Origin: Microbacterium proteolyticum
GTDB taxonomy: Bacteria > Actinomycetota > Actinomycetes > Actinomycetales > Microbacteriaceae
DNA: 64,000 nucleotides
Assembly (NCBI RefSeq): GCF_030818075.1
Contig: NZ_JAUSZZ010000001.1
Coordinates: forward strand, 3,100,001-3,164,000
Direction of reading: 5' to 3'
The notes under the pieces are model-generated. The model searched no databases, was not told the origin of the DNA, and saw nothing but the letters and a program-made list of their open reading frames with translations. The position numbers and the translations under genes are program-made. The stretch's first letter is position 1. Every line of letters begins with the position of its first letter. Shown piece by piece: positions 1 through 64,000 of this stretch.

Positions 1-351
1 GGTGACGCGGGCACCGGGACCGATCTCGGTCACGACGGGCGCGGGGACCTGAGCGGCGGATGCCGTTCGGACGCGCGTGATGGCGGCGTCGAGGGCCGAG
101 CGGATCTCGGGAGCGAGGTCGCGGACCGCCTCGTCGAGGTGGTCGGCCGGAACCCGGATGGCATGGTCGCTCACCCGGTCGAATCGCGCGGCCTGCTCGC
201 GGAGAGCATCCTCGCCGCGGTGGGCCACATCGTCGACGAGACGTGCGGCCGTGGCGAGGGCCTCGTCGCGCGCGGCATCGGCGCGCGGCACCGTGGCGAG
301 GAGCTCGGCCGGCGAGAGCACGCGGCCGCGGAGATCGATCGTGCGGAGCAT
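1..351 (-). CDS. hisD: Histidinol dehydrogenase, N-terminal part (runs off the left edge)
   Basis: HisD is the NAD-dependent enzyme that oxidises L-histidinol to L-histidine, the last step of histidine synthesis in the cytoplasm. Only the first 117 codons are present; the gene continues beyond base 1. The protein begins MLRTIDLRGRVLSPAELLA and continues with the alternating Arg/Glu/Asp-rich helices typical of HisD N-termini, including RGEDALREQAARFD near residue 46. The zinc-binding and catalytic residues lie in the missing part, so activity cannot be judged. The ATG at 349-351 follows GGAG and a TAACCT hexamer six bases upstream. The rest of a his operon cannot be seen. Confidence 0.85.
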   Translation of the reverse strand, partial: MLRTIDLRGRVLSPAELLATVPRADAARDEALATAARLVDDVAHRGEDALREQAARFDRVSDHAIRVPADHLDEAVRDLAPEIRSALDAAITRVRTASAAQVPAPVVTEIGPGARVT

Positions 352-357
352 GGCTCC

Positions 358-363
358 AGGTTA
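358..363 (-). promoter_or_regulatory. Candidate -10 hexamer of hisD
   Basis: On the minus strand TAACCT is followed by six bases (GGAGCC) and then the hisD ATG. This is the TANNNT-N6-start spacing expected when transcription starts at the start codon, although GGAG within the gap could also act as a ribosome binding site. No clear -35 is visible. Confidence 0.4.
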
Positions 364-615
364 CCGGCCGCGTCCGCGCGGCCTCGCGCCGGACGGGCGG
401 CTTCCAGACGGTGCACAGCCGGTGCAGAACCCGCGCGGGTCGTCTCGTCGTCGACGCGGTGTCGGGACCTCGGACCCCTCGCCATCAGACTGACGATGCG
501 GACGTCGAGGACGACGACGCGACAGGGCACCTGGCGCGGACCGTGCGAGCCGGGCGCCTCCCCTGCCGGCGTCTAACCACGATCAGCGCGGAACGACCCG
601 GGCACGTCGACGCAC

Positions 616-652
616 CCGCGAGCCGCCCACCCGAGGAGCGGGCGGCTCGCGG
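616..652 (-). terminator. Hairpin downstream of the 659-1918 gene
   Basis: The arms CCGCGAGCCGCCC (616-628) and GGGCGGCTCGCGG (640-652) pair over 13 bp around an 11-base loop, just past the stop of the membrane-protein gene. There is no T-tract, so this is a hairpin-only terminator candidate. Confidence 0.5.
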
Positions 653-658
653 ACGGGG

Positions 659-1918
659 TCAGCCGCGCGTGACGCCCGACACGTCGTGCAGGTAGCCGAT
701 GCGGCCGTCGTCGTGGCGCACCACGAAGGTCTCCCCGCGGTCCTCGACGACGAGCGCCCACGCGGTGGGACCGATGCGGAAGATGGGCGTTCCGTAATCG
801 TCGACGATCTCGCGCTCCTCCGGGGCGAGCGCCCAGAACGCCTGCGCGTGCGCGTGGTCGCGGTCGTCACGGCGGTCCTGGGCCGCGTGCTCGCCCCCAC
901 GGTTCCCGTCGCCGCGGTCATCCCCACCGTCCTCGTCGACGTGCTGCTCGTCGAGGCGGAATTCGTCACGGCGCAGGTCGTCGTCCCGCTGCTCCGCCCG
1001 CAGCGGCGCGAACACGTCGGTGTCGTTCTCGTCATCCGTATGCGCGGGGAGGACCGACGTGCGCGGCGCCGACTCCTCGCGAGAGAGGTCGGTCGAGCCG
1101 GTGTAGCTGCCCGGCGTCAGCGCGTCGGAATCGGCGGCGACGGCGTGCCCCTCCCCCGTACGCACGACCCCGTGCTTCTCCGCGCCGTCACGCGGAGTGC
1201 GCGGGGTCCGCGGACGCGCGACGACCGGTCGGATCGGGCGGGCATTGCGGTGCGCGGGGACCTCGTCGCGACCGCGGAAGTCCTGCGCGAACGGCGGGAT
1301 GAGCGGCCCGAAAACGGTGAGGACGACACCGGCGAGCATCAGCACAGCCTCGACCCAGATGACCCATGACCGCGTCCAGATCCCGGTCTCGTCGAACACG
1401 ACGACGGTGTCCCACACCCACGAGATCCACACCAGCGCAGAAACGGTGAAGGCGACCGATGCGAACTGGTCGATGCCGAGCGAGCCGACGCGGCGGATGC
1501 CCTGCGGTGAGAGGCGGCGGAGCACGAGCAGGCCGACCGCGACGGTGGGCAGGGCGATGGTGGAGATCCACCACAGCCCCGACAGCCACACGTTCGCGCC
1601 GCCGACGAGAACACCCGAGGGCGAGTCGAGGATGTTCGTTCGGAAGAACGAGACCAAGAAGGCGACCACCCAGATGCCGAGCAACGACACCTCGCGGACG
1701 GAGAACGGTCCGACGCCGTACTGCGGGAGGTCGGCGGACCGCAGGTCGTGGTGGTCGCGCGCACCGGCGTTGGCGTGCGCGGACGCCGGCACCGATCGGT
1801 GCTCGTCGGCGGGCACGGACGACACGGGTCGATCATGAGCGGACGTCGCGGACACGGGGGTGTCCGGACGTTCACGATCGGCGGAGGTCATTCCGTCGTG
1901 GGGGTTCTGATCGGTCAC
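659..1918 (-). CDS. Conserved actinobacterial membrane protein of unknown function
   Basis: I do not recognise a named family. The 419-residue product has a hydrophilic N-terminus of about 70 residues, four predicted membrane helices at roughly 75-92, 110-133, 151-174 and 184-208, then a charged low-complexity stretch rich in Asp, Arg and His (about 210-345). A folded-looking C-terminus of about 75 residues contains FWALAPEEREIVDDYG and VRHDDGRIGYLHDVSG. It may be an envelope protein whose soluble tail faces the cytoplasm. The GTG start at 1918 has a good AAAGGA ribosome binding site; an internal ATG at 1890 is an alternative. It lies about 95 bases downstream of dnaE in the same direction. 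Confidence 0.75.
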   Translation of the reverse strand: MTDQNPHDGMTSADRERPDTPVSATSAHDRPVSSVPADEHRSVPASAHANAGARDHHDLRSADLPQYGVGPFSVREVSLLGIWVVAFLVSFFRTNILDSPSGVLVGGANVWLSGLWWISTIALPTVAVGLLVLRRLSPQGIRRVGSLGIDQFASVAFTVSALVWISWVWDTVVVFDETGIWTRSWVIWVEAVLMLAGVVLTVFGPLIPPFAQDFRGRDEVPAHRNARPIRPVVARPRTPRTPRDGAEKHGVVRTGEGHAVAADSDALTPGSYTGSTDLSREESAPRTSVLPAHTDDENDTDVFAPLRAEQRDDDLRRDEFRLDEQHVDEDGGDDRGDGNRGGEHAAQDRRDDRDHAHAQAFWALAPEEREIVDDYGTPIFRIGPTAWALVVEDRGETFVVRHDDGRIGYLHDVSGVTRG

Positions 1919-2013
1919 GATGATCCTTTCACCAGGGCGCCGCAGCGCCTGGTCATCCTAATCACGGGCTGTTCAGCATCCGCTGGGGTTGCAGCGCCCC
2001 GGGAGGGGGCGGG

Positions 2014-5527
<3,514 letters not shown>

Positions 5528-5533
5528 GAGTCG

Positions 5534-5539
5534 AGTCTA
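5534..5539 (-). promoter_or_regulatory. Candidate -10 hexamer of dnaE
   Basis: On the minus strand TAGACT is followed by six bases (CGACTC) and the GTG that opens dnaE. No ribosome binding site lies between them, so a leaderless transcript is likely. Confidence 0.5.
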
Positions 5540-5610
5540 CGTTTCGCCTCCGACATCGCTCCCCGGACGCTCGGTGCGGATGCCCCTCACCTCTGCGCGC
5601 GCGACTCGGC

Positions 5611-5616
5611 TACGGT
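5611..5616 (+). promoter_or_regulatory. Candidate -10 hexamer of the NUDIX gene
   Basis: TACGGT is followed by six bases (GAGGCC) and the GTG start at 5623. This fits leaderless transcription divergent from dnaE. Confidence 0.4.
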
Positions 5617-5622
5617 GAGGCC

Positions 5623-6099
5623 GTGCCCACTCCTGATTTCGTGCTCGAACTCCGCCGTCACGTCGGCACCCGTCCGCTGCCGCTCGTGGGGGTCACGGCG
5701 GTGATCGTCCGCGAGGGCGAGGTGCTCCTCGGTCGCCGCAGCGACAACGGCCGCCTCACCCCCGTCACGGGCATCGTCGACCCCGGCGAAGAGCCCGCCG
5801 ACGCCGCCGTGCGAGAAGCGGAGGAAGAGGCCGGGGTGCGCATCCGCGCGGAGAGGCTCGCGTGGGTGCACCAGATTCCGCGGGTCACGTACGACAACGG
5901 TGATCAGAGCGACTACCTGGACCTCACCTTCCTGTGCCGCTGGATCTCCGGCGACCCGCTGCCCGTGGACGGAGAGATGACCGAGGTCGGATGGCATCCC
6001 GTCTCGGACGTGCCGCACATCTTGGATGCCGAGATGGCGGAGCGCGTGCGAGCAGCCCTCCAGGACGGCCCCGCGCGCTTCGCCCAGCGAGACGACTGA
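5623..6099 (+). CDS. NUDIX hydrolase
   Basis: This is a 158-residue cytoplasmic hydrolase of nucleoside-diphosphate-linked substrates. The Nudix box is complete: G50, E56, R64-E65, E68-E69 and G71 fit the GX5EX7REUXEEXGU pattern and supply the metal-binding glutamates. The core is preceded by VGVTAVIVREGEVLLGRR, a typical first strand pair. The substrate cannot be told from sequence; ADP-ribose pyrophosphatase or a MutT-like house-cleaning role are both possible. The GTG start is placed by the upstream TACGGT and by the protein beginning PTPDFVLELR. It is divergent from dnaE and convergent with rluA. Confidence 0.88.
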   Translation: MPTPDFVLELRRHVGTRPLPLVGVTAVIVREGEVLLGRRSDNGRLTPVTGIVDPGEEPADAAVREAEEEAGVRIRAERLAWVHQIPRVTYDNGDQSDYLDLTFLCRWISGDPLPVDGEMTEVGWHPVSDVPHILDAEMAERVRAALQDGPARFAQRDD

Positions 6100-6147
6100 G
6101 CACCGCACCGCGGGTGCACGTCCTCGACGGTCCGACGCGTGCGGCGC

Positions 6148-7071
6148 TCAGATGCCGTCTTCGAGCACCTCGAGCGCGTGGGACAGATCGGGCGGGTAGG
6201 GCGACTCGAACGAGACCCACTCCCCCGTCCCGGGGTGCGTGAAGGCGAGACGGTGCGCGTGCAGCCACTGCCGGGTCAGCCCGAGACGGGCCGACAGCGT
6301 GGGATCGGCGCCGTACAGCGGGTCGCCCGCGCACGGGTGGCGGTGTGCGGCCATGTGCACGCGGATCTGGTGGGTGCGACCGGTCTCGAGGTGGATCTCG
6401 AGCAGCGACGCGCGCGGGAACGCCTCGAGCGTCTCGTAGTGCGTCACCGAGTCCTTGCCGTCGGGGGTGACGGCGAACTTCCAGGAGTGATGCGGATGCC
6501 GCCCGATCGGGGCGTCGATGGTCCCCGCCAGCGGGTCGGGATGGCCCTGCACGACCGCGTGGTAGATCTTGTCGACCTCGCGCTCTTTGAAGGCGCTCTT
6601 GAGCAGCGTGTACGCCCGCTCCGTCTTGGCCACGACCATCAGCCCGCTGGTGCCCGCGTCTAGGCGGTGCACGATGCCGCGGCGCTCGGCCGGGCCGCTC
6701 GTCGCGATGCGGAATCCCGCGGCGGCCAGGGCTCCGAGGACTGTGGGTCCCTCCCACCCGAGGGAGGGGTGCGCGGCGACGAAAGCGGGCTTGTCGACCA
6801 CCACGATGTCGTCGTCGTCGTGCACGATCCCGAGGTCGGGTACCTCGACCGGCACGACCTCCGGGTCGCGCTTGGGCTCCCACTCCACCGTCAGCCACGC
6901 GCCCGCGCGGAGGCGGTCGGAGCGGCCGGCGGTGCGACCGTCGACGCTGACTCCCCCGGCGTCGGCGACCTCGGCCGCGAAGGTGCGCGAGAATCCGAGC
7001 ATCTTCGCCAGCGCCTGGTCGATGCGTGTTCCTTCGAGCCCGTCGGGGACGGGCAGACTCCGCGACTCCAT
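6148..7071 (-). CDS. RluA-family 23S rRNA pseudouridine synthase
   Basis: This enzyme isomerises specific uridines in rRNA to pseudouridine. The 307-residue protein has an N-terminal S4 RNA-binding segment (about 14-65: [23 protein letters not shown]) and the catalytic domain with [12 protein letters not shown], in which D138 is the family's catalytic aspartate. RluD is the closest named member I can suggest, since it often sits beside lspA. The ATG at 7069-7071 is chosen because it comes one base after the lspA stop; a longer frame to 7128 would overlap lspA. It ends the minus-strand division operon. Confidence 0.9.
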
Positions 7072-7072
7072 G

Positions 7073-7651
7073 TCAGCGGGCTCCCGGGCCGGGCGACGCC
7101 TCGATTTCGCCGTCGGCCGCGGCCGCACGGGAGGCCCGCGTCTCGCGCGTGCCGTCGATGCGGAGCCCAGCGAGCACGAGGATCGCGACCGAGATCATCA
7201 TGGAGACGATGAACACGTCGGCGACGTTGTAGATCGCGGGCATCATCCAGGGCGTCGAGATGAAGTCGACCACGTGACCCACCGGGAAGCCCGGCTCCCG
7301 GATGAGACGGTCGGTGAGGTTGCCCAGCACACCCCCGAGGAGGAGGCCCAGGACGACGGCCCACAGCCGCGAGCGGACACGCCGCACCGCGAGGAAGACG
7401 ATCACGCCGGCGACGACCGCCAGCGCGATGGTGAAGACCCACGTCACGCCCTCGCCGAGCGAGAAAGCCGCACCGGGATTGCGGACGAGGTAGAACTGCA
7501 GCGCGTCGCCGAGGACCGGGACGACGCGCTCCGGGGGGAGGTTGTCGATGGCGACGGTCTTCGCCAACTGGTCGGCGGCCAGCACCAGCATCGCGAGGAT
7601 CGCGATGACGATGCCGGCCGCCGCCGGACGCAGAGGAGATCGACTGCGCAA
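7073..7651 (-). CDS. lspA: Lipoprotein signal peptidase (signal peptidase II)
   Basis: LspA is the membrane aspartyl protease that removes signal peptides from prolipoproteins. The 192-residue protein has four hydrophobic segments and both catalytic aspartates, D114 in GNLTDRL and D145 in [23 protein letters not shown] is also typical. The start appears to be TTG at 7649-7651, just after the divIVA stop and preceded by AGGA. The C-terminus carries about 30 extra polar residues. It is tightly linked to rluA, an arrangement found in many bacteria. Confidence 0.92.
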
Positions 7652-7660
7652 AGAGTGGTC

Positions 7661-8275
7661 CTACAGGCCGATCGCCGACACCGGCGTCGAGCCCGAGGAC
7701 GTCGCGGTGGTGTCGAGGTCGCGGAGCTGACCCTCGATGTAGGAACGCAGCTGCGAGCGGTAGTCGCGCTCGAAGTTGCGGAGCTCGGTGATGCGGCCCT
7801 CGAGCGTGGTGCGCTCCTTCTCGAGGCGGGCGCGCTCTTCGCGGCCCTTCTGCTCGGCTTCGGCGACGATGGACGCCGCCTGCGCCTGGGCCTCGCTGAT
7901 GAGCTGGTCGCGCTGCGCGCGGCCCTCGGCCACGTGCTCGTCGTGCAGGCGCTGGGCGAGCTCGATGATGCCCGCGCTCTGCGCGGCCGGCTCCAGGTCG
8001 GGGGTCGACTTCGACACGACGGGAGCGGGGGTCTCTTCGACGGCGGGCTCTGCCGTCGCGGGCGCCTCGGCGGCGGGCGCCTCGGCGGCCGGGGTGGCTT
8101 CGCCGGACTCGTAGGCCGCGAGCTTGGCCTTCAGCTCTTCGTTCTCGGCGATGGTCTTGCGCCACTCGACGACGATCTCGTCGAGGAAGTCGTCGACCTC
8201 ATCGGGGTCGAAGCCCTCCTTGAAGCGCACGTGCTGGAACTGCTTGGTGACGACGTCATCGGGGGTCAGTGCCAT
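7661..8275 (-). CDS. divIVA: DivIVA/Wag31 polar growth and division protein
   Basis: Wag31/DivIVA is a coiled-coil scaffold that binds curved membrane at cell poles and directs apical wall synthesis in actinobacteria. The 204-residue protein starts MALTPDDVVTKQFQHVRF and FDPDEVDDFLDEIVVEW, the conserved lipid-binding DivIVA head. An Ala/Pro/Glu/Val linker follows (about 70-105), then a long coiled coil from about 115. In mycobacteria the linker region is phosphorylated by PASTA kinases; one such kinase is encoded at 28436-30388. The ATG at 8275 matches the conserved head; a longer frame would add unrelated residues. Confidence 0.93.
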   Translation of the reverse strand: MALTPDDVVTKQFQHVRFKEGFDPDEVDDFLDEIVVEWRKTIAENEELKAKLAAYESGEATPAAEAPAAEAPATAEPAVEETPAPVVSKSTPDLEPAAQSAGIIELAQRLHDEHVAEGRAQRDQLISEAQAQAASIVAEAEQKGREERARLEKERTTLEGRITELRNFERDYRSQLRSYIEGQLRDLDTTATSSGSTPVSAIGL

Positions 8276-8352
8276 GGTGATTCCTCTTTCGAGAGCTCTG
8301 AGTAGAAAGGCATGTGGTGTCGCACCGGGGCTCACCGCTTCGGAACAGCATA

Positions 8353-8397
8353 GTCGCCGCCCTTCGTCGGTGTCGAAGACGGGCGAAGGGCGGCGAC
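8353..8397 (-). terminator. Strong hairpin between yggT and divIVA
   Basis: The arms GTCGCCGCCCTTCG (8353-8366) and CGAAGGGCGGCGAC (8384-8397) pair perfectly over 14 bp, directly after the yggT stop. There is no T-tract. It may end or attenuate transcription of the upstream division genes, so divIVA may have its own promoter. Confidence 0.55.
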
Positions 8398-8404
8398 GCG
8401 AAGG

Positions 8405-8707
8405 TCAGGCGGCCGCGAGGGACCGCGTGACGCTCAACAGCAGGAAGCAGACGAACATCACGATCGCGAAACCGAAATCGATCGCGATGCCCCCGATGCG
8501 CAGGGGCGGGATGACGCGGCGAATCAGCTTGATGGGCGGGTCCGTCACGGTGTAGATGATCTCGGCCAGCACCAGGGTGACACCGCGCGGACGCCACTCC
8601 CGGTTGAACATCGGGATGTACTCGAGCACGAGGCGGGCGAGCAGGATCACGATGTAGATGAACAGGATCGTGCTGAGGATGGAGCCGATCAGGCTCACGA
8701 CGGCCAC
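8405..8707 (-). CDS. YggT family membrane protein
   Basis: This 100-residue protein has two hydrophobic helices (about 5-30 and 73-95) around a short loop with TDPPIKLIRRVIPPLR, the signature stretch of YggT proteins. YggT is found next to sepF in most Gram-positive dcw regions and is thought to have a division- or envelope-related role, but no biochemical activity is established. The GTG start at 8705-8707 lies six bases after sepF, showing cotranscription. Confidence 0.88.
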   Translation of the reverse strand: MAVVSLIGSILSTILFIYIVILLARLVLEYIPMFNREWRPRGVTLVLAEIIYTVTDPPIKLIRRVIPPLRIGGIAIDFGFAIVMFVCFLLLSVTRSLAAA

Positions 8708-8713
8708 GGCGCG

Positions 8714-9187
8714 TTACTGGGACGCGAAGGGCGCGACCTCGGGGTCGGCCTGCGCGATCGCACCGTCGCCGGAGACGGCGATGTTCTCGGGCGAGAGCAG
8801 GAAGACCTTGCTCGTCACCCGCTCGATGCGGCCGTACAGTCCGAGCGAGAGTCCGCTCGCGAAGTCGATCAGACGGCGCGCGTCGGCGTCGCTCATCTGC
8901 GACAGGTTGATGATGACCGGGATCCCCTCGCGGAAGTTCTCGGCGATCGTCTGCGCGTCGCGGTACTGCTTCGGGTGCACCGTGAGGATCTCGCTCACGG
9001 GACCCGCGGTGGGCTGGCGCACCACGGCGGGCCGGTGCAGCGGGGTCACCGGCGCGGCCTTCTCGACGGGAGCAGCAGTCTGCGTGGGCTGCTTGCGCGC
9101 GATGGGCTGCGGCGCTGTCTCCTCATAGGTCTCTTCCTCGTCGGCGAGGCCCAGGTACACCATCGTTTTCTTGAGGGGGTTCGACAT
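8714..9187 (-). CDS. sepF: SepF, FtsZ-binding membrane anchor
   Basis: SepF polymerises on the membrane and tethers FtsZ; it replaces FtsA in actinobacteria. The 157-residue protein has an N-terminal amphipathic segment ([19 protein letters not shown]), a variable Pro/Ala linker (about 25-60), and the globular SepF domain (about 65-145) with [30 protein letters not shown] and VFLLSPENI. These are the expected conserved blocks. It lies between yggS and yggT, downstream of ftsZ. Confidence 0.94.
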
Positions 9188-9218
9188 CGCATCCTCCGTT
9201 CGCTCGTCTGGTCCGAGG

Positions 9219-9902
9219 CTAGTCGCGCGGGGGCCTCGGGCCGGTGATTGCGGAGCCGATCCGCAGGTGTGTCGCGCCCATCGCGATGGCTTCCGGGAAA
9301 TCGCCGGTCATCCCTGCCGAGATCCACCGCGCGTCGGGGTCCACCGCACGCACGACGTCGGCCGACCGGCGAAGTCGCTCGAAGGCCCGGGCGGGCTCCT
9401 CGTCGAGGGGGGCGACCGCCATCACGCCGCGCAGACGCAACCCCGACAGCCCCGAGACGTGCACGGCGAGCTCGTCGACACCCCCGGGCGCGACGCCTCC
9501 GCGGCCGCTGTCATCGGTGAGGTTGACCTGCAGCAGCACGTCCAGCACCCCCTCGCCGTCGGCGGCGTCCAGCGCGTCGGCGATGCGCGCGCGGTCGACC
9601 GAATGCACGGCATCCGCGGCCGCCCGGACGGCACGGGCTTTGTTCGTCTGCGCCTGACCGATGAAGTGCCAGGTGAGATCCGGGATGCCGGCCAGCTCCG
9701 CGCGCTTGGCGGTGAGCTCCTGCTGGCGGTTCTCGCCCACGTGACGCACGCCGAGGGCGTGGAGATCGCGCACGAGGGACGCGGGGTGGAACTTCGTCAC
9801 GACGATGCGGGTGATGTCGGCGACGTCGCGGTGCGCCGCGCGGGCGGCATCCCGGATGCGCTCATCGACGGCGGCGAGCCGGTCGGCCAGGGCGGTGTCC
9901 AT
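9219..9902 (-). CDS. YggS/PROSC family pyridoxal-phosphate homeostasis protein
   Basis: This 227-residue protein is a single-domain PLP-binding barrel without known enzymatic activity. The family carries PLP and affects B6 and amino-acid homeostasis. The PLP lysine is K37 in [10 protein letters not shown], followed by [24 protein letters not shown] and [13 protein letters not shown], all typical blocks. In many actinobacteria a laccase-domain gene (yfiH) lies between ftsZ and this gene; here it is absent. The ATG at 9900-9902 follows ftsZ by about 70 bases with a hairpin between. Confidence 0.92.
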
Positions 9903-9922
9903 GCTGCTCCTTCGACGACGAG

Positions 9923-9950
9923 AGCGGGCCCGGTGGAGACCGGACCCGCT
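9923..9950 (-). terminator. Hairpin after ftsZ
   Basis: AGCGGGCCCGGT (9923-9934) and ACCGGACCCGCT (9939-9950) form a 12-bp stem with one mismatch in the 70-base gap between ftsZ and yggS. It may partly terminate ftsZ transcripts. There is no T-tract in the direction of the operon. Confidence 0.4.
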
Positions 9951-9973
9951 TTCGACGGTGAGATCGTGCGTGC

Positions 9974-11161
9974 TTACTTCAGGAAGTCCGGCACGTCGAG
10001 GTCGTCGTCGGCGTAGCCGCTGTCGTACGAGGTCTCGGGAACGCGCGCGGCCACCGGAGCCGGCTCCGGGCGACGCTCGGGGGCGCGCTCGGCGGCGGTC
10101 TTCTGCTCCTCGGCGGCGTCCAGGTCACGGGCGACGTCGTCGGCCGGGATGGCCGGGAGCACCGGAGTGGATGCCGGGCGCTGCGCCCCCACGGGATCGA
10201 TTCGCAGCGACGGCTCGCCCCCGTCGAAGCCGGCGGCGATGACGGTGACGCGCACCTCGTCGCCGAGGGTGTCGTCGATGACCGTTCCGAAGATGATGTT
10301 GGCTTCGGGGTGGGCCGCTTCCTTGACGAGCTGAGCGGCGTCGTTGATCTCGAAGATGCCGAGGTTCGAACCGCCCTGGATGGACAGCAGCACGCCGTGC
10401 GCACCCTCGATCGACGCCTCGAGCAGCGGGGATTCGACGGCGAGCTCGGCGGCCTTGATGGCACGGTCGGCGCCGCGCGCGGAACCGATGCCCATGAGCG
10501 CCGACCCCGCGCCCTGCATCACGCTCTTGACGTCGGCGAAGTCGAGGTTGATGAGACCCGGGGTGGTGATGAGGTCGGTGATGCCCTGCACACCGGCGAG
10601 CAGCACCTGGTCGGCGGTGGCGAACGCCTCGATCATCGAGATGCCGCGGTCGCTGATCTCGAGCAGCCGGTCGTTGGGGACGACGATGAGGGTGTCGACC
10701 TCTTCCTTCAGACGCCCGACGCCGGCCTCGGCCTGGCTCTGACGGCGGCGACCCTCGAACGAGAAGGGCTTGGTCACGACACCGATGGTGAGGGCGCCGA
10801 TCGACTTGGCGATCTTCGCCACCACCGGCGCGCCGCCCGTGCCGGTGCCACCGCCCTCGCCCGCGGTGACGAAGACCATGTCGGCGCCGCGCAGGGCCTC
10901 CTCGATCTCCTCCGCGTGGTCTTCGGCGGCGCGACGGCCGACCTCGGGGTCGGCACCTGCGCCGAGACCCCGGGTGAGCTCGCGCCCCACGTCGAGCTTG
11001 ACGTCGGCGTCGCTCATGAGCAGCGCCTGCGCGTCGGTGTTGATCGCGATGAACTCCACGCCGCGCAGGCCGAGCTCGATCATGCGGTTGACGGCGTTGA
11101 CGCCGCCCCCGCCCACACCGACGACCTTGATCACGGCGAGGTAGTTCTGGTTGTGGCTCAT
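9974..11161 (-). CDS. ftsZ: Cell division GTPase FtsZ
   Basis: FtsZ is the tubulin-like GTPase that forms the division ring. The 395-residue protein has the GTP-binding GGGTGTG at 103-109, the T3 loop region [10 protein letters not shown], and the catalytic T7 loop in [12 protein letters not shown]. After about residue 315 there is an acidic, disordered linker and then the C-terminal peptide [10 protein letters not shown], the contact site for SepF. The ATG at 11161 has a GGAGG ribosome binding site. The gene has a 150-base upstream spacer with an AT-rich dyad (11218-11238), so it probably has its own promoter besides operon readthrough. Confidence 0.97.
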
Positions 11162-11195
11162 GCCGGCCTCCGTTTGTCCCCGAACCCGAAACTCT

Positions 11196-11250
11196 AAACC
11201 TCATGTTGAGGGTTAAAGAATTGCCCGGTATGCAATTCCTTAGCTCGAAG
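11196..11250 (-). promoter_or_regulatory. Candidate ftsZ promoter/operator region
   Basis: This stretch is markedly more AT-rich than its surroundings. It contains GAATTGC (11218-11224) and GCAATTC (11232-11238), a 7+7 bp perfect dyad with a 7-base centre, and a second imperfect dyad around AACCTCATGTTGAGGGTT (11197-11214). It lies 50-75 bases upstream of the ftsZ start. A regulator-binding site or promoter is plausible; no clear -35/-10 pair can be assigned. Confidence 0.45.
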
Positions 11251-11312
11251 GTAGGTGGCGGATCCGACCCCGCCCGCCCGACACGCGGCGTGTTCGATAT
11301 TCGCGTCGAAGA

Positions 11313-12239
11313 TCAGCGCACGACACCAGCGTCGGGCGAGGTGACGTCGTACTCCTTGGCGCGATCGGGAGGGCTCTTCTGCATGAGGCGGTCCAGCACG
11401 ACCGCCTTCTCAGCCGATCGGTCGGCACTGCCCCAGACGACCGTCGATCCCGACGCACCGAGCGTGAGGGTCACGTCGTCCGGAGTGGATGCCGAGACCC
11501 CGGTCACCTGCGAACGCACGGCATCGGGAAGGGCACGCATGACCCGGCCGGCCGCGTGGAACGCCGCGGAGTCGGTCCCCTCCGCGATGTCGAGCACCGG
11601 CTGCCCCGCCGGCGCGTCGGGCGTGGTCGATAACGCGACGCCGGCGGCATCCACCACCGTGAAGCCGGCTGCGGTCTGCATCGCGCCGATCGGCGTGCGT
11701 TCGACGATGTTCACGACGAGGTCGTGCGGCGGCCGGGCCTCGAGGGTGTACGACTCCACGAGCGGGAAGCGGACGAGCGCGGCCTTCACCTCGCTGTCGT
11801 CGACGAGGGCGAGCGGGGTTCCGAGCTGACCGCTCAGCGCGTCGGTGACGGCGCCGGCATCGAGCTGTGCGGTTCCGACCACGTCGATGCGCTCGAGGGC
11901 GAAGAGCGGGCTGTACGCCGCACCGGCCGTGCCGACCACGGTGACCAGGAGCGCGGCGCCCACGCCGATCCAGATGTTGCGGCGCCGGCGGCTGCGCACC
12001 GTGAAACGCTTGACCTCGGCCGACAGGGCGCGCCGACGCGCCCGTGAGGCGCGCAGCACATCACGGAGCCTCGCACCCTCGAGGGGCGGCTCGGTCGCGG
12101 TATCCGTCGTCGCACGCGTGAGCGGCGTCACCGGAGCCGTCTGCTCGGCGGCGACCGGATCCCGCGGCGCCGGACGCTCGACCCGCGGGACCGGCCGGAC
12201 GGACTCCGGCTGCTGCGGCAGGGGCGAAGGCCGCTTCAC
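11313..12239 (-). CDS. ftsQ: Cell division protein FtsQ
   Basis: FtsQ is a bitopic divisome protein with an extracytoplasmic POTRA domain. The 308-residue product has a long Pro/Arg-rich cytoplasmic N-terminus (about 1-85), one membrane helix (about 90-112, IWIGVGAALLVTVVGTAG) and then ERIDVVGTAQLDAGAVTDAL, the start of the POTRA domain. The FtsQ-type beta domain that follows contains VESYTLEARPPHDLVVNIVE. The GTG start at 12237-12239 comes two bases after the murC stop. Confidence 0.92.
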   Translation of the reverse strand: MKRPSPLPQQPESVRPVPRVERPAPRDPVAAEQTAPVTPLTRATTDTATEPPLEGARLRDVLRASRARRRALSAEVKRFTVRSRRRRNIWIGVGAALLVTVVGTAGAAYSPLFALERIDVVGTAQLDAGAVTDALSGQLGTPLALVDDSEVKAALVRFPLVESYTLEARPPHDLVVNIVERTPIGAMQTAAGFTVVDAAGVALSTTPDAPAGQPVLDIAEGTDSAAFHAAGRVMRALPDAVRSQVTGVSASTPDDVTLTLGASGSTVVWGSADRSAEKAVVLDRLMQKSPPDRAKEYDVTSPDAGVVR

Positions 12240-12241
12240 GC

Positions 12242-13648
12242 TCAGACCGCCGCGGCCTCGGTGCGCGAGAGCGCCTCGAGCACCTGCGGGATGATCTGGT
12301 ACACGTTGCCGCAGCCGAGGGTGATGACGTAGTCGCCGGGGCGGGCCACCTCGGCCGTGTACTCGGCCGCCGCCTGCCAGTCGGGGACGTAGTGCACGTG
12401 CGACGGGTCGGCGAAGGCTCCGCTCACGAGCTCTCCGGTCACCCCGGGAACCGGGTCTTCGCGGGCCCCGTACACGTCGAGCATGACGGTGTGGTCGGCG
12501 TGCGATTCGAGCACCTCGGCGAACTCGCGGTACATCTCCTGCGTGCGCGAGTAGGTGTGCGGCTGCTGGATCGCGATGATGCGCCCCTCGCCCACGACCG
12601 TCCGTGCCGCCGACAGCGCGGCGGCGACCTCGGTGGGGTGGTGCGCGTAGTCGTCGTAGACGCTGACGCCGTGTTGCACGCCGTGCAGTTCGAAGCGGCG
12701 GACCGTGCCGCCGAAGCCCTCGACCGCGCGCGCGGCATCGGCGAGCGTGTGACCCAGCACGCGCAGCACCGCCACGGCGCCGGCGGCGTTGACGGCGTTG
12801 TGGGCGCCGGGGACGCGCAGGCGCACGTCGACGCTCTCACCGTCGGCGGTGAGCGTGAAGGCGACGGGGCCGTCGGTGCGGATGCCGCTGAGGCGCACAT
12901 CAGCCGTCTCATCCTCGCCGAAGGTGATGACGTTCGCGTGCGTGATGCGCTCGCGCACGGCGCGAGCACCCGGGTCGTCGGCCGAGATCACCACAGCCTC
13001 GCGCGCGGCGTCGGCGAAACGCGCGAACGCGGCATCGAAGGCGTCGCGGGAGCCGTAATGGTCGAGGTGGTCGGGGTCGACGTTGGTGATGAGGGCGACG
13101 GAGGTGTCGTAGAGCTCGAACGTGCCGTCGGACTCGTCGGCCTCGATGACGAAGAGCTCGTCGGAGCCGGTCCCGCTGGAGGCGCCGAGATCGGCGATCA
13201 CACCCCCGTTCACGAACGTGGGGTTCTCCTCGAGCGCGCGCAGCGCCGTGACGATCATGCCGGTCGAGGTGGTCTTGCCGTGCGCTCCGGCGACCGAGAC
13301 GAGTCGTCGACCGCCGATCAGCCAGTGCAGCGCCTGCGAGCGGTGAATGACGTGCAGCCCGCGCTGCTTGGCCGTGACGAACTCCGGGTTCTCGGGCCAG
13401 ATGGCGCCGGTGTGCACGACGGTGTCGGCATCGCCCAGGTGCGCGGCGTCGTGGCCGACGTGGACGACGGCACCGCGGGCGGCGAGGTCGCGGAGCGCGG
13501 CACTGTCGGAACGGTCCGAGCCGGAGACCCGGATGCCGCGGTCGAGGAACATGCGGGCGAGCCCGGACATGCCCGAGCCGCCCACGCCGATGAAGTGCGC
13601 GGAGGTGATGGTCTCGGGGATGGGGAGGCTCAGGTCGGGTCTGATCAT
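12242..13648 (-). CDS. murC: UDP-N-acetylmuramate--L-alanine ligase
   Basis: MurC adds L-alanine to UDP-MurNAc, the first amino-acid addition of peptidoglycan precursor synthesis. The 468-residue protein has the N-terminal nucleotide-binding [13 protein letters not shown], the ATP P-loop [21 protein letters not shown] and DYAHHPTEV, all conserved in MurC. The ATG at 13648 is chosen because the family starts with a short segment before [10 protein letters not shown]; an in-frame extension to 13804 runs into low-complexity sequence. An unusually long spacer of 401 bases separates it from murG. Confidence 0.95.
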
Positions 13649-13922
13649 GGCGTCTGCGAGTTTACGTCGCCGACCCTGCGCACACGCCCCGGCGCGCCCG
13701 GGTCGCGGAGCGTGCGAAGCGACTGCGGCCGGCCGGGGCCCGCGGTCACCGGCCGGCGCGACACGGACACCGGGCCGCACCGTCACCAGAACAGGGGATG
13801 CCACGGCAACAGGCCGGCACGACGGGGAACGCCCTGTTCCGATGACGTCCCCGGTTCTCGTGACACCTGCTCACGTCGGCGGTGCGTGGTGTGCGGCAGC
13901 GCGACTCACGGGCGGCAGCGCG
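13649..13922. other. Spacer between murG and murC, non-repeat part
   Basis: In an otherwise densely packed operon this spacer is exceptional. It carries GC-rich partial palindromes (CCGGCCGGGG and ACCGGCCGG) and a 51-base element bounded by GAACAGG (13789-13795) and CCTGTTC (13833-13839). No protein-like frame was found. Confidence 0.5.
13789..13839. repeat. 51-base element with GAACAGG/CCTGTTC terminal inverted repeats
   Basis: The ends are perfect 7-bp inverted repeats. A second element of almost the same length with the same ends is found at 35539-35588. The interiors are only loosely similar (both contain CCGGCA followed by a GGxxxCGC block). It may be a small dispersed palindromic element. 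Confidence 0.35.
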
Positions 13923-14057
13923 CCAGCGCGACCCGCCGGCGCCAGCGCGCCAGCGCGACCCGCCGGCGCCAGCGCGGCAGCGCGACCCGCCGGCGCCAGC
14001 GCGGCAGCGCGACCCGCCGGCGCCAGCGCGGCACCGCGACCCGCCGGCGTCAGCGCG
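13923..14057. repeat. Five tandem copies of a 27-bp unit covering the murG stop codon
   Basis: Units start at 13923, 13950, 13977, 14004 and 14031, all exactly 27 bp and differing at one to three positions. Each contains CGCGACCCGCCGGCG followed by a CAGCGCG block. The murG stop (14050-14052 on the minus strand) lies inside the fifth unit, so the array grows out of the end of murG. A degenerate copy precedes 13923. No spacers vary between units, so this is not CRISPR. Confidence 0.9.
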
Positions 14058-15123
14058 CCACGGCCTCGTCGACGAGCGCGATGACGTTCTCGGTACCGGT
14101 CCGGATGCCCGTGCGGGCGGCTGCGGCGCGCATGGCCTCCCGGCGTTCGCCGTCGCGCAGCAGCGGCACGATCTCCGTGCGCACGCGCTCGGGCGTCAGG
14201 TCGGCGTCGGTGATGAGGATCGCCGCCCCCGCGCGCACCGAGGCGGCCGCGTTCAGGCTCTGCTCGCCGTTGCCGACCGCGTACGGAACGTAGACGGCGG
14301 GGATGCCGAGGGCGTTGATCTCGCTGACGGTCGCAGCGCCCGATCGCGAGACGACGAGGTCGGCCATCGCGAAGGCCAGGTCCATGCGGTCGACGTAGCG
14401 GACGACGGCGTAGCCCTTCGCGCCCGGGTCGGGCAGGTCGGAGTTCTGGCCGGTGACGTGCAGCAGCTGCCAACCGGCGTCGAGCACGTCGCGCCAGGCT
14501 CCGCCGAACCCGGTGTTCAGCCGGAGCGCTCCGAGCGACCCGCCGAAGACGAGGAGCGTGGGCTGCGAGGGATCCAGTCCGAAGTGGGTGGCCGCCTCGT
14601 CGCGCAGGGCCGGGGCGTCGAGCTCGACGATCTCGCGACGCAGCGGCATCCCGACCTCGCGCGCGCCCCGCAAGGGCGTGCCCTCGAAGGCCACCCCCAC
14701 CCGGGCCGCCCCGCGGGCACCGAGCACATTCGCCAGACCCGGCTTGGCGTTGGCCTCGTGCACGACGAATGGCACGCGCTCGCGGCGCGCGGCAAGGTAG
14801 GCCGGGGCTGCGGCATACCCGCCGAAGCCGACGACGACGTCGACGGAGCGGTCGCGGATGATCCGTCTCACGTGCGCCACGGCGCGCAGCAGACGCGCGG
14901 GGAAGACGGCGGCGGCGCGGTCGGGGCGGCGCGGGAAGGGCACCTTGTCGACCGTGAGCAGTTCGTATCCGCGCAGCGGCACGAGACGGGATTCGAGGCC
15001 CTCCCGGGTGCCGAGCACGAGCACGTCGGCCGCGGCATCGCGGGCGCGCAGGCCGTCGGCGACGGCGAGGAGCGGATTGACGTGCCCGGCGGTGCCGCCG
15101 CCGGCGAGGAGGTAAGTCGTCAC
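14050..15123 (-). CDS. murG: MurG, lipid II-forming GlcNAc transferase
   Basis: MurG transfers GlcNAc from UDP-GlcNAc to lipid I on the inner face of the membrane, giving lipid II. The 357-residue product starts MTTYLLAGGGTAGHVNPLLA, with the first G-loop at about 8-14. It has VVGFGGYAAAPAYLAA, VHEANAKPGLAN, LLVFGGSLGALRLN and a C-terminal UDP-GlcNAc site with VVSRSGAATVSEINALGIPAVYVP. The GTG start is at 15121-15123. Both flanks are long repeat-bearing spacers, unlike the rest of the operon. Confidence 0.95.
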   Translation of the reverse strand: MTTYLLAGGGTAGHVNPLLAVADGLRARDAAADVLVLGTREGLESRLVPLRGYELLTVDKVPFPRRPDRAAAVFPARLLRAVAHVRRIIRDRSVDVVVGFGGYAAAPAYLAARRERVPFVVHEANAKPGLANVLGARGAARVGVAFEGTPLRGAREVGMPLRREIVELDAPALRDEAATHFGLDPSQPTLLVFGGSLGALRLNTGFGGAWRDVLDAGWQLLHVTGQNSDLPDPGAKGYAVVRYVDRMDLAFAMADLVVSRSGAATVSEINALGIPAVYVPYAVGNGEQSLNAAASVRAGAAILITDADLTPERVRTEIVPLLRDGERREAMRAAAARTGIRTGTENVIALVDEAVAR

Positions 15124-15258
15124 CGTACGACCCTAGTCAGAACGCCGGTCGTGGGCCCGCTCGTCGCGCCCCGCGACACGACGCGGGAAAGACCCGCCCG
15201 TGCGCCACAGACCGAGCGGAACAGCCGACCATCGCCCACGAATCCCCTGCGCTGCGCG
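15124..15258. other. Spacer between ftsW and murG, non-repeat part
   Basis: This is the murG-proximal part of a 345-base spacer. It has short GC palindromes (CCGCGACACGACGCGG) but no recognisable gene. The murG ribosome binding site and any internal promoter would lie here; none is obvious. Confidence 0.4.
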
Positions 15259-15351
15259 CGCGACGAGCCACGGACTCGCGCCGGGCGCACGCGACGAGCC
15301 GCGGACTCGCGCCGGGTGCACGCGACGAGCCGTGGACTCACCCCGGCGGCG
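15259..15351. repeat. Three tandem 31-bp repeats between ftsW and murG
   Basis: Units start at 15259, 15290 and 15321 with exact 31-bp spacing. Each begins CGCGACGAGCC and continues with a GGACTCGCGCCGGG-like block. The third copy is the most diverged. It lies next to the 49-bp repeats and together they fill most of the spacer. Confidence 0.85.
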
Positions 15352-15370
15352 ATCGGCCGGAGCCGGGAAG

Positions 15371-15468
15371 TCAGCCGCGACGAGCGCAACCACACGCGAA
15401 CCGACCAGGGCCGAGACCGTCAGCCGCGACCGGCACCACCACAGGCCGACGCACCGAAGCCGAAACCG
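15371..15468. repeat. Two 49-bp repeats leading into the ftsW stop codon
   Basis: TCAGCCGCGAC occurs at 15371, 15420 and 15469, exactly 49 bp apart. The third occurrence is the ftsW stop codon and last codons. Each unit ends with a GCCGARACCG block. The array therefore looks like tandem copies of the 3' end of ftsW that have since diverged. Confidence 0.75.
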
Positions 15469-16722
15469 TCAGCCGCGACGGGCGGAACGGCGGGCGGGTG
15501 TCCGCGCCGCCCGAGAAGCCTCCGCGACCGCGCGACGATCGGGCAGCGTGCGCGCGCACGACAGCAGCACGCCGCACGCGATGAGCACCGACAGCAGCGA
15601 CGTGCCGCCCTGCGACATGAACGGCAGCGGGACGCCCAGCACGGGGAGGACGCGCAGCACCACGCCGATGTTCACCAGCGCCTGGCCGACGATCCACAGC
15701 GTGATCGCGCCCGCGATGATCCGGACGAACGGGTCGTCGGTCCGCCGGATGATGCGGAAGGCGCCCACCGCGAACAGGGCGAAGAGCAGCAGCACCACGA
15801 CGCAGCCGACGAGGCCCAGCTCCTCGCCGATGATGGCGAAGATGTAGTCGTTGGCGGCGGCCGGGAGCCAGTCGTACTTCTCTTTCGAGTTGCCCAAGCC
15901 CAGTCCGAGGAGCCCGCCGCTCGCGAGGCCCCACACACCGTGCAGCGACTGATAACAGGTGGTGTAGTAGCACGACGCGTCATCGGGCGCGAAGAGGCTG
16001 CCGATCCGCTCCATGCGGTTCTCGCTGCCGACCGCGGACAGCAGCACCACCACGACGGACAGCAGCGCCGGCAGGATGAACATGCGCAGCTTGATGCCGG
16101 CGAAGAAGAGCGCACCCAGCACCACCAGCACGAGGATCATCACCGTGCCGAGGTCCTTCCCACCGAGCACCGTGCCGATCACGAGCACGGAGACCGGCAC
16201 GACCGGGATGAACACGTGCGCCCACGACGTCAGCAGACGGCGCTTGCGCCAGAGCACGGCCCCCATCCACAGCGCCAGCGTGAGCTTGAGGAACTCCGCG
16301 GGCTGGAACTGGAAGCCGCCGATCGCCACCCAGTTGCGGTTGCCGTTGGCCGCGATACCGAGACCGGGCACGTACACCAGCAGCTGGAACGCCGTCGCGA
16401 AGATCAGGGCGGGCCAGGCGATCTTCCGCCAGAACTCCATGCGCGCACGGCTGAGCACGAACATGAGCGGGATGCCGAGGACGGCGAACACGCCCTGCTT
16501 CATCACGTGGTCGAACGGGCTCTGGCCGCCGTCGAGGGCCGAGGTCGCCGACAGCACCATCACGAGACCGAACCCGGTGAGCAGCAGAGCCGCGGAGGCG
16601 ATGAGCAGGAACTCCCCCGACACCGGCCGGAACGCCCGCCCCAACGACACGCGGGCGATGAGCCCGCCGCGCTCGGGCTGGTCGTCGGGGGTCTGCCGCG
16701 GAGGGGGCGCCGTCGTGGTCAC
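15469..16722 (-). CDS. ftsW: FtsW, SEDS-family septal peptidoglycan polymerase
   Basis: FtsW polymerises lipid II into septal glycan strands together with its partner FtsI. The 417-residue protein has about ten membrane helices. It carries the SEDS stretch GKDLGTVMILV, whose aspartate is the proposed catalytic residue, and the late loop VLPVLGVPLPFMSQGGTS. An extracellular loop with two cysteines (SCYYTTCYQ) may be disulphide-bonded. The GTG at 16720-16722, 11 bases after the murD stop, is preferred over upstream starts inside murD. The C-terminus is Arg-rich. Confidence 0.94.
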   Translation of the reverse strand: MTTTAPPPRQTPDDQPERGGLIARVSLGRAFRPVSGEFLLIASAALLLTGFGLVMVLSATSALDGGQSPFDHVMKQGVFAVLGIPLMFVLSRARMEFWRKIAWPALIFATAFQLLVYVPGLGIAANGNRNWVAIGGFQFQPAEFLKLTLALWMGAVLWRKRRLLTSWAHVFIPVVPVSVLVIGTVLGGKDLGTVMILVLVVLGALFFAGIKLRMFILPALLSVVVVLLSAVGSENRMERIGSLFAPDDASCYYTTCYQSLHGVWGLASGGLLGLGLGNSKEKYDWLPAAANDYIFAIIGEELGLVGCVVVLLLFALFAVGAFRIIRRTDDPFVRIIAGAITLWIVGQALVNIGVVLRVLPVLGVPLPFMSQGGTSLLSVLIACGVLLSCARTLPDRRAVAEASRAARTPARRSARRG

Positions 16723-16733
16723 GCGTGTCCCCC

Positions 16734-18254
16734 TCAGTCCTGCGGTCGAGATGCTCCGTCGCCCTGCCCCGCGATCCACGCCCGCACCGCGTCGGCGAAG
16801 CGTTCGCCGCGGTCGGCGTAGGAGGAGAACTGATCGAAGGATGCCGCCGCGGGAGCCAGGAGAACGGTGTCTCCGTCCCGGGCCACACCCGCCGCCAGTT
16901 CGACGACCTGGGCCATGACGTCTTCAGTCTCGGCGTGGTCGACCTCGAACAGCGGAACCGCCGGGGCGTGTCGCGCGAACGCCGCGACGATGTCGCCGCG
17001 CTCGGTGCCGATGACGATGGCGGCGCGTACCGCGCCGCCGCGGGCGCGGACGAGGTCGCTGAGGTCGACGCCCTTCAGCAACCCGCCGACCACCCAGACG
17101 GCGCCCGGGTACGCCGCGAGCGACGACGATGCCGCGTGCGGGTTGGTGGCCTTGGAGTCGTCGACCCACGTGACACCCGCGTGGGCCCCGACGACCTGGA
17201 TGCGGTGCGGGTCGAGGCGGAAGCGCTCGAGAGCGTCGTGGATGTGCTCGGGCGCCGCGCCGAGGGAGCGGGCGAGGGCGCTGGCCGCGAGGATGTTCGC
17301 CACCACGTGAGGGGCGGCGAGCCCGCGTGCGGTGAGGTCGGCGACCGTGGTGAGCTCCAGGGCGGAGGTCGCCCGCTCCTCGAGGAAGGCGCGATCGACG
17401 AGGATCCCATCGACGACGCCGAGATCGCTCGGCCCCGGCACGCCCAGGTCGAAGCCGATGGCGCGCGCGCCCTCGATGACCTCGGCATCCTCCACCATGC
17501 CCCGGGTGACGAGGTCGGCCTTGTTGTAGACGCACGCCACGCGGGTGCGGGCGTAGACGCCGGCCTTCGCGTCGCGGTAGGCGTCGGCGCCGCCGTGCCA
17601 CTCGAGGTGGTCGTCGGCGAGGTTCAGGCACACCGCCGCGTGCGGCGACAGCGCGTCGTCGCCGGTCTGCAGGTTGAGGTACCACAGCTGGTGGCTCGAG
17701 AGCTCCACGACGAGTGCGTCGAACCCGCTCGGGTCGCGCACGGCGTCGAGGACGGGGGTGCCGATGTTGCCCACGGGCACGGCGCGCAGGCCGGCGGTGA
17801 CGAGCATCTCGGCCGTCAGCCGCGTCGTGGTGGTCTTGCCGTTGGTCCCCGTGATGAGCACCCAGTCGGCCGGGCGGCCGTCGGGACGCACGACCTTGTC
17901 GCGCACGCGCCACGCGAGCTCCACGTCTCCCCACAGGGCGATGCCCTGCTCTTGCGTCCACCGGATGACGGGGTGGTGCGGCGCGAACCCGGGCGAGGCG
18001 ACGACCACCTCGGGCGCGAAGTCGGCGAGGGCGGCGGGCACGGTGTCCAGCGGCCCCTCGTACAGCTCGACGCCGAGCACCGGGAGAAGGCGCGCGTACT
18101 CGGCATCCGCCCGCTCCGTCACCACGAGCACCTCGGCGCCGAGCTCTGCGAGCGTGTCGGCCGCGGAGAACCCGGTGACCGACAGGCCCAGCACGGCGAC
18201 GCGCAGGCCCTTCCAGTCCGCGTGCCAGCTGGTGAGGGTGGTGAGGTCGGTCAT
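16734..18254 (-). CDS. murD: UDP-N-acetylmuramoyl-L-alanine--D-glutamate ligase
   Basis: MurD adds D-glutamate to UDP-MurNAc-L-Ala. The 506-residue protein has an N-terminal Rossmann-like domain (LRVAVLGLSVTGFSAADTL), the ATP P-loop ITGTNGKTTTTRLTAEM, VVELSSHQLWYL, NLADDHLEWHG and the C-terminal domain with WVDDSKATNPHAA and VVGGLLKGVDL. The ATG at 18252-18254 overlaps the mraY stop (ATGA), which fixes the start and implies translational coupling. At about 506 residues it is slightly longer than average. Confidence 0.95.
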   Translation of the reverse strand: MTDLTTLTSWHADWKGLRVAVLGLSVTGFSAADTLAELGAEVLVVTERADAEYARLLPVLGVELYEGPLDTVPAALADFAPEVVVASPGFAPHHPVIRWTQEQGIALWGDVELAWRVRDKVVRPDGRPADWVLITGTNGKTTTTRLTAEMLVTAGLRAVPVGNIGTPVLDAVRDPSGFDALVVELSSHQLWYLNLQTGDDALSPHAAVCLNLADDHLEWHGGADAYRDAKAGVYARTRVACVYNKADLVTRGMVEDAEVIEGARAIGFDLGVPGPSDLGVVDGILVDRAFLEERATSALELTTVADLTARGLAAPHVVANILAASALARSLGAAPEHIHDALERFRLDPHRIQVVGAHAGVTWVDDSKATNPHAASSSLAAYPGAVWVVGGLLKGVDLSDLVRARGGAVRAAIVIGTERGDIVAAFARHAPAVPLFEVDHAETEDVMAQVVELAAGVARDGDTVLLAPAAASFDQFSSYADRGERFADAVRAWIAGQGDGASRPQD

Positions 18255-19357
18255 ACGCGTGAGAGCCATTCGACGTAGAAGAATCCGATGCCCGAGACGG
18301 CGAGGAGGCCCGCGATGATCCACATGCGCACGACGATGGTGACCTCGGGCCAGCCCCGCATCTCGAGGTGGTGGTGCAGCGGGCTCATGAGGAACAGCCG
18401 CTTGCCCTTCGTGGCCTTGAAGTAGGCCCGCTGCAGGATCACCGACCCCGACGCGATCACGTACACGCCGGCGATGAGCACGAGCAGCAGCTCGGTGCGG
18501 GTGAGGATCGCCATCGCGGCGATGACGCCGCCGATGGCCATCGACCCGCAGTCGCCCATGAAGACCTTCGCCTTGGGCGCGTTCCACCACAGGAACCCGA
18601 CGAGCGCACCGACGAACGACGCCGACACGATCGCCAGGTCGAACGGGTCGCGGACCGCGTAGCACCCCGCCTGCACGGTGGGGTCGAGGGCGTCGGCGCA
18701 CATCTGCTTGTTCTGCCAGAACGCCATGAGGCTGTACGCCCCGACGACGAAGATGCCCGATCCCGCCGCCAGACCGTCCAGACCGTCGGCGACGTTGACG
18801 GAGTTGGATGCCGCGGTGCCGATGAACGAGATCCAGGCGAGGTACAGCAGCCAGCCGAGCACCGGCCCGAGCGCGAAGAGCGACAGCACCTGGATGTCGC
18901 GGAAGACGGAGATGTACTCCGACGCCGGTGTCTGCCCGACGCTGTTCGGGAAGTTCAGGGCGACGACCGCGAACGGGACGGCGACGATCACCTGACCGGC
19001 GATCTTCCGCCAGCCGGAGAGGCCGAGGCTGTTCTGGTGGCGCACCTTCATGTAGTCGTCGATGAAGCCGACGACGCCGAAGCCGAGCATGAGCCACAGC
19101 ACCAGCAGGCCCGAGATGGTCGGGGGGTTGTTGCCGGCGTAGGAGCCGATGAAGTACCCGACGATCGTGCCGAGGATGAAGATCGTGCCGCCCATGGTGG
19201 GGGTTCCGCGCTTGGCGCCGTGCGACGGGTTGTGCACGTTCTCGGGCGTGCGGATGACCTGGCCCCAGCCCCAGCGGCGGAACCACCGGAGGAACACCGG
19301 GGTGAGGAACAGGGTGAAGGCAAGCGAGATCGCCGCCGCGGTCAGAAGTGATCTCAC
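18251..19357 (-). CDS. mraY: Phospho-MurNAc-pentapeptide transferase
   Basis: MraY transfers phospho-MurNAc-pentapeptide to undecaprenyl phosphate, giving lipid I in the membrane. The 368-residue polytopic protein has the conserved aspartate clusters GFIDDYMKVRHQNSLGLSG and NSVNVADGLDGLA, and MGDCGSMAIGG. The GTG at 19355-19357 overlaps the murF stop (GTGA), and the 3' end overlaps murD (ATGA). Confidence 0.96.
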   Translation of the reverse strand: MRSLLTAAAISLAFTLFLTPVFLRWFRRWGWGQVIRTPENVHNPSHGAKRGTPTMGGTIFILGTIVGYFIGSYAGNNPPTISGLLVLWLMLGFGVVGFIDDYMKVRHQNSLGLSGWRKIAGQVIVAVPFAVVALNFPNSVGQTPASEYISVFRDIQVLSLFALGPVLGWLLYLAWISFIGTAASNSVNVADGLDGLAAGSGIFVVGAYSLMAFWQNKQMCADALDPTVQAGCYAVRDPFDLAIVSASFVGALVGFLWWNAPKAKVFMGDCGSMAIGGVIAAMAILTRTELLLVLIAGVYVIASGSVILQRAYFKATKGKRLFLMSPLHHHLEMRGWPEVTIVVRMWIIAGLLAVSGIGFFYVEWLSRV

Positions 19358-20766
19358 GCGAACAACTCTCCCAGACGGTCGCCGAGGTGCCGCAGCCCCG
19401 CCGAGTTCGACGACTTCACCAGCACCCGGTCACCGTCGCGCAGTTCGGTCGCGAGGTAGTCGTAGGCGGCATCGGCGTCGGGGAAGAAGACCGCCTCGCC
19501 GTCCCACGAGCCCTGGGCGATCGCCTCGAGGTACATGCGGCGCGCTTCGGGGCCGATAACGACGATGCGCTGGATGCGAAGGCGGACGGCCAGCAGGCCC
19601 ACCCGGTCGTGCTCCTCGTCGGCGTACTCCCCCAGCTCGCTCATCGCACCGAGGACGGCGACGGTGCGCTCGTGCGGTCCCGTGATCTGCGCCAGGGTGC
19701 GCAGCGCGGCGGCCATGGAGTCGGGGCTGGCGTTGTAGGCGTCGTTGATGATGCGCACGCGCTCGGACCCCAGCGGCTGCATCCGCCAGCGTTCGGCGAT
19801 CTCGACCGTCTCCAGCCGCGCGATGGCGTCGGCCGCGGGCACACCGAGGGCCGTGGCAGCGGCGATCGCGGCGAGGGCGTTCATGACGTGGTGCTCGCCC
19901 AGCACCCGAAGGGTCAGGGTGTACTCCTGACCGTCGACGAGCAGGTCGGCTCGTGTTCCGGATGCCGAGACCTCGACGTCGACGGCGCGGACCTCGGCCC
20001 GCTCGCCGCGGCCGAACCACCGCACGCCCTGCCCGCGCTCGCGCGCGAGGGGCTCCATGGCGGCGACGCGGGGATCGTCGGCGTTGAGCACGGCCAGGCC
20101 CCCCTCGCGCGTGGCGCGCACGAGCTCGCTCTTGGCGTGGAAGGTGGACTCGATACCGCCGAACCCGCCCGCGTGGGCCATACCCACCATCAGCACCACG
20201 CCGATGTCGGGCGTGACGAGGCCCGCGAGATGCGCGATCGCGCCGGGGGCGCTCGCGCCGAACTCGCTGACGAGGTAGCGCGTGGCATCCGTGATCCGGA
20301 GCATGGTCAGCGGAGCGCCGACCTCGTTGTTGAACGACGCGCGAGGGGCGACGGTCACTCCATCGTCCTCGAGGATGCGGGCGAGGAGGTTCTTGGTGGT
20401 CGTCTTGCCGTTGGAGCCGGTGATGCCGACGATCTTCAGGCGTCCCTCGGCGCGCACGCGCGCCACGACGTCGCGCGCCAGGGCACTGAGGGCGGCGACG
20501 GAGTCCGGGACGACGATCTGGCTCACCCGCTCGTCGAGTTCGCGCTCGACGATCGCCAGAGCGGCGCCCTGCTGGATGGCGGTGCCCACGAAGAGGTGAC
20601 CGTCGGTGGTCTCCCCCGGCTTGGCGACGAAGATCCCGCCGGGCTCGATCAGGCGCGAGTCGGTGTCGACCAGTCCCGAGACGAGGGTGTCGGGGGTGTC
20701 GCCGCCGTGCACGACGAGGCGACCGCCGAGCACGTCGGCGAGGTGGGAGAGACTCGTGGAGATCAT
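19354..20766 (-). CDS. murF: UDP-MurNAc-tripeptide--D-Ala-D-Ala ligase
   Basis: MurF adds the D-Ala-D-Ala dipeptide to the UDP-MurNAc-tripeptide. The 470-residue protein has SRLIEPGGIFVAKPGE, the P-loop GITGSNGKTTTKNLLARIL, EFGASAPGAIAHLAGLV and NDAYNASPDSMAAAL, the last being diagnostic of MurF rather than MurE. It begins only 64 bases after ftsI; no murE is found between them. It overlaps mraY by four bases. Confidence 0.95.
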   Translation of the reverse strand: MISTSLSHLADVLGGRLVVHGGDTPDTLVSGLVDTDSRLIEPGGIFVAKPGETTDGHLFVGTAIQQGAALAIVERELDERVSQIVVPDSVAALSALARDVVARVRAEGRLKIVGITGSNGKTTTKNLLARILEDDGVTVAPRASFNNEVGAPLTMLRITDATRYLVSEFGASAPGAIAHLAGLVTPDIGVVLMVGMAHAGGFGGIESTFHAKSELVRATREGGLAVLNADDPRVAAMEPLARERGQGVRWFGRGERAEVRAVDVEVSASGTRADLLVDGQEYTLTLRVLGEHHVMNALAAIAAATALGVPAADAIARLETVEIAERWRMQPLGSERVRIINDAYNASPDSMAAALRTLAQITGPHERTVAVLGAMSELGEYADEEHDRVGLLAVRLRIQRIVVIGPEARRMYLEAIAQGSWDGEAVFFPDADAAYDYLATELRDGDRVLVKSSNSAGLRHLGDRLGELFA

Positions 20767-20830
20767 TGCTGTGCGGACGCCCTTTCCGATGTCGCATTCG
20801 TTACCGAGACGAGACCGGTAGACGGGTGTC

Positions 20831-22633
20831 TCAGCCGAACTTGGGCAGTTCGGGGGTCGAGGTTCCGGAGGGGATGACCCGGTAGGTCTTGAGGACTTGC
20901 GTGAGGGCCTTCTGGAACGCGGGCGCGGTGGCCGCGGACGATTTTACCGTCCGCGGTTCGTCGAGGTTGACCTCCACCACGTACTGCGGGTCGTCGGCGG
21001 GGGCGAAACCGACCATGGTGGTGAAGTACGCGTCCGACTTGTAGGCGCCGGTGACGGGGTCGGTCTTCTCACCGGTACCGGTCTTGAGCGCGACGCGATA
21101 CCCCGGAATGGCGACCTGGTCGGCGAGCGTCCCCTGGGTCGCGACGTTCTCGAGCATCTGTGAGACCGTGCGGGCGGCATCCTCCGACACGACGCGCTCC
21201 CCCTGTGCGTCGGGCACGTCGGTGACCGTGCCGTCGGCGGCGGTGCAACTCTCGACGAGCGACAGCGGCATCCGCACGCCCCCGTTCGCGATGGTCTGAT
21301 AGGCCCCCGCGAGCTGGGGCACCGTCACGGCGAGGCCCTGGCCGAAGGTGGTGTTGTAGAAGGTCTGCTTGTCCCAGTCGGCCGGATCGCGCAGGATGCC
21401 GGACGACTCTCCCGGGAAGGCGACCGCCGTCTGCTCGGTGAGCCCGAACTTCTTCAGGTACGAGATGCGGGTGTCGAGCGGGATCATCTCGCCGAACTTC
21501 GAGATGCCGACATTGGAGGAGTCGATGAGCACGCCCGTGAGGGTGTAGCGGTTCTCGGGGTGCGAGAAGGAATCGGACACGCGGGCGCCATCGGGGAAGT
21601 TCTCACGCGACGACGCCGTCACGGTGGTCCCGGAGGTGAAGGCCCCGCTGTCGAGTCCGATGGCCGCGGTGATCGCCTTCATCGTCGAGCCCGGCTCGTG
21701 CGGGTCGCCGAAGGCGGCGCTGCCGCGATCGGACTCGGGCGTGGCCGTGGGGTCGTTGGGGTCGACGGTGGGGTACTCCGCCAGGGCCCGGATCTTCCCC
21801 GTCTTGGCCTCGACGACCGTGATGGTGCCGCGCAACGACCCGGTGTTCTGCACCTGCTCGGCGATGAGCTGGCCGAGGTACCACTGCAGGTCGCGGTCGA
21901 TGGTGAGTTTGAGGGTGCCGCCGTCGACCGCGGGCCGGGTCTCGGTCTCGGTGCCCGGCAGAACCACGCCGGACGGGCTCCGCTGGAAGACCATCTCGCC
22001 GTTGGTGGATGCCAGGCACGAGTCGTCCGCCGCTTCCAGGCCCGCGAGCGCCTGCCCGTCGCCGCCGACGAAACCGAGGAGGTTCCCGCCCACCGCACCG
22101 TCGGGATAGACCCGACCCGCCTGCGGCGGGAAGCTGAGGAACGGCAGTCCGAGGTCGGCGAGCGCCCGGTACTTCTCGGTCGAGACGCCCTTGGCGATGA
22201 CGGCGTACTGCGAGGAGGGGTCGTCGGCCACGGCATCCGTGACGATCTTCTGCACCTCGCTCTGCTCGATCCCCAGAACGGACGCGATGCGGCCCGCGAG
22301 GACGGGCCACGCGGTGGTGACCTTCTCGTCATCGTCGTCGTAGGTGGTGATGCCGTCGACGGCGAGGGACGGATCGATCTGCACGTCGTAGCGGTTGATG
22401 CTGGTGGCCAGCGGCGTGCCGTTCGCGTCGACGATCGGTCCGCGCGTGCCGTACAGCGTGCGCGAGGCCTCCAGCCCCATCGCCAGCGACTCGTCGACGT
22501 GGTCGCGCGCGTTGACGACCTGGATGTCGATCAACCGCACGACGAAGGCGATCAACACGATCAGCACGACCGCGAGGGCGACGACGGTGCGACGCCGCGG
22601 GGACCGGGAGGTGGCAGTCGTCATGGCTCTCAT
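20831..22633 (-). CDS. ftsI: FtsI/PBP2-type septal transpeptidase
   Basis: FtsI is the class B penicillin-binding protein that cross-links septal peptidoglycan with FtsW. The 600-residue protein has one N-terminal membrane helix (about 16-37), a pedestal domain with TRGPIVDANG, and a transpeptidase domain with all three active-site motifs: S316-T-M-K319, S372-S-N374 and K517-T-G-T520. No PASTA domain follows. The ATG at 22631-22633 overlaps the ftsL stop (ATGA). Confidence 0.95.
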   Translation of the reverse strand: MRAMTTATSRSPRRRTVVALAVVLIVLIAFVVRLIDIQVVNARDHVDESLAMGLEASRTLYGTRGPIVDANGTPLATSINRYDVQIDPSLAVDGITTYDDDDEKVTTAWPVLAGRIASVLGIEQSEVQKIVTDAVADDPSSQYAVIAKGVSTEKYRALADLGLPFLSFPPQAGRVYPDGAVGGNLLGFVGGDGQALAGLEAADDSCLASTNGEMVFQRSPSGVVLPGTETETRPAVDGGTLKLTIDRDLQWYLGQLIAEQVQNTGSLRGTITVVEAKTGKIRALAEYPTVDPNDPTATPESDRGSAAFGDPHEPGSTMKAITAAIGLDSGAFTSGTTVTASSRENFPDGARVSDSFSHPENRYTLTGVLIDSSNVGISKFGEMIPLDTRISYLKKFGLTEQTAVAFPGESSGILRDPADWDKQTFYNTTFGQGLAVTVPQLAGAYQTIANGGVRMPLSLVESCTAADGTVTDVPDAQGERVVSEDAARTVSQMLENVATQGTLADQVAIPGYRVALKTGTGEKTDPVTGAYKSDAYFTTMVGFAPADDPQYVVEVNLDEPRTVKSSAATAPAFQKALTQVLKTYRVIPSGTSTPELPKFG

Positions 22634-23256
22634 CGTGTCGCGGGTGTGGGCAGACCGTCGCTGATCGGCGGGGGTGTCGCGGATCCGGTCGCCGGAGCCG
22701 TGCCGTCGGCGGGCGCGGTGGCCGCCGCCTCCGGGGCGGTCCCCCCGCTCTCAGTGGTCGCGGCGGACGGGTCGGTCACGAGGGGGACGCCGGCGATGAG
22801 CGCGTTGCCCACCGAGCCGCGCCCCTTGGCGTCCACCGACGACGTGGTGTCGGCGGGCTTGTCGGACCCGACCACGGCGCCGTCGCTCAGGCGCAGGTAG
22901 GTCGGCGATTCATCGATCACCATCCCGAGGGCGGCGGCGTTGGCGGCGAGGTACTGCGGCGAGCTCAGGCCCGCGGTCTCGTCGAAGAGCATCTGCTTCT
23001 GGTAGGTCAGGTCGCGCTGCTGCTGGGTGAGCGAGGCGATCTCGAAAGAACTCTGGGTGGTGAGGATGCCGAGCCCCATCTGCACGAGCACGATCACGAG
23101 CGCCCCCGCGACGGCGATGATCCCGAAGAGCCGTCGTGGCGCACGGCGGCGGACCGGCGCGGGCACGACCGTGAGCCGCCGCTCGCGGACGGGCGCGGGG
23201 AAATCGGGGAAGAAGACGTCGTCGACCCGGGGGTCGATGGCCGGGGATGCACTCAT
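22630..23256 (-). CDS. ftsL: FtsL-like divisome protein
   Basis: The 208-residue protein has a basic N-terminus, one membrane helix (about 47-68) and a short extracytoplasmic coiled coil ([19 protein letters not shown]). That is the topology of FtsL/septum-formation initiator proteins that activate FtsWI. The sequence is poorly conserved in this family, so the name rests on topology and position between rsmH and ftsI. The C-terminal 80 residues are an Ala/Pro/Thr/Gly tail, longer than usual. It overlaps rsmH and ftsI by four bases each. Confidence 0.8.
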
Positions 23257-24206
23257 ACGTCCTCCTGGATCCTCTCGGCCGCGCGCAGGCGCACGGGGGT
23301 GGCACGGGGGTTGACCGCGCGTTCGTCGTCGCTCGCGAGTTCGGCACCGCGCACGAGCAGGCGGAACTTCGGTGCGTGCTCGGGGAGTTCCACCGGGAGC
23401 CCCCGGGGAGCGGTCGATGCCGACGCCTCGGCGAACACGCGCTTGACCAGGCGGTCCTCCAGCGACTGATACGACAGCACCACGATGCGGCCGCCGACGC
23501 CGAGCACGCTCAGGGCGGCGGGGATCGTGCGCTCGAGAACGGAGAGTTCGGCGTTCACCTCGATCCGCAGGGCCTGGAAGACGCGTTTGGCGGGGTGACG
23601 CTCGCGCAGCACCGCCGCGGGCGTTGCCCCCTGCAGCACGGCGACGAGCTGGGCCGAGCGTTCGAGCGGCTCCTTCGCGCGGGCGGCGATGATGGCGCGG
23701 GCGTAGCGTCCGGCGAGCTTCTCCTCGCCGTAGCGCTCGAAGATGCGGCGCAGATCGCCCTCACCGTACGTGGCGAGCACCTGGGCGGCGGTGACGCCCT
23801 GCGTCTGGTCCATGCGCATGTCCAGCGGCGCGTCCTGCGCATAGGCGAAGCCACGGGAGGCCTCGTCGAGCTGCAACGAGGAGACACCGAGATCGAAGAG
23901 GATGCCGTCGACCTTCGACACGCCCGCTGACGCCACGGCCTCGGCGATCCCGTCGTAGACGGTGTGCACGAGCGTCACCCGGTCGCCGAAGCGCCGGAGC
24001 CGCTCCGCCGCGATGCGGAGGGCGTCGGTGTCGCGATCGAGTCCGATCAGCCGCGTGTGGGGAAAGCGCTCGAGAAAGGCCTCGGAGTGCCCGCCCATCC
24101 CGAGCGTGCCGTCGACGAACACGGCACCGGGCTTGTCGAGCGCGGGCCCGAGGAGCGCGGCGCAACGCTCGAGCAGGACGGGGGTGTGGATGTCGCGGAT
24201 GTCCAT
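23253..24206 (-). CDS. rsmH: 16S rRNA (cytosine-N4)-methyltransferase
   Basis: RsmH (MraW) methylates N4 of C1402 in 16S rRNA using SAM. The 317-residue protein starts [15 protein letters not shown], then [17 protein letters not shown] (SAM-binding loop), [20 protein letters not shown] and [15 protein letters not shown], the last a strong family signature. The ATG at 24204-24206 is placed by the conserved HTPVLL start. It is the second gene of the dcw operon, 99 bases after mraZ. Confidence 0.95.
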
Positions 24207-24305
24207 GGTGACGGGGGCCGGTCCACCGGCTCTGATCCCCACCCGCATCGACCTGGCACCGGGGAAGTGTGTCAGGGCGTGCGGCTGGGCATCACAGCCT
24301 GCGGG

Positions 24306-24737
24306 TCAGAACAGTCCCGGAATCACCTCCTGCTCCATCTCGGCGTACGTCTCTTCATTGCTCTCGGCGTAGGCGTTCCAAGCCTCGGCGTCCCAGATCT
24401 CGGCGTGGGCGCCCACGCCGGTGACCACGAGCTCGCGCCCGAGACCGGCATAGGTGCGCAGCGCCGGGGGGACGGTGATGCGGTTCTGACTGTCGGGCTT
24501 CTCGGCGCTGGCCCCCGAGAGGAACATGCGCAGGAAGTCGCGGGCCTGCTTGTTGCTGAGCGGAGCCTCGCGGATGCGCTCGTGCACGCGTTCGAACTCC
24601 TCGGTGCTGAACACGTAGAGGCAGCGATCCTGCCCGCGCGTGATCACCACTCCGGCGCCGAGATCGTCGCGGAACTTCGCCGGCAGGATCACCCGACCTT
24701 TCTCGTCGAGCTTGGGAGTGTGCGTGCCGAGCAGCAT
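24306..24737 (-). CDS. mraZ: MraZ, transcriptional repressor of the dcw cluster
   Basis: MraZ binds DNA through two AbrB-like swapped-hairpin domains and represses its own operon. The 143-residue protein shows both: [19 protein letters not shown] (about 4-22) and [15 protein letters not shown] (about 83-97). The length is standard. A G-rich ribosome binding site precedes the ATG. Upstream lie three 10-bp-spaced boxes (24776-24802) matching the known MraZ operator layout. Confidence 0.96.
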
Positions 24738-24775
24738 CGGGCACCCACCCCCCTTCGTCCGGCCTGCGAAGTTTT

Positions 24776-24802
24776 CCCCACTTTACTCCACTGGCCTCCA
24801 CT
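24776..24802 (-). promoter_or_regulatory. MraZ operator, three boxes spaced 10 bp
   Basis: On the minus strand AGTGGAG (24796-24802), AGTGGAG (24786-24792) and AGTGGGG (24776-24782) recur with an exact 10-bp period, about 40-65 bases before mraZ. MraZ is known to bind several TGGGN-like repeats separated by five bases. These are TGGRG with five-base gaps, so the fit is good. Confidence 0.75.
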
Positions 24803-25095
24803 TTGCTATCGAAATCAGGGATCCGCCGCTCGTCGACCGTCGCCGCGGGGGTGCTCGCGGCGTGTGCGGATGCCACAACTCCCGCGTATTTCCGGGGTCA
24901 GACGCGACACCGGCGTCGCGGGTGGAGGAAAAGGGAGCGGCGGACGGGCGCTCACCCCCTCCCGGGGTTCGACGAGGCGCTCGCCGACCGCCGGCGCCCG
25001 AGCGGGGACAGCCGCTCCCCGGCGAACGGCGCGCGGCGCGTCCGAACGCACCGGGCGACGCGATCAGGCGACGTCCGCCGCCTCCCGGGCACACG
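24803..25095. other. Spacer upstream of mraZ
   Basis: Between the MraZ boxes and the terminator of the DUF3040 gene there is no frame that resembles a protein. The dcw promoter should lie here or overlap the boxes; the segment around 24800-24830, with TTGCTATCGAAATCAGG on the plus strand, is the least GC-rich part. Confidence 0.4.
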
Positions 25096-25124
25096 AAAAA
25101 GCACCGGCTCCGAGGAGCCGGTGC
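25096..25124 (-). terminator. Rho-independent terminator of the DUF3040 gene
   Basis: On the minus strand GCACCGGCTC and GAGCCGGTGC (25101-25124) form a perfect 10-bp stem with a four-base loop, followed by TTTTT (25096-25100). It lies about 20 bases after the stop of the 25146-25526 gene. Confidence 0.9.
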
Positions 25125-25145
25125 TGGGTGAAGCGGGGGGAGAGC

Positions 25146-25526
25146 CTACGGGTTCTCGCGGCGGCGGTCCCAGCGCTCGTTCATGCGGTCCATGAACGAC
25201 GAGCCGGAGGCGCGGGTCGCGCGGGGCTTCGAGCCGGTGGGGGCTGCAGCAACCGCACCTCGCATCGGCGTGACGGCGAAGATCACGCCGCCCACCATCA
25301 GGACGAAGCCCAACACGCCGATCGCGATGCCGAGGAAGCCCGTGTTGAAACCGATCGACACGCCCACGACCAGGGCACCGAGACCGGCGAGCACCAGGAT
25401 CGAGCCGAGGACGATGTTGCGGTAGCTGAGGGCGCGACTGGGAGCAGAGACGACATCGGTGTCGTTGCTCATGAGATGGCGCTCCATCTCATCCAGCAGA
25501 CGCTGCTCCTGTTCGGAGAGTGGCAT
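25146..25526 (-). CDS. DUF3040 small membrane protein
   Basis: The 126-residue protein starts MPLSEQEQRLLDEMERHL, the hallmark of DUF3040 proteins, followed by two membrane helices (about 42-62 and 65-87) and a basic C-terminal tail. No function is established. DUF3040 genes are common near mraZ in actinobacteria. It is separated from the dcw operon by a strong terminator. Confidence 0.85.
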   Translation of the reverse strand: MPLSEQEQRLLDEMERHLMSNDTDVVSAPSRALSYRNIVLGSILVLAGLGALVVGVSIGFNTGFLGIAIGVLGFVLMVGGVIFAVTPMRGAVAAAPTGSKPRATRASGSSFMDRMNERWDRRRENP

Positions 25527-25578
25527 GCATCCCCCTCTGTTGTTCGGTGTGGAAAATTCTACGTGGGACGAGGATCAC

Positions 25579-25584
25579 TAGGCT
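25579..25584 (+). promoter_or_regulatory. Candidate -10 hexamer of the polyprenyl synthetase gene
   Basis: TAGGCT is followed by six bases and the GTG at 25591, with no ribosome binding site between. This fits leaderless transcription. Confidence 0.5.
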
Positions 25585-25590
25585 AGGCCC

Positions 25591-26670
25591 GTGCCGACCT
25601 CGCCGGAACCGATCGAAGCTGTTTCCCAGCGACTCGACACGTTCCTCTCCGAACAGCTATTGTACGCCGCCGCACTCGGCCCTGAGGCCGAAATGCTCAC
25701 CCGCGCGGGCGTCGCCGCCCTGCGCGGAGGCAAGCGCCTGCGGGCGCGTTTCTGCCTCACCGGATGGCGCGCGGTCCACCCGTCGCCGACGGGGTTCGAC
25801 GACGCCGCCCTCGCGGTGTCCACGTCGCTGGAGATCTTCCACGCGGCCGCGCTGGTGCACGATGACCTGGTCGACAACTCCGACACCCGTCGCGGCCAGC
25901 CCGCGGCGCATCGAGCGCTGCAGAGCGCGCACCGGGACGCCGGCTGGACCGGCGATTCCGACGTCTTCGGCCGATCGGGGGCCATTCTTCTGGGCGATCT
26001 GCTCGTCGCCTGGAGCGACGACCTCTTCGAGGAGGGCCTGCGCGCCTCCTCGACCGCCGACGCGACCCGGCGGGCGTACGCGCAGATGCGCCGGGACGTC
26101 ACCATCGGGCAGTTCCTCGACGTGGCCGAGGAGTCCGCCCACACCGCCTACCCCGACGAGACGCACGCCGAGCGCGCCCTGCGCGTGGCCTCGTACAAGT
26201 CGGCGCGGTACAGCATCCAGCAGCCCTTGCAGATCGGCGCCTCGCTGGCGGGCGCCGACGACGCCCAGCTCGACGCCCTCGGCCGCTTCGGCCACGACGT
26301 CGGCATGGCCTTCCAACTCCGTGACGACGTGCTCGGCGTCTTCGGCGACAGCGCCGTGACGGGCAAGCCCGTGGGCGATGACCTCCGCGAGGGCAAGCGC
26401 ACCGTGCTCGTCGCCTACGCCCGCGAGGCGGTGTCGCCGGAGGAGCGACACCTCATCGACCGGCGGCTCGGCGATCCGGACCTGGATGCCGAGCAGATCG
26501 GCATCCTGCAGCAGACGATCGTCGAGACCGGGGCACTCGCGCGCACCGAGCGGCTGATCGCGGACTACGCGCGCCGCGCCGACCTCGCGCTGGCCGACGC
26601 ACCGCTGGAGAGCGCCGCCGTCGCCGAGCTGCGGGCGCTGGCCCGCGCGGCGACCGAGCGCGCCGCCTGA
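25591..26670 (+). CDS. Polyprenyl (geranylgeranyl-type) diphosphate synthase
   Basis: This 359-residue enzyme condenses isopentenyl diphosphate with allylic diphosphates to make isoprenoid chains. Both aspartate-rich motifs are present: HDDLVDNSD with D91, D92 and D95, followed by TRRGQP, and the second QLRDDVLGVFGD near residue 245. GGKRLRARF (about 46-54) is the IPP-binding segment. The product length (C15, C20 or longer) cannot be read with certainty. The position before an Rv2175c-like gene and pknL resembles M. tuberculosis idsA2. Its last codons and stop lie inside the first of three 69-bp tandem repeats. Confidence 0.92.
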   Translation: MPTSPEPIEAVSQRLDTFLSEQLLYAAALGPEAEMLTRAGVAALRGGKRLRARFCLTGWRAVHPSPTGFDDAALAVSTSLEIFHAAALVHDDLVDNSDTRRGQPAAHRALQSAHRDAGWTGDSDVFGRSGAILLGDLLVAWSDDLFEEGLRASSTADATRRAYAQMRRDVTIGQFLDVAEESAHTAYPDETHAERALRVASYKSARYSIQQPLQIGASLAGADDAQLDALGRFGHDVGMAFQLRDDVLGVFGDSAVTGKPVGDDLREGKRTVLVAYAREAVSPEERHLIDRRLGDPDLDAEQIGILQQTIVETGALARTERLIADYARRADLALADAPLESAAVAELRALARAATERAA

Positions 26671-26836
26671 ACCGCACCGCACGTCCAGAACCCCCGGCTG
26701 CGGGCGCTGGCCCGCGCGGCGACCGAGCGCGCCGCCTGAACCGCACCGCGCGTCCGGAACCCCCGGCTGCGGGCGCTGGCCCGCGCGGCGACCGAGCGCG
26801 CCGCCTGAACCGCACCGCGCGTCCGGAACCCCCCGG
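26629..26836. repeat. Three tandem 69-bp repeats spanning the end of the polyprenyl synthetase gene
   Basis: Copies start at 26629, 26698 and 26767, the last being 70 bp because of one extra C. They differ at very few positions. Copy 1 contains the last 13 codons and the stop (26668-26670) plus 27 bases of flank; copies 2 and 3 repeat the coding end and stop again in non-coding DNA. A partial copy begins at 26837. The near identity implies a recent duplication. Confidence 0.95.
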
Positions 26837-26885
26837 CTGCGGCCGGATCGTCGGCGACGCGCGGGCGCGCGCCCCGACCGGGTCG

Positions 26886-27230
26886 TCAGGCGAGGGTCGC
26901 GGCGACTCGACGCACCTCGCTCTTGCGCCCGGCGCGCAGTGCCTCGATGGGCGCGACCCCGATCGTGTCCTCCGGTGTGAGCAGCCAGTCGATGGTCTCG
27001 TCGGGGTCGAAGCCGGCGTCGTGGAGGACGATGATCGTGCCGCGCAACGACGACAGCGGGCGCCCGTCCATGACGAAGACCGCGGGCACTTTGAACACGC
27101 CTTCGCGCCGCGATCCGACGAGGTAGTGCTCATCGATCAGTCGGCGCACGCGCCCGAGCGGCTCGTCGAGAAGTTCGACGAGGTCGGGGATGGTCAGCCA
27201 GTCGGTCTCGTAACGGGTGGTCTCGCTCAC
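26886..27230 (-). CDS. Rv2175c-family winged-helix DNA-binding protein
   Basis: The 114-residue protein has WLTIPDLVELLDEPLGRVRRLIDE (helix-turn-helix, about 11-34) and a C-terminal part with LSSLRGTIIVLHDAGFDPDETIDWLLTPED. This is the structure of M. tuberculosis Rv2175c, a DNA-binding substrate of kinase PknL. Here a PASTA kinase gene lies 1.2 kb away, in the same order. The GTG at 27228-27230 is preceded by AAGG. The N-terminus has threonines (SETTRYET) like the phosphorylated tail of Rv2175c. DNA targets are unknown. Confidence 0.85.
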   Translation of the reverse strand: MSETTRYETDWLTIPDLVELLDEPLGRVRRLIDEHYLVGSRREGVFKVPAVFVMDGRPLSSLRGTIIVLHDAGFDPDETIDWLLTPEDTIGVAPIEALRAGRKSEVRRVAATLA

Positions 27231-27367
27231 CTTGCAACTATCTCATCGCGGCATCGAGGTCGGTGCTTTTCACATTCGTCACAACAGTCACATGCACCTC
27301 ATTCGTTGACTTCTCCCCCAAGGCATGCGAGCGTGGCGGGCAGTCTGACGAACGGAAGCCCCCCACC

Positions 27368-28375
27368 ATGCGACGACTCCCCTTCCCTCCCCCCGCGACC
27401 CGACGCGTCGCCGCCGCCTGGCCGGCCGCCGTGGCCGGCACCATCGCCCTCAGCCTCGCCGGCGAGGGCGCGGCGCACGCGGCGCCGCCCGCCCCACCGC
27501 TCAGCGCGCTGCCGACGACACCCGTGAAGGCGCTCCCCGCCTTGGCCGCGACGACCGGGATGAGCACGTACACCGTGCAGCCGGGCGACACGGTGTGGGC
27601 GATCGCCCGCGCGAACGGTCTCGACGTCGCCGCGGTCCAAGCCGCGAACGGTCTCACCGCCGACAGCGTCATCCAGCCCGGTCAGGTGCTCCTGCTCGGC
27701 GGCACTCCCGCCGCGACCGCCCCGACCGCCCCCGCGCCGGCCGCCCCCGCACCGGCACCCGCCCCCGTCACGCACGAGGTGCAGCCCGGAGACACGGTCT
27801 CGGCCATCGCGAGCGCGCACGGCGTCTCGCTCGATGCGGTGCTGAGCGCGAACGGCCTCACGCGCGGCTCGATCATCTACCCCGGCGACGTCCTGCAGAT
27901 CCCCTCGGGCTCGTCGGCCGCGGCGCCCGCTGCGGCGGCCTCCGAGGCCGCCCCCCTCACCGCGCCGGGCCTGGACGTCGAGCAATCCGACAACGCCCGG
28001 CTGATCATCCGCATCGGGCGCGAGCTCGGCGTCTCCGACCACGGCATCCGGATCGCACTGGGCACCGCGATGCAGGAGTCGTGGCTGCGCAACATCGACT
28101 GGGGCGACCGCGACTCGCTCGGGTTGTTCCAGCAGCGACCCAGCATGGGCTGGGGCACACCCGAGCAGATCCTGGACCGCGAGCGGTCCACCCGCGTGTT
28201 CTACGGCGGGCCGTCCGACCCCAACGGCTGGCAGACCCGCGGCCTGCTCGACATCCCGGGATGGGAGCAGATGCCCTACGCCGACGCCGCGCAGGCCGTG
28301 CAGATCTCCGCCTACCCCGACCGCTACGCGCAGTGGGAACAGCCCGCCACCACGTGGCTCGAGGTCCTGGGCTGA
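27368..28375 (+). CDS. Secreted LysM protein with lysozyme/lytic-transglycosylase-like domain
   Basis: The 335-residue protein has a signal peptide (about 1-38, ending GAAHA). It has two LysM peptidoglycan-binding domains (about 67-111, TYTVQPGDTVWAIARANG; about 136-180, HEVQPGDTVSAIASAHG) joined by a Pro/Ala linker. The C-terminal domain (about 200-335) has GTAMQESWLRNIDWG and DSLGLFQQRPSMGWG; the glutamate in QES is the likely catalytic acid. It probably cleaves or remodels the cell wall. The ATG at 27368 begins the signal peptide and follows GGAAG. It is divergent from the Rv2175c-like gene. Confidence 0.85.
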   Translation: MRRLPFPPPATRRVAAAWPAAVAGTIALSLAGEGAAHAAPPAPPLSALPTTPVKALPALAATTGMSTYTVQPGDTVWAIARANGLDVAAVQAANGLTADSVIQPGQVLLLGGTPAATAPTAPAPAAPAPAPAPVTHEVQPGDTVSAIASAHGVSLDAVLSANGLTRGSIIYPGDVLQIPSGSSAAAPAAAASEAAPLTAPGLDVEQSDNARLIIRIGRELGVSDHGIRIALGTAMQESWLRNIDWGDRDSLGLFQQRPSMGWGTPEQILDRERSTRVFYGGPSDPNGWQTRGLLDIPGWEQMPYADAAQAVQISAYPDRYAQWEQPATTWLEVLG

Positions 28376-28423
28376 GGCCGCGATGGCGGTGAGCCGTTCC
28401 CCGGGCTCACAGGGGCTGCTCCG

Positions 28424-28429
28424 TAGACT
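28424..28429 (+). promoter_or_regulatory. Candidate -10 hexamer of the PASTA kinase gene
   Basis: TAGACT is followed by six bases (CACTAC) and GTG at 28436; no ribosome binding site lies between. Confidence 0.5.
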
Positions 28430-28435
28430 CACTAC

Positions 28436-30388
28436 GTGAGCACGAGTCAGCAGGCCGACCCGCTGATCGGCCGTCTCGTCGACGGCCGGTACCGGGTGCG
28501 CGCGCGCATCGCGCGTGGCGGCATGGCGACCGTGTACGTCGCCACCGACCTGCGGCTCGAACGACGCGTGGCGCTGAAGGTCATGCACGGCCACCTCAGC
28601 GATGACACCGTGTTCCAGAGCCGGTTCATCCAAGAGGCCCGTTCCGCGGCCCGCCTGAGCGATCCGCACGTGGTGAACGTGTTCGACCAGGGCCAGGACG
28701 GCGAGATGGCCTATCTCGTCATGGAGTACCTGCCCGGCATCACCCTGCGCGAGCTGCTCCGCGAGCACCGGCGCCTCACCATCGATCAGACCCTGACGAT
28801 CATGGATGCCATCCTGTCGGGGCTCGCCGCCGCCCACCGCGCGGGCATCGTCCACCGCGACGTCAAGCCCGAGAACGTGCTCCTCGCCGAGGACGGGCGC
28901 ATCAAGATCGGCGACTTCGGCCTCGCCCGCGCGACGACCGCGAACACGGCGAGCGGCGCGCAGCTGATGGGCACGATCGCCTACCTCGCGCCGGAGCTCG
29001 TCACCCGCGGCACCGCGGACGCGCGCAGCGACATCTACTCGCTCGGCATCATGCTGTACGAGATGCTCACCGGCGAGCAGCCCTACAAGGGCGAGCAGCC
29101 GATGCAGATCGCCTACCAGCACGCCACCGACTCCGTTCCGCGGCCGAGCGCGAAGAACCCGTCCGTGCCCGAACAGCTCGACGAGCTCGTGCTGTGGGCG
29201 ACCGAGCGACAGCCCGACGACCGCCCGCTCGATGCGGGCACCATGCTGGAGCGCCTCCGCGCCGTGGAGAAAGACCTGGGGCTGGCCCCGCAGGTCGCAC
29301 GCGCCGTCGCCGTCGGCACCACCGGCACCGGCAGTGCGGCCGAGTCGCGCGAGCTGACGAAGGTCCTCCCCCAGACCGCGTCGATCCCCGTCGCCACGGC
29401 CGAGGAGCCCGACAACACCGCGCGACTGCGCACACGAACACGCCGGCGCACGGTGCGCGGGGTGTGGACGCTGGTGCTCGTGCTCCTGCTGGCCGCGGGG
29501 GCGGGCGCCACCGGGTGGTACTTCGGATCGGGCCCCGGCTCGCTCGTGGCGGTGCCGGACGTCTCCGGACGCACCTTCGCCGACGCCGAACTGCTCCTGG
29601 CCGACAACCAGCTGCAGGCCCAGGCGCAGGAGGTGAACGACCGCGTCGTGCCGTCCGGGACGACGGTGGGCTCCGACCCGCAACCCGGCGTGCGCCTCGA
29701 CAAAGAGACGGTCGTGACGGTCTTCGTCTCCGTCGGCCCGGCCACCCACGCGATCCCCGCGCTCGACGGAAAGAGCGCCGATGAGGTGAACGGCATCTTC
29801 GAAGCCGCCTACGTCGGTGTGCAGCCCGACCCCGCCCGGGAGTTCTCGGACGCGCCCGACGGCACGGTGCTCTCGGCATCCGTCATCCCGAGGTCGGGCG
29901 GCGATGCCATCGGATGCACCGAGGGCTGCACCGTGTACGAGGGTGACGCCGCATCGCTCGTCGTGTCTCTCGGTCCGCTCCCCGACGTGTCCGGAGAGTC
30001 CCGGTCACGCGCCGAACGCACGCTCGCGGACGCCGGCGTGGAGACGTCGGTCGTGGAGCGCTACAGCAACAGCGTGGCATCCGGCGTCGTCATCGGGATC
30101 GGCGACCGCGACGAGGACGGCAACTGGCGCCCCGGCGACACGGTGCCGTTGATCGTGTCGCTCGGACCGGAGCCGGTGGAGATCCCCGGCAACGTCGTCG
30201 GCATGACGATCCGTGAGGCGGTGACGACGCTCGAGGGACTCGGCTTCGACGTCAACGCCGGCATCGACGACGGCACCCTGCCCCTCGGCTTCAAGTACTG
30301 GGACATCTACAAGGTGCGTGCCACCAACCCCAAGGCCGGAACGACGGCACCCCAGGGATCGACGATCACGCTGACGCCGACGCTGTAG
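28436..30388 (+). CDS. pknL: PknL/PknB-type Ser/Thr kinase with four PASTA domains
   Basis: This membrane kinase senses peptidoglycan fragments or lipid II and phosphorylates division and regulatory proteins. The 650-residue protein has a kinase domain (about 18-280) with the ATP loop ARGGMATVYVA, lysine K48, catalytic HRDVKPENVLL, DFGLA and an activation loop rich in Thr. A basic juxtamembrane stretch and one membrane helix follow (about 342-364). Four extracellular PASTA repeats start near 367, 437, 516 and 580. PASTA 2 carries two extra cysteines (GCTEGC). The nearby Rv2175c-like gene and local order favour PknL over PknB. It is convergent with the DAHP synthase gene. Confidence 0.93.
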   Translation: MSTSQQADPLIGRLVDGRYRVRARIARGGMATVYVATDLRLERRVALKVMHGHLSDDTVFQSRFIQEARSAARLSDPHVVNVFDQGQDGEMAYLVMEYLPGITLRELLREHRRLTIDQTLTIMDAILSGLAAAHRAGIVHRDVKPENVLLAEDGRIKIGDFGLARATTANTASGAQLMGTIAYLAPELVTRGTADARSDIYSLGIMLYEMLTGEQPYKGEQPMQIAYQHATDSVPRPSAKNPSVPEQLDELVLWATERQPDDRPLDAGTMLERLRAVEKDLGLAPQVARAVAVGTTGTGSAAESRELTKVLPQTASIPVATAEEPDNTARLRTRTRRRTVRGVWTLVLVLLLAAGAGATGWYFGSGPGSLVAVPDVSGRTFADAELLLADNQLQAQAQEVNDRVVPSGTTVGSDPQPGVRLDKETVVTVFVSVGPATHAIPALDGKSADEVNGIFEAAYVGVQPDPAREFSDAPDGTVLSASVIPRSGGDAIGCTEGCTVYEGDAASLVVSLGPLPDVSGESRSRAERTLADAGVETSVVERYSNSVASGVVIGIGDRDEDGNWRPGDTVPLIVSLGPEPVEIPGNVVGMTIREAVTTLEGLGFDVNAGIDDGTLPLGFKYWDIYKVRATNPKAGTTAPQGSTITLTPTL

Positions 30389-30434
30389 TCAGGTCCCCTT
30401 CCGCGCGCGACACCCGAGACCCACCCCGACGAAC

Positions 30435-30465
30435 GATGCCCCCGACCGCACGGGTCGGGGGCATC
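30435..30465. terminator. Perfect hairpin between convergent kinase and DAHP synthase genes
   Basis: GATGCCCCCGACC (30435-30447) and GGTCGGGGGCATC (30453-30465) pair over 13 bp around a five-base loop. It is probably a bidirectional terminator; no T-tract is visible. Confidence 0.7.
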
Positions 30466-30481
30466 GGATGGGGCGAACGCG

Positions 30482-31819
30482 TCAGCGGTTCTCGAGCTCC
30501 TCGGCCACGAGGAACGCCAGCTCCAGGCTCTGACGGTGGTTCAGGCGCGGGTCGCACAGGCTCTCGTAGCGCGTCGCGAGGGTGGCCTCGTCGATGTGCT
30601 CCGAACCGCCCAGGCACTCCGTCACGTCGTCGCCCGTGAGTTCGACGTGGATGCCACCGGGGTGGGTGCCGACGGCGCGGTGCGCCTCGAAGAAGCCGCG
30701 CACCTCGTCGACCACGTCGTCGAAGCGACGGGTCTTGTATCCGGTGGGCGTGGTGATGCCGTTGCCGTGCATGGGGTCGGTGACCCACAGCGGGGTGGCA
30801 CCGGAGTCGCGCACGGCCTCGAGGAGCGGCGGCAGGGCGTCGCGGATCTTGCCCGCGCCCATGCGCGTGATGAACGTCAGGCGGCCGGGCTCGCGCTCGG
30901 GGTCGAGCTTGTCGATGAGAGCAAGCGCGGTGTCCGTGGTCGTGGTCGGACCGAGCTTGACGCCGATCGGGTTGCGGATCTTCGAGAAGTAGTCGACGTG
31001 GGCGCCGTCGAGCTCGCGCGTGCGCTCACCGATCCACTGGAAATGCGACGACGTGTTGTAGGGCAGACCGGTGCGCGAGTCGATGCGGGTCATGGGGCGC
31101 TCGTAATCCATGAGCAGGCCCTCGTGGCCGGTGTAGAACTCCACGCGCTTGAGTTCGTCGAAGTCCGCCCCCGCGGCGGCCATGAACTTGATCGCCCGGT
31201 CGATCTCGGTGGCGAGGCGCTCGTACGCCTGGTTCGCGGGCGTGCTGGCGAAGCCCTTGTTCCAGCTGTGCACCTCGCGGAGGTCGGCGAACCCGCCCTG
31301 CGTGAAGGCGCGGATGAGGTTCAGCGTCGAAGCGGCCGTGTGGTAGCCCTTGAGCAGACGAGCGGGGTCGGCCTTGCGCGACTCCTCGGTGAAGTCGTAC
31401 CCGTTGACGATGTCGCCGCGGTACGCCGGCAGGGTCACGTCGCCGCGGGTCTCGGTGTCGCTGGAGCGGGGCTTGGCGAACTGTCCCGCCATGCGCCCCA
31501 TCTTGACCACCGGCATCGACGCACCATACGTGAGCACGACCGCCATCTGGAGGACCGTCTTGATGCGGTTGCGGATCTGCTCGGCGGTCGCGCCGGCGAA
31601 CGTCTCGGCGCAGTCACCGCCCTGCAGGAGGAACGCTTGACCGGCGGCGGCGCGGGCGAGGCGATCGCGCAGGAGGTCGACCTCGCCGGCGAAGACCAGC
31701 GGCGGGAGGGTCGCGAGCTCTGCGGATGCCGCGGCCACCGCGCCCTCGTCATACCACTTCGGCTGCTGCTTGATGGGCAGGGTTCGCCAGTGGTCGAGGT
31801 CGTGGAGCTGCTGATTCAC
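30482..31819 (-). CDS. Class II 3-deoxy-7-phosphoheptulonate synthase
   Basis: This enzyme joins phosphoenolpyruvate and erythrose 4-phosphate, the first step of the shikimate pathway. The 445-residue protein is of the plant-like class II type, like M. tuberculosis AroG. It contains QGGDCAETF, KPRSSDTETRGDVTLPAYRGD, HFQWIGERTRELDGAHVDY, ITRMGAGKIRDALPPLL, DPMHGNGI and HVELTGDDVTECLGG. Metal ligands in CAE, HGN and ELTG regions are retained. The GTG at 31817-31819 lies 10 bases after the acyltransferase stop, so it is the last gene of a glk-acyltransferase-DAHP synthase operon. Confidence 0.95.
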   Translation of the reverse strand: MNQQLHDLDHWRTLPIKQQPKWYDEGAVAAASAELATLPPLVFAGEVDLLRDRLARAAAGQAFLLQGGDCAETFAGATAEQIRNRIKTVLQMAVVLTYGASMPVVKMGRMAGQFAKPRSSDTETRGDVTLPAYRGDIVNGYDFTEESRKADPARLLKGYHTAASTLNLIRAFTQGGFADLREVHSWNKGFASTPANQAYERLATEIDRAIKFMAAAGADFDELKRVEFYTGHEGLLMDYERPMTRIDSRTGLPYNTSSHFQWIGERTRELDGAHVDYFSKIRNPIGVKLGPTTTTDTALALIDKLDPEREPGRLTFITRMGAGKIRDALPPLLEAVRDSGATPLWVTDPMHGNGITTPTGYKTRRFDDVVDEVRGFFEAHRAVGTHPGGIHVELTGDDVTECLGGSEHIDEATLATRYESLCDPRLNHRQSLELAFLVAEELENR

Positions 31820-31828
31820 CCCGCAAGT

Positions 31829-32542
31829 CTAGTGGCGGGGCGCGGGCGCCTTCGCCGCGCGGGCGGTCGCCAGGCGGTCCTTCACGGTGGAGGCGTAGAC
31901 GTCTTCGTAGCGCTGTTCGCCCAGGCGCTGCAGCGCCACCATGATCTCGTCGGTGACCGACCGCAGCACGTAGCGGTCGCCCTCCATGCCCTCGAAGCGC
32001 GAGAAGTCCAGGGGTTCGCCGACCACGATGCCGACGCGCCCGACCCGCGGCAGGCGCCGACCGATGGGCATCACCGCACCGGTGTCGACCATGACCACGG
32101 GCACCACCGGCACGCGCGCCTCGAGCGCCATGCGGGCGATGCCGGTGCGCCCGCGGTAGAGCGTCCCATCGGGGCTCCGGGTGCCCTCCGGATAGATGCC
32201 GAGGAGTTCGCCGCGCCCCAGCACGCCGAGGCCGGTGTTGAGCGAGGCCTCCGACGCCTTGCCGCCGGAGCGGTCGATCGGCAGCTGTCCCGTCGCGGTG
32301 AAGAACACGCGCGTGGCCCAGCCCTTGAGGCCCTTGCCGGTGAAGTAGTCGCTCTTGGCGAGGAACGCCATCCGGCGGTCGATCACGAGCGGGAGGAAGA
32401 TCGAATCGGAGAACGACAGGTGGTTGCTGGCGAGGATCGCCGCGCCTTCCGTCGGGATGTTGCCGCGGCCGACCACCCAGGGGCGGAACACGGCCTTGAT
32501 CACCGGCCCGATGACCACGTACTTCATCAGCCAGTAGAACAC
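31829..32542 (-). CDS. 1-acyl-sn-glycerol-3-phosphate acyltransferase
   Basis: This PlsC-type enzyme acylates lysophosphatidic acid in phospholipid synthesis at the membrane. The 237-residue protein has the catalytic NHLSFSD (H41 and D46 of HX4D), the substrate-binding YPEGTRSPDGTLY (near residue 120) and VPVVPVVMVDTG. An N-terminal hydrophobic segment (about 5-20) likely anchors it. The GTG at 32540-32542 is two bases after the stop of the glucokinase gene. Confidence 0.92.
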   Translation of the reverse strand: MFYWLMKYVVIGPVIKAVFRPWVVGRGNIPTEGAAILASNHLSFSDSIFLPLVIDRRMAFLAKSDYFTGKGLKGWATRVFFTATGQLPIDRSGGKASEASLNTGLGVLGRGELLGIYPEGTRSPDGTLYRGRTGIARMALEARVPVVPVVMVDTGAVMPIGRRLPRVGRVGIVVGEPLDFSRFEGMEGDRYVLRSVTDEIMVALQRLGEQRYEDVYASTVKDRLATARAAKAPAPRH

Positions 32543-32544
32543 CG

Positions 32545-33480
32545 TCAGCGATCCTTCCCGGCGAGGTCCGCGACGCCGATGAGCCCGGCGTCGTTGCCCA
32601 GGCGCGCGATGGCGAACTCGGCGACCGGACGTTCACCGTACCCCGGCAGCGACGTCTCGTACGCGAGCTTCACCGGCGCGAGCAGGTCGGCACCCAACTG
32701 GGCGACACCGCCGCCGATGACGAACAGCTCCGGGTCGAGCACGGCCTGGAACCCGCCGCACGCCTCACCGAGCGCGGTGGCGACGCGGCGGAGCGCCTCG
32801 ACCGCGCCGGGGTCGCCCGCGAGCACCAGGCGCGAGACCGCGGGTCCCGGAATGGCGCCCTTCTCCTCCCGGATCGCTGCGAGGGCCGCACCGATCCCGC
32901 CCTCGTCGGCGATGGCGTTGGCCTCGCGCTGCAGCGCGCGCCCCGAGGCGTACTGCTCCAGGCATCCGTTCTGCCCGCACCCGCACGGGTGGCCGCCACG
33001 CACGAAGCGCATGTGACCGAGCTCGCCGCCGATGCCGTGACCCCCGCGGAAGAGCTCGCCGTCGGTGACGACCGCTCCTCCCACGCCGGTGCCCATGGTG
33101 AGCATGACCATGTCGCGCACGCCGCGACCGGCGCCGAAGCGGAACTCGCCCCAGCCGGCGGCGTTCGCATCGTTCTCGATGGTGACGCGGGCGTCGAGAC
33201 GCTGCTCGAGGCGGGCGCGCAGCGGCTCGTCGCGCCAGTCGATGTTGGGGGCGTAGATGACGGTGCTGCGATCGAGGCTGATGAAACCCGCCGCTGCCAC
33301 CCCGATCGCGTGGACGTCGTGCGCGCGGCGCAAGTGGTCGGCCATGTCGACCACGGCATCCACGAGGGCTGCGGGGTCGATGGGGGTGTCGACGCGGAGC
33401 TTCTCGACGATGGTGCCGTCTTCGGCGACGACACCTCCCGCGATCTTGGTGCCCCCGATATCGATGCCGATGTTGCGCAC
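32545..33480 (-). CDS. ROK-family glucokinase
   Basis: The 311-residue protein phosphorylates glucose or a related hexose with ATP. It starts MRNIGIDIGGTKIAGG (phosphate-binding DxGGT), has the catalytic NDANAAGWGEF, GTGVGGAVVTDGEL, and the zinc-binding ROK motif GHPCGCGQNGCLEQYASG. It has no N-terminal DNA-binding domain, so it is a kinase rather than a repressor. The GTG start follows GGGAGGGAG. An AGTCTA at 33522-33527 (TAGACT on the minus strand) could be its -10. Confidence 0.93.
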   Translation of the reverse strand: MRNIGIDIGGTKIAGGVVAEDGTIVEKLRVDTPIDPAALVDAVVDMADHLRRAHDVHAIGVAAAGFISLDRSTVIYAPNIDWRDEPLRARLEQRLDARVTIENDANAAGWGEFRFGAGRGVRDMVMLTMGTGVGGAVVTDGELFRGGHGIGGELGHMRFVRGGHPCGCGQNGCLEQYASGRALQREANAIADEGGIGAALAAIREEKGAIPGPAVSRLVLAGDPGAVEALRRVATALGEACGGFQAVLDPELFVIGGGVAQLGADLLAPVKLAYETSLPGYGERPVAEFAIARLGNDAGLIGVADLAGKDR

Positions 33481-33521
33481 CGCGCTCCCTCCCGGGCCGA
33501 CCGAGCGGCTCGGCCCGAAGA

Positions 33522-33527
33522 AGTCTA
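33522..33527 (-). promoter_or_regulatory. Candidate -10 hexamer of the glucokinase operon
   Basis: TAGACT on the minus strand, about 42 bases before the GTG, leaves room for a leader that carries the visible GGGAGGGAG ribosome binding site. Confidence 0.4.
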
Positions 33528-33589
33528 GCCACCTCCACGACGCGCCGCGGGAACGCTCCCTCGCGGGGGGAGCCGCGCGCGGACGCCGA

Positions 33590-33595
33590 TAGACT
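33590..33595 (+). promoter_or_regulatory. Candidate -10 hexamer of the acyl-CoA synthetase gene
   Basis: TAGACT lies 43 bases before the GTG at 33639; the leader contains GAAGGAG as ribosome binding site. It is divergent from the glucokinase promoter. Confidence 0.4.
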
Positions 33596-33638
33596 CGAGG
33601 AACCTGATCGAAAGTCTTCCGGTACCGAAGGAGTTGCC

Positions 33639-35465
33639 GTGATCCAGTTCGACCGCCCCGCTCTCGTCCCCGCCGACCCGGATGCCAACGCGTCCGATCT
33701 GCTGGCCGACCGCGCCCGCGCGACCCCCGACCGCCCCATCTTCGCGGTGCCCGACGCCGGCGGCTGGCGCGACATCACCGCCGCCGAGTTCGAGCGTCAG
33801 GTCATCGCCCTCGCGAAGGGCTTCGTCGCCGCGGGGGTGCAGCCGGGCGAGAAGGTCGCCTTCATCGCCCGCACCACCTACGACTGGACGCTCGTCGACT
33901 TCGCGCTGTTCTACGCCGGAGCGGTCATGGTGCCGGTGTACGAGACGAGCTCGCCGTCGCAGATCTCGTGGATCCTGTCCGACTCGGGCGCGATCGCGGT
34001 GGTCCTCGAGTCCGCCGAGCACGCCGAGCGCGTCGAGGAGATCCGCGACGACGTCCCCCTTGTTCGGGAGGTGTGGGGGATGCACGCGGGCGCCCTCGAC
34101 CGGCTCGTGGCGAACGGCACCCACATCACCGACGAGGAGATCGAGCGCCGCCGCCATCTCGCCACGGGGGCGGACATCGCCACCCTGATCTACACGTCCG
34201 GGTCGACCGGGCGCCCCAAGGGGTGCGTGCTCGAGCACCGCAACTTCGTCGAACTGGCGCGCAACTCGGCCAAGGCGCTCCACGAGGTCGTCGAGACGCC
34301 CGGTGCCTCCACGCTGCTGTTCATCACCACGGCGCACGTCTTCGCCCGCTTCATCTCGCTGCTGAACATCCACGCCGGCGTGAAGACGGGACACCAGCCC
34401 GACACGAAGCAGCTGCTCCCCGCGCTCGGCACCTTCCAGCCGACGTTCCTGCTCGCCGTGCCCCGCGTGTTCGAGAAGGTGTACAACTCCGCTGAGCAGA
34501 AGGCCGAGGCGGGGGGCAAGGGCAAGATCTTCCGCGCTGCCGCCGAGGTCGCGATCGAGCACTCCCAGCGCCTGCAGGAGGGCAAGAAGATCCCCCTCCC
34601 CCTGAAGCTGAAGTTCGCGCTCTTCGACAAGCTCGTCTACTCGAAACTGCGGGATGCCATGGGCGGACACATCGTGTACGCGGTGTCGGGCTCGGCCCCT
34701 CTCGGCCCCCGGCTCGGACACTTCTTCCGCAGCCTCGGCGTCGTCATCCTCGAGGGCTACGGCCTCACCGAGACCACCGCACCGGCGACGGTCAACCTCG
34801 CCACGACGTCGAAGATCGGCACGGTCGGTCCCGTGCTGCCCGGCGTCGGCGTCCGTCTCGCCGACGACGGCGAGATCCAGGTGCGCGGGATCAACGTATT
34901 CCGCGAGTACTGGCAGAACCCCGAGGCGACCGCCGAAGCCTTCGACGGCGAATGGTTCAAGACCGGCGACATCGGGACGTTCGACGCCGACGGGTTCCTG
35001 GCCATCACGGGTCGCAAGAAGGAGATCATCGTCACCGCGGGAGGCAAGAACGTCGCCCCCGCCGCCCTCGAGGACCCGATCCGCGCCAACCCCATCGTCG
35101 GCCAGGTCGTCGTCGTGGGCGACCACAAGCCGTTCATCGGGGCCTTGGTGACCCTCGACCCGGAGATGCTGCCGACGTGGCTGGCCAACAACGGCTTGCC
35201 TGCGGACATGTCGCTGACGGACGCCGCATCCCATGAGAAGGTGCGCGCCGAGGTGCAGGGCGCGATCGACCGCGCCAACGCGCAGGTGTCGCGCGCGGAG
35301 TCCATCCGCAAGTTCACGATCCTGCCCACCGAGTGGACCGAGGCGAGCGGCCACCTGACGCCGAAGATGAGCATCAAGCGCAACGTCATCGTCTCCGACT
35401 TCGCCGACGCCATCGAGGACATCTACGCCGTGCCGGTGAACACCTCGAACGTCTCGCTGCCCTGA
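33639..35465 (+). CDS. Long-chain acyl-CoA synthetase (FadD15-like)
   Basis: This enzyme activates long-chain fatty acids to acyl-CoA through an acyl-AMP. The 608-residue protein has the AMP-binding loop YTSGSTGRPKG (about 185-195), LLFITTAHVFARF, VSGSAPLGPRLGHFF, EGYGLTETTAP and the C-terminal hinge FKTGDIGTFDADGFLAITGRKKEIIVTAGGKN. The order of motifs is standard for FadD15-type enzymes. The GTG at 33639 has a good GAAGGAG site. A strong terminator follows. Confidence 0.94.
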   Translation: MIQFDRPALVPADPDANASDLLADRARATPDRPIFAVPDAGGWRDITAAEFERQVIALAKGFVAAGVQPGEKVAFIARTTYDWTLVDFALFYAGAVMVPVYETSSPSQISWILSDSGAIAVVLESAEHAERVEEIRDDVPLVREVWGMHAGALDRLVANGTHITDEEIERRRHLATGADIATLIYTSGSTGRPKGCVLEHRNFVELARNSAKALHEVVETPGASTLLFITTAHVFARFISLLNIHAGVKTGHQPDTKQLLPALGTFQPTFLLAVPRVFEKVYNSAEQKAEAGGKGKIFRAAAEVAIEHSQRLQEGKKIPLPLKLKFALFDKLVYSKLRDAMGGHIVYAVSGSAPLGPRLGHFFRSLGVVILEGYGLTETTAPATVNLATTSKIGTVGPVLPGVGVRLADDGEIQVRGINVFREYWQNPEATAEAFDGEWFKTGDIGTFDADGFLAITGRKKEIIVTAGGKNVAPAALEDPIRANPIVGQVVVVGDHKPFIGALVTLDPEMLPTWLANNGLPADMSLTDAASHEKVRAEVQGAIDRANAQVSRAESIRKFTILPTEWTEASGHLTPKMSIKRNVIVSDFADAIEDIYAVPVNTSNVSLP

Positions 35466-35477
35466 TCACGGGACGAA

Positions 35478-35510
35478 AAACGGCCCGGCCCCCTGGGGGC
35501 CGGGCCGTTT
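35478..35510 (+). terminator. Strong terminator after the acyl-CoA synthetase gene
   Basis: AAACGGCCCGGCCCCC (35478-35493) and GGGGGCCGGGCCGTTT (35495-35510) form a nearly 16-bp stem closed by A/T pairs. The A-run before it and T-run after it make it able to act in both directions. Confidence 0.88.
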
Positions 35511-35538
35511 CGTGACGTCGAAGCCGTTGATGCGAGCA

Positions 35539-35588
35539 GAACAGGCTCGTCGCGGCGCGACGACCGGCATCCGTGGCACCGCCTGTTC
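35539..35588. repeat. 50-base element with GAACAGG/CCTGTTC ends (second copy)
   Basis: It shares 7-bp terminal inverted repeats and length with the element at 13789-13839. The interior also holds a hairpin (CTCGTCGCGGCGCGACGA). It lies between the acyl-CoA synthetase terminator and the deformylase stop. Confidence 0.35.
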
Positions 35589-35606
35589 CCGTGGCGGGCC
35601 CGAGCC

Positions 35607-36098
35607 TCAGAACCAGTCGCTCTCGCGGACCTGGCGCATCGCCTCACGGCGGGTGTCGGCGGGCAGGCGCGAGAGGTACAGCATGCCGTCGAGGTGGTCG
35701 GTCTCGTGCTGCAGGGCCTGGGCCAGCAGCCCGTCGCCCTCGAGCACGACCTCGCGGCCGTCGAGGTCGATGCCGACGACCTTGGCCCAGGGGTAGCGGA
35801 TGGCGTCGTGCCACAGGCCCGGCACCGACAGGCATCCCTCCCCCACCGGTTGCGGTTCGCCGCGCGTCTCCACGAGGACGGGGTTGAGGACGTACCCGAT
35901 GTCGCCGTCGATGTTGTAGCTGAAGGCGCGCAGCCCCACCCCGATCTGGGGTGCGGCCACGCCGGCGCGGCCGGGCAGCTCGACGGTGTCGATGAGATCC
36001 TGGACGAGGGCGCGGACGCCGTCGTCGATCTCGTCGATGGGCACGCTGACGGCGCGCAGCACCGGGTCGCCGAACAGGCGGATCGGACGGACGCTCAT
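35607..36098 (-). CDS. def: Peptide deformylase
   Basis: Def removes the formyl group from the initiator methionine of new proteins. The 163-residue protein has all three metal-site motifs: AGVAAPQIG (46-53 region), EGCLSVP with C89, and QHETDHLDG with H131 and H135. The first motif reads A-G-V-A-A-P-Q instead of the usual G-x-G-x-A-A-P-Q; this is a mild variant. The ATG at 36096-36098 overlaps the stop of the upstream ParA-like gene (ATGA), so it is translationally coupled to it. Confidence 0.93.
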
Positions 36099-38536
36099 GC
36101 GGCCGCCACCGGCGATCGCAGGCCCTCGACCACGGCTGCGGCGAGCTCGCGGGCCGCCTGCCGGGTGGTGGGCTGCAGGTCGCGGAAGGCGATGGCGCTG
36201 CCCGCGGCGATGCGCGCGTCGTAGGGCATGCGGATGACGGTGCGCACGCGCGAGCGGAAGTGCGCCTCCAGCTCGCTCTCGCGCACGAGCGGGGTGCCCG
36301 GCCGCGAGTTGTTCAGCACCACCACGGCGTCGCGCACACGCGACGCGTAGCCGTTGGTCTCCAGCCACGTGAGCGTCTCGGAGGCCAGGCGCGCCTCGTC
36401 GACGGACAGCCCCGCGACGATCACGATCGTGTCGGCGAGTTCGAGGGTCGCGCCCATCACCGAGTGCACGATCCCGGTGCCGGTGTCGGTGAGCACGATG
36501 GAGTAGTAGTGCGCCGCGACGTCGGCGACCTGCCGGTAGTCGTCGTCGCTGAAGGCCTCGGATACCCGAGGATCGGCATCGGATGCGAGCACGTCCAGGC
36601 GCGTGGCGTCGCGCGCGACGATGGAGGAGACGTCGTGATAGCCCGCGACGTCGTCGTGCGAACGCACGAGGTCGCGCACCGTGCGGCCGTTGGGACGGCC
36701 CACCCGATCGGCGAGCGTTCCGCGGTCGGGGTTGGCATCCACGGCGATGATGCGATCGTCGCGCGCGTCGGCGAGAGCCATGCCGAGCAGGGACGTCACG
36801 GTGGTCTTGCCGACGCCGCCCTTGCGGGAGAGCACCGGCACGAACCGGGCCCCGCCGACGAGGGGCGCCGAGATCCGACGATCCAGCTCCTTGCGCTGGC
36901 GGGCCTTGCGGCCGTCGCCGAGGTTGATGCGGTGTCCCGACACCGAGTAGAGCAACTGCTGCCAGAGTCCCTCCGGCTCGGGCTTGGAGATCTGTCGCGG
37001 GTCGAGCAGACGATCGGCGGTGAGCAGGTCGGAGCTCTCGCGCGCGTCATCGATCTCGCCGATGCGCTTCGACGTCAGCGTGACCTCGGGCGCGGGTGTG
37101 CGCACGCGCTCCATCGCGTGAGCGCGATCCACGCGGGCGGTCTCCTCGGCGGCGCGCGCGGCCTCGTCGGCCTGCTGCGCGCTGCGGCGGGTGAGCGGGA
37201 TCGTGCCGATCGCCCCGGTCGCGGCCCGCTCGGCGCGGGTGGCCGGGACGGGCCCCGTCCCCGCCGGGGGCGCGACCGCCGCGACGGCATCGGTTGCGGC
37301 CGGCGATGCCTCCACCGCGCCGGTGTCAGCGGTCGTGGCGCTGACGGGAGCCGTCACGGGGTCAGCCGGAGACGCGGGCGCCGGTTCGGCGGATGCGTCC
37401 GTCGGAGTGGTCGTGCTCTCGTCGCGGGCTGCGGCCGCGTCGTCGGGGTCGGCCTCGTTCACGGATGCCACCTCGTCCTCCCTCTGCGCCGTCGCCGGCT
37501 CGGTTGCGAACGTGTCTGCGATATCGGTCCCGGCCATGCCGACGGCGTCATCGGCCTGTCCAGCGTCGGGACCGGCGGCCGAGGTCTCGCCGGCGTCGGT
37601 GCGGGCCGGTGTCGGCGCAGCGACCCACGGCGTGCGGGTGAGGGCCTCCGCGAAGGCGTCCGATGCGTCGTCGTCGGAGGACTCGTCGGCGCCGCGCGCG
37701 CCCTCCCCGATCGACGGCTCGTGGGACGACTCGGCCGAGCCCCAGTCGTCGACGGGCGAGGCCGCGTCGGCCTCGACCATCTCCACGTCCTCGACGACCT
37801 CGGCGGCGTCGAGGTCGCGAGCGCGATCCTCGTCATCCCTCGACACGCCGGGGGCGTCGTCATCCGCTGCGGAGTCGGCGTCGGCCGGACCGTGCCCCCG
37901 ATCGGCGTCCTGCGCAACGTCCGCGCCGCCCGGCTCGACCGCGCCGTCGGAGAGGTGGCTGATCGCGCCGTCACCGGGGTGATCCCCCGGGTGGTCGGTG
38001 CCGCCATCGTGGAACGGCTCTTCGTGCAGGTCGACGACCGCATCAGTGCCGCCGTCCGCGACGGATTCGGCGTCGACACCCGACTCGTGATCGTCCTCGA
38101 CAAGTTCGGCGTCGTGCACGTCGTGATGTTCGTCGCCGGAGACCGGACCGTGGTCGACGAGCACGACGTCAGGCGTGTCGTGCGGTCGGTCATCCGCGGC
38201 GGCGCCGTCCGCGTCGTCGTCGTGGGGCTCGAGGATGATGTCGCCGGTCGGCAGCGTCTCGATGTGGGCCGCGTGGATCACCTCGCCCTGACCGCCGTGA
38301 TCGTGGCGCTCGGAGGGGACCTCGAGGAGGGGGAGGTCGACATCGTCGATGGGGATCTCGTCTTCGATCACGTCGTCGTCGACATCGTCGTCCGTGGTCA
38401 CGGGCAGGTCGACGTTGACCTGCGCGATGTGCCCACCGAGGATCGTGATGCTCGCGGTGTCGAGATTCCCGCTCTCGTCGAGCACGCCGTGCTCGGCGTC
38501 CTCGTCGTGATTCGCGTCGGTGCGGTCGGGGGTCAC
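36095..38536 (-). CDS. ParA/MinD-like ATPase with a very long acidic N-terminal region
   Basis: The 813-residue protein has a C-terminal ParA/MinD ATPase domain (about 560-813) with deviant Walker A KGGVGKTT at about 572-579, [28 protein letters not shown] and VLNNSRPG. The first 480 or so residues are extremely rich in Asp, Glu, Ala, Pro and Thr with no folded-looking segment. In build it resembles EspI/MinD-like proteins of ESX systems and other actinobacterial polar ATPases, but no ESX gene is present here. The GTG at 38534-38536 is fixed by GGAG six bases upstream. It overlaps def. Partner and function are unknown. Confidence 0.82.
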
Positions 38537-38582
38537 TGCAGTCTCCAAACGGGAAGAGGGTGCGAAGGCACCCCCATCCACG

Positions 38583-41500
38583 CTACTGCGCGGGGCGGAT
38601 CACCAGCAAAAGGTCTCCCGCTTCGACCTGCTGTGTGGTACCGATTGCGACACGCTCGACCACTCCGTCGACGGGCGAGGTGATCGCCGCCTCCATCTTC
38701 ATCGCCTCGATGGAGGCGACCGCCTGGCCCGCGCTCACCCGGTCGCCCGGGGTCGATTTCATCGTCACGACGCCCGAGAAGGGTGCGGCGACCTGCCCCG
38801 GCTTGGACGTGTCGGCCTTCTCGGCCTGACGCGCCTCGACGTCGATCGAGCGGTCGCGCACGAACACGGGACGAAGCTGACCGTTCAGCGTCGTCATGAC
38901 CGTGCGCATGCCCTTGTCGTCGGCGTCGCCGATCGCTTCCAGTCCGACGAAGAGCTGCACGCCCCGCTCGATCTCCACGACGTGCTCGCCCCCCGGGCGC
39001 AGCCCGTAGAGGTAGTCCGCGGTGTCGAGCACGCTGAGGTCGCCGTAGCTCGCGCGCATCTCGTCGAACGTGCGGGTGGGGCCGGGGAAGAGCAGACGGT
39101 TCAGGCGGGCGCGGCGCGGAGCGGACTCCCCCGAGAGCGCCGTGGCGTCGTCGTCGGTCAAAGGCGTGATGTTCGTCTTGGCGTCGCGCCCGGCGAGCAC
39201 CTTGGAGCGGAACGGCTCGGGCCACCCACCGGGCAGGTCGCCGAGCTCCCCCGCCATGAAGGAGACGACCGAATCGGGCACGTCGTACTTTTCGGGGTGC
39301 TGCTCGAAGTCGGCCGGGTCGGCCTTGACCGCGGCGAGGTGCAGGGCGAGATCGCCCACCACCTTCGACGACGGGGTGACCTTGGGCACGCGGCCCAGGA
39401 TGCCGTCGGCCGCGGCGTACATGTCCTCGATGAGCTCGAAGTCGTCGGCGAGGCCGAGGGCGATCGCCTGCTGACGGAGGTTGGAGAGCTGGCCGCCGGG
39501 GATCTCGTGCCGGTAGACGCGCCCGGTGGGTCCGGCGAGGCCGGACTCGAAGGGACGGTACAGATGACGCACCGCTTCCCAGTAGGGCTCGAGGTCGCTG
39601 ACCGCGGCGAGGTCGAGACCCGTGTCGCGGTCGGTGTGCGCGAGCGCGGCGACCAGGGCCGACAGCGACGGCTGGCTGGTCGTGCCCGCCATGGGTGCGG
39701 CGGCCGCGTCGACGGCATCCGCCCCCGCCGCCGAGGCGGCCAGCAGCGTCGCGAGCTGCCCGCCCGCGGTGTCGTGCGTGTGCACGTGCACGGGGAGGTC
39801 GAAACGCTCGCGCAGCGCCGAGACGAGCTTCGCCGCCGCGGCCGGACGCAGCAGGCCCGCCATGTCCTTGACGGCGAGGATGTGCGCGCCCGCGTCGACG
39901 ATCTGCTCCGCGAGGCGGAGGTAGTAGTCGAGGGTGTAGAGGTTCTCGGCCGGGTCGAGGAGGTCACCGGTGTAGCAGACGGCGACCTCGGCGACGGCGG
40001 TGCCGGTCGCCAGCACCGCATCGATGGCCGGGCGCATCTGCGACACGTCGTTGAGCGCGTCGAAGATGCGGAAGATGTCGATCCCGGATGCCGCGGCCTC
40101 GGCGACGAAGGCGTCGGTGACCTCAGTGGGGTACGGGGTGTAGCCGACGGTGTTACGGCCGCGCAGCAGCATCTGGATCGCGATGTTCGGCAGCGCGTCG
40201 CGAAGGGCGTCGAGGCGCTCCCACGGGTCCTCGCCGAGGAAGCGCAGCGCGACGTCGTAGGTGGCACCACCCCAGGCCTCGACCGAGAGCAGGCCCGGTG
40301 TCATCCGGGCCACGTGCGGCGCGACGCGGACGAGGTCGCGGGTGCGCACGCGGGTCGCGAGCAGCGACTGGTGCGCGTCGCGGAAGGTCGTCTCGGTGAC
40401 GGCGAGGGCCGTCTGCTCGCGGAGGGCCCGGGCGAAGCCCGCCGGGCCGAGCTGCTGGAGGCGCTGACGCGACCCGTCGGGCGCCGGGGCCATCAGATCG
40501 AGGGCCGGGAGCTTGGCGCCGGGGTCGATGGTCAGGGGGTTCTCGCCGTTCGGGCGGTTGACGGTGGTGTCGACCAGCCACGACAGGATCTTCGTCCCGC
40601 GGTCCTTCGACTCCCGCCCCCGCAGCAGCTCGGGCCGCTCATCGATGAAGGAGGTGCTCAGGTCGCCGGCGACGAACGCCGGGTCGTCGAGCACGGCCTG
40701 CAGGAAGGGGATGTTGGTCGACACCCCGCGGATGCGGAACTCCGCCAGGGCGCGGCGGGCGCGGGCCACCGCGGCGGGGAAGTCGCGGCCGCGGCACGAC
40801 AGCTTCGCCAGCATCGAGTCGAAGTGCGGGCTCACCTGAGATCCCGCCGCGGTGGTCCCGCCGTCGAGTCGGATGCCGGCCCCGCCGGGCGAGCGGTACG
40901 TCGTGATCTTCCCGGTGTCGGGCCGGAAGCCCTGCGTGGGGTCCTCCGTGGTGATGCGGCACTGCAGCGCGGCGCCGCGCAGGTGGATGTCGTCTTGCAG
41001 CAGGTCGAGGTCGGCGAGGGTGCTGCCGGCGGCGATGCGCATCTGCGACTGGACGAGGTCGACGTCGGTGACCTCTTCGGTCACGGTGTGCTCGACCTGG
41101 ATGCGCGGGTTCATCTCGATGAAGACGACCTCGCCGGTGCGGGGGCCGGCCGTCTCGAGCAGGAACTCCACCGTGCCGGCGTTCTGGTAGCCGATCGAGC
41201 GGGCGAAGGCGACGGCGTAGCGGTGCAGGTCGTGGCGGATCGCGTCGTCGAGATTCGGCGCGGGGGCGATCTCGATGACCTTCTGGTGGCGGCGCTGCAC
41301 GGAGCAGTCGCGCTCGAAGAGGTGCACGGTCTCGCCCGTGGCATCCGCGAGGATCTGCACCTCGACGTGGCGGGGACGCTGCACGGCCTGCTCGAGGAAC
41401 ATCCGCGGATCCCCGAACGCGCTCTGCGCCTCGCGCATCGCCTCGGCCAGCGCGGGAGCGAGCTCCCCCTTCGCCTCGACGCGCCGCATGCCGCGACCGC

Positions 41501-41990
41501 CGCCGCCGGCGACGGCCTTGGCGAAGAGCGGGAAGCCGATCTCGTCGGCTTGGGCGAGGAGTTGGTCGATGTCGTCGGATGCGGCCGTCGAGCGCAGCAC
41601 CGGCACGCCCGCGGCGATCGCGTGCTCCTTCGCCGTGACCTTGTTACCGGCCATCGACAGCACCTCGGCGGGCGGGCCGATGAACGTGATGCCGTGAGCG
41701 GCGGCCTTCTCGGCGAGCTCCGGGTTCTCGGACAGGAACCCGTACCCCGGGTAGATGGCATCCGCTCCGCACTCGCGGGCGACGCGGATGATCTCATCCA
41801 CGTCGAGGTAGGCGCGCACGGGATGCCCGCGCTCGCCGATCTGATAGGCCTCGTCGGCCTTCAGCCGATGCAGCGAGGCACGATCCTCGTACGGGTAGAC
41901 CGCGACGGTGCGGGCTCCCACCTCGTACGCGGCACGGAAGGCGCGGATGGCGATCTCTCCGCGGTTGGCGACCAGGATCTTCGAGAACAT
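38583..41990 (-). CDS. pyc: Pyruvate carboxylase
   Basis: Pyc carboxylates pyruvate to oxaloacetate, feeding the TCA cycle. The 1135-residue protein has all domains in order: biotin carboxylase (1-450; VANRGEIAIRAF, GGGGRGMR, FIEMNPRIQVEHTVTEE), carboxyltransferase (about 530-820; DVALRFLGEDPWERLDALRDA, VKDMAGLLRPAAA, HTHDTAGGQ) and a biotinyl domain with EAMKMEAAI, lysine near residue 1098. The length is normal. The ATG at 41988-41990 follows GCGAGG. A TAGGCT about 42 bases upstream may be its -10. Confidence 0.96.
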   Translation of the reverse strand: MFSKILVANRGEIAIRAFRAAYEVGARTVAVYPYEDRASLHRLKADEAYQIGERGHPVRAYLDVDEIIRVARECGADAIYPGYGFLSENPELAEKAAAHGITFIGPPAEVLSMAGNKVTAKEHAIAAGVPVLRSTAASDDIDQLLAQADEIGFPLFAKAVAGGGGRGMRRVEAKGELAPALAEAMREAQSAFGDPRMFLEQAVQRPRHVEVQILADATGETVHLFERDCSVQRRHQKVIEIAPAPNLDDAIRHDLHRYAVAFARSIGYQNAGTVEFLLETAGPRTGEVVFIEMNPRIQVEHTVTEEVTDVDLVQSQMRIAAGSTLADLDLLQDDIHLRGAALQCRITTEDPTQGFRPDTGKITTYRSPGGAGIRLDGGTTAAGSQVSPHFDSMLAKLSCRGRDFPAAVARARRALAEFRIRGVSTNIPFLQAVLDDPAFVAGDLSTSFIDERPELLRGRESKDRGTKILSWLVDTTVNRPNGENPLTIDPGAKLPALDLMAPAPDGSRQRLQQLGPAGFARALREQTALAVTETTFRDAHQSLLATRVRTRDLVRVAPHVARMTPGLLSVEAWGGATYDVALRFLGEDPWERLDALRDALPNIAIQMLLRGRNTVGYTPYPTEVTDAFVAEAAASGIDIFRIFDALNDVSQMRPAIDAVLATGTAVAEVAVCYTGDLLDPAENLYTLDYYLRLAEQIVDAGAHILAVKDMAGLLRPAAAAKLVSALRERFDLPVHVHTHDTAGGQLATLLAASAAGADAVDAAAAPMAGTTSQPSLSALVAALAHTDRDTGLDLAAVSDLEPYWEAVRHLYRPFESGLAGPTGRVYRHEIPGGQLSNLRQQAIALGLADDFELIEDMYAAADGILGRVPKVTPSSKVVGDLALHLAAVKADPADFEQHPEKYDVPDSVVSFMAGELGDLPGGWPEPFRSKVLAGRDAKTNITPLTDDDATALSGESAPRRARLNRLLFPGPTRTFDEMRASYGDLSVLDTADYLYGLRPGGEHVVEIERGVQLFVGLEAIGDADDKGMRTVMTTLNGQLRPVFVRDRSIDVEARQAEKADTSKPGQVAAPFSGVVTMKSTPGDRVSAGQAVASIEAMKMEAAITSPVDGVVERVAIGTTQQVEAGDLLLVIRPAQ

Positions 41991-42031
41991 GCGCACCTCG
42001 CGTAAAGCTTTCGGGGGCTGAATGTGCTCAC

Positions 42032-42051
42032 AGCCTAGGGGACGGTAACGT
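42032..42051. promoter_or_regulatory. Divergent, closely spaced -10 elements of pyc and parA
   Basis: TAGGCT on the minus strand (42032-42037) faces pyc. TAACGT on the plus strand (42046-42051) lies eight bases before the parA GTG. The two promoters would compete for the same 20 bp. Confidence 0.4.
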
Positions 42052-42059
42052 GGACTCTC

Positions 42060-42872
42060 GTGCACGTACTCTCCGTCAGCTCTCTCAAAGGCGGGGTCGG
42101 CAAGACGACCGTGACACTCGGGCTGGCTTCCGCGGCCTTCGCACGGGGCGTCCGCACTCTCGTCGTCGACCTCGACCCTCAATCCGACGTGTCGACCGGC
42201 ATGGACATCTCGGTCGCCGGTCGGCTCAACATCGCCGACGTCCTGGCGAACCCCAAAGAGAAGGTCGTGCGTCAGGCGATCACCTCCAGCGGGTGGGCCA
42301 AGGTGCACCCCGGCACCATCGACGTGCTCATCGGCAGCCCGTCCGCGATCAACTTCGACGGCCCGCACCCGAGCGTCCGCGACGTCTGGAAGCTCGAGGA
42401 AGCCCTCGCCACCATCGAGAGCGAGTACGACCTCGTCCTGATCGACTGCGCCCCCTCGCTCAACGCGCTCACGCGCACCGCCTGGGCGGCGAGTGACCGC
42501 GTCATCGTCGTGACCGAGCCCGGCCTGTTCTCCGTCGCCGCGGCCGATCGTGCCCTCCGCGCCATCGAGGAGATCCGTCGCGGGCTCTCGCCGCGTCTCC
42601 AGCCCCTCGGCGTCGTGGTCAACCGGGTGCGTCCGCAGTCGATCGAGCACCAGTTCCGCATCAAGGAGCTGCGCGACATGTTCGGTCCGCTCGTGCTCAA
42701 CCCGCAGCTGCCGGAGCGCACGTCGCTGCAGCAGGCCCAGGGCGCGGCCAAGCCGCTGCACGTGTGGCCGGGCGATTCCGCGCAGGAGCTCGCCGCCGAC
42801 TTCGACGCGCTGCTCGACCGCATCGTGCGCACCGGGCGCATCCCCGTGACCACTGAGGCGCCTCAGGCCTGA
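42060..42872 (+). CDS. ParA family ATPase
   Basis: The 270-residue protein is a compact ParA/Soj-type ATPase. It starts with the P-loop [18 protein letters not shown] (K10-T17), then VDLDPQSDVSTGMD, DLVLIDCAPSLNALTRTA and VVVNRVRPQS. No parB gene or parS-like array is adjacent. Its place next to MerR/MerR/GarA genes is a chromosomal arrangement. It may position chromosome, divisome or another cargo; the cargo cannot be told. The GTG at 42060 is likely leaderless. A terminator follows. Confidence 0.9.
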   Translation: MHVLSVSSLKGGVGKTTVTLGLASAAFARGVRTLVVDLDPQSDVSTGMDISVAGRLNIADVLANPKEKVVRQAITSSGWAKVHPGTIDVLIGSPSAINFDGPHPSVRDVWKLEEALATIESEYDLVLIDCAPSLNALTRTAWAASDRVIVVTEPGLFSVAAADRALRAIEEIRRGLSPRLQPLGVVVNRVRPQSIEHQFRIKELRDMFGPLVLNPQLPERTSLQQAQGAAKPLHVWPGDSAQELAADFDALLDRIVRTGRIPVTTEAPQA

Positions 42873-42885
42873 GTCCCCGCGCGGA

Positions 42886-42922
42886 GACGCCGCCCCGCTG
42901 CTCGCAGCAGCAGGGCGGCGTC
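42886..42922 (+). terminator. Terminator of parA
   Basis: GACGCCGCCC-GCTGCT and AGCAGC-GGGCGGCGTC (42886-42922) form a 16-bp stem with one mismatch and a CGC loop, followed by TGCCGTTTCC. Confidence 0.75.
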
Positions 42923-42945
42923 TGCCGTTTCCCCTCCCCCTTCGC

Positions 42946-43058
42946 GTGAGTCGCCACAATCTGTCGCTTCCGGGGCCACCCGAGCGACACATCCTGGCGA
43001 CTCACCCCTGGATCTGTCGCTCACGGGGCCACCCGAGCGACACATCCTGGCGACTCAC
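42946..43058. repeat. Composite inverted and direct repeat between parA and merR
   Basis: A 23-base block ending GGCGACTCAC occurs at 42983-43005 and 43036-43058, 53 bp apart, each preceded by the same CGGGGCCACCCG segment. An imperfect inverted copy (GTGAGTCGCCA...CTGTCGCT) lies at 42946-42968 and a shortened one (CTGTCGCTCACGG) near 43014. The whole can fold into a long hairpin. It looks like a mobile or amplified intergenic repeat family. Confidence 0.8.
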
Positions 43059-43073
43059 GCGCGCGAGGGACGG

Positions 43074-43103
43074 AAAAGCCCCGGATGCCGTGGCATCCGG
43101 GGC
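43074..43103 (-). terminator. Rho-independent terminator of the 43124-43669 MerR gene
   Basis: On the minus strand GCCCCGGATGCC and GGCATCCGGGGC pair over 12 bp with a two-base centre, followed by TTTT (43074-43077). Confidence 0.85.
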
Positions 43104-43123
43104 CGGAGAACGAGAGGGGGGCG

Positions 43124-43669
43124 TCAGGCGGTGCGGGCGGCGCGACGCGCGGCGAGCTCGTCGACCGCATCGGGCTGCGCGGTCTCGAAGTCGACGAGCG
43201 TCGACTCGACCTCGCGGAGCACCTTGCCCACGGCGATGCCGAACACGCCCTGGCCACGGCTGACCAGGTCGATGACCTCGTCGTTCGACGTGCACAGGTA
43301 GACCGAGGCCCCGTCGCTCATGAGCGTCGTGCCCGCCAGATCGCGGATGCCGGCGGCGCGCAGCTGCTCGACGGCAGTGCGGATCTGCTGCAGTGAGATG
43401 CCGGTGTCGAGCAGGCGCTTGACGAGCTTGAGCACGAGGATGTCACGAAAGCCGTAGAGGCGCTGCGAGCCGGAGCCGCTCGCTCCGCGCACGGTCGGAA
43501 CGACCAGCTCGGTGCGGGCCCAGTAGTCGAGCTGACGGTAGGTGATCCCCGCGGCGCGTGCGGCGACGGCCCCGCGGTACCCGGCGTCGTCGTCCATCTC
43601 GGGCAGACCGTCGGTGAAGAGGAGGTCGGTGGCGAACCGGGGTTCACCGACTGCGTCGCCAGCGTTCAT
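43124..43669 (-). CDS. MerR-family regulator (Rv1830-like)
   Basis: The 181-residue protein has a MerR helix-turn-helix (about 30-75) with AAGITYRQLDYWARTELVVP, YGFRDILVLKLVKRLLDTGISLQQIRTA, then a short C-terminal part. It lacks the cysteines of metal-sensing MerR proteins. Its neighbours, a second MerR gene and an FHA gene, match the M. tuberculosis Rv1827-Rv1828-Rv1830 set. The ATG at 43669 is preferred over that at 43687 because AGGAGG between them is its ribosome binding site. Targets are unknown. Confidence 0.87.
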   Translation of the reverse strand: MNAGDAVGEPRFATDLLFTDGLPEMDDDAGYRGAVAARAAGITYRQLDYWARTELVVPTVRGASGSGSQRLYGFRDILVLKLVKRLLDTGISLQQIRTAVEQLRAAGIRDLAGTTLMSDGASVYLCTSNDEVIDLVSRGQGVFGIAVGKVLREVESTLVDFETAQPDAVDELAARRAARTA

Positions 43670-43765
43670 GCTCGCGGTCCTCCTCATCGGCTCGGTGCTT
43701 CCACGCTAGATCAGCGAGGGTCCCCCGGCAATGACATCCGCTCCGAGGGCCGCGGCGTGTCGCGA

Positions 43766-44452
43766 TCAGGACAGCATCCGGTCCAGGGCGTCGCGGACGA
43801 ACATGGTGCGCACCTCGTCGAGACGGGCCGCGAGCTCGGGCGCGAGCTCGCTCGCTCGGGCGCGCGAGGGCGCGTCCGGGCGACGCAGGAGCGCCGACAG
43901 CGCCGACTCGATCAGCGACACCTCGCGATCGGCGCTCTGGCGCAGCGCCCGCACGTGACGGGGCTCGATGCCGTGGCGGTCGAGCGCCACGAGAGCGCGC
44001 AGCAGTGTGACCGTCTGCTCCGGGTAGCTCTCGGCGGCGGTGATCACCCCCGTGCTGACGGCGTCGTTGAGCAGCTGGGGTCCGGCGCCGGCGGCGGCGA
44101 GCAGCTCGTCGCGGCGGTAGCGCCGCGGAGCACTCGTCATCGACGGCATCGCCGTGGGGGGCGCGGGGTTGCGGCCGGCGTCGAGATCGGCGAGGTAGTC
44201 GCGGATGACGACGAGCGGCAGGTAGTGATCGCGCTGCAGGGTCAGCGCCAGACGCAACCGTTCCAGGTCGGCGGGCGAGAACTTGCGGTACCCCGACTCG
44301 GTGCGGGTCGGCGACACGATTCCCTGCACCTCGAGGAAGCGCAGCTTGCTGGAGGTGAGCGCCGGGAATTCCGGCGTCAGGCGCGCGAGCACCTGACCGA
44401 TGCTGAGCAGCCCCGCAGCCGTCTGACGACTACGGGACGGGGCTGCCGCCAT
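43766..44452 (-). CDS. MerR-family regulator (Rv1828-like)
   Basis: The 228-residue protein has a winged helix of the MerR type: LLSIGQVLARLTPEFPALTSSKLRFLEVQGIVSP, SGYRKFSPADLERLRLAL, a dimerising helix (VIRDYLADLDAG), and a C-terminal helical domain with YRRDELLAAAGAG. In M. tuberculosis the counterpart binds its own promoter region. Its ATG overlaps the stop of the FHA gene (TGATG), so both are cotranscribed. Confidence 0.87.
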   Translation of the reverse strand: MAAAPSRSRQTAAGLLSIGQVLARLTPEFPALTSSKLRFLEVQGIVSPTRTESGYRKFSPADLERLRLALTLQRDHYLPLVVIRDYLADLDAGRNPAPPTAMPSMTSAPRRYRRDELLAAAGAGPQLLNDAVSTGVITAAESYPEQTVTLLRALVALDRHGIEPRHVRALRQSADREVSLIESALSALLRRPDAPSRARASELAPELAARLDEVRTMFVRDALDRMLS

Positions 44453-44934
44453 CAGTGATCTGCCGCGGGCAGATCGACGGGCGAACCGAAGAAGTTCAAG
44501 CGGAACTTGCCGATGCGCACCTCGGCGCCGTTGACGAGCGCCGCGCGGTCGACCCGCTCGCCGTTGACGTAGCTGCCGTTGAGCGAGCGCTGGTCGACGA
44601 TCTCGAAAGCCGTGCCGGTGCGGATGATCTCGGCGTGGCGACGCGAGACGGTGACGTCGTCGAAGAACAGGTCGGCCTCGGGGTGACGACCGACCGTGGT
44701 GACATCGGTGTCGAGCAGGTAACGGGCACCGGTGGTGGGACCGGAACGCACGATCAGCAGAGCGGCTCCCGACGGCAGCGCGTCGATGGCCTCGAGCTCG
44801 GCCTCGGTGAGGTCGGCACCGAAGGGCACGAACGACAGGTCGGCGTCGTGGGTCTGGGTCGTGTCGTGAGAACGCGCGGCGGCGGCCTCGGCGCGCCGGA
44901 TGTCGTCTCGCTCGAATCGGCTGGTCTCGTCCAC
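44452..44934 (-). CDS. garA: GarA/OdhI-type FHA protein
   Basis: GarA/OdhI proteins bind and inhibit 2-oxoglutarate dehydrogenase and glutamate dehydrogenase; phosphorylation of a threonine pair by Ser/Thr kinases switches this off. The 160-residue protein has an N-terminal tail with T25-T26 in HDTTQTHDADL, which aligns with the phosphorylated TT of the family. The FHA domain (about 60-150) carries GRHPEADLFFDD, TVSRRHAEI and SLNGSYVNG. The GTG at 44932-44934 follows AAGGAGAAG. A PASTA kinase and lpd are encoded in the same window, consistent with this control circuit. Confidence 0.9.
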   Translation of the reverse strand: MDETSRFERDDIRRAEAAAARSHDTTQTHDADLSFVPFGADLTEAELEAIDALPSGAALLIVRSGPTTGARYLLDTDVTTVGRHPEADLFFDDVTVSRRHAEIIRTGTAFEIVDQRSLNGSYVNGERVDRAALVNGAEVRIGKFRLNFFGSPVDLPAADH

Positions 44935-45192
44935 GGCTTCTCCTTCTCCCTCACCATAACCGACCGATTCGCGCCGGGGAGGGCGAACGGCCTCGAGCAG
45001 GCACTGGTGATGCGTGATGTGTCATTGTTCGTCGACACCGGCATCGCGGTTCGGGGCGCGAAGCCGCCGACGAGACACTCGAACCTATCGACCCGAGCAC
45101 GCCCCTGTCGAGTCCGCGGGTGTCGACGACGCGGGAGGGTGCCGTCGGGTGTCCCCGCGACGGTTCCCAGGCCTCTTCTCGGATGCCGTCAG

Positions 45193-45198
45193 TAGGGT
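45193..45198 (+). promoter_or_regulatory. Candidate -10 hexamer of the CopC-like gene
   Basis: TAGGGT is followed by six bases and the ATG at 45205. It is the same leaderless arrangement as at lpd. Confidence 0.45.
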
Positions 45199-45204
45199 CG
45201 GATC

Positions 45205-45846
45205 ATGAGGTCCCCCCGCGCGCCGCGTCGGCGCACCCTGCCCGCCGTCGTCGCCACCGCGATCCTGGCGGCCGCCGCGCTCCTCGTTCCGGCCCTTCCG
45301 GCCGCCGCGCACGATGAGCTGATCGGCAGCGACCCCTCCTCCGGCGCCGTGCTCGAGACCCTGCCCGCCCAGATCACGCTGTCGTACAGCGCGGACGTGC
45401 TCCCCGACGCGGGGGCGACGGTGATCGAGGTCACCGACGCGGCCGGCACCTCCCTGACAGACGGCGACCCCGAGGTCTCGGGCGCCCAGGTGACGCAGGC
45501 GCTGGCGGGTCCGGCATCCGGTGCCGTCACCGTGCGGTGGCGCGTCGTCTCCAGCGACGGTCACCCCATCGACGGCGAGTTCGCCTTCTCCGTGCCGGAG
45601 TCCTCACCCACCCCGACGCCGTCGGCGACGACGACCGCCTCCCCCGTCGCGACGGCGAGCGAGGCGCCCTCTCCCGCCGCGACGACGACGGAGGTCACGG
45701 TCCCGCTGGAATCGGACGCGCCCGCGTCACCCCTGCCGTGGATCCTGCTCGCCGTGGCGCTGGTGATCGTGGCCGGTGTGCTGGTGTACGTCTTCGCCTC
45801 ACGCGGGCCCCGGAACACCGCCGGACGGGGCGGCTCCGGGCGATAG
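45205..45846 (+). CDS. Secreted CopC-domain protein with C-terminal membrane anchor
   Basis: The 213-residue protein has a signal peptide (about 1-35, ending PAAA), then HDELIGSDPSSGAVL. The histidine at the mature N-terminus, and the later one in SSDGHPIDGEFAFSV, are the usual copper(II) ligands of CopC. A Pro/Thr/Ser linker (about 130-165) leads to one membrane helix (about 178-198). It likely binds copper outside the cell. No CopD/YcnJ-type permease gene is adjacent, so copper import is not shown. Confidence 0.88.
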   Translation: MRSPRAPRRRTLPAVVATAILAAAALLVPALPAAAHDELIGSDPSSGAVLETLPAQITLSYSADVLPDAGATVIEVTDAAGTSLTDGDPEVSGAQVTQALAGPASGAVTVRWRVVSSDGHPIDGEFAFSVPESSPTPTPSATTTASPVATASEAPSPAATTTEVTVPLESDAPASPLPWILLAVALVIVAGVLVYVFASRGPRNTAGRGGSGR

Positions 45847-45849
45847 GCT
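45844..45849 (+). promoter_or_regulatory. Candidate -10 hexamer of lpd
   Basis: TAGGCT, overlapping the copC-like stop codon, is followed by six bases and the lpd ATG at 45856. Confidence 0.5.
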
Positions 45850-45855
45850 GGGGCC

Positions 45856-47253
45856 ATGCCTCATTACGATCTGGTCATTCTTGGTGCGGGTCCCGGCGGG
45901 TACGTCGCCGCTGTCCGCGGCGCACAGCTCGGGCTGTCGGTCGCGATCGTCGAAGAGAAGTACTGGGGCGGTGTGTGCCTGAACGTGGGCTGCATCCCCT
46001 CCAAGGCGCTGCTGCGCAACGCCGACCTCGCGCACACGTTCCACGCCAAGGCCGATCTGTTCGGTATCTCGGGCGACGTCACCTTCGACTTCGGCAAGGC
46101 GTTCGATCGCTCGCGCAGCGTCGCCGCCGGCCACGTCAAGGGCATTCACTACCTGATGAAGAAGAACAAGGTCACCGAGTACGAGGGCCGCGGCTCCTTC
46201 GCCGACGACCACACACTCGACGTCACGCTGACGAACGGCTCGACCGAGAAGGTGACCTTCGACAACGTCATCATCGCCACCGGCTCGACCGTCCGCCTGC
46301 TGCCGGGCGTCACCCTGAGCGATAACGTCGTCACGTACGAGGAGCAGATCCTCACCCGCGAGCTTCCGGAGTCCATCGTCATCGTCGGCGCCGGCGCCAT
46401 CGGCATGGAGTTCGCCTACGTCATGACGAACTACGGCGTGAAGGTCACCATCATCGAGTTCCTCGACCGTGCCCTCCCCAACGAAGACGCCGACGTCTCG
46501 AAGGAGATCCAGAAGCAGTACAAGGGCTACGGCGTCGACATCCTCACCTCCACCAAGGTCGACTCCGTCACCGACCACGGCGACAAGGTCACCGTCGCCT
46601 ACACCGCCAAGGACGGCTCGACCGGTTCGATCGACGCCGACCGCGTGCTCATGTCGATCGGCTTCGCGCCGAAGGTCGACGGCTTCGGTCTCGAGAACAC
46701 CGGTGTGAAGCTCACCGAGCGCGGCGCGATCGACATCGACGACCACATGCGCACAAACGTGCCGCACATCTACGCCATCGGCGATGTCACGGCGAGGCTG
46801 CAGCTCGCGCACGTCGCCGAGGCGCAGGGCGTCGTGGCGGCCGAGACCATCGCAGGAGCCGAGACGCAGACCCTCGGCGACTACCGCAACATGCCGCGCG
46901 CGACCTTCTGCAACCCGCAGGTCGCCTCGTTCGGTCTCACCGAGCAGCAGGCCCGCGACGCCGGTCACGACATCAAGGTCGCGAAGTTCCCGTTCTCGGC
47001 CAACGGCAAGGCCAACGGCCTCGGCGAGCCCGTCGGCTTCGTCAAGCTCGTCGCCGACGCCGAGACCCTCGAGCTCATCGGCGGCCACCTCATCGGCCCC
47101 GACGTCTCGGAGCTGCTGCCCGAGCTCACGCTTGCGCAGAAGTGGGACCTCACCGCTCTCGAGGCGGCCCGCAACGTGCACACCCACCCGACGCTGTCGG
47201 AGGGCCTGCAGGAAGCATTCCACGGTCTCACGGGGCACATGATCAACCTCTGA
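45856..47253 (+). CDS. lpd: Dihydrolipoyl dehydrogenase
   Basis: Lpd is the E3 flavoprotein of the pyruvate and 2-oxoglutarate dehydrogenase complexes. The 465-residue protein has the FAD loop [13 protein letters not shown], the redox pair in [15 protein letters not shown] (C41 and C46), the NAD loop [25 protein letters not shown], and the active-site HTHPTLSEG near the C-terminus. The length is standard. It stands alone, with a terminator after it. Confidence 0.96.
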
Positions 47254-47261
47254 TCATCACG

Positions 47262-47297
47262 ACGAAGGCCCGCCCGGTTCGCCGGGCGGGCCTTCGT
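47262..47297 (+). terminator. Terminator of lpd
   Basis: ACGAAGGCCCGCCCGG (47262-47277) and CCGGGCGGGCCTTCGT (47282-47297) pair over 16 bp around a TTCG tetraloop. Confidence 0.9.
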
Positions 47298-47414
47298 GTT
47301 CCTCCGTCAGCCGCTTCGGCGGTTCACCGGCTCCGTGCTCGTCGGCGGCGAGCAGGCGCGTCCTCCCCGTCGCGTCGCGCGGACGCCCACCGCGTCGGGC
47401 CGGTCACCGGGGGC

Positions 47415-48059
47415 TCAGTGCCCGAGGGTGCGCGCGAGCTTCGATCCGGATGCCGCGTGCCGACCGCCCGCGGCGAACACCGCCGCCTCGACGGCAGCGA
47501 AGAACGCCGCCCGCCCGGCGTCGTCGGCGGGGGCGGCGGGGCCGAGCTCGACCTCCCACTCGCGCCACGACGACTCCACGCCCCGGCGCTCGTCACGCGC
47601 ACGAACGCGGTCGTCGACGAACTCGGCGACCTCGTTCCCGTCGGCGTCGAGCAGGGCGTACGCCGTACGGTCGTTACGCACGCGCGCCAGCGGCACGAAG
47701 GGCGCTGCGGCGATCGAGGCCACGGCATCCTGAACCGCGGGCGGCACCACGGGGTCCGCGTCGTCGTCGGCGATGTCGCCCAACGGCCACTGACGCTCCG
47801 TGCGCCCGCCCGCCTGCGCGGGCCCCTTCACGTGCCAGCCCTCGTCGGGGCCTCCCCGCCGGCGGCGCACCGCGACGCCGGCGCGCGCCAGGTCGGCGGT
47901 CTCGGTGTCGACGTAACGGGCGTCGAGATCGCGGGGCTCGGGCTCACCGACCCGGACCACGCCCGGCAGGGCCGACCAATCGGGCAGCGGTGTGTCGTCG
48001 TCGACGTCGAATTTCGTCTCGACCTCGACGCTCGACGCACCGTGCGCGGATGCGCTCAA
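47415..48059 (-). CDS. CYTH domain protein
   Basis: CYTH proteins hydrolyse inorganic triphosphate or related phosphates in a metal-dependent tunnel. The 214-residue protein shows the diagnostic ExExK motif at E12-E14-K16 (VEVETKF), then DARYVDTETADLARAG, VAVRRRRGGPDEGWHVK and DDRVRARDE, with alternating charged residues lining the tunnel. No CHAD domain follows. The start is TTG at 48057-48059, overlapping the upstream stop (TTGA). No ATG or GTG lies in frame before the motif, so TTG is well supported. Confidence 0.85.
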   Translation of the reverse strand: MSASAHGASSVEVETKFDVDDDTPLPDWSALPGVVRVGEPEPRDLDARYVDTETADLARAGVAVRRRRGGPDEGWHVKGPAQAGGRTERQWPLGDIADDDADPVVPPAVQDAVASIAAAPFVPLARVRNDRTAYALLDADGNEVAEFVDDRVRARDERRGVESSWREWEVELGPAAPADDAGRAAFFAAVEAAVFAAGGRHAASGSKLARTLGH

Positions 48060-48283
48060 TCGTCGCGCCCGTCGATGTCGGGGTGGATGTCTTCGGTCTC
48101 TTCGGCGTAGGTGAAGACCGCCTGGGTCGGCCCGTCGGACTCGCCGGTACCGGTGGGTTTGCCCTCGCGGCGGTAGACCAGCTGACCCTCGCTGTAGGGC
48201 ATGATCAGCGTGTCGTCGGACTCGTTGTCGAGCGGGATCACCTGCCCGTCGAGCGGGCCTCCGGTCAGTCGTGCAATAGCCAT
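48056..48283 (-). CDS. Small conserved actinobacterial protein
   Basis: The 75-residue protein, starting MAIARLTGGPLDGQVIPLD and ending with an acidic tail, has no recognised domain. LTGGPLDGQVIPL is a pattern seen in many small actinobacterial hypothetical proteins. It overlaps the CYTH gene by four bases, so the two are made together. Confidence 0.75.
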   Translation of the reverse strand: MAIARLTGGPLDGQVIPLDNESDDTLIMPYSEGQLVYRREGKPTGTGESDGPTQAVFTYAEETEDIHPDIDGRDD

Positions 48284-48395
48284 GGCAGAAGCGTAGACGG
48301 CGGCTCCGACACCCCTCGAGCGCCTTGACAGCGGATCGCCCGGATGACGTGCGTGGACGTGCCTGCCGACCCCCGGCGCGAGCCCGACGCTGGCC

Positions 48396-48401
48396 TAGAA
48401 T
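48396..48401 (+). promoter_or_regulatory. Candidate -10 hexamer of the amidotransferase gene
   Basis: TAGAAT is followed by seven bases and GTG at 48409. Confidence 0.45.
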
Positions 48402-48408
48402 CGCTCGG

Positions 48409-49164
48409 GTGACCTGGACCGACCTGCCCGGTGAGCGCCCGTTCGTCCTGCTGGCCACGAGAGCCGAGGACCTCCCGGCCGACGAGGAGTACGCGCTGTT
48501 CCTCCGCTACACCGGTCTGCCGGCCGAGCGCCTGCGCCGCGTCCGTCTCGAGCGAGACGCCCTGCCCGCGTTCGACCTCGACGAGGTCGCCGGCATCCTG
48601 GTCGGCGGCAGCCCGTTCAACGCCTCCGACCCGTTGGAGAAGAAGTCGCCCGTGCAGAGACGGGTCGAGGCCGAGATGGCCGCGCTCGTCGACGAGGTCG
48701 TCGCGCGCGACATCCCGTTCCTGGGCGCGTGCTACGGCGTCGGCACGCTCGGTACGCACCTGAGGGCCACGATCGACGGCACCTTCGCCGAGCCGATCAG
48801 CGTGGTCGAGGTCAGCCTCACGGCAGAGGGTCGCGCCGACCCGCTCACCGACGGCCTCGCCGAGACGTTCGCCGCCTTCGTCGGGCACAAGGAGGCGATC
48901 ACGACTCTCCCCGCCGAGGCGGTGCTGCTCGCCTCCTCCCCCACCTGTCCGGTGCAGATGTTCCGCGTGGGGCGCAACGTCTACGCGACGCAGTTCCACC
49001 CCGAACTCGACGTCGACGGCATCGTGACCCGCATCCACGCCTATGCCGGCTTCGGCTACTTCGCCGCCGACGAACTCGAAACGACGCTGGCGGCCGTGCG
49101 GCGCGCGCCGGTCACGGCGCCGTCGCGCCTGCTGCGGACCTTCGTCGAGCGCTACGCCCGCTGA
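48409..49164 (+). CDS. Class I glutamine amidotransferase-like protein
   Basis: The 251-residue protein has the class I amidotransferase nucleophile C108 in PFLGACYGVGTLG and the histidine-glutamate pair in YATQFHPELD near residue 197. It resembles stand-alone GuaA-like GATases (GMP synthase-glutamine amidotransferase homologues) with no synthetase domain or partner nearby. Its substrate cannot be assigned. The GTG at 48409 fits the upstream TAGAAT; an in-frame extension to 48325 lacks support. Confidence 0.85.
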   Translation: MTWTDLPGERPFVLLATRAEDLPADEEYALFLRYTGLPAERLRRVRLERDALPAFDLDEVAGILVGGSPFNASDPLEKKSPVQRRVEAEMAALVDEVVARDIPFLGACYGVGTLGTHLRATIDGTFAEPISVVEVSLTAEGRADPLTDGLAETFAAFVGHKEAITTLPAEAVLLASSPTCPVQMFRVGRNVYATQFHPELDVDGIVTRIHAYAGFGYFAADELETTLAAVRRAPVTAPSRLLRTFVERYAR

Positions 49165-49278
49165 CGCCCCTGGCCGGCTGCTTCCCGTTCCCGTGTCGGC
49201 GGGGTCGTGCCCCATCGACAGGAGCGGGGCTCTCGATGCCGGTGAGCCGCTTCCGCGGATGGACCCGCCCTCGTCCCG

Positions 49279-50013
49279 TCACGGGCGGTGACGCGCCGGC
49301 ACCCGCACGACGGGGATCGGGGTCGTGACGGCCGGGTGCGCGCGTCGCAGGGCCGGTTCGAGCCCGAGATCGACGAGGTGCACCCGGCCCGCCAGGTCCG
49401 GCCCGCGGCCACGCACCAGTCCGGCCTTGAGAGCGCCGAAGGTGACCGTGACGTCGGCGGGGAGCACGGCGGCATCCGCTGTTCCGTCGTCGGGGTCGAG
49501 CCCACTGGGGAGATCGACGGCGATGATGCGCGGTCGCGCGGGGAGAGCCAGGATGGCCTCGACGAGCGCGCGAGCGGAACCGCGCAGACGACGGTCGGCG
49601 AGCCGGCCGATTCCGAGGATGCCGTCGAGCACGAGCCCGTACTCGCCGACGCGGACGTCGGAGGCGGGGACGACCGTCGCTCCGGCGGCGATCGCCGCGT
49701 CCAGAGCGCCGCGGTGGACGCGGTCACGGGCAAGTACCACGTCGACCCGGCCCGCCCGCCGCGCGAGGTCGGCGGCGGCGTACAGCGCGTCGCCGCCGTT
49801 GTCGCCGGCCCCGACGAGCACCAGCACGGCGCCCGGCGCCGCGTCGAGTTCGCGCGCTGCGATCTCGGCCAGGGCCTGCGCCGCCCACATCATGAGCGGT
49901 CGCCCCTCGGCGAGGAGTGGGGCCTCTGCCGCGCGGACGGCGTCAGCGGTGTAGGCCGCCGTCCCCGGCGACTCTCCCCCGCCCCGGGCGCCGGCCGCAG
50001 GGATCTCAGGCAT
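49279..50013 (-). CDS. nnrE: NAD(P)H-hydrate epimerase domain protein (NnrE type)
   Basis: NnrE interconverts the epimers of damaged, hydrated NAD(P)H. The 244-residue protein has VLVGAGDNGGDALYAA (68-78), LVLDGILGIG, and IIAVDLPSGLDPDDG, the characteristic YjeF N-domain blocks. The ADP-dependent dehydratase (NnrD) domain found fused in many bacteria is absent. The C-terminus is Pro/Arg-rich. The ATG at 50011-50013 overlaps the end of the yihY-like gene by eight bases. Confidence 0.85.
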   Translation of the reverse strand: MPEIPAAGARGGGESPGTAAYTADAVRAAEAPLLAEGRPLMMWAAQALAEIAARELDAAPGAVLVLVGAGDNGGDALYAAADLARRAGRVDVVLARDRVHRGALDAAIAAGATVVPASDVRVGEYGLVLDGILGIGRLADRRLRGSARALVEAILALPARPRIIAVDLPSGLDPDDGTADAAVLPADVTVTFGALKAGLVRGRGPDLAGRVHLVDLGLEPALRRAHPAVTTPIPVVRVPARHRP

Positions 50014-51079
50014 CGCTCGTCGCTCGGGCGTCTCGCTCGGCCTCCGCCTCCCGCGCCGCGGCAGCAGGGTCGGTCTTGGCGAGGGTCTCGCGTTCCTTCG
50101 CCTCGGCCTCGCGCGCGGCATTCAACTCACCCACGGACGCGGCGACGGCCTTCTCCGCTCGGCGGACACGGAACTGGATCATCGTGGCGGCACCGTACTT
50201 GGCGCGCACGCGGTCGTGGTCCTCCTCGGTGGCGACGGTGATGTACGCACCGGCGATGAGGATGACCTGGCTGGAGAGGTTGAGCCACAGCAGGAGGGCG
50301 ATGAGCGAGGCGAACGTGGTCAGCAGGGGGTTGCTGCTGGCACCGCCGACGAAGAGCCCCGACAGTTGCTGCAGCACCACGAGCCCGACGCCGCCCAGGA
50401 GCGCGCCGCGAATGAGCGTGCTGCGGCGCGCGCGAACGCCGGACAGCACCGCGAACGCGGCAGCGATGGCCGCCGCGTCGAGCGCGAGGACGACGATCGT
50501 CGACAGCGCCCACGTGAGCACGGCGGTGATCCAGGAGTCGGCGGGGATGCCGAGGAGCTCGCGGACGAACGTGAGCCCGGCGGTGGCGAGGAACGTCACG
50601 GCCGCGCCGGCGACGAGGGCGACACCGATGCCGAGCGCGAGGGCGAGGTTGCGCAGCAGGACCCAGACGATGAGGGTGTCGTCGGTGGTGACGCCGGCGA
50701 TCTGACGCAGAGCCGTCCGCAGGGACCCGATCGCGCCGATCGCGGCCCCGATCAGACCGAGCGTTCCGATCAGGCCGGCGATGGTGAACGTCCCCGGCGC
50801 CTCGATGTCGTCGACCTTGATCAGCCCGTCCGGCCCCACGAGCCCGGGGATGACGCTGTCCACCGATCGCACGAGGGCGTTCAGCCCGTCGGGGTTCCCC
50901 GCCAGCCACAGTGCGGCGAACGAGAACCCGATGAGCACGGCGGCGAAGAGGCTGAAGAGCGTGCGATACGTGACGCTGTCGGCCAGTGTCGGGCCGCGCG
51001 CCCCCGAGTAGACGAGGAAGGCGCGCACCAGGCGCAGCGACAGCGCCCACGCGGTGACGCGACGGATGAGGTCCAGCAT
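50006..51079 (-). CDS. YihY/BrkB-family membrane protein
   Basis: The 357-residue protein has about six membrane helices between residues 25 and 285, with LADSVTYRTLFSLFAAVLIGF and LLLWLNLSSQVILIAGAYITV, typical of the YihY/UPF0761 family (formerly, and doubtfully, ribonuclease BN). The cytoplasmic C-terminal tail (about 300-357) is a highly charged Ala/Glu/Arg helix. Function is unknown. The ATG at 51077-51079 (MLDLIRRVTAW) is preferred over longer frames. Confidence 0.87.
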   Translation of the reverse strand: MLDLIRRVTAWALSLRLVRAFLVYSGARGPTLADSVTYRTLFSLFAAVLIGFSFAALWLAGNPDGLNALVRSVDSVIPGLVGPDGLIKVDDIEAPGTFTIAGLIGTLGLIGAAIGAIGSLRTALRQIAGVTTDDTLIVWVLLRNLALALGIGVALVAGAAVTFLATAGLTFVRELLGIPADSWITAVLTWALSTIVVLALDAAAIAAAFAVLSGVRARRSTLIRGALLGGVGLVVLQQLSGLFVGGASSNPLLTTFASLIALLLWLNLSSQVILIAGAYITVATEEDHDRVRAKYGAATMIQFRVRRAEKAVAASVGELNAAREAEAKERETLAKTDPAAAAREAEAERDARATSDA

Positions 51080-51294
51080 GGGGTCAGCGTATCGACGCGG
51101 CGGCGCCGGGAGCGCAGGCTTGACCGCGCCCCCCGGGCCGGGCACGGCGGAACCGGGATGCCGGGCACGGCGTCAGGGGGATCGCGCGGGCAGCGGTGAC
51201 CGAGCCCGGCAGAACCGCTGAGCCGGGCAGTCGCGGGCACGCAGATCGCGTGCGCAGCGCGGTCCGCGCGGCCGGCGCCCGCGGCAACCGTCGA

Positions 51295-51756
51295 TCACCA
51301 CGGCCCCGCCAGCAGCCGGCCCCAGGTCCCCGCCAGGAGGAACGGCCCGAAGGCGATCGAGGCGCCGCGCGCCCCCGAGAGCACCACACCCGTGGCCGCC
51401 GCTCCGCCCGCGACGAAGCCCAGCGCGATCCCGGATGCCACGGCCTCCGGCCCCACCCACCCGAGGACCGCCCCGCACAGCCCGGCGAGCTTCACATCGC
51501 CGCCGCCGAACGCGTCCGGCCGCGCGAGGTGCACCGCCAGGCAGGCCGCGAACGACGCCGCCGCTCCCCCGGCGAGCCCCAGCGCGCGATCCGGGGTGCC
51601 GGTCACGACCGCGGCCCCGGCCAGGAGCACGATCACCGCGCCGGCACCCGGCAGCAGGATCGCATCGGGAAGGCGGTGCGTGCGCACATCGATCACCGCG
51701 AGCTCGATGCCGAGCCCCGCGAACACGGTCAGGGCGGGAGCGAGAGCCCACGGCAT
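51295..51756 (-). CDS. A24 prepilin peptidase-like membrane protease
   Basis: The 153-residue protein has four to five hydrophobic helices and both catalytic aspartates of the A24 family: D23 in AVIDVRTHRLPD and D87 in FGGGDVKL. It lacks the N-terminal methylase domain, like TadV/CpaA proteins. No pilin or tad genes lie in the window, so the substrate is not evident. It ends near the 51295 boundary with GTWGRLLAGPW. Confidence 0.85.
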   Translation of the reverse strand: MPWALAPALTVFAGLGIELAVIDVRTHRLPDAILLPGAGAVIVLLAGAAVVTGTPDRALGLAGGAAASFAACLAVHLARPDAFGGGDVKLAGLCGAVLGWVGPEAVASGIALGFVAGGAAATGVVLSGARGASIAFGPFLLAGTWGRLLAGPW

Positions 51757-51765
51757 CCGGAGCCC

Positions 51766-52062
51766 TCAGGCGTCGAGGACGACGAGGTCGACCGTGACGG
51801 TCGCGCCGGGGTCGATCCCCTCGGCCTCGCGCACCGCACGCTTGAGGGGGAGCACGTAGACGCCGCCCGCTTGCGGGAAGATCGAGGTGCGCCAGGTCGA
51901 GCCGCCGATCGTCGCCTCCACGCGCACGCCCCCGAAGCCCCGCCGGAACGTCTGCGTCTCCCGGATGTCGTCGCTGAGCTCGGGGGGCAGCGCGACGAAA
52001 TACCAGTCGCTGTCGCTGCGCGCCGCCCACCGGAACACGTCGCCCTCGAATTGCACGATCAA
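51766..52062 (-). CDS. DUF1905 domain protein
   Basis: The small protein (about 98 residues) has FEGDVFRWAARSDSDWYFVALP, TFRRGFGGVRVEATIGGSTWRTSIFPQ and YVLPLKRAVREAEGI, the DUF1905 pattern. No function is established. GGAGGG lies six bases before a TTG at 52060-52062; a GTG two codons later (52054-52056) is the alternative start. The longer upstream frame is low-complexity and unsupported. It is nine bases before the A24 gene and likely cotranscribed. Confidence 0.8.
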   Translation of the reverse strand: MIVQFEGDVFRWAARSDSDWYFVALPPELSDDIRETQTFRRGFGGVRVEATIGGSTWRTSIFPQAGGVYVLPLKRAVREAEGIDPGATVTVDLVVLDA

Positions 52063-52254
52063 CCGGAACCCTCCCTCCGCGCATCCACCGCGTCGGGCAC
52101 GAGGGACGACGCGCTCACGCGAGCCCCCTCTCCGCACAGCCGCGGCATCCGCCGCAGGGAACGAGACGCACCCGCGCGACCCCCATCCGCACAGCCACCG
52201 CATCCACGGCGAGGACCAGCATCATCACGCGCAACTCCTCTCGTCGCGGTCACC

Positions 52255-52704
52255 CTAGCCGGGACGTCCGACGTCGGCGCGCGCGCGTCCACCGGGGAGG
52301 AGGCGTGCGCTCACCGCACGGTCGAGCACGGCCGCCGCGACGACGGCGAAAACGTAGACGACGAGGTCGCGGGCATCGAAGCCGGTGCCCAGCAGAAGCG
52401 CGACAAGCGGCACCCGCTCGGCCAGGGCGGCAGGAAGGCCCGTGAGCTGCAGAAGCTCCACGGCCACGCACCATCCGGCGGCGGCGAGGGCGAGCGCGAA
52501 CCGCGGTGCGCGCGGAAGGAGCAGAACGAGCCCGGTGTACGCCGCGACGGCGTACAGGGCGTCGCCCGCGATATCCGTGACCGGCGACGACGCAAGGCCG
52601 CGCGCGACGGCGAGCCCCGCCGCGACCACGACGACGAGAGCTGCCGCTGCCGCCGGACGCCGGACCGCCGCCGTGACCCCGGCGGCGCGATGCGTGGACC
52701 TCAC
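52255..52704 (-). CDS. DUF2809 membrane protein
   Basis: The 149-residue protein has about four membrane helices with SSPVTDIAGDALYAVAAYTGL, AGWCVAVELLQLTG and LLGTGFDARDLVVYVFAVV, which match the DUF2809 pattern (aspartate-bearing helices). Function is unknown. The GTG at 52702-52704 overlaps the stop of the glycosylase gene (GTGA), so the two are coupled. Confidence 0.82.
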   Translation of the reverse strand: MRSTHRAAGVTAAVRRPAAAAALVVVVAAGLAVARGLASSPVTDIAGDALYAVAAYTGLVLLLPRAPRFALALAAAGWCVAVELLQLTGLPAALAERVPLVALLLGTGFDARDLVVYVFAVVAAAVLDRAVSARLLPGGRARADVGRPG

Positions 52705-53267
52705 GCGATCACCCCCGCCGCCCGGGCGGGTTCGGCGTAGGCCTGGGCGAGGGTGGCGACGGTGTCGTGCGCGTTCAGACCGCTGGGGTTGGGCAGCACC
52801 CACGTCGGCACATCGGCGATCGACTCGCTCTGCCGGCCCGCGACGGCCCGGGGGCGGTCGAACCCCTGCCGATAGGCGGTGAGTCCCACGACGGCCACCG
52901 CGCGGGGCCGCCACACCGCGACGCGCGCGGCGAGCGCCGACGCGCCGGCGCGCAGCTCGTCGCGCGAGAGTTCGTCGGCGCGGGCGGTCGCGCGGGCGAC
53001 GAGGTTGCTCACCCCGATGCCGGCGTCGACGATCATGCGCCGGTCGTCGTCGCCCAGCGGCTCGGCGTACCGCGGCAGCGCGGGAAGCATGCCCGCCGCC
53101 ACGAGCGCGGGCCAGAACCGGTTGCCGGGTCGCGCGAACGGCGTCCCCGTCGCCGCCGTCCACAGACCCGGGTTGATGCCGACGAAGAGCAGCCGCACCC
53201 CCGGTTCGACGAGGTCGGGGATCGTGGCATCCCGGAACGATTCCAGCTCGGCACGCGTGAATCCCAT
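52701..53267 (-). CDS. mug: Mismatch-specific DNA glycosylase (Mug/TDG family)
   Basis: The enzyme removes uracil or thymine mispaired with guanine in DNA. The 188-residue protein has the Mug active-site motif GINPGLW (30-36), FARPGNRFWPALVAAG and the late NPSGLNAH motif that intercalates into DNA. The ATG at 53265-53267 (MGFTRAELESF) matches the family start; the upstream frame extension is unsupported. It is coupled to the DUF2809 gene. Confidence 0.9.
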   Translation of the reverse strand: MGFTRAELESFRDATIPDLVEPGVRLLFVGINPGLWTAATGTPFARPGNRFWPALVAAGMLPALPRYAEPLGDDDRRMIVDAGIGVSNLVARATARADELSRDELRAGASALAARVAVWRPRAVAVVGLTAYRQGFDRPRAVAGRQSESIADVPTWVLPNPSGLNAHDTVATLAQAYAEPARAAGVIA

Positions 53268-53323
53268 GAGACCACTATGACCACTAGCCCGGATGACGCC
53301 TGCGAATCTGCCAGGATCGGAGG

Positions 53324-54121
53324 GTGGATGCCGTGCCCGCCTTGACCGAGATGCCCGCACCGCAGTACGTCATCGTCGGCGACAACGTGCGGCTCGCGAC
53401 GTACATCTGGGGCGATCACGACGCCGATCCCGTGCTGTGCGTCCACGGTTTCGGGTCGAGCACGCGTGACAACTGGGTCAACACGGGGTGGGTGCGCGAT
53501 CTGCTGCGCGCCGGCTTCCGCGTGGTCGCGGTCGATCAGCGCGGTCACGGCGCGAGCGAGAAGCCCGTCGACGCCCCGTCGTACACGATGCCCACGCTCG
53601 TGTCCGATCTCGTCGCCGTGCTCGACACCTACCTGCTCGATTCGGTGCGCTACCTCGGCTACTCCCTCGGCGGCCGGGTCGGCTGGCAGCTCGCCGTCGA
53701 TGCGCCGGAACACGTCGAGCGGGCGGTGCTCGGCGGCATCCCCGACGGTCGCCCCCTCGCCCGGCTGAAGGTCGAGCAGGCCCGGGCGTTCCTCGACCAC
53801 GGCACGCCGGTGGAGGATGCCACGACCCTGCGCTACGTCTCGCTCGCCGAGCGGGTGCCCGGCAACGACCTGCGCGCCCTGGTCGCGATCGCCGAGGGCA
53901 TGCGCCTGGGCGAAACCGATCCCGACCCGGCGTCACCGCCCCAGCAGCCGGTGTTGATCGCCACGGGCACCCAGGACCCGATCCACGACCAGTCGGCGCA
54001 CCTGGCGTCGCTGCTGCCGCGGGGCGAGTTCGCCGACATCCCGGGTCGCCACCACGTCAATGCACCCGGTGCACGCTCGTTCCGCGAGGCCGGCCTGGAG
54101 TTCCTCAGCCGCACGTCGTGA
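53324..54121 (+). CDS. Alpha/beta-fold hydrolase
   Basis: The 265-residue cytoplasmic protein has the oxyanion-hole CVHGFGSS, the strand VVAVDQRGHGASEKP, the nucleophile elbow GYSLGG (S114) and a C-terminal histidine near residue 243 in GRHHVNAPG. The lid (about 140-200) is short. Substrate unknown: esterase, lactonase or similar. The GTG at 53324 is preceded by CGGAGG and by CAGGAT; an ATG nine codons in is an alternative. Confidence 0.85.
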   Translation: MDAVPALTEMPAPQYVIVGDNVRLATYIWGDHDADPVLCVHGFGSSTRDNWVNTGWVRDLLRAGFRVVAVDQRGHGASEKPVDAPSYTMPTLVSDLVAVLDTYLLDSVRYLGYSLGGRVGWQLAVDAPEHVERAVLGGIPDGRPLARLKVEQARAFLDHGTPVEDATTLRYVSLAERVPGNDLRALVAIAEGMRLGETDPDPASPPQQPVLIATGTQDPIHDQSAHLASLLPRGEFADIPGRHHVNAPGARSFREAGLEFLSRTS

Positions 54122-54466
54122 CCCCTGCCGGCGCGCGGGGACTTCGGCGGTCGCCTCTCCGCGCGTGGACCGGCGCACCGAAGCCCCGGATCAGGATGCG
54201 GGCAGCGTGAGCGGCGGATCCACCGGCGCCCGGCTGGCCACCGCCTGCAGGCGGACGCGCACCGACTGCCCCGACGCGAGTGAAGCGGCCCCGTCGGCGC
54301 CGGTGCAGCTCACCCGCGGCTGAGCGACGACGCAGGTGGTGCCCCGGCACCCCGGCGTGCGCGCTCCATGTGCTCCCGAGGCGAGGCACTCGCGCGCGAC
54401 GGTTTCCGTGCTGTTACGGCGTGTAAATCGACGGATTCATCTCTTCCCTCCCGCCATGCCCGCTGA
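54122..54466. other. Spacer before the Lrp-type regulator gene
   Basis: There is an imperfect hairpin at 54137-54187 (GGGGACTTCGG with CCGAAGCCCC), possibly ending the hydrolase transcript. On the minus strand, between 54440 and 54193, there is an open frame without a usable start. It reads CRGTTCVVAQPRVSCTG and ends in LTLPAS, which looks like the C-terminus of a secreted protein; it may be a decayed remnant. The lower-GC stretch 54405-54450 is the probable promoter zone. Confidence 0.4.
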
Positions 54467-54472
54467 TACCGT
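54467..54472 (+). promoter_or_regulatory. Candidate -10 hexamer of the Lrp-type regulator gene
   Basis: TACCGT is followed by seven bases and ATG at 54480. This supports 54480 over the upstream ATG at 54455. Confidence 0.4.
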
Positions 54473-54479
54473 CGCCGAC

Positions 54480-54950
54480 ATGACTCCCCCGACCGAACGC
54501 GCCATCGTCCTCGACGACGTGTCGAAGGCCATCGTGGAGCAACTGCAGGAGGACGGTCGGCGGCCGTACTCCGAGATCAGCAAGGCCGTCGGACTCAGCG
54601 AGACGGCGACACGCCAGCGCGTGCAGAAGCTGCAGGATGCCGGCATCCTGCAGATCGTCGCGGTGACCGATCCGCTGCAGCTGGGCTTCGCCCGTCAAGC
54701 GATGATCGGCGTGCGCGTCTCGGGCGACACACGGGTCGTCGCGGCCCGGATGGCGGAGCTGCCGGGAGTCATCTACGTCGTCTCGACCGCCGGATCGTTC
54801 GACCTGCTGGTCGAGGTCGTCTGCGAGAGCGACGACGACCTGATCGACCTGCTCAACGACCGCATCCGGTCGTTGCCCGACGTCGTCTCGACCGAGACGT
54901 TCGTCTATCTCAAGCTCCACCGACAGCTCTACAACTGGGGAACGCGATGA
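54480..54950 (+). CDS. Lrp/AsnC-family transcriptional regulator
   Basis: The 156-residue protein has the AsnC-type helix-turn-helix (about 13-60, AIVEQLQEDGRRPYSEISKAVGLSETATRQRVQKL) and the RAM ligand-binding domain (about 75-150) with AMIGVRVSGD, GVIYVVSTAGSFDLLVEVVCE and YLKLHRQLYNWG. It overlaps the aminotransferase gene by four bases (ATGA), so it most likely controls its own operon in response to the amino compound used by it. Confidence 0.93.
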   Translation: MTPPTERAIVLDDVSKAIVEQLQEDGRRPYSEISKAVGLSETATRQRVQKLQDAGILQIVAVTDPLQLGFARQAMIGVRVSGDTRVVAARMAELPGVIYVVSTAGSFDLLVEVVCESDDDLIDLLNDRIRSLPDVVSTETFVYLKLHRQLYNWGTR

Positions 54951-56341
54951 CCCTTCTCGACACCGACCACAACGCCACCCTGCAGGCGAAGGCCCGCGAC
55001 CACCTGTGGATGCACTTCGCCCGTCAGTCGGTGATGACCGACGGCCCCGGCGTGCCGATCATCGTCAAGGGCGAGGGTCACCACATCTGGGATGCGGCCG
55101 GCAAGCGCTACATCGACGGGCTCGCGGGGCTCTTCGTCGTCAACGCGGGGCACGGGCGGCGACGCATCGCCCAGGCCGCGGCGAAGCAGGCGGAGGAACT
55201 GGCGTTCTTCCCCCTGTGGTCGTACGCGCACCCCGCTGCGATCGAACTCGCCGAGCGCATCGCGAACCTCGCGCCGGGCGACCTGAACCACGTCTTCTTC
55301 TCCACCGGTGGTGGAGAGGCGGTCGAGACCGCGTTCAAACTCGCCAAGCAGTACTGGAAGACGCAGGGTCAGCCCACCAAGCACAAGGTCATCTCGCGGG
55401 CGATCGCCTACCACGGCACGACGCAGGGCGCCCTGGCGATCACGGGCCTGCCCGGCATGAAGCACATGTTCGAACCGGTCACCCCAGGCGGCTTCCGCGT
55501 GCCGAACACGAACCTGTATCGCGCCGCGGAGTCGGGGTTCGGCGGCGGCACCCCCGAGGAGTTCGGCCTCTGGGCGGCCGACCGGATCGAGCAGATGATC
55601 CAGTTCGAGGGTCCTGAGACGGTCGCCGCGGTGTTCCTCGAGCCGGTGCAGAACGCCGGGGGATGCTTCCCCGCTCCGGCCGGCTACTTCCAGCGGGTGC
55701 GCGAGATCTGCGACAAGTACGACGTGCTGCTCGTCTCCGACGAGGTCATCTGCGCCTTCGGGCGGCTCGGCCACTATTTCGGCGCCGATGCCTACGGGTA
55801 TCAGCCCGACATGATCACTTTCGCCAAGGCGGTGACCAGCGGCTACTCCCCCCTCGGCGGCACGATCGTCAGCGACCGGATCTACGAGCCGTTCGCGCAC
55901 GGCGACGCCTCGTTCCCGCACGGTTACACCTTCGGCGGACACCCCGTCTCGGCGGCGGTCGCCCTGGAGAACCTCGACGTCTTCGAAGAGGAGGGGCTGC
56001 TCGAGAACGTGCGTACGAACTCCCCCGTCTTCCGCTCGACCCTCGAGCGCCTGCTCGACCTCCCCATCGTCGGCGACGTCCGCGGCGACGGCTACTTCTT
56101 CGGCATCGAGCTGGTGAAGGACAAGGCCACGAAGGAGAGCTTCGACGACGACGAGTCGGAGCGGCTGCTCCGCGGCTTCCTGTCGAAGGCCCTGTTCGAC
56201 GCGGGCCTGTACTGCCGCGCCGACGACCGCGGCGACCCCGTCATCCAGCTCGCCCCGCCGCTCACCCTCGGCCCGTCCGACTTCGACGAGATCGAGCAGA
56301 TCCTCCGCTCCGTTCTGACCGAGGCCTGGACCCGCCTCTGA
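54947..56341 (+). CDS. Class III omega-aminotransferase
   Basis: This PLP enzyme of 464 residues has FFSTGGGEAVETAFKLAKQYW, ISRAIAYHGTTQGALAITG, the aspartate region LLVSDEVICAFGRLGHYFG, and the PLP lysine in MITFAKAVTSGYSPLGG (near residue 293). This is the aspartate-aminotransferase-family type used for putrescine, beta-alanine or similar omega-amines with pyruvate. With an Lrp gene in front and an amino-acid/polyamine permease behind, uptake and breakdown of an amine is likely. The exact substrate is not readable. Confidence 0.9.
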   Translation: MTLLDTDHNATLQAKARDHLWMHFARQSVMTDGPGVPIIVKGEGHHIWDAAGKRYIDGLAGLFVVNAGHGRRRIAQAAAKQAEELAFFPLWSYAHPAAIELAERIANLAPGDLNHVFFSTGGGEAVETAFKLAKQYWKTQGQPTKHKVISRAIAYHGTTQGALAITGLPGMKHMFEPVTPGGFRVPNTNLYRAAESGFGGGTPEEFGLWAADRIEQMIQFEGPETVAAVFLEPVQNAGGCFPAPAGYFQRVREICDKYDVLLVSDEVICAFGRLGHYFGADAYGYQPDMITFAKAVTSGYSPLGGTIVSDRIYEPFAHGDASFPHGYTFGGHPVSAAVALENLDVFEEEGLLENVRTNSPVFRSTLERLLDLPIVGDVRGDGYFFGIELVKDKATKESFDDDESERLLRGFLSKALFDAGLYCRADDRGDPVIQLAPPLTLGPSDFDEIEQILRSVLTEAWTRL

Positions 56342-56507
56342 TCCATCGGATGCCGCGGCCACCCGCCGCGGCATCCTCTTCCCGCTCCGACCCCGGAGCG
56401 ACGCTCCGCCCGCTGTCCCCGATTTCCGCTCCACGGTCGCGACGCCCGTCCGCGCACCGCCCCTCGCCTCGCGCGTCCCGAGCGCGACCCCACCTCTAGG
56501 AGGAGCC

Positions 56508-57932
56508 ACGAACGAGCACATCGCCGCCCCGGCGGCACCGTCTCCCGCGGGCGCCAAGCTCGCCCGCACCCTGGGTCTCTGGTCGATCGTCGGCCTCGGC
56601 CTCGGGTACATGACCCCCACGGTCGTCTTCGACACCTTCGGCCTCGTCGCCGAGGAGACCAGCAACGTCGTACCGGCCGCCTACGCCGTCGCCCTCGTCG
56701 TGCTGGTCTTCACCGCCATCAGCTACGGCAAGATGGTGCGCGTCATCCCCAGCGCCGGCTCGGCCTACACCTACGCCCGCGAATCGATCCACCCGGGCGT
56801 CGGTTTCGTGGTGGGGTGGACCGCCCTCACCGACTATCTGCTGCTGCCGATGGTGAACGCGCTCATCCTGCGCAGCTACATGGAGGCGCTCTTCCCCGAC
56901 GTCCCGGGATGGCTCTGGGTGGTCGTCTTCACCGCCGGCGTCACCGGCGTCATCTATCTGACGATGCGCGGAACGTCGAACGTGAACATGATCCTGCTCG
57001 TGTTCTCGATCCTCGTGATGACGGTGTTCGTGGTCATGGTGGTGGTGCAGCTCGCCGGTGGGGCGGGGGCGGGGACCGTCGTCTCGATCTCGCCGTTCGC
57101 GCACAGCGACGTCCAACTGAGCGCCGTGCTGGCCGGTGCCACCATCGTGTGCTTCTCGTTCATCGGTTTCGACGCGGTGTCGATGTACTCCGAGGAGGCG
57201 AAGACCCCGAAGATCATGCCGCGGGCCATCGTGCTGACGCTCGTCGCCGGGGGCATCATCTTCCTCATCGCCGCGTACGTCACGCAGCTGCGCTTCCCCG
57301 ACTCCTCCGCGTTCCCGCCGGAGGCGATCGAAGACAGCACGCTGCCCGAGATCGGCGTGCAGGTGGGTGGGCCCGTGCTGCAGGCGGTACTGACCGCCGC
57401 CGGCTTCGCCGCCACCCTCGCCTCGTGGCTGGCGTCGCACGCCTCGGTGTCGCGCATGCTCATGGTGATGGGGCGCAACAACGTGCTGCCGCGGAAGGTG
57501 TTCGGCTACATCAACCCCAAGACGCACACCCCGACGATCTCGATCGTCATCGTGGGCGTGGTCAGCCTGTTCGCGATCTCCTTCACGCTGGAGCAGATCG
57601 CCGCCTACATCAATTACGGCGCCCTGGTGGCCTTCACCTTCGTGAACATCTCCGTGATCGCGTGGTTCGCGGTGCGCAAGGGACTGCGCAAGACTCCGGG
57701 CGACATCCTCCGCTACATCGTCATGCCCGGCATCGGCATGCTGCTGACCGGTCTGCTGTGGGTGAACCTCGACATGCACGCCCTCATCGGCGGTCTGATC
57801 TGGAGCGGGATCGGTGTCGTGTATCTCGTGATCCTCACCCGCGGGTTCCGTCGCCCGATCGCCTCGTTCGACGAGAACGAGCCGGTCACCGGGGTGAACA
57901 AGACGGTTCCGGGGCCGCGTTCGGAGGTCTGA
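56508..57932 (+). CDS. APC-family amino acid/polyamine permease with a non-ATG (ACG) start
   Basis: The 12-helix membrane transporter has GLWSIVGLGLGYMTPTVVFDTFG, SYGKMVRVIPSAGSAYTYARE, FSFIGFDAVSMYSEEAKTPKIMPRAIV and a C-terminal tail. The first ATG (56610) is inside the first membrane helix, which would delete half of it. In the same frame 34 codons upstream, ACG at 56508-56510 is preceded by a perfect TAGGAGGAG and starts TNEHIAAPAAPSPAGAKLAR, a normal N-terminus. So the true start is probably ACG, or an ATG changed to ACG. From there it is 474 residues. It is 166 bases after the aminotransferase. Confidence 0.85.
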   Translation, partial: TNEHIAAPAAPSPAGAKLARTLGLWSIVGLGLGYMTPTVVFDTFGLVAEETSNVVPAAYAVALVVLVFTAISYGKMVRVIPSAGSAYTYARESIHPGVGFVVGWTALTDYLLLPMVNALILRSYMEALFPDVPGWLWVVVFTAGVTGVIYLTMRGTSNVNMILLVFSILVMTVFVVMVVVQLAGGAGAGTVVSISPFAHSDVQLSAVLAGATIVCFSFIGFDAVSMYSEEAKTPKIMPRAIVLTLVAGGIIFLIAAYVTQLRFPDSSAFPPEAIEDSTLPEIGVQVGGPVLQAVLTAAGFAATLASWLASHASVSRMLMVMGRNNVLPRKVFGYINPKTHTPTISIVIVGVVSLFAISFTLEQIAAYINYGALVAFTFVNISVIAWFAVRKGLRKTPGDILRYIVMPGIGMLLTGLLWVNLDMHALIGGLIWSGIGVVYLVILTRGFRRPIASFDENEPVTGVNKTVPGPRSEV

Positions 57933-57938
57933 CGCGCG

Positions 57939-57975
57939 GCGGGTGGACGCGTCCAGGTCGGATGCGCCCACCCGC
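57939..57975 (+). terminator. Hairpin after the permease gene
   Basis: GCGGGTGG (57939-57946) and CCACCCGC (57968-57975) pair with a 21-base loop, a few bases after the stop. Weak candidate, no T-tract. Confidence 0.3.
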
Positions 57976-58089
57976 CCTCACGGCGCGCGCCGTCATCACC
58001 GCGTATCGCACTCCCGGTCACCGACACCTCCGGATATTCCGCCGCCGCCCCCCGCCCCGGCGCCGAGCGGGCGGCATCCGCGGTCCCGG

Positions 58090-58095
58090 TAGACT
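58090..58095 (+). promoter_or_regulatory. Candidate -10 hexamer of the jet operon
   Basis: TAGACT is followed by seven bases and GTG at 58103. It resembles the housekeeping leaderless starts in this window. Confidence 0.45.
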
Positions 58096-58102
58096 CCCCT
58101 CA

Positions 58103-59578
58103 GTGACCCGCACCCGAGCCGAAGCCGCCTACCTGCGCTCGGTCACGGCGTTCAAGAACCCCACGCTCGACCTGCTGCACGGGCGGTTCGCCCCCTTCGT
58201 CGTGGCCGTGCTGTCCGTGGTGTTCTCACCCGATCGCCCCGCCGTGGCGGTCGCTGACGCGCACGTCGAGGTCGCCGAGGCGATCGACGAACTCCGGGCG
58301 GCCGGATACGACACAGACGACGACCGGCGCATCCCGGCGGGGTCGGCGCGCGACATCTGCCGCGGATGGGTGCGCGTGGGCTGGCTGGGTCTGCAGATCG
58401 AGGACGACGTCGAGGTGTATCGCCTGTCCGCGCACGCGGTCGGCGCGCTCGAGATCGCCGGTCGCGCCGGCGGCGGGCGGGCACGGGTGTCCCGCTCGCG
58501 CGTGCGGACCCTGCTCGACGCCGTCGAACGCCTCGCCCGTGACGCCGAGAGCGACCCGGTGCGCCGCCGCGAGGCGCTGCTGGAGGAGCGCGCGGCACTG
58601 GATGCCGAGATCGCGGCGCTCGACGACGGCATCGTCGAGCCGCTCGACGATGACCACCTGCTCGAGGAGGCCGAGAACGTCATCCATCTCGCGCGCGAGC
58701 TCCCCGCTGATTTCTCGCGCGTCGCCGAGTCGATCGCCGCGATGCAGCGCGACGTGGTCGCCGAGCTGCGTCGCGACGTGCGCCCCACCGGCGAGGTGCT
58801 CCGCGAGTATCTCGAGCGCGGCCGCCAGGTGATGCAGGCGACCCCCGAGGGCCGGGCGTTCGAGGGCGCGCTGCGCCTGATCGGCGATCCCGAGAACATC
58901 GACGACCTGACCGACCAGCTGCACGCCGTCCTGACGCAGCCGTTCTCGCGCCTCATGAGCGCCGAGCAGCGGAGCGAGCTGGATGCCATCGCCCGCCGCG
59001 TCGAAGCGGGTGTGCAGGAGGTGCTCACGGCTCAGCGGCGGGCCTCGCACGTCATCACCGCGCAGGTGCGAACGCACGACCCGATCCGCGACCGGCAGGT
59101 CGACGACCTGCTGCGCGGGGTCATGGCGGGACTGCACCGCTGGAGTCAGACCCGCTCCCCCGGGCGCGTGGAACCCGTGCGCACGCTGCCGCTCGCCGAC
59201 GTCGGGCACCTGCGGCAGTCCCTCAGCGACGTCCGACCTCCCGGAGCGCCGGAGCCGTTGGCATCCGACACCTCCGACGTCGAATTCGCGAGTGTCGACA
59301 CGCGCGCGTGGGGCGGTCCGCACTATGCCGAGCTGGAGGCGTACGTCGCGACCCTCGGCGACGGATTCGATCTCGCGGAGGCGTTCGCGGGGGCGGATGC
59401 CGAGACCCGGCGCCCCGTCGACCTGGTGGGCCTGCTCGAGATCGTGCACCGCCGGGGCCTGACGGAGACCGACGACGTCTCGATCGTGGAGACCGTGCGC
59501 CCGGACGGCACCAGGCGACGCTTCGCGTTCGGCGGAGTCCGAGCAGCACACCTCACAGAACAGGATGCCCATGACTGA
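58103..59578 (+). CDS. jetA: JetA, Wadjet kleisin-like subunit (DUF3375)
   Basis: JetA (MksF-like) is a kleisin/winged-helix subunit of the Wadjet complex, which recognises and helps cleave circular plasmid DNA. The 491-residue protein starts with [35 protein letters not shown], the DUF3375 N-terminus, followed by a helical middle (about 150-330) with [15 protein letters not shown] and [14 protein letters not shown], and a C-terminal winged-helix region ending with [14 protein letters not shown]. The length fits type I JetA. It overlaps jetB by 14 bases and begins a jetABC operon. No mutation is seen. Confidence 0.9.
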
Positions 59579-60512
59579 CGTGCAGACCCCGGGCACCGAC
59601 GCCGAGAACCGCGCGTTCATCGCCCCGGTCGCGATGGAGAACGACCCCGACGCGCTGTTCGCCGGTGACCGCGGCACCCTCGACGCCGAGGTACGGCGCG
59701 TGCTCGTGCGGATCCTCCAGCGCCGGTTCCTCCTCGCCGAGAACTCCCCCGTCGAGTGGAAGCTCCTGCTCGAGCACCAGCAGATGATCGAGTCGCGGCT
59801 GAACGACCTGTTCGTGCGGCTCGTCGTCGACCACGCGCGCGGCGTCGCCTACAAGGAGCAGGTGCGCAGCGACGAGCTCGACGTGCCGATCCTGCTCAAG
59901 GACGAGGCGTATTCCCGCGCCGAGACCCTGGTGCTGGTGTACCTGCGGACGGTCTTCCAGCGCGAGACGACCGCGGGGACGGCATCCGCCCGGGTCGACG
60001 TGGAGGAGGTCGAGCAGACTGTGCTGACCTACTTCAGCGAGAGCGACGGCACGCGCGCGAGCCAGCAGCGTGCCGTGCGCACCGCGATCGCGCGCCTCGA
60101 CCGCGAGGGCATCATCGAGGAGGAGTCCGAGGGGCGTTTCCGCATCGGGCCGCTCATCGAGATCGTGCTCAGCGCCGAGACGCTGCGCGAGCTGCAGAAA
60201 TGGCTGGACGAGCAGACACAGGATGCCGAGACGCCGGCGGCGCGTGAGCCGGAGCTCCCGGCATCCGGGGCTCCCGGTGACCGCACAGCGGACCCCGAGG
60301 CCTCACCCCAGGGCGATGCTCCGGCATCCGAGGCTCCCGGTGCCGGCACAGGCGAAATTCCCGAGGCCTCACCCCAGGGCGATGCTCCGGCATCCGGGGC
60401 TCCCGGTGCCCGCACAGCCGACCCCGAGACCTCACCCCAGGGCGATGCTCCGGCATCCGGGGTTCCCGGTGCCCGCACAGCCGAGATTTCCGAGAAGGAC
60501 CTTCTCTCATGA
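59565..60512 (+). CDS. jetB: JetB, Wadjet KITE-like subunit (DUF4194), with a repetitive tail
   Basis: JetB (MksE-like) is the small winged-helix partner of JetA and JetC. The conserved DUF4194 core spans about 30-220, with [39 protein letters not shown] and [19 protein letters not shown]. After residue 225 the protein ends in about 90 residues of disordered Pro/Ala/Ser/Gly repeats, absent from usual JetB proteins of about 200-230 residues. An ATG two codons on (59571) has better spacing from AGG and may be the true start. It overlaps jetC by four bases (ATGA). Confidence 0.9.
60294..60488 (+). repeat. In-frame repeats coding the JetB tail
   Basis: Three copies (66, 63 and 66 bp) start at 60294, 60360 and 60423. 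Each encodes about 21-22 residues of the form [19 protein letters not shown]. A partial copy lies just before. Because all unit lengths are multiples of three, copy number can change without frameshift. Confidence 0.9.
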
Positions 60513-63500
60513 CCATGCTCGAGACCCTCTTCGGGCTCATCCCCGCCGCGTCCCGCGGGCAGCAGTGGGTGGCCGAAGACCTGCAACTCATCAACTGGGG
60601 CGGGTACGACGGCACGCACCGCGTGCGCTTCGCGCCGACGGCGACGCTGCTGTGCGGTGGTTCCGGGTCGGGGAAGTCGACGCTCATGGACGCCTACGTG
60701 GCGCTGATGATGCCGCACACGACCCCCTTCAACGGGGCGTCGAACGGGGCGGTGGTGGGGCGTCCGCGCGGGCAGGAGCAGCGCAACATCCTCTCGTACG
60801 GCCGCGGCAAGCTCGATGAGGCGCTGACCGACGAGGGCACGAAAGTACGCGTGCTGCGCGGCGACGGCGTCGACACGTGGACGGCGATCGCCATGACGTG
60901 GGCCGATCACGACGGTTCCCGCTTCACCGCGGTGCGGGCGTGGTACATCCCGGCGGCGGCGCGCACGCTGGACGACGCGGTCAAGGTGCGGGCCACCGTG
61001 CACGGGGCGTTCGATCTGCGCCGGCTCGAACGCGCGGCGCAGAGCCACCTGTCCGACTCCGCGGTGCGGGCGACGGGTCTGGACACCCTCGCGACCGACC
61101 GCGAGTTCTCGGCACGGCTGCACGCGGTGCTCGGCATCGGGGCCGCCGGGGCCGGGTCGAAGGCGATGAGCCTGCTCGCGCGCATCCAGGCCGGGCAGCA
61201 GATCACCACGGTCGACGACCTGTACAAGCGCATGGTGCTCGAGGAGCCCGAGACGCTCGCGGTGGCCGACGCGGTGGTGTCGCACTTCGACGGTCTGGAG
61301 GGCACGCGGACGCGCATGGTCGAGGCGCGCCAGCAGGTGCGCGCGCTGCAGCCGATCCGCGCCATGAAGACGCGGATCGACGAGGCCGCCGAGCGGCTGC
61401 GCCTCATCGACGCCCTGGGGCGCTTCGGCGACCCCGAGTCGCGCGCCTCGCTCTGGCGCGCGCAGCGGCGGGTGGACCTGCTCGGCGCGGTCGAAGACGA
61501 GCTGCGCGAGCGCACGCACGCCACCGACGCCCTCGTGCGCGAACGGCAGGCCCTCGCGGATGCGGCCGAAGCGGAGCGCGAGGGGCTCGGCGACGTGCTG
61601 CGCGCGGCCGGCGGCGACCGACTCGACGCGGCGCAGCGCGAACTCCGGGGGCTCGAGAGGCGTCTGGCGGGCATGCAACGCGACCGCGAGCGGTTCGAGG
61701 CGGCAGTGTCTGTTCTGCACGCGGAGGCGACCTCGGAGAAGCAGTTCAACGCGCTGCTCACCGAAGCCCGCAACACCCTGAGCGACAGAGACGGCAAGAC
61801 CGCCGTGCGCGACGCGTTCGTGGCCGCGAGCAGTCGGCACACCGAGCTGCGCCAGCGGCTCGCCGCTCTCGAGACCGAGCACCGCCGCACCCAGACACGC
61901 GACGACAACATCCCGCCCCGGCTGCACGAGGCCCGCGAGGCGCTGGCCGAGGCCGCCGGGCTGACCGCGGCGGAGCTGCCGTTCGTCGCTGAGCTGGTCG
62001 ACGTCCGCACCGAGTACGAGCCGTGGCGCGGGGCGTTCACGCTGGCGCTGGGCGGTTTCGCGACGACGTTGCTCGTGGATGACGCGCACCTGGCATCCTT
62101 CCGCTCCGCCATCGACGGCGTGCGGCTCGGCGAGCGGCTGCGGTTCGAAGGTGTGTCGACGGGGCTGCCCGAGCGTACGGGGCTGGATCCCGCGACGCTG
62201 CCGGGGCGCCTGGAGTACCGGCGCTCCCCCTTCACCGGGTGGCTGAAAGACCGGCTCGAACAGCAGTTCGCCTTCGTGTGCGTGGACTCGTCGGCCGAGC
62301 TGGCACGCCACCGTCTGGCGCTGAGCATCTCGGGCCAGACGAGTCAGGGCTCGCGCGGTGCGCACGGCGGATCCACCCGCACCAGTGTGCTGGGCTTCTC
62401 GTCGCGCGTGCGCCTGACCGAGCTCGGCGAGCAGATCGTCACGGTTCGCCGCGACCTCGCGTCCGCGAAAGCCGCGGTCGACGAGGCCGCCGCGGCCCTC
62501 GACGCGTTCGACGAGCGACGCAGCGCCCTCGAGAAGATCGCCGACCTGTCGTGGGACCAGGTCGATGTGGCATCCGTTCAGCGCGAACTCGAGCGCTGGA
62601 ACGAGACCGTCGTCGAGATCACCGCCGGCAACCCGCGCATCGCGGAGTTGCAGGAGCAGATCTCGGGCACGCGCGTGCGCGCCGCGCGGCTGCGGGAGGA
62701 GATCGGCGCGGCCAAGACCGAGCAGCGGACCCTCGCCGCCCGCTGGGCGGAGGTCACGGACGACGTGGACAGTTCCCACGAGCGGCTGGAGCGCGCAGAG
62801 GATCTGGGGGTGTCGCTCTCGCCCGAGGAGTCCGCGTACCTGGACGGACTGTTCGTGGCGCCCGCCGGGGAGGCCTCGACGCCGTCGCAGGTCCTCGCGC
62901 GGTTCGACGCCGCCCTGGAGAGCGCCTCCCGCCTGCTGCTCGAGGAACAGCGCTCGGCGCAGGAGACCTGGGCCGACCAGCGCGACGGCCTGCGGCGGAC
63001 GCTCACCGCGTTCATCGACCGGTGGCCGAGCCCCAACCTGCTCGCCGACCCCGACGAGTCTCTTGGCGACTTCGAGCGGATCCTCGCCGACCTGGAGACG
63101 AGCGGTCTGCACGAGCTGGAGGCGGAGTGGCGTGATTCGCTGCTGCGGCTGTCGGGGAACGACCTCACCAGCCTCGACTCCGCGCTCACGCGGGCGATGC
63201 GGGAGATCCGCGAGCGGATCGCGCCGATCAACGACATCATGCGGGACCTGCCGTTCTACGACGACGAGCATCGGCTGCAGATCGTTCCGCGCGAGGGTCA
63301 GTCGGAGGTGCGTCGCCGGTTCCGCCGCGAGCTGCGCGACGTGCGGGCCGCGATCGACGCGGCATCCTCCGACGAGGAGCGCGAAGCCGTCTACGGCCGC
63401 ATGGCGCGGCTGATCGGGCGGATCCGTCCGACCGCTCCCGATTTCGCCGACCTCGTCGACGTGCGCAATCACGTGCGGGTCAGTGCCGAGCGCTTCCGCG

Positions 63501-63862
63501 CCGACACCGGGGAGCACGTCGCCCTGTACGACCACATCGGCGAGAAGTCCGGCGGCGAGTCGCAGGAGCTCATCGCGTTCATCGTCGGCGCCGCCCTGCG
63601 GTATCAGCTGGGGGATGCCGGAGCCGAGCGGCCGCGGTACGCCCCGGTGTTCCTCGACGAGGCGCTCATCAAGGCCGACGCGCACTTCACCAAGCGCGCG
63701 ATCGGCGCGTGGCGGGGCCTGGGCTTCCAGCTCGTCATCGGTGCGCCGAACGACAAGTACAGCGCGATCGAGCCGCACGTCGACGTGGAGTACGACATCT
63801 TGAAGGACACGCGCGGGCGGTCGTGGGCGAAGGCGAAGGTGGGGGTCGCTGAGCACGCGTGA
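60509..63862 (+). CDS. jetC: JetC, Wadjet SMC/MukB-like ATPase
   Basis: JetC is the SMC-type motor that extrudes DNA loops so that plasmids are detected. The 1117-residue protein has Walker A GGSGSGKS at 50-57, two long coiled-coil arms (about 220-460 and 620-920), a hinge-like region (about 480-610; [17 protein letters not shown]), the ABC signature SGGES at 1014-1018 and Walker B VFLDEA with D1050 and E1051. All residues needed for ATP hydrolysis are retained. Its final codons run into a 22-bp repeat array. The JetD nuclease would be expected next, outside the window. Confidence 0.92.
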
Positions 63863-64000
63863 AAGGGTTGCCGGTCACGCGTGAGATGGTCGCGGGGCTT
63901 GCGTGAGATGGTGGCGCGGCTTGCGTGAGATAGTCGCGCGACTTGCGTGAGATGGTCGCCGGTCACGCGTGCGACAGTCGTGCGGCTTGCGTGTGATGGT
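63854..64000. repeat. Array of 22-bp repeats beginning on the jetC stop codon and leaving the window
   Basis: Six full units start at 63854, 63876, 63898, 63920, 63942 and 63964, and a partial one at 63986. The consensus is GCGTGAGATGGTCGC within a 22-bp period, alternating CACGCGTG and CTTGCGTG starts. The jetC stop TGA (63860-63862) lies in unit 1. The units are adjacent with no variable spacers, so this is a minisatellite, not CRISPR. Confidence 0.93.

What the first reader, a model, noticed from the sequence alone, without database searches (positions are those of the whole stretch)
58103..63862. Complete jetABC of a type I Wadjet anti-plasmid system at the right edge
Seen: three overlapping genes with DUF3375, DUF4194 and SMC-type ATPase features, in the order jetA-jetB-jetC, with intact Walker A, signature and Walker B in JetC. 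Known: JetABCD (Wadjet, relative of MksBEF/G) cleaves plasmid DNA. Inference: this is a functional defence island start, provided jetD follows. It sits after housekeeping genes with no phage or transposon nearby, so it may be an old insertion.
Basis: partly seen in the sequence, partly recalled or inferred. Interest (0 to 1): 0.75.

Follow-up and report, generated by a model that had tools for sequence, protein, structure and literature searches.

The report
Plasmid-defence motor lacking its nuclease
A soil bacterium carries the three DNA-motor genes of a known anti-plasmid system but not the gene for its DNA-cutting enzyme; many related species share this cut-down version under strong selection, so the motor probably has a job that does not need that cutter.

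Summary
In detail: jetA (58103-59578), jetB (59565-60512) and jetC (60509-63862) are intact, overlapping and clearly Wadjet type I. The anti-plasmid reading fails its own test. Past the window edge lie a tandem array, a membrane-type protein, a DUF222 gene and an antiporter, but no jetD, and jetD models find nothing in this one-contig, 99.95% complete genome. This is not a local accident. Of 295 congeneric genomes, 105 carry this class of JetA and 89 of those have no JetD anywhere. All 30 genomes nearest the window (itself included) carry it; 2 of the next 30 do. ATPase motifs are kept in 117 of 117 jetD-less loci examined, jetC dN/dS is 0.04-0.135 in 24 chosen pairs, and a start-adjacent promoter-like box is identical in 27 of 27 loci of the window's clade. 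JetD was probably ancestral: relics survive in a few relatives, surviving JetDs track JetC, and the tree implies 17-21 losses (7 changes if re-gain is allowed). Smc-ScpAB coexists. Best reading: a disarmed, chromosomally resident Wadjet core acting as an accessory nuclease-free SMC complex (MksBEF-like). Its biological job is inferred. New variant of a known kind.

The parts
58090..58095 (+). TAGACT box (-10-like), 7 nt before the jetA GTG; consistent with a leaderless transcript
   Evidence: GGTAGACT at the same distance from GTG in 27 of 27 loci of the window's clade, while DNA further upstream varies. The generic sigma-70 scan found no site. 'Leaderless' is inference.
58103..59578 (+). jetA (DUF3375, kleisin subunit), 491 aa
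59565..60512 (+). jetB (DUF4194, KITE subunit), 315 aa
59616..59684 (+). JetB residues 18-40: conserved N-terminal peptide [23 protein letters not shown] in an otherwise variable tail
   Evidence: FI.P..ME-type pattern in 82 of 118 JetBs without a visible neighbouring jetD (one of the 118, L194, is cut by a contig end) and 5 of 22 with jetD.GD.G part in 113 of 118 and 14 of 22
60258..60494 (+). 63-bp tandem repeats (3.6 copies) extending the JetB C-terminus
60509..63862 (+). jetC (SMC-like ATPase), 1117 aa
60656..60679 (+). JetC Walker A (GGSGSGKS)
   Evidence: read; pattern kept in 117 of 117 jetD-less loci
63548..63559 (+). JetC ABC signature (SGGE)
   Evidence: read
63647..63661 (+). JetC Walker B (VFLDE)
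   Evidence: read
63879..64000 (.). start of a 22-bp x 17 tandem array, where jetD would be expected; it runs on past the window to about 64255

Best explanation
A Wadjet type I core (JetA kleisin, JetB KITE, JetC ATPase) that has lost its JetD nuclease and become a resident, selected, three-subunit SMC complex. Mechanism: JetABC assembles and uses ATP to translocate on and extrude loops of DNA, as Wadjet cores do (inferred from intact motifs and homology), but the terminal cutting step is missing. The most likely role is accessory DNA maintenance on the host chromosome beside Smc-ScpAB, like the P. aeruginosa MksBEF complex (inferred). Shown here: gene identity, no detectable jetD, intact motifs, purifying selection, presence in every sampled genome of the window's clade, and jetD relics in a few relatives. 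Not shown: complex assembly, extrusion, any cellular function.
For: No jetD in the genome. 105 of 295 congeners carry this JetA class, 89 of them with no JetD anywhere; the 27 high-scoring JetA loci all lie in genomes with JetD. 30 of 30 nearest genomes carry it against 2 of the next 30. Motifs kept in 117 of 117. jetC dN/dS 0.038-0.135 in 24 jetD-less pairs. Start-adjacent promoter-like box identical in 27 of 27. jetD relics: L081 broken, L094 internally deleted, L284 split in two frames. JetD and JetC identities track each other, rho 0.72 in 8 members. No conserved fourth gene in 101 loci of about 17 kb. ScpA in 288 of 295 and in the own genome. No close relative on plasmids or phages. The review PMC10586767 says P. 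[quoted passage not shown]
Against: The closest studied relative with the nuclease, C. glutamicum MksBEFG, has no effect on chromosome folding and acts on plasmids only (PMC7083940), so the core may not act on chromosomes. Outside the window's clade the distribution is patchy (75 of 265 with this class), unlike a core condensin. Within the clade JetC identity to the window does not follow a cell-division marker (rho 0.29, p 0.14, n 26), so exchange between species is possible. The JetB N-terminal peptide, a candidate nuclease-contact region, is retained, which hints that something may still dock there. Re-gain of jetD by a few lineages is not excluded.
Confidence: 0.5

Rival explanations
1. 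Non-cutting plasmid control: JetABC still recognises small circular DNA by extruding it completely, then blocks its replication, transcription or segregation without cleaving it (comparable to what is proposed for Smc5/6 on viral circles; partly recalled).
For: The only activity shown for the actinobacterial four-subunit complex in the papers seen is on plasmids. Patchy distribution outside the clade fits a defence gene. Repeated jetD loss with the core retained would fit a cheaper, less toxic version (inference).
Against: In C. glutamicum, null alleles of mksG, mksB and mksF similarly raise the copy number of one plasmid (pBHK18; not pJC1), so there the core without nuclease gives no such protection. 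Presence in 30 of 30 nearest genomes is unusual for a defence gene.
Confidence: 0.22
2. JetABC recruits a different nuclease or topoisomerase encoded elsewhere, docking at the conserved JetB N-terminal peptide in place of JetD.
For: The peptide is conserved in a variable tail and kept in jetD-less lineages. The review reports JetD crosslinks to an N-terminal JetB motif.
Against: The peptide is also present in jetD-bearing members of the same clade (L100, L174, L177, L182), so it is not specific to a new partner. No conserved neighbour gene. The equivalence of the published motif and this peptide was not tested.
Confidence: 0.15
3. A jetD is present but too diverged for the models, so this is an ordinary Wadjet.
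For: JetD evolves faster than JetC (42-58% against 67-75% identity among four clade members). The search with the 14-member JetD alignment had no positive control.
Against: Two Pfam models that ring in C. glutamicum find nothing in the own genome; PF09983 does find JetDs of the same JetC clade in other genomes at 109-113 bits. In up to 2.5 kb after jetC of 115 jetD-less loci only L094 shows a relic above the level of the shuffled control.
Confidence: 0.05
4. A decaying remnant of a dead defence system.
For: jetD is gone; JetB is split or short in 3 of 117 jetD-less loci (L103, L178, L206).
Against: Low dN/dS, motifs kept in 117 of 117, invariant promoter-like box in 27 of 27, presence in 30 of 30 nearest genomes.
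Confidence: 0.03

Closest known systems
Wadjet type I (JetABCD / MksBEFG / EptABCD)
   Same: JetA, JetB and JetC families, gene order and overlaps, ATPase motifs, homology to solved JetABC cores.
   Different: No JetD nuclease, the executing subunit; present in every sampled genome of the window's clade rather than scattered.
MksBEF of Pseudomonas aeruginosa (nuclease-free MukBEF-like condensin)
   Same: Three-subunit nuclease-free SMC complex coexisting with Smc-ScpAB; thought to have arisen by JetD loss (passage).
   Different: Our JetB matches DUF4194 far better than MksE (130 against 32 bits). A chromosome role is not shown here. JetD loss in this lineage looks separate and repeated; direct comparison with PAO1 MksB was not made.
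MukBEF of E. coli
   Same: Same general architecture (recalled).
   Different: JetC matches MukB chains only weakly (20 bits against 158 for JetC chains).

Membership tests
Wadjet type I | JetA with DUF3375 | tested here: met
   366 bits, PADLOC JetA1 721 bits
Wadjet type I | JetB with DUF4194 | tested here: met
   130 bits, PADLOC JetB1 377 bits
Wadjet type I | JetC SMC-like ATPase with Walker A, signature, Walker B | tested here: met
Wadjet type I | Overlapping jetA-jetB-jetC operon | tested here: met
   coordinates
Wadjet type I | JetD Toprim nuclease (DUF3322 + DUF2220/JetD_C) | tested here: not met
   0 matches in the own genome with PF09983 and PF11795, both of which ring in the control C. 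glutamicum; 0 with a 14-member JetD alignment at E<=10, a search without a control
Wadjet type I | Restricts circular plasmids by cleavage | not testable with these tools
   needs experiment
MksBEF-type condensin | Three-gene SMC operon without nuclease | tested here: met
MksBEF-type condensin | MksE-like KITE subunit | tested here: inconclusive
   PF21980 31.8 bits, just over its cut-off of 27, but DUF4194 scores 130
MksBEF-type condensin | Stable chromosomal residence in the lineage | tested here: inconclusive
   30 of 30 nearest genomes, but 75 of the other 265 in the genus
MksBEF-type condensin | Contributes to chromosome organisation | not testable with these tools
   needs experiment
MksBEF-type condensin | Sequence closer to P. 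aeruginosa PAO1 MksB than to JetC | not tested
   no PAO1 MksB was fetched

The most novel reading that the evidence does not exclude
Wadjet is repeatedly disarmed: across Microbacteriaceae and into Corynebacterium, Tessaracoccus and Actinomyces the nuclease has been lost many times while the motor is kept, and in one species group the disarmed form is in every sampled genome. The naked motor either controls circular DNA without cutting it or has become a second condensin, making this a natural replicated experiment in how a defence complex turns into a genome-maintenance machine.
Probability: 0.4. Interest if true: 0.8.

Novelty: new variant of a known kind. Interest (0 to 1): 0.58.

Why it matters
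How SMC complexes move between immunity and chromosome maintenance is open: the review PMC10586767 calls the origin of Wadjet and its relation to other SMC complexes unresolved and offers JetD loss only as a likely origin of P. aeruginosa MksBEF (passages). Here the loss can be read in relics, a close pair with and without jetD exists (L174/L175), and one species group has the disarmed form in every sampled genome. That makes the question testable in soil bacteria that are easy to handle (recalled). Practically, a Wadjet call from jetABC alone would wrongly predict plasmid cleavage in these species.

Tried and rejected
A close orthologue (88%) was found only in G171, which has jetABC; the best among the other 18 was 64% (G265). 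No empty site could be defined, so this is inconclusive.

Alternative effector next door: genes of 101 loci (own plus 100 of the genus; the 40 loci of other genera were not included) were called with a home-made codon-usage caller and clustered. jetA, jetB and jetC are in 100, 99 and 100 loci; the next cluster is in 24. The DUF222 gene is in a cluster of 10 loci and was rejected as a general effector.

JetB N-terminal motif as a marker of a new partner: rejected as specific, because jetD-bearing members of the same clade also have it. Whether it equals the published IFDR motif was not tested.

Gain rather than loss of jetD: not excluded (7 changes by Fitch against 17-21 losses by Dollo). Loss is preferred because of the relics and because JetDs of one clade resemble each other (42-58%) more than those of the other (29-34%).

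JetA-ScpA distance: 22-106 kb in the genomes of the window's clade for which both positions were listed on one contig, 9-76 kb in seven genomes of another clade, but about 0.7-1.2 Mb in six other one-contig genomes.

Counting choices: JetA fragments and sub-cut-off matches (G172 in two pieces, G281, G044, G098, G200, second pieces in G007, G028, G102, and G001, G052, G078, G250) were left out of the 137 full-length matches. JetD_C counts include short fragments (for example G106, 51 aa), so 'no JetD' is conservative. Nine genomes with poor marker matches (G044, G091, G132, G151, G163, G184, G251, G253, G281) could not be ranked. Tree rows dropped: L109 and L194 (cut by contig ends) and L157 (jetC in two pieces). 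dN/dS pairs were picked by me from close sisters. In one search the pair L102/L165 was labelled mixed because a second operon in L165 has jetD; its own operon is jetD-less and I counted it so. A first JetD profile contained seeds read on the wrong strand and gave antisense hits; it was rebuilt. (679 proteins at E<=1e-50, capped list) and passages of PMC12287153 were seen but not used. No structure prediction was run.

Full report
WHAT IS THERE. The three genes are real and intact: jetA 58103-59578, jetB 59565-60512, jetC 60509-63862, all on the plus strand with short overlaps. Pfam gives DUF3375 (366 bits), DUF4194 (130 bits), and AAA_29 plus SbcC_Walker_B. PADLOC names them JetA1, JetB1 and JetC1 with 721, 377 and 1701 bits. 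Solved Wadjet cores match by sequence: JetC 8dk2 at E 2.5e-45 and 8as8 at 2.4e-44, JetB 8dk1 at 1.7e-9, JetA 8q72 at 1.1e-13. MukB chains match only weakly (20 bits).

WHAT FOLLOWS. The window is G000:C1:3100001-3164000 of a one-contig genome of 3.77 Mb, 99.95% complete. Beyond jetC come a 22-bp tandem array of 17 copies, then on the minus strand a 214-aa protein without a Pfam match and a DUF222 protein, then on the plus strand a GntR/aminotransferase-type regulator and a sodium/proton exchanger. None of the four matches a PADLOC model (the regulator was given there in a longer reading). No jetD: PF09983 and PF11795 give no match in the genome, while both ring in the control Corynebacterium glutamicum. 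A profile of 14 JetD proteins from relatives also gives none at E up to 10, but that search has no positive control.

HOW COMMON. In 295 genomes of the genus, DUF3375 exceeds its cut-off in 131 and JetD_C in 40. Leaving out fragments (listed under Tried and rejected), there are 137 full-length JetA matches in 126 genomes, which I split by score. The 27 high-scoring loci are all in genomes with JetD. The 105 middle-scoring loci, which include the window, are in 105 genomes, of which 89 have no JetD anywhere and 16 do, some of these only as a fragment or with another jetA operon. The 5 low-scoring ones are all in genomes with JetD. In 249 genomes of the family, DUF3375 exceeds its cut-off in 58 and JetD_C in 26.

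LOCI. I took up to about 17 kb around 140 jetA loci chosen from those two surveys, plus the window's own: 100 from the genus (88 middle-scoring, 9 high-scoring L143-L151, 3 low-scoring L140-L142) and 40 from other genera. Of the 141, 117 have jetC and no intact jetD for that operon (115 with no JetD profile match, L081 with a broken one, and L165, whose JetD belongs to a second operon); 22 have jetD; 2 (L109, L194) are cut by a contig end. By simple patterns, Walker A, signature and Walker B are kept in 117 of 117 jetD-less JetCs; the exception among jetD-bearing loci is L157, whose jetC is broken. JetA and JetC are each covered at least 75% by one ORF in all 117; JetB fails in L103, L178 and L206.

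NAMED RELATIVES. A search with the window's JetC in the named genome collection found 131 relatives, of which the best 79 distinct loci were kept (64-93% identity): Microbacterium (M. testaceum, M. enclense, M. proteolyticum and others), Leucobacter, Tessaracoccus, Corynebacterium, Gulosibacter, Agromyces, Schumannella, Arenivirga, Frigoribacterium, Actinomyces and unnamed actinobacteria. The list is ranked by similarity to a jetD-less JetC and so is biased towards its kin; it overlaps in part with the unnamed loci. Of 75 with at least 1.5 kb after jetC, 72 have no jetD and 3 do: Schumannella soli intact, Microbacterium helvum broken, Agromyces humi split in two frames. I asked for whole-genome JetD in 30 of the 79; 29 were held; 22 of 29 have none anywhere.

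SELECTION. Nei-Gojobori dN/dS of jetC is 0.038-0.135 in 24 jetD-less pairs that I picked among close sisters. jetA is 0.028-0.201 and jetB 0.035-0.331 in the same pairs. Four pairs with jetD on at least one side have jetC 0.106-0.211. In all 27 fetched loci of the window's clade an identical GGTAGACT lies at a fixed distance from the GTG of jetA while sequence further upstream differs. This looks like a -10 element of a leaderless transcript (inference; the generic promoter scan finds nothing).

FIXATION. I ranked the 295 genomes by identity to the window's penicillin-binding transpeptidase in the cell-division gene cluster (window 20831-22624; Pfam). Thirty genomes, the window's included, have 75% or more, then there is a gap to 67%; nine genomes with poor marker matches could not be ranked. 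All 30 carry the middle-class JetA, against 2 of the next 30 and 75 of the other 265 in all. JetD_C occurs in 2 of the 30 (G167, G248), each of which has a further jetA operon. In 21 of 27 fetched loci of this clade the sodium/proton exchanger lies downstream. Against strict vertical descent, JetC identity to the window does not follow the marker (rho 0.29, p 0.14, n 26). On plasmids 15 of 72,556 records match, all under 60% identity, and on phages one of 50,697, partially.

HOW JETD WENT. In the JetC tree (138 rows, quick method, several long branches flagged) a clade of 121 rows contains the window and 113 of the 117 jetD-less loci; the other four (L207-L210) lie outside it. Within the 121, eight jetD-bearing rows are scattered singly or in small groups. 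With the relic loci L081 and L094 counted as carriers (so their own losses are not in the count), Dollo parsimony needs 21 losses in this clade, or 17 with weak forks merged; free gain and loss needs 7 changes. Loss is favoured by relics: L081 has jetD in two pieces, and L094 keeps 35 bp of the start and 73 bp near the end with the middle missing, relative to its sister L100. Other hits in that search (L096, L112, L133, L200) are weak; the shuffled control gave one weak hit in each of its two searches. Surviving JetDs resemble each other within a clade (42-58%) more than between clades (29-34%), and JetD identity tracks JetC identity (rho 0.72 for 8 members, 0.85 for 21; pairs are not independent).

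WHAT IT LIKELY DOES. ScpA is found in 288 of 295 genomes, the window's included, so JetABC is a second SMC complex and not a replacement. C. glutamicum MksBEFG does not shape the chromosome and acts on plasmids (PMC7083940, abstract and passages); there MksG (JetD) is needed for the effect (PMC10123090, section 26) and binds the kleisin MksF (PMC10123090, passages). A nuclease-free core therefore probably does something else. The review PMC10586767 (passages) notes that P. aeruginosa MksBEF, which does act on the chromosome, likely arose by loss of JetD. I take the window's complex to be a parallel, actinobacterial case (about 0.5), with non-cutting plasmid control second (0.22). No tool here can show either.

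IN PRINT. Searches for Wadjet/JetD/JetABC, MksBEF/MksG, JetD/JetB/JetA, MksB/condensin/Actinobacteria (20 of 29 papers listed), Wadjet/Microbacterium, phrases for JetD loss and MksG-less forms (12 of 26 listed) showed no paper whose title or start of abstract reports a jetD-less JetABC in Actinobacteria. The phrase search found only the review's remark. The library lacks most subscription papers and preprints, so this is weak evidence of novelty.

VERDICT. Confirmed observation; the anti-plasmid inference fails for lack of jetD. It is a new variant of a known kind: a disarmed Wadjet core, under selection and present in every sampled genome of one species group.

Noticed in passing
63879-64000 and on to about 64255 (L009 7880-8256): A 22-bp x 17 tandem array directly after jetC. 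Several relatives of the same clade have different tandem arrays at or near this spot (for example L102, L103, L112, L164, L167, L169), while 13 of 27 have none in the 1.5 kb after jetC.
   Followed up: partly
60258-60494: In-frame 63-bp repeats lengthen the JetB C-terminus to 315 aa, against 221-284 aa in the other window-clade JetBs listed.
   Followed up: no
L165 3999-17013: A jetD-less jetABC operon is followed directly by a second, divergent jetABC operon with its own jetD, in the same orientation.
   Followed up: partly
L174 and L175: Two closely related operons of one genus (92% identical DNA over jetABC), one with and one without jetD; continuous homology stops at the end of jetC. A natural pair for experiments.
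   Followed up: partly
L157: The reverse case: jetD present and jetC in two ORFs.
   Followed up: no
G000:C1:3193065-3193727: scpA lies 34 kb from jetA. In the window's clade the distance is 22-106 kb where both were listed on one contig, 9-76 kb in seven genomes of another clade, but about 0.7-1.2 Mb in six other one-contig genomes.
   Followed up: partly
59616-59684: The conserved JetB N-terminal peptide is kept in lineages without jetD; what it binds is unknown.
   Followed up: partly
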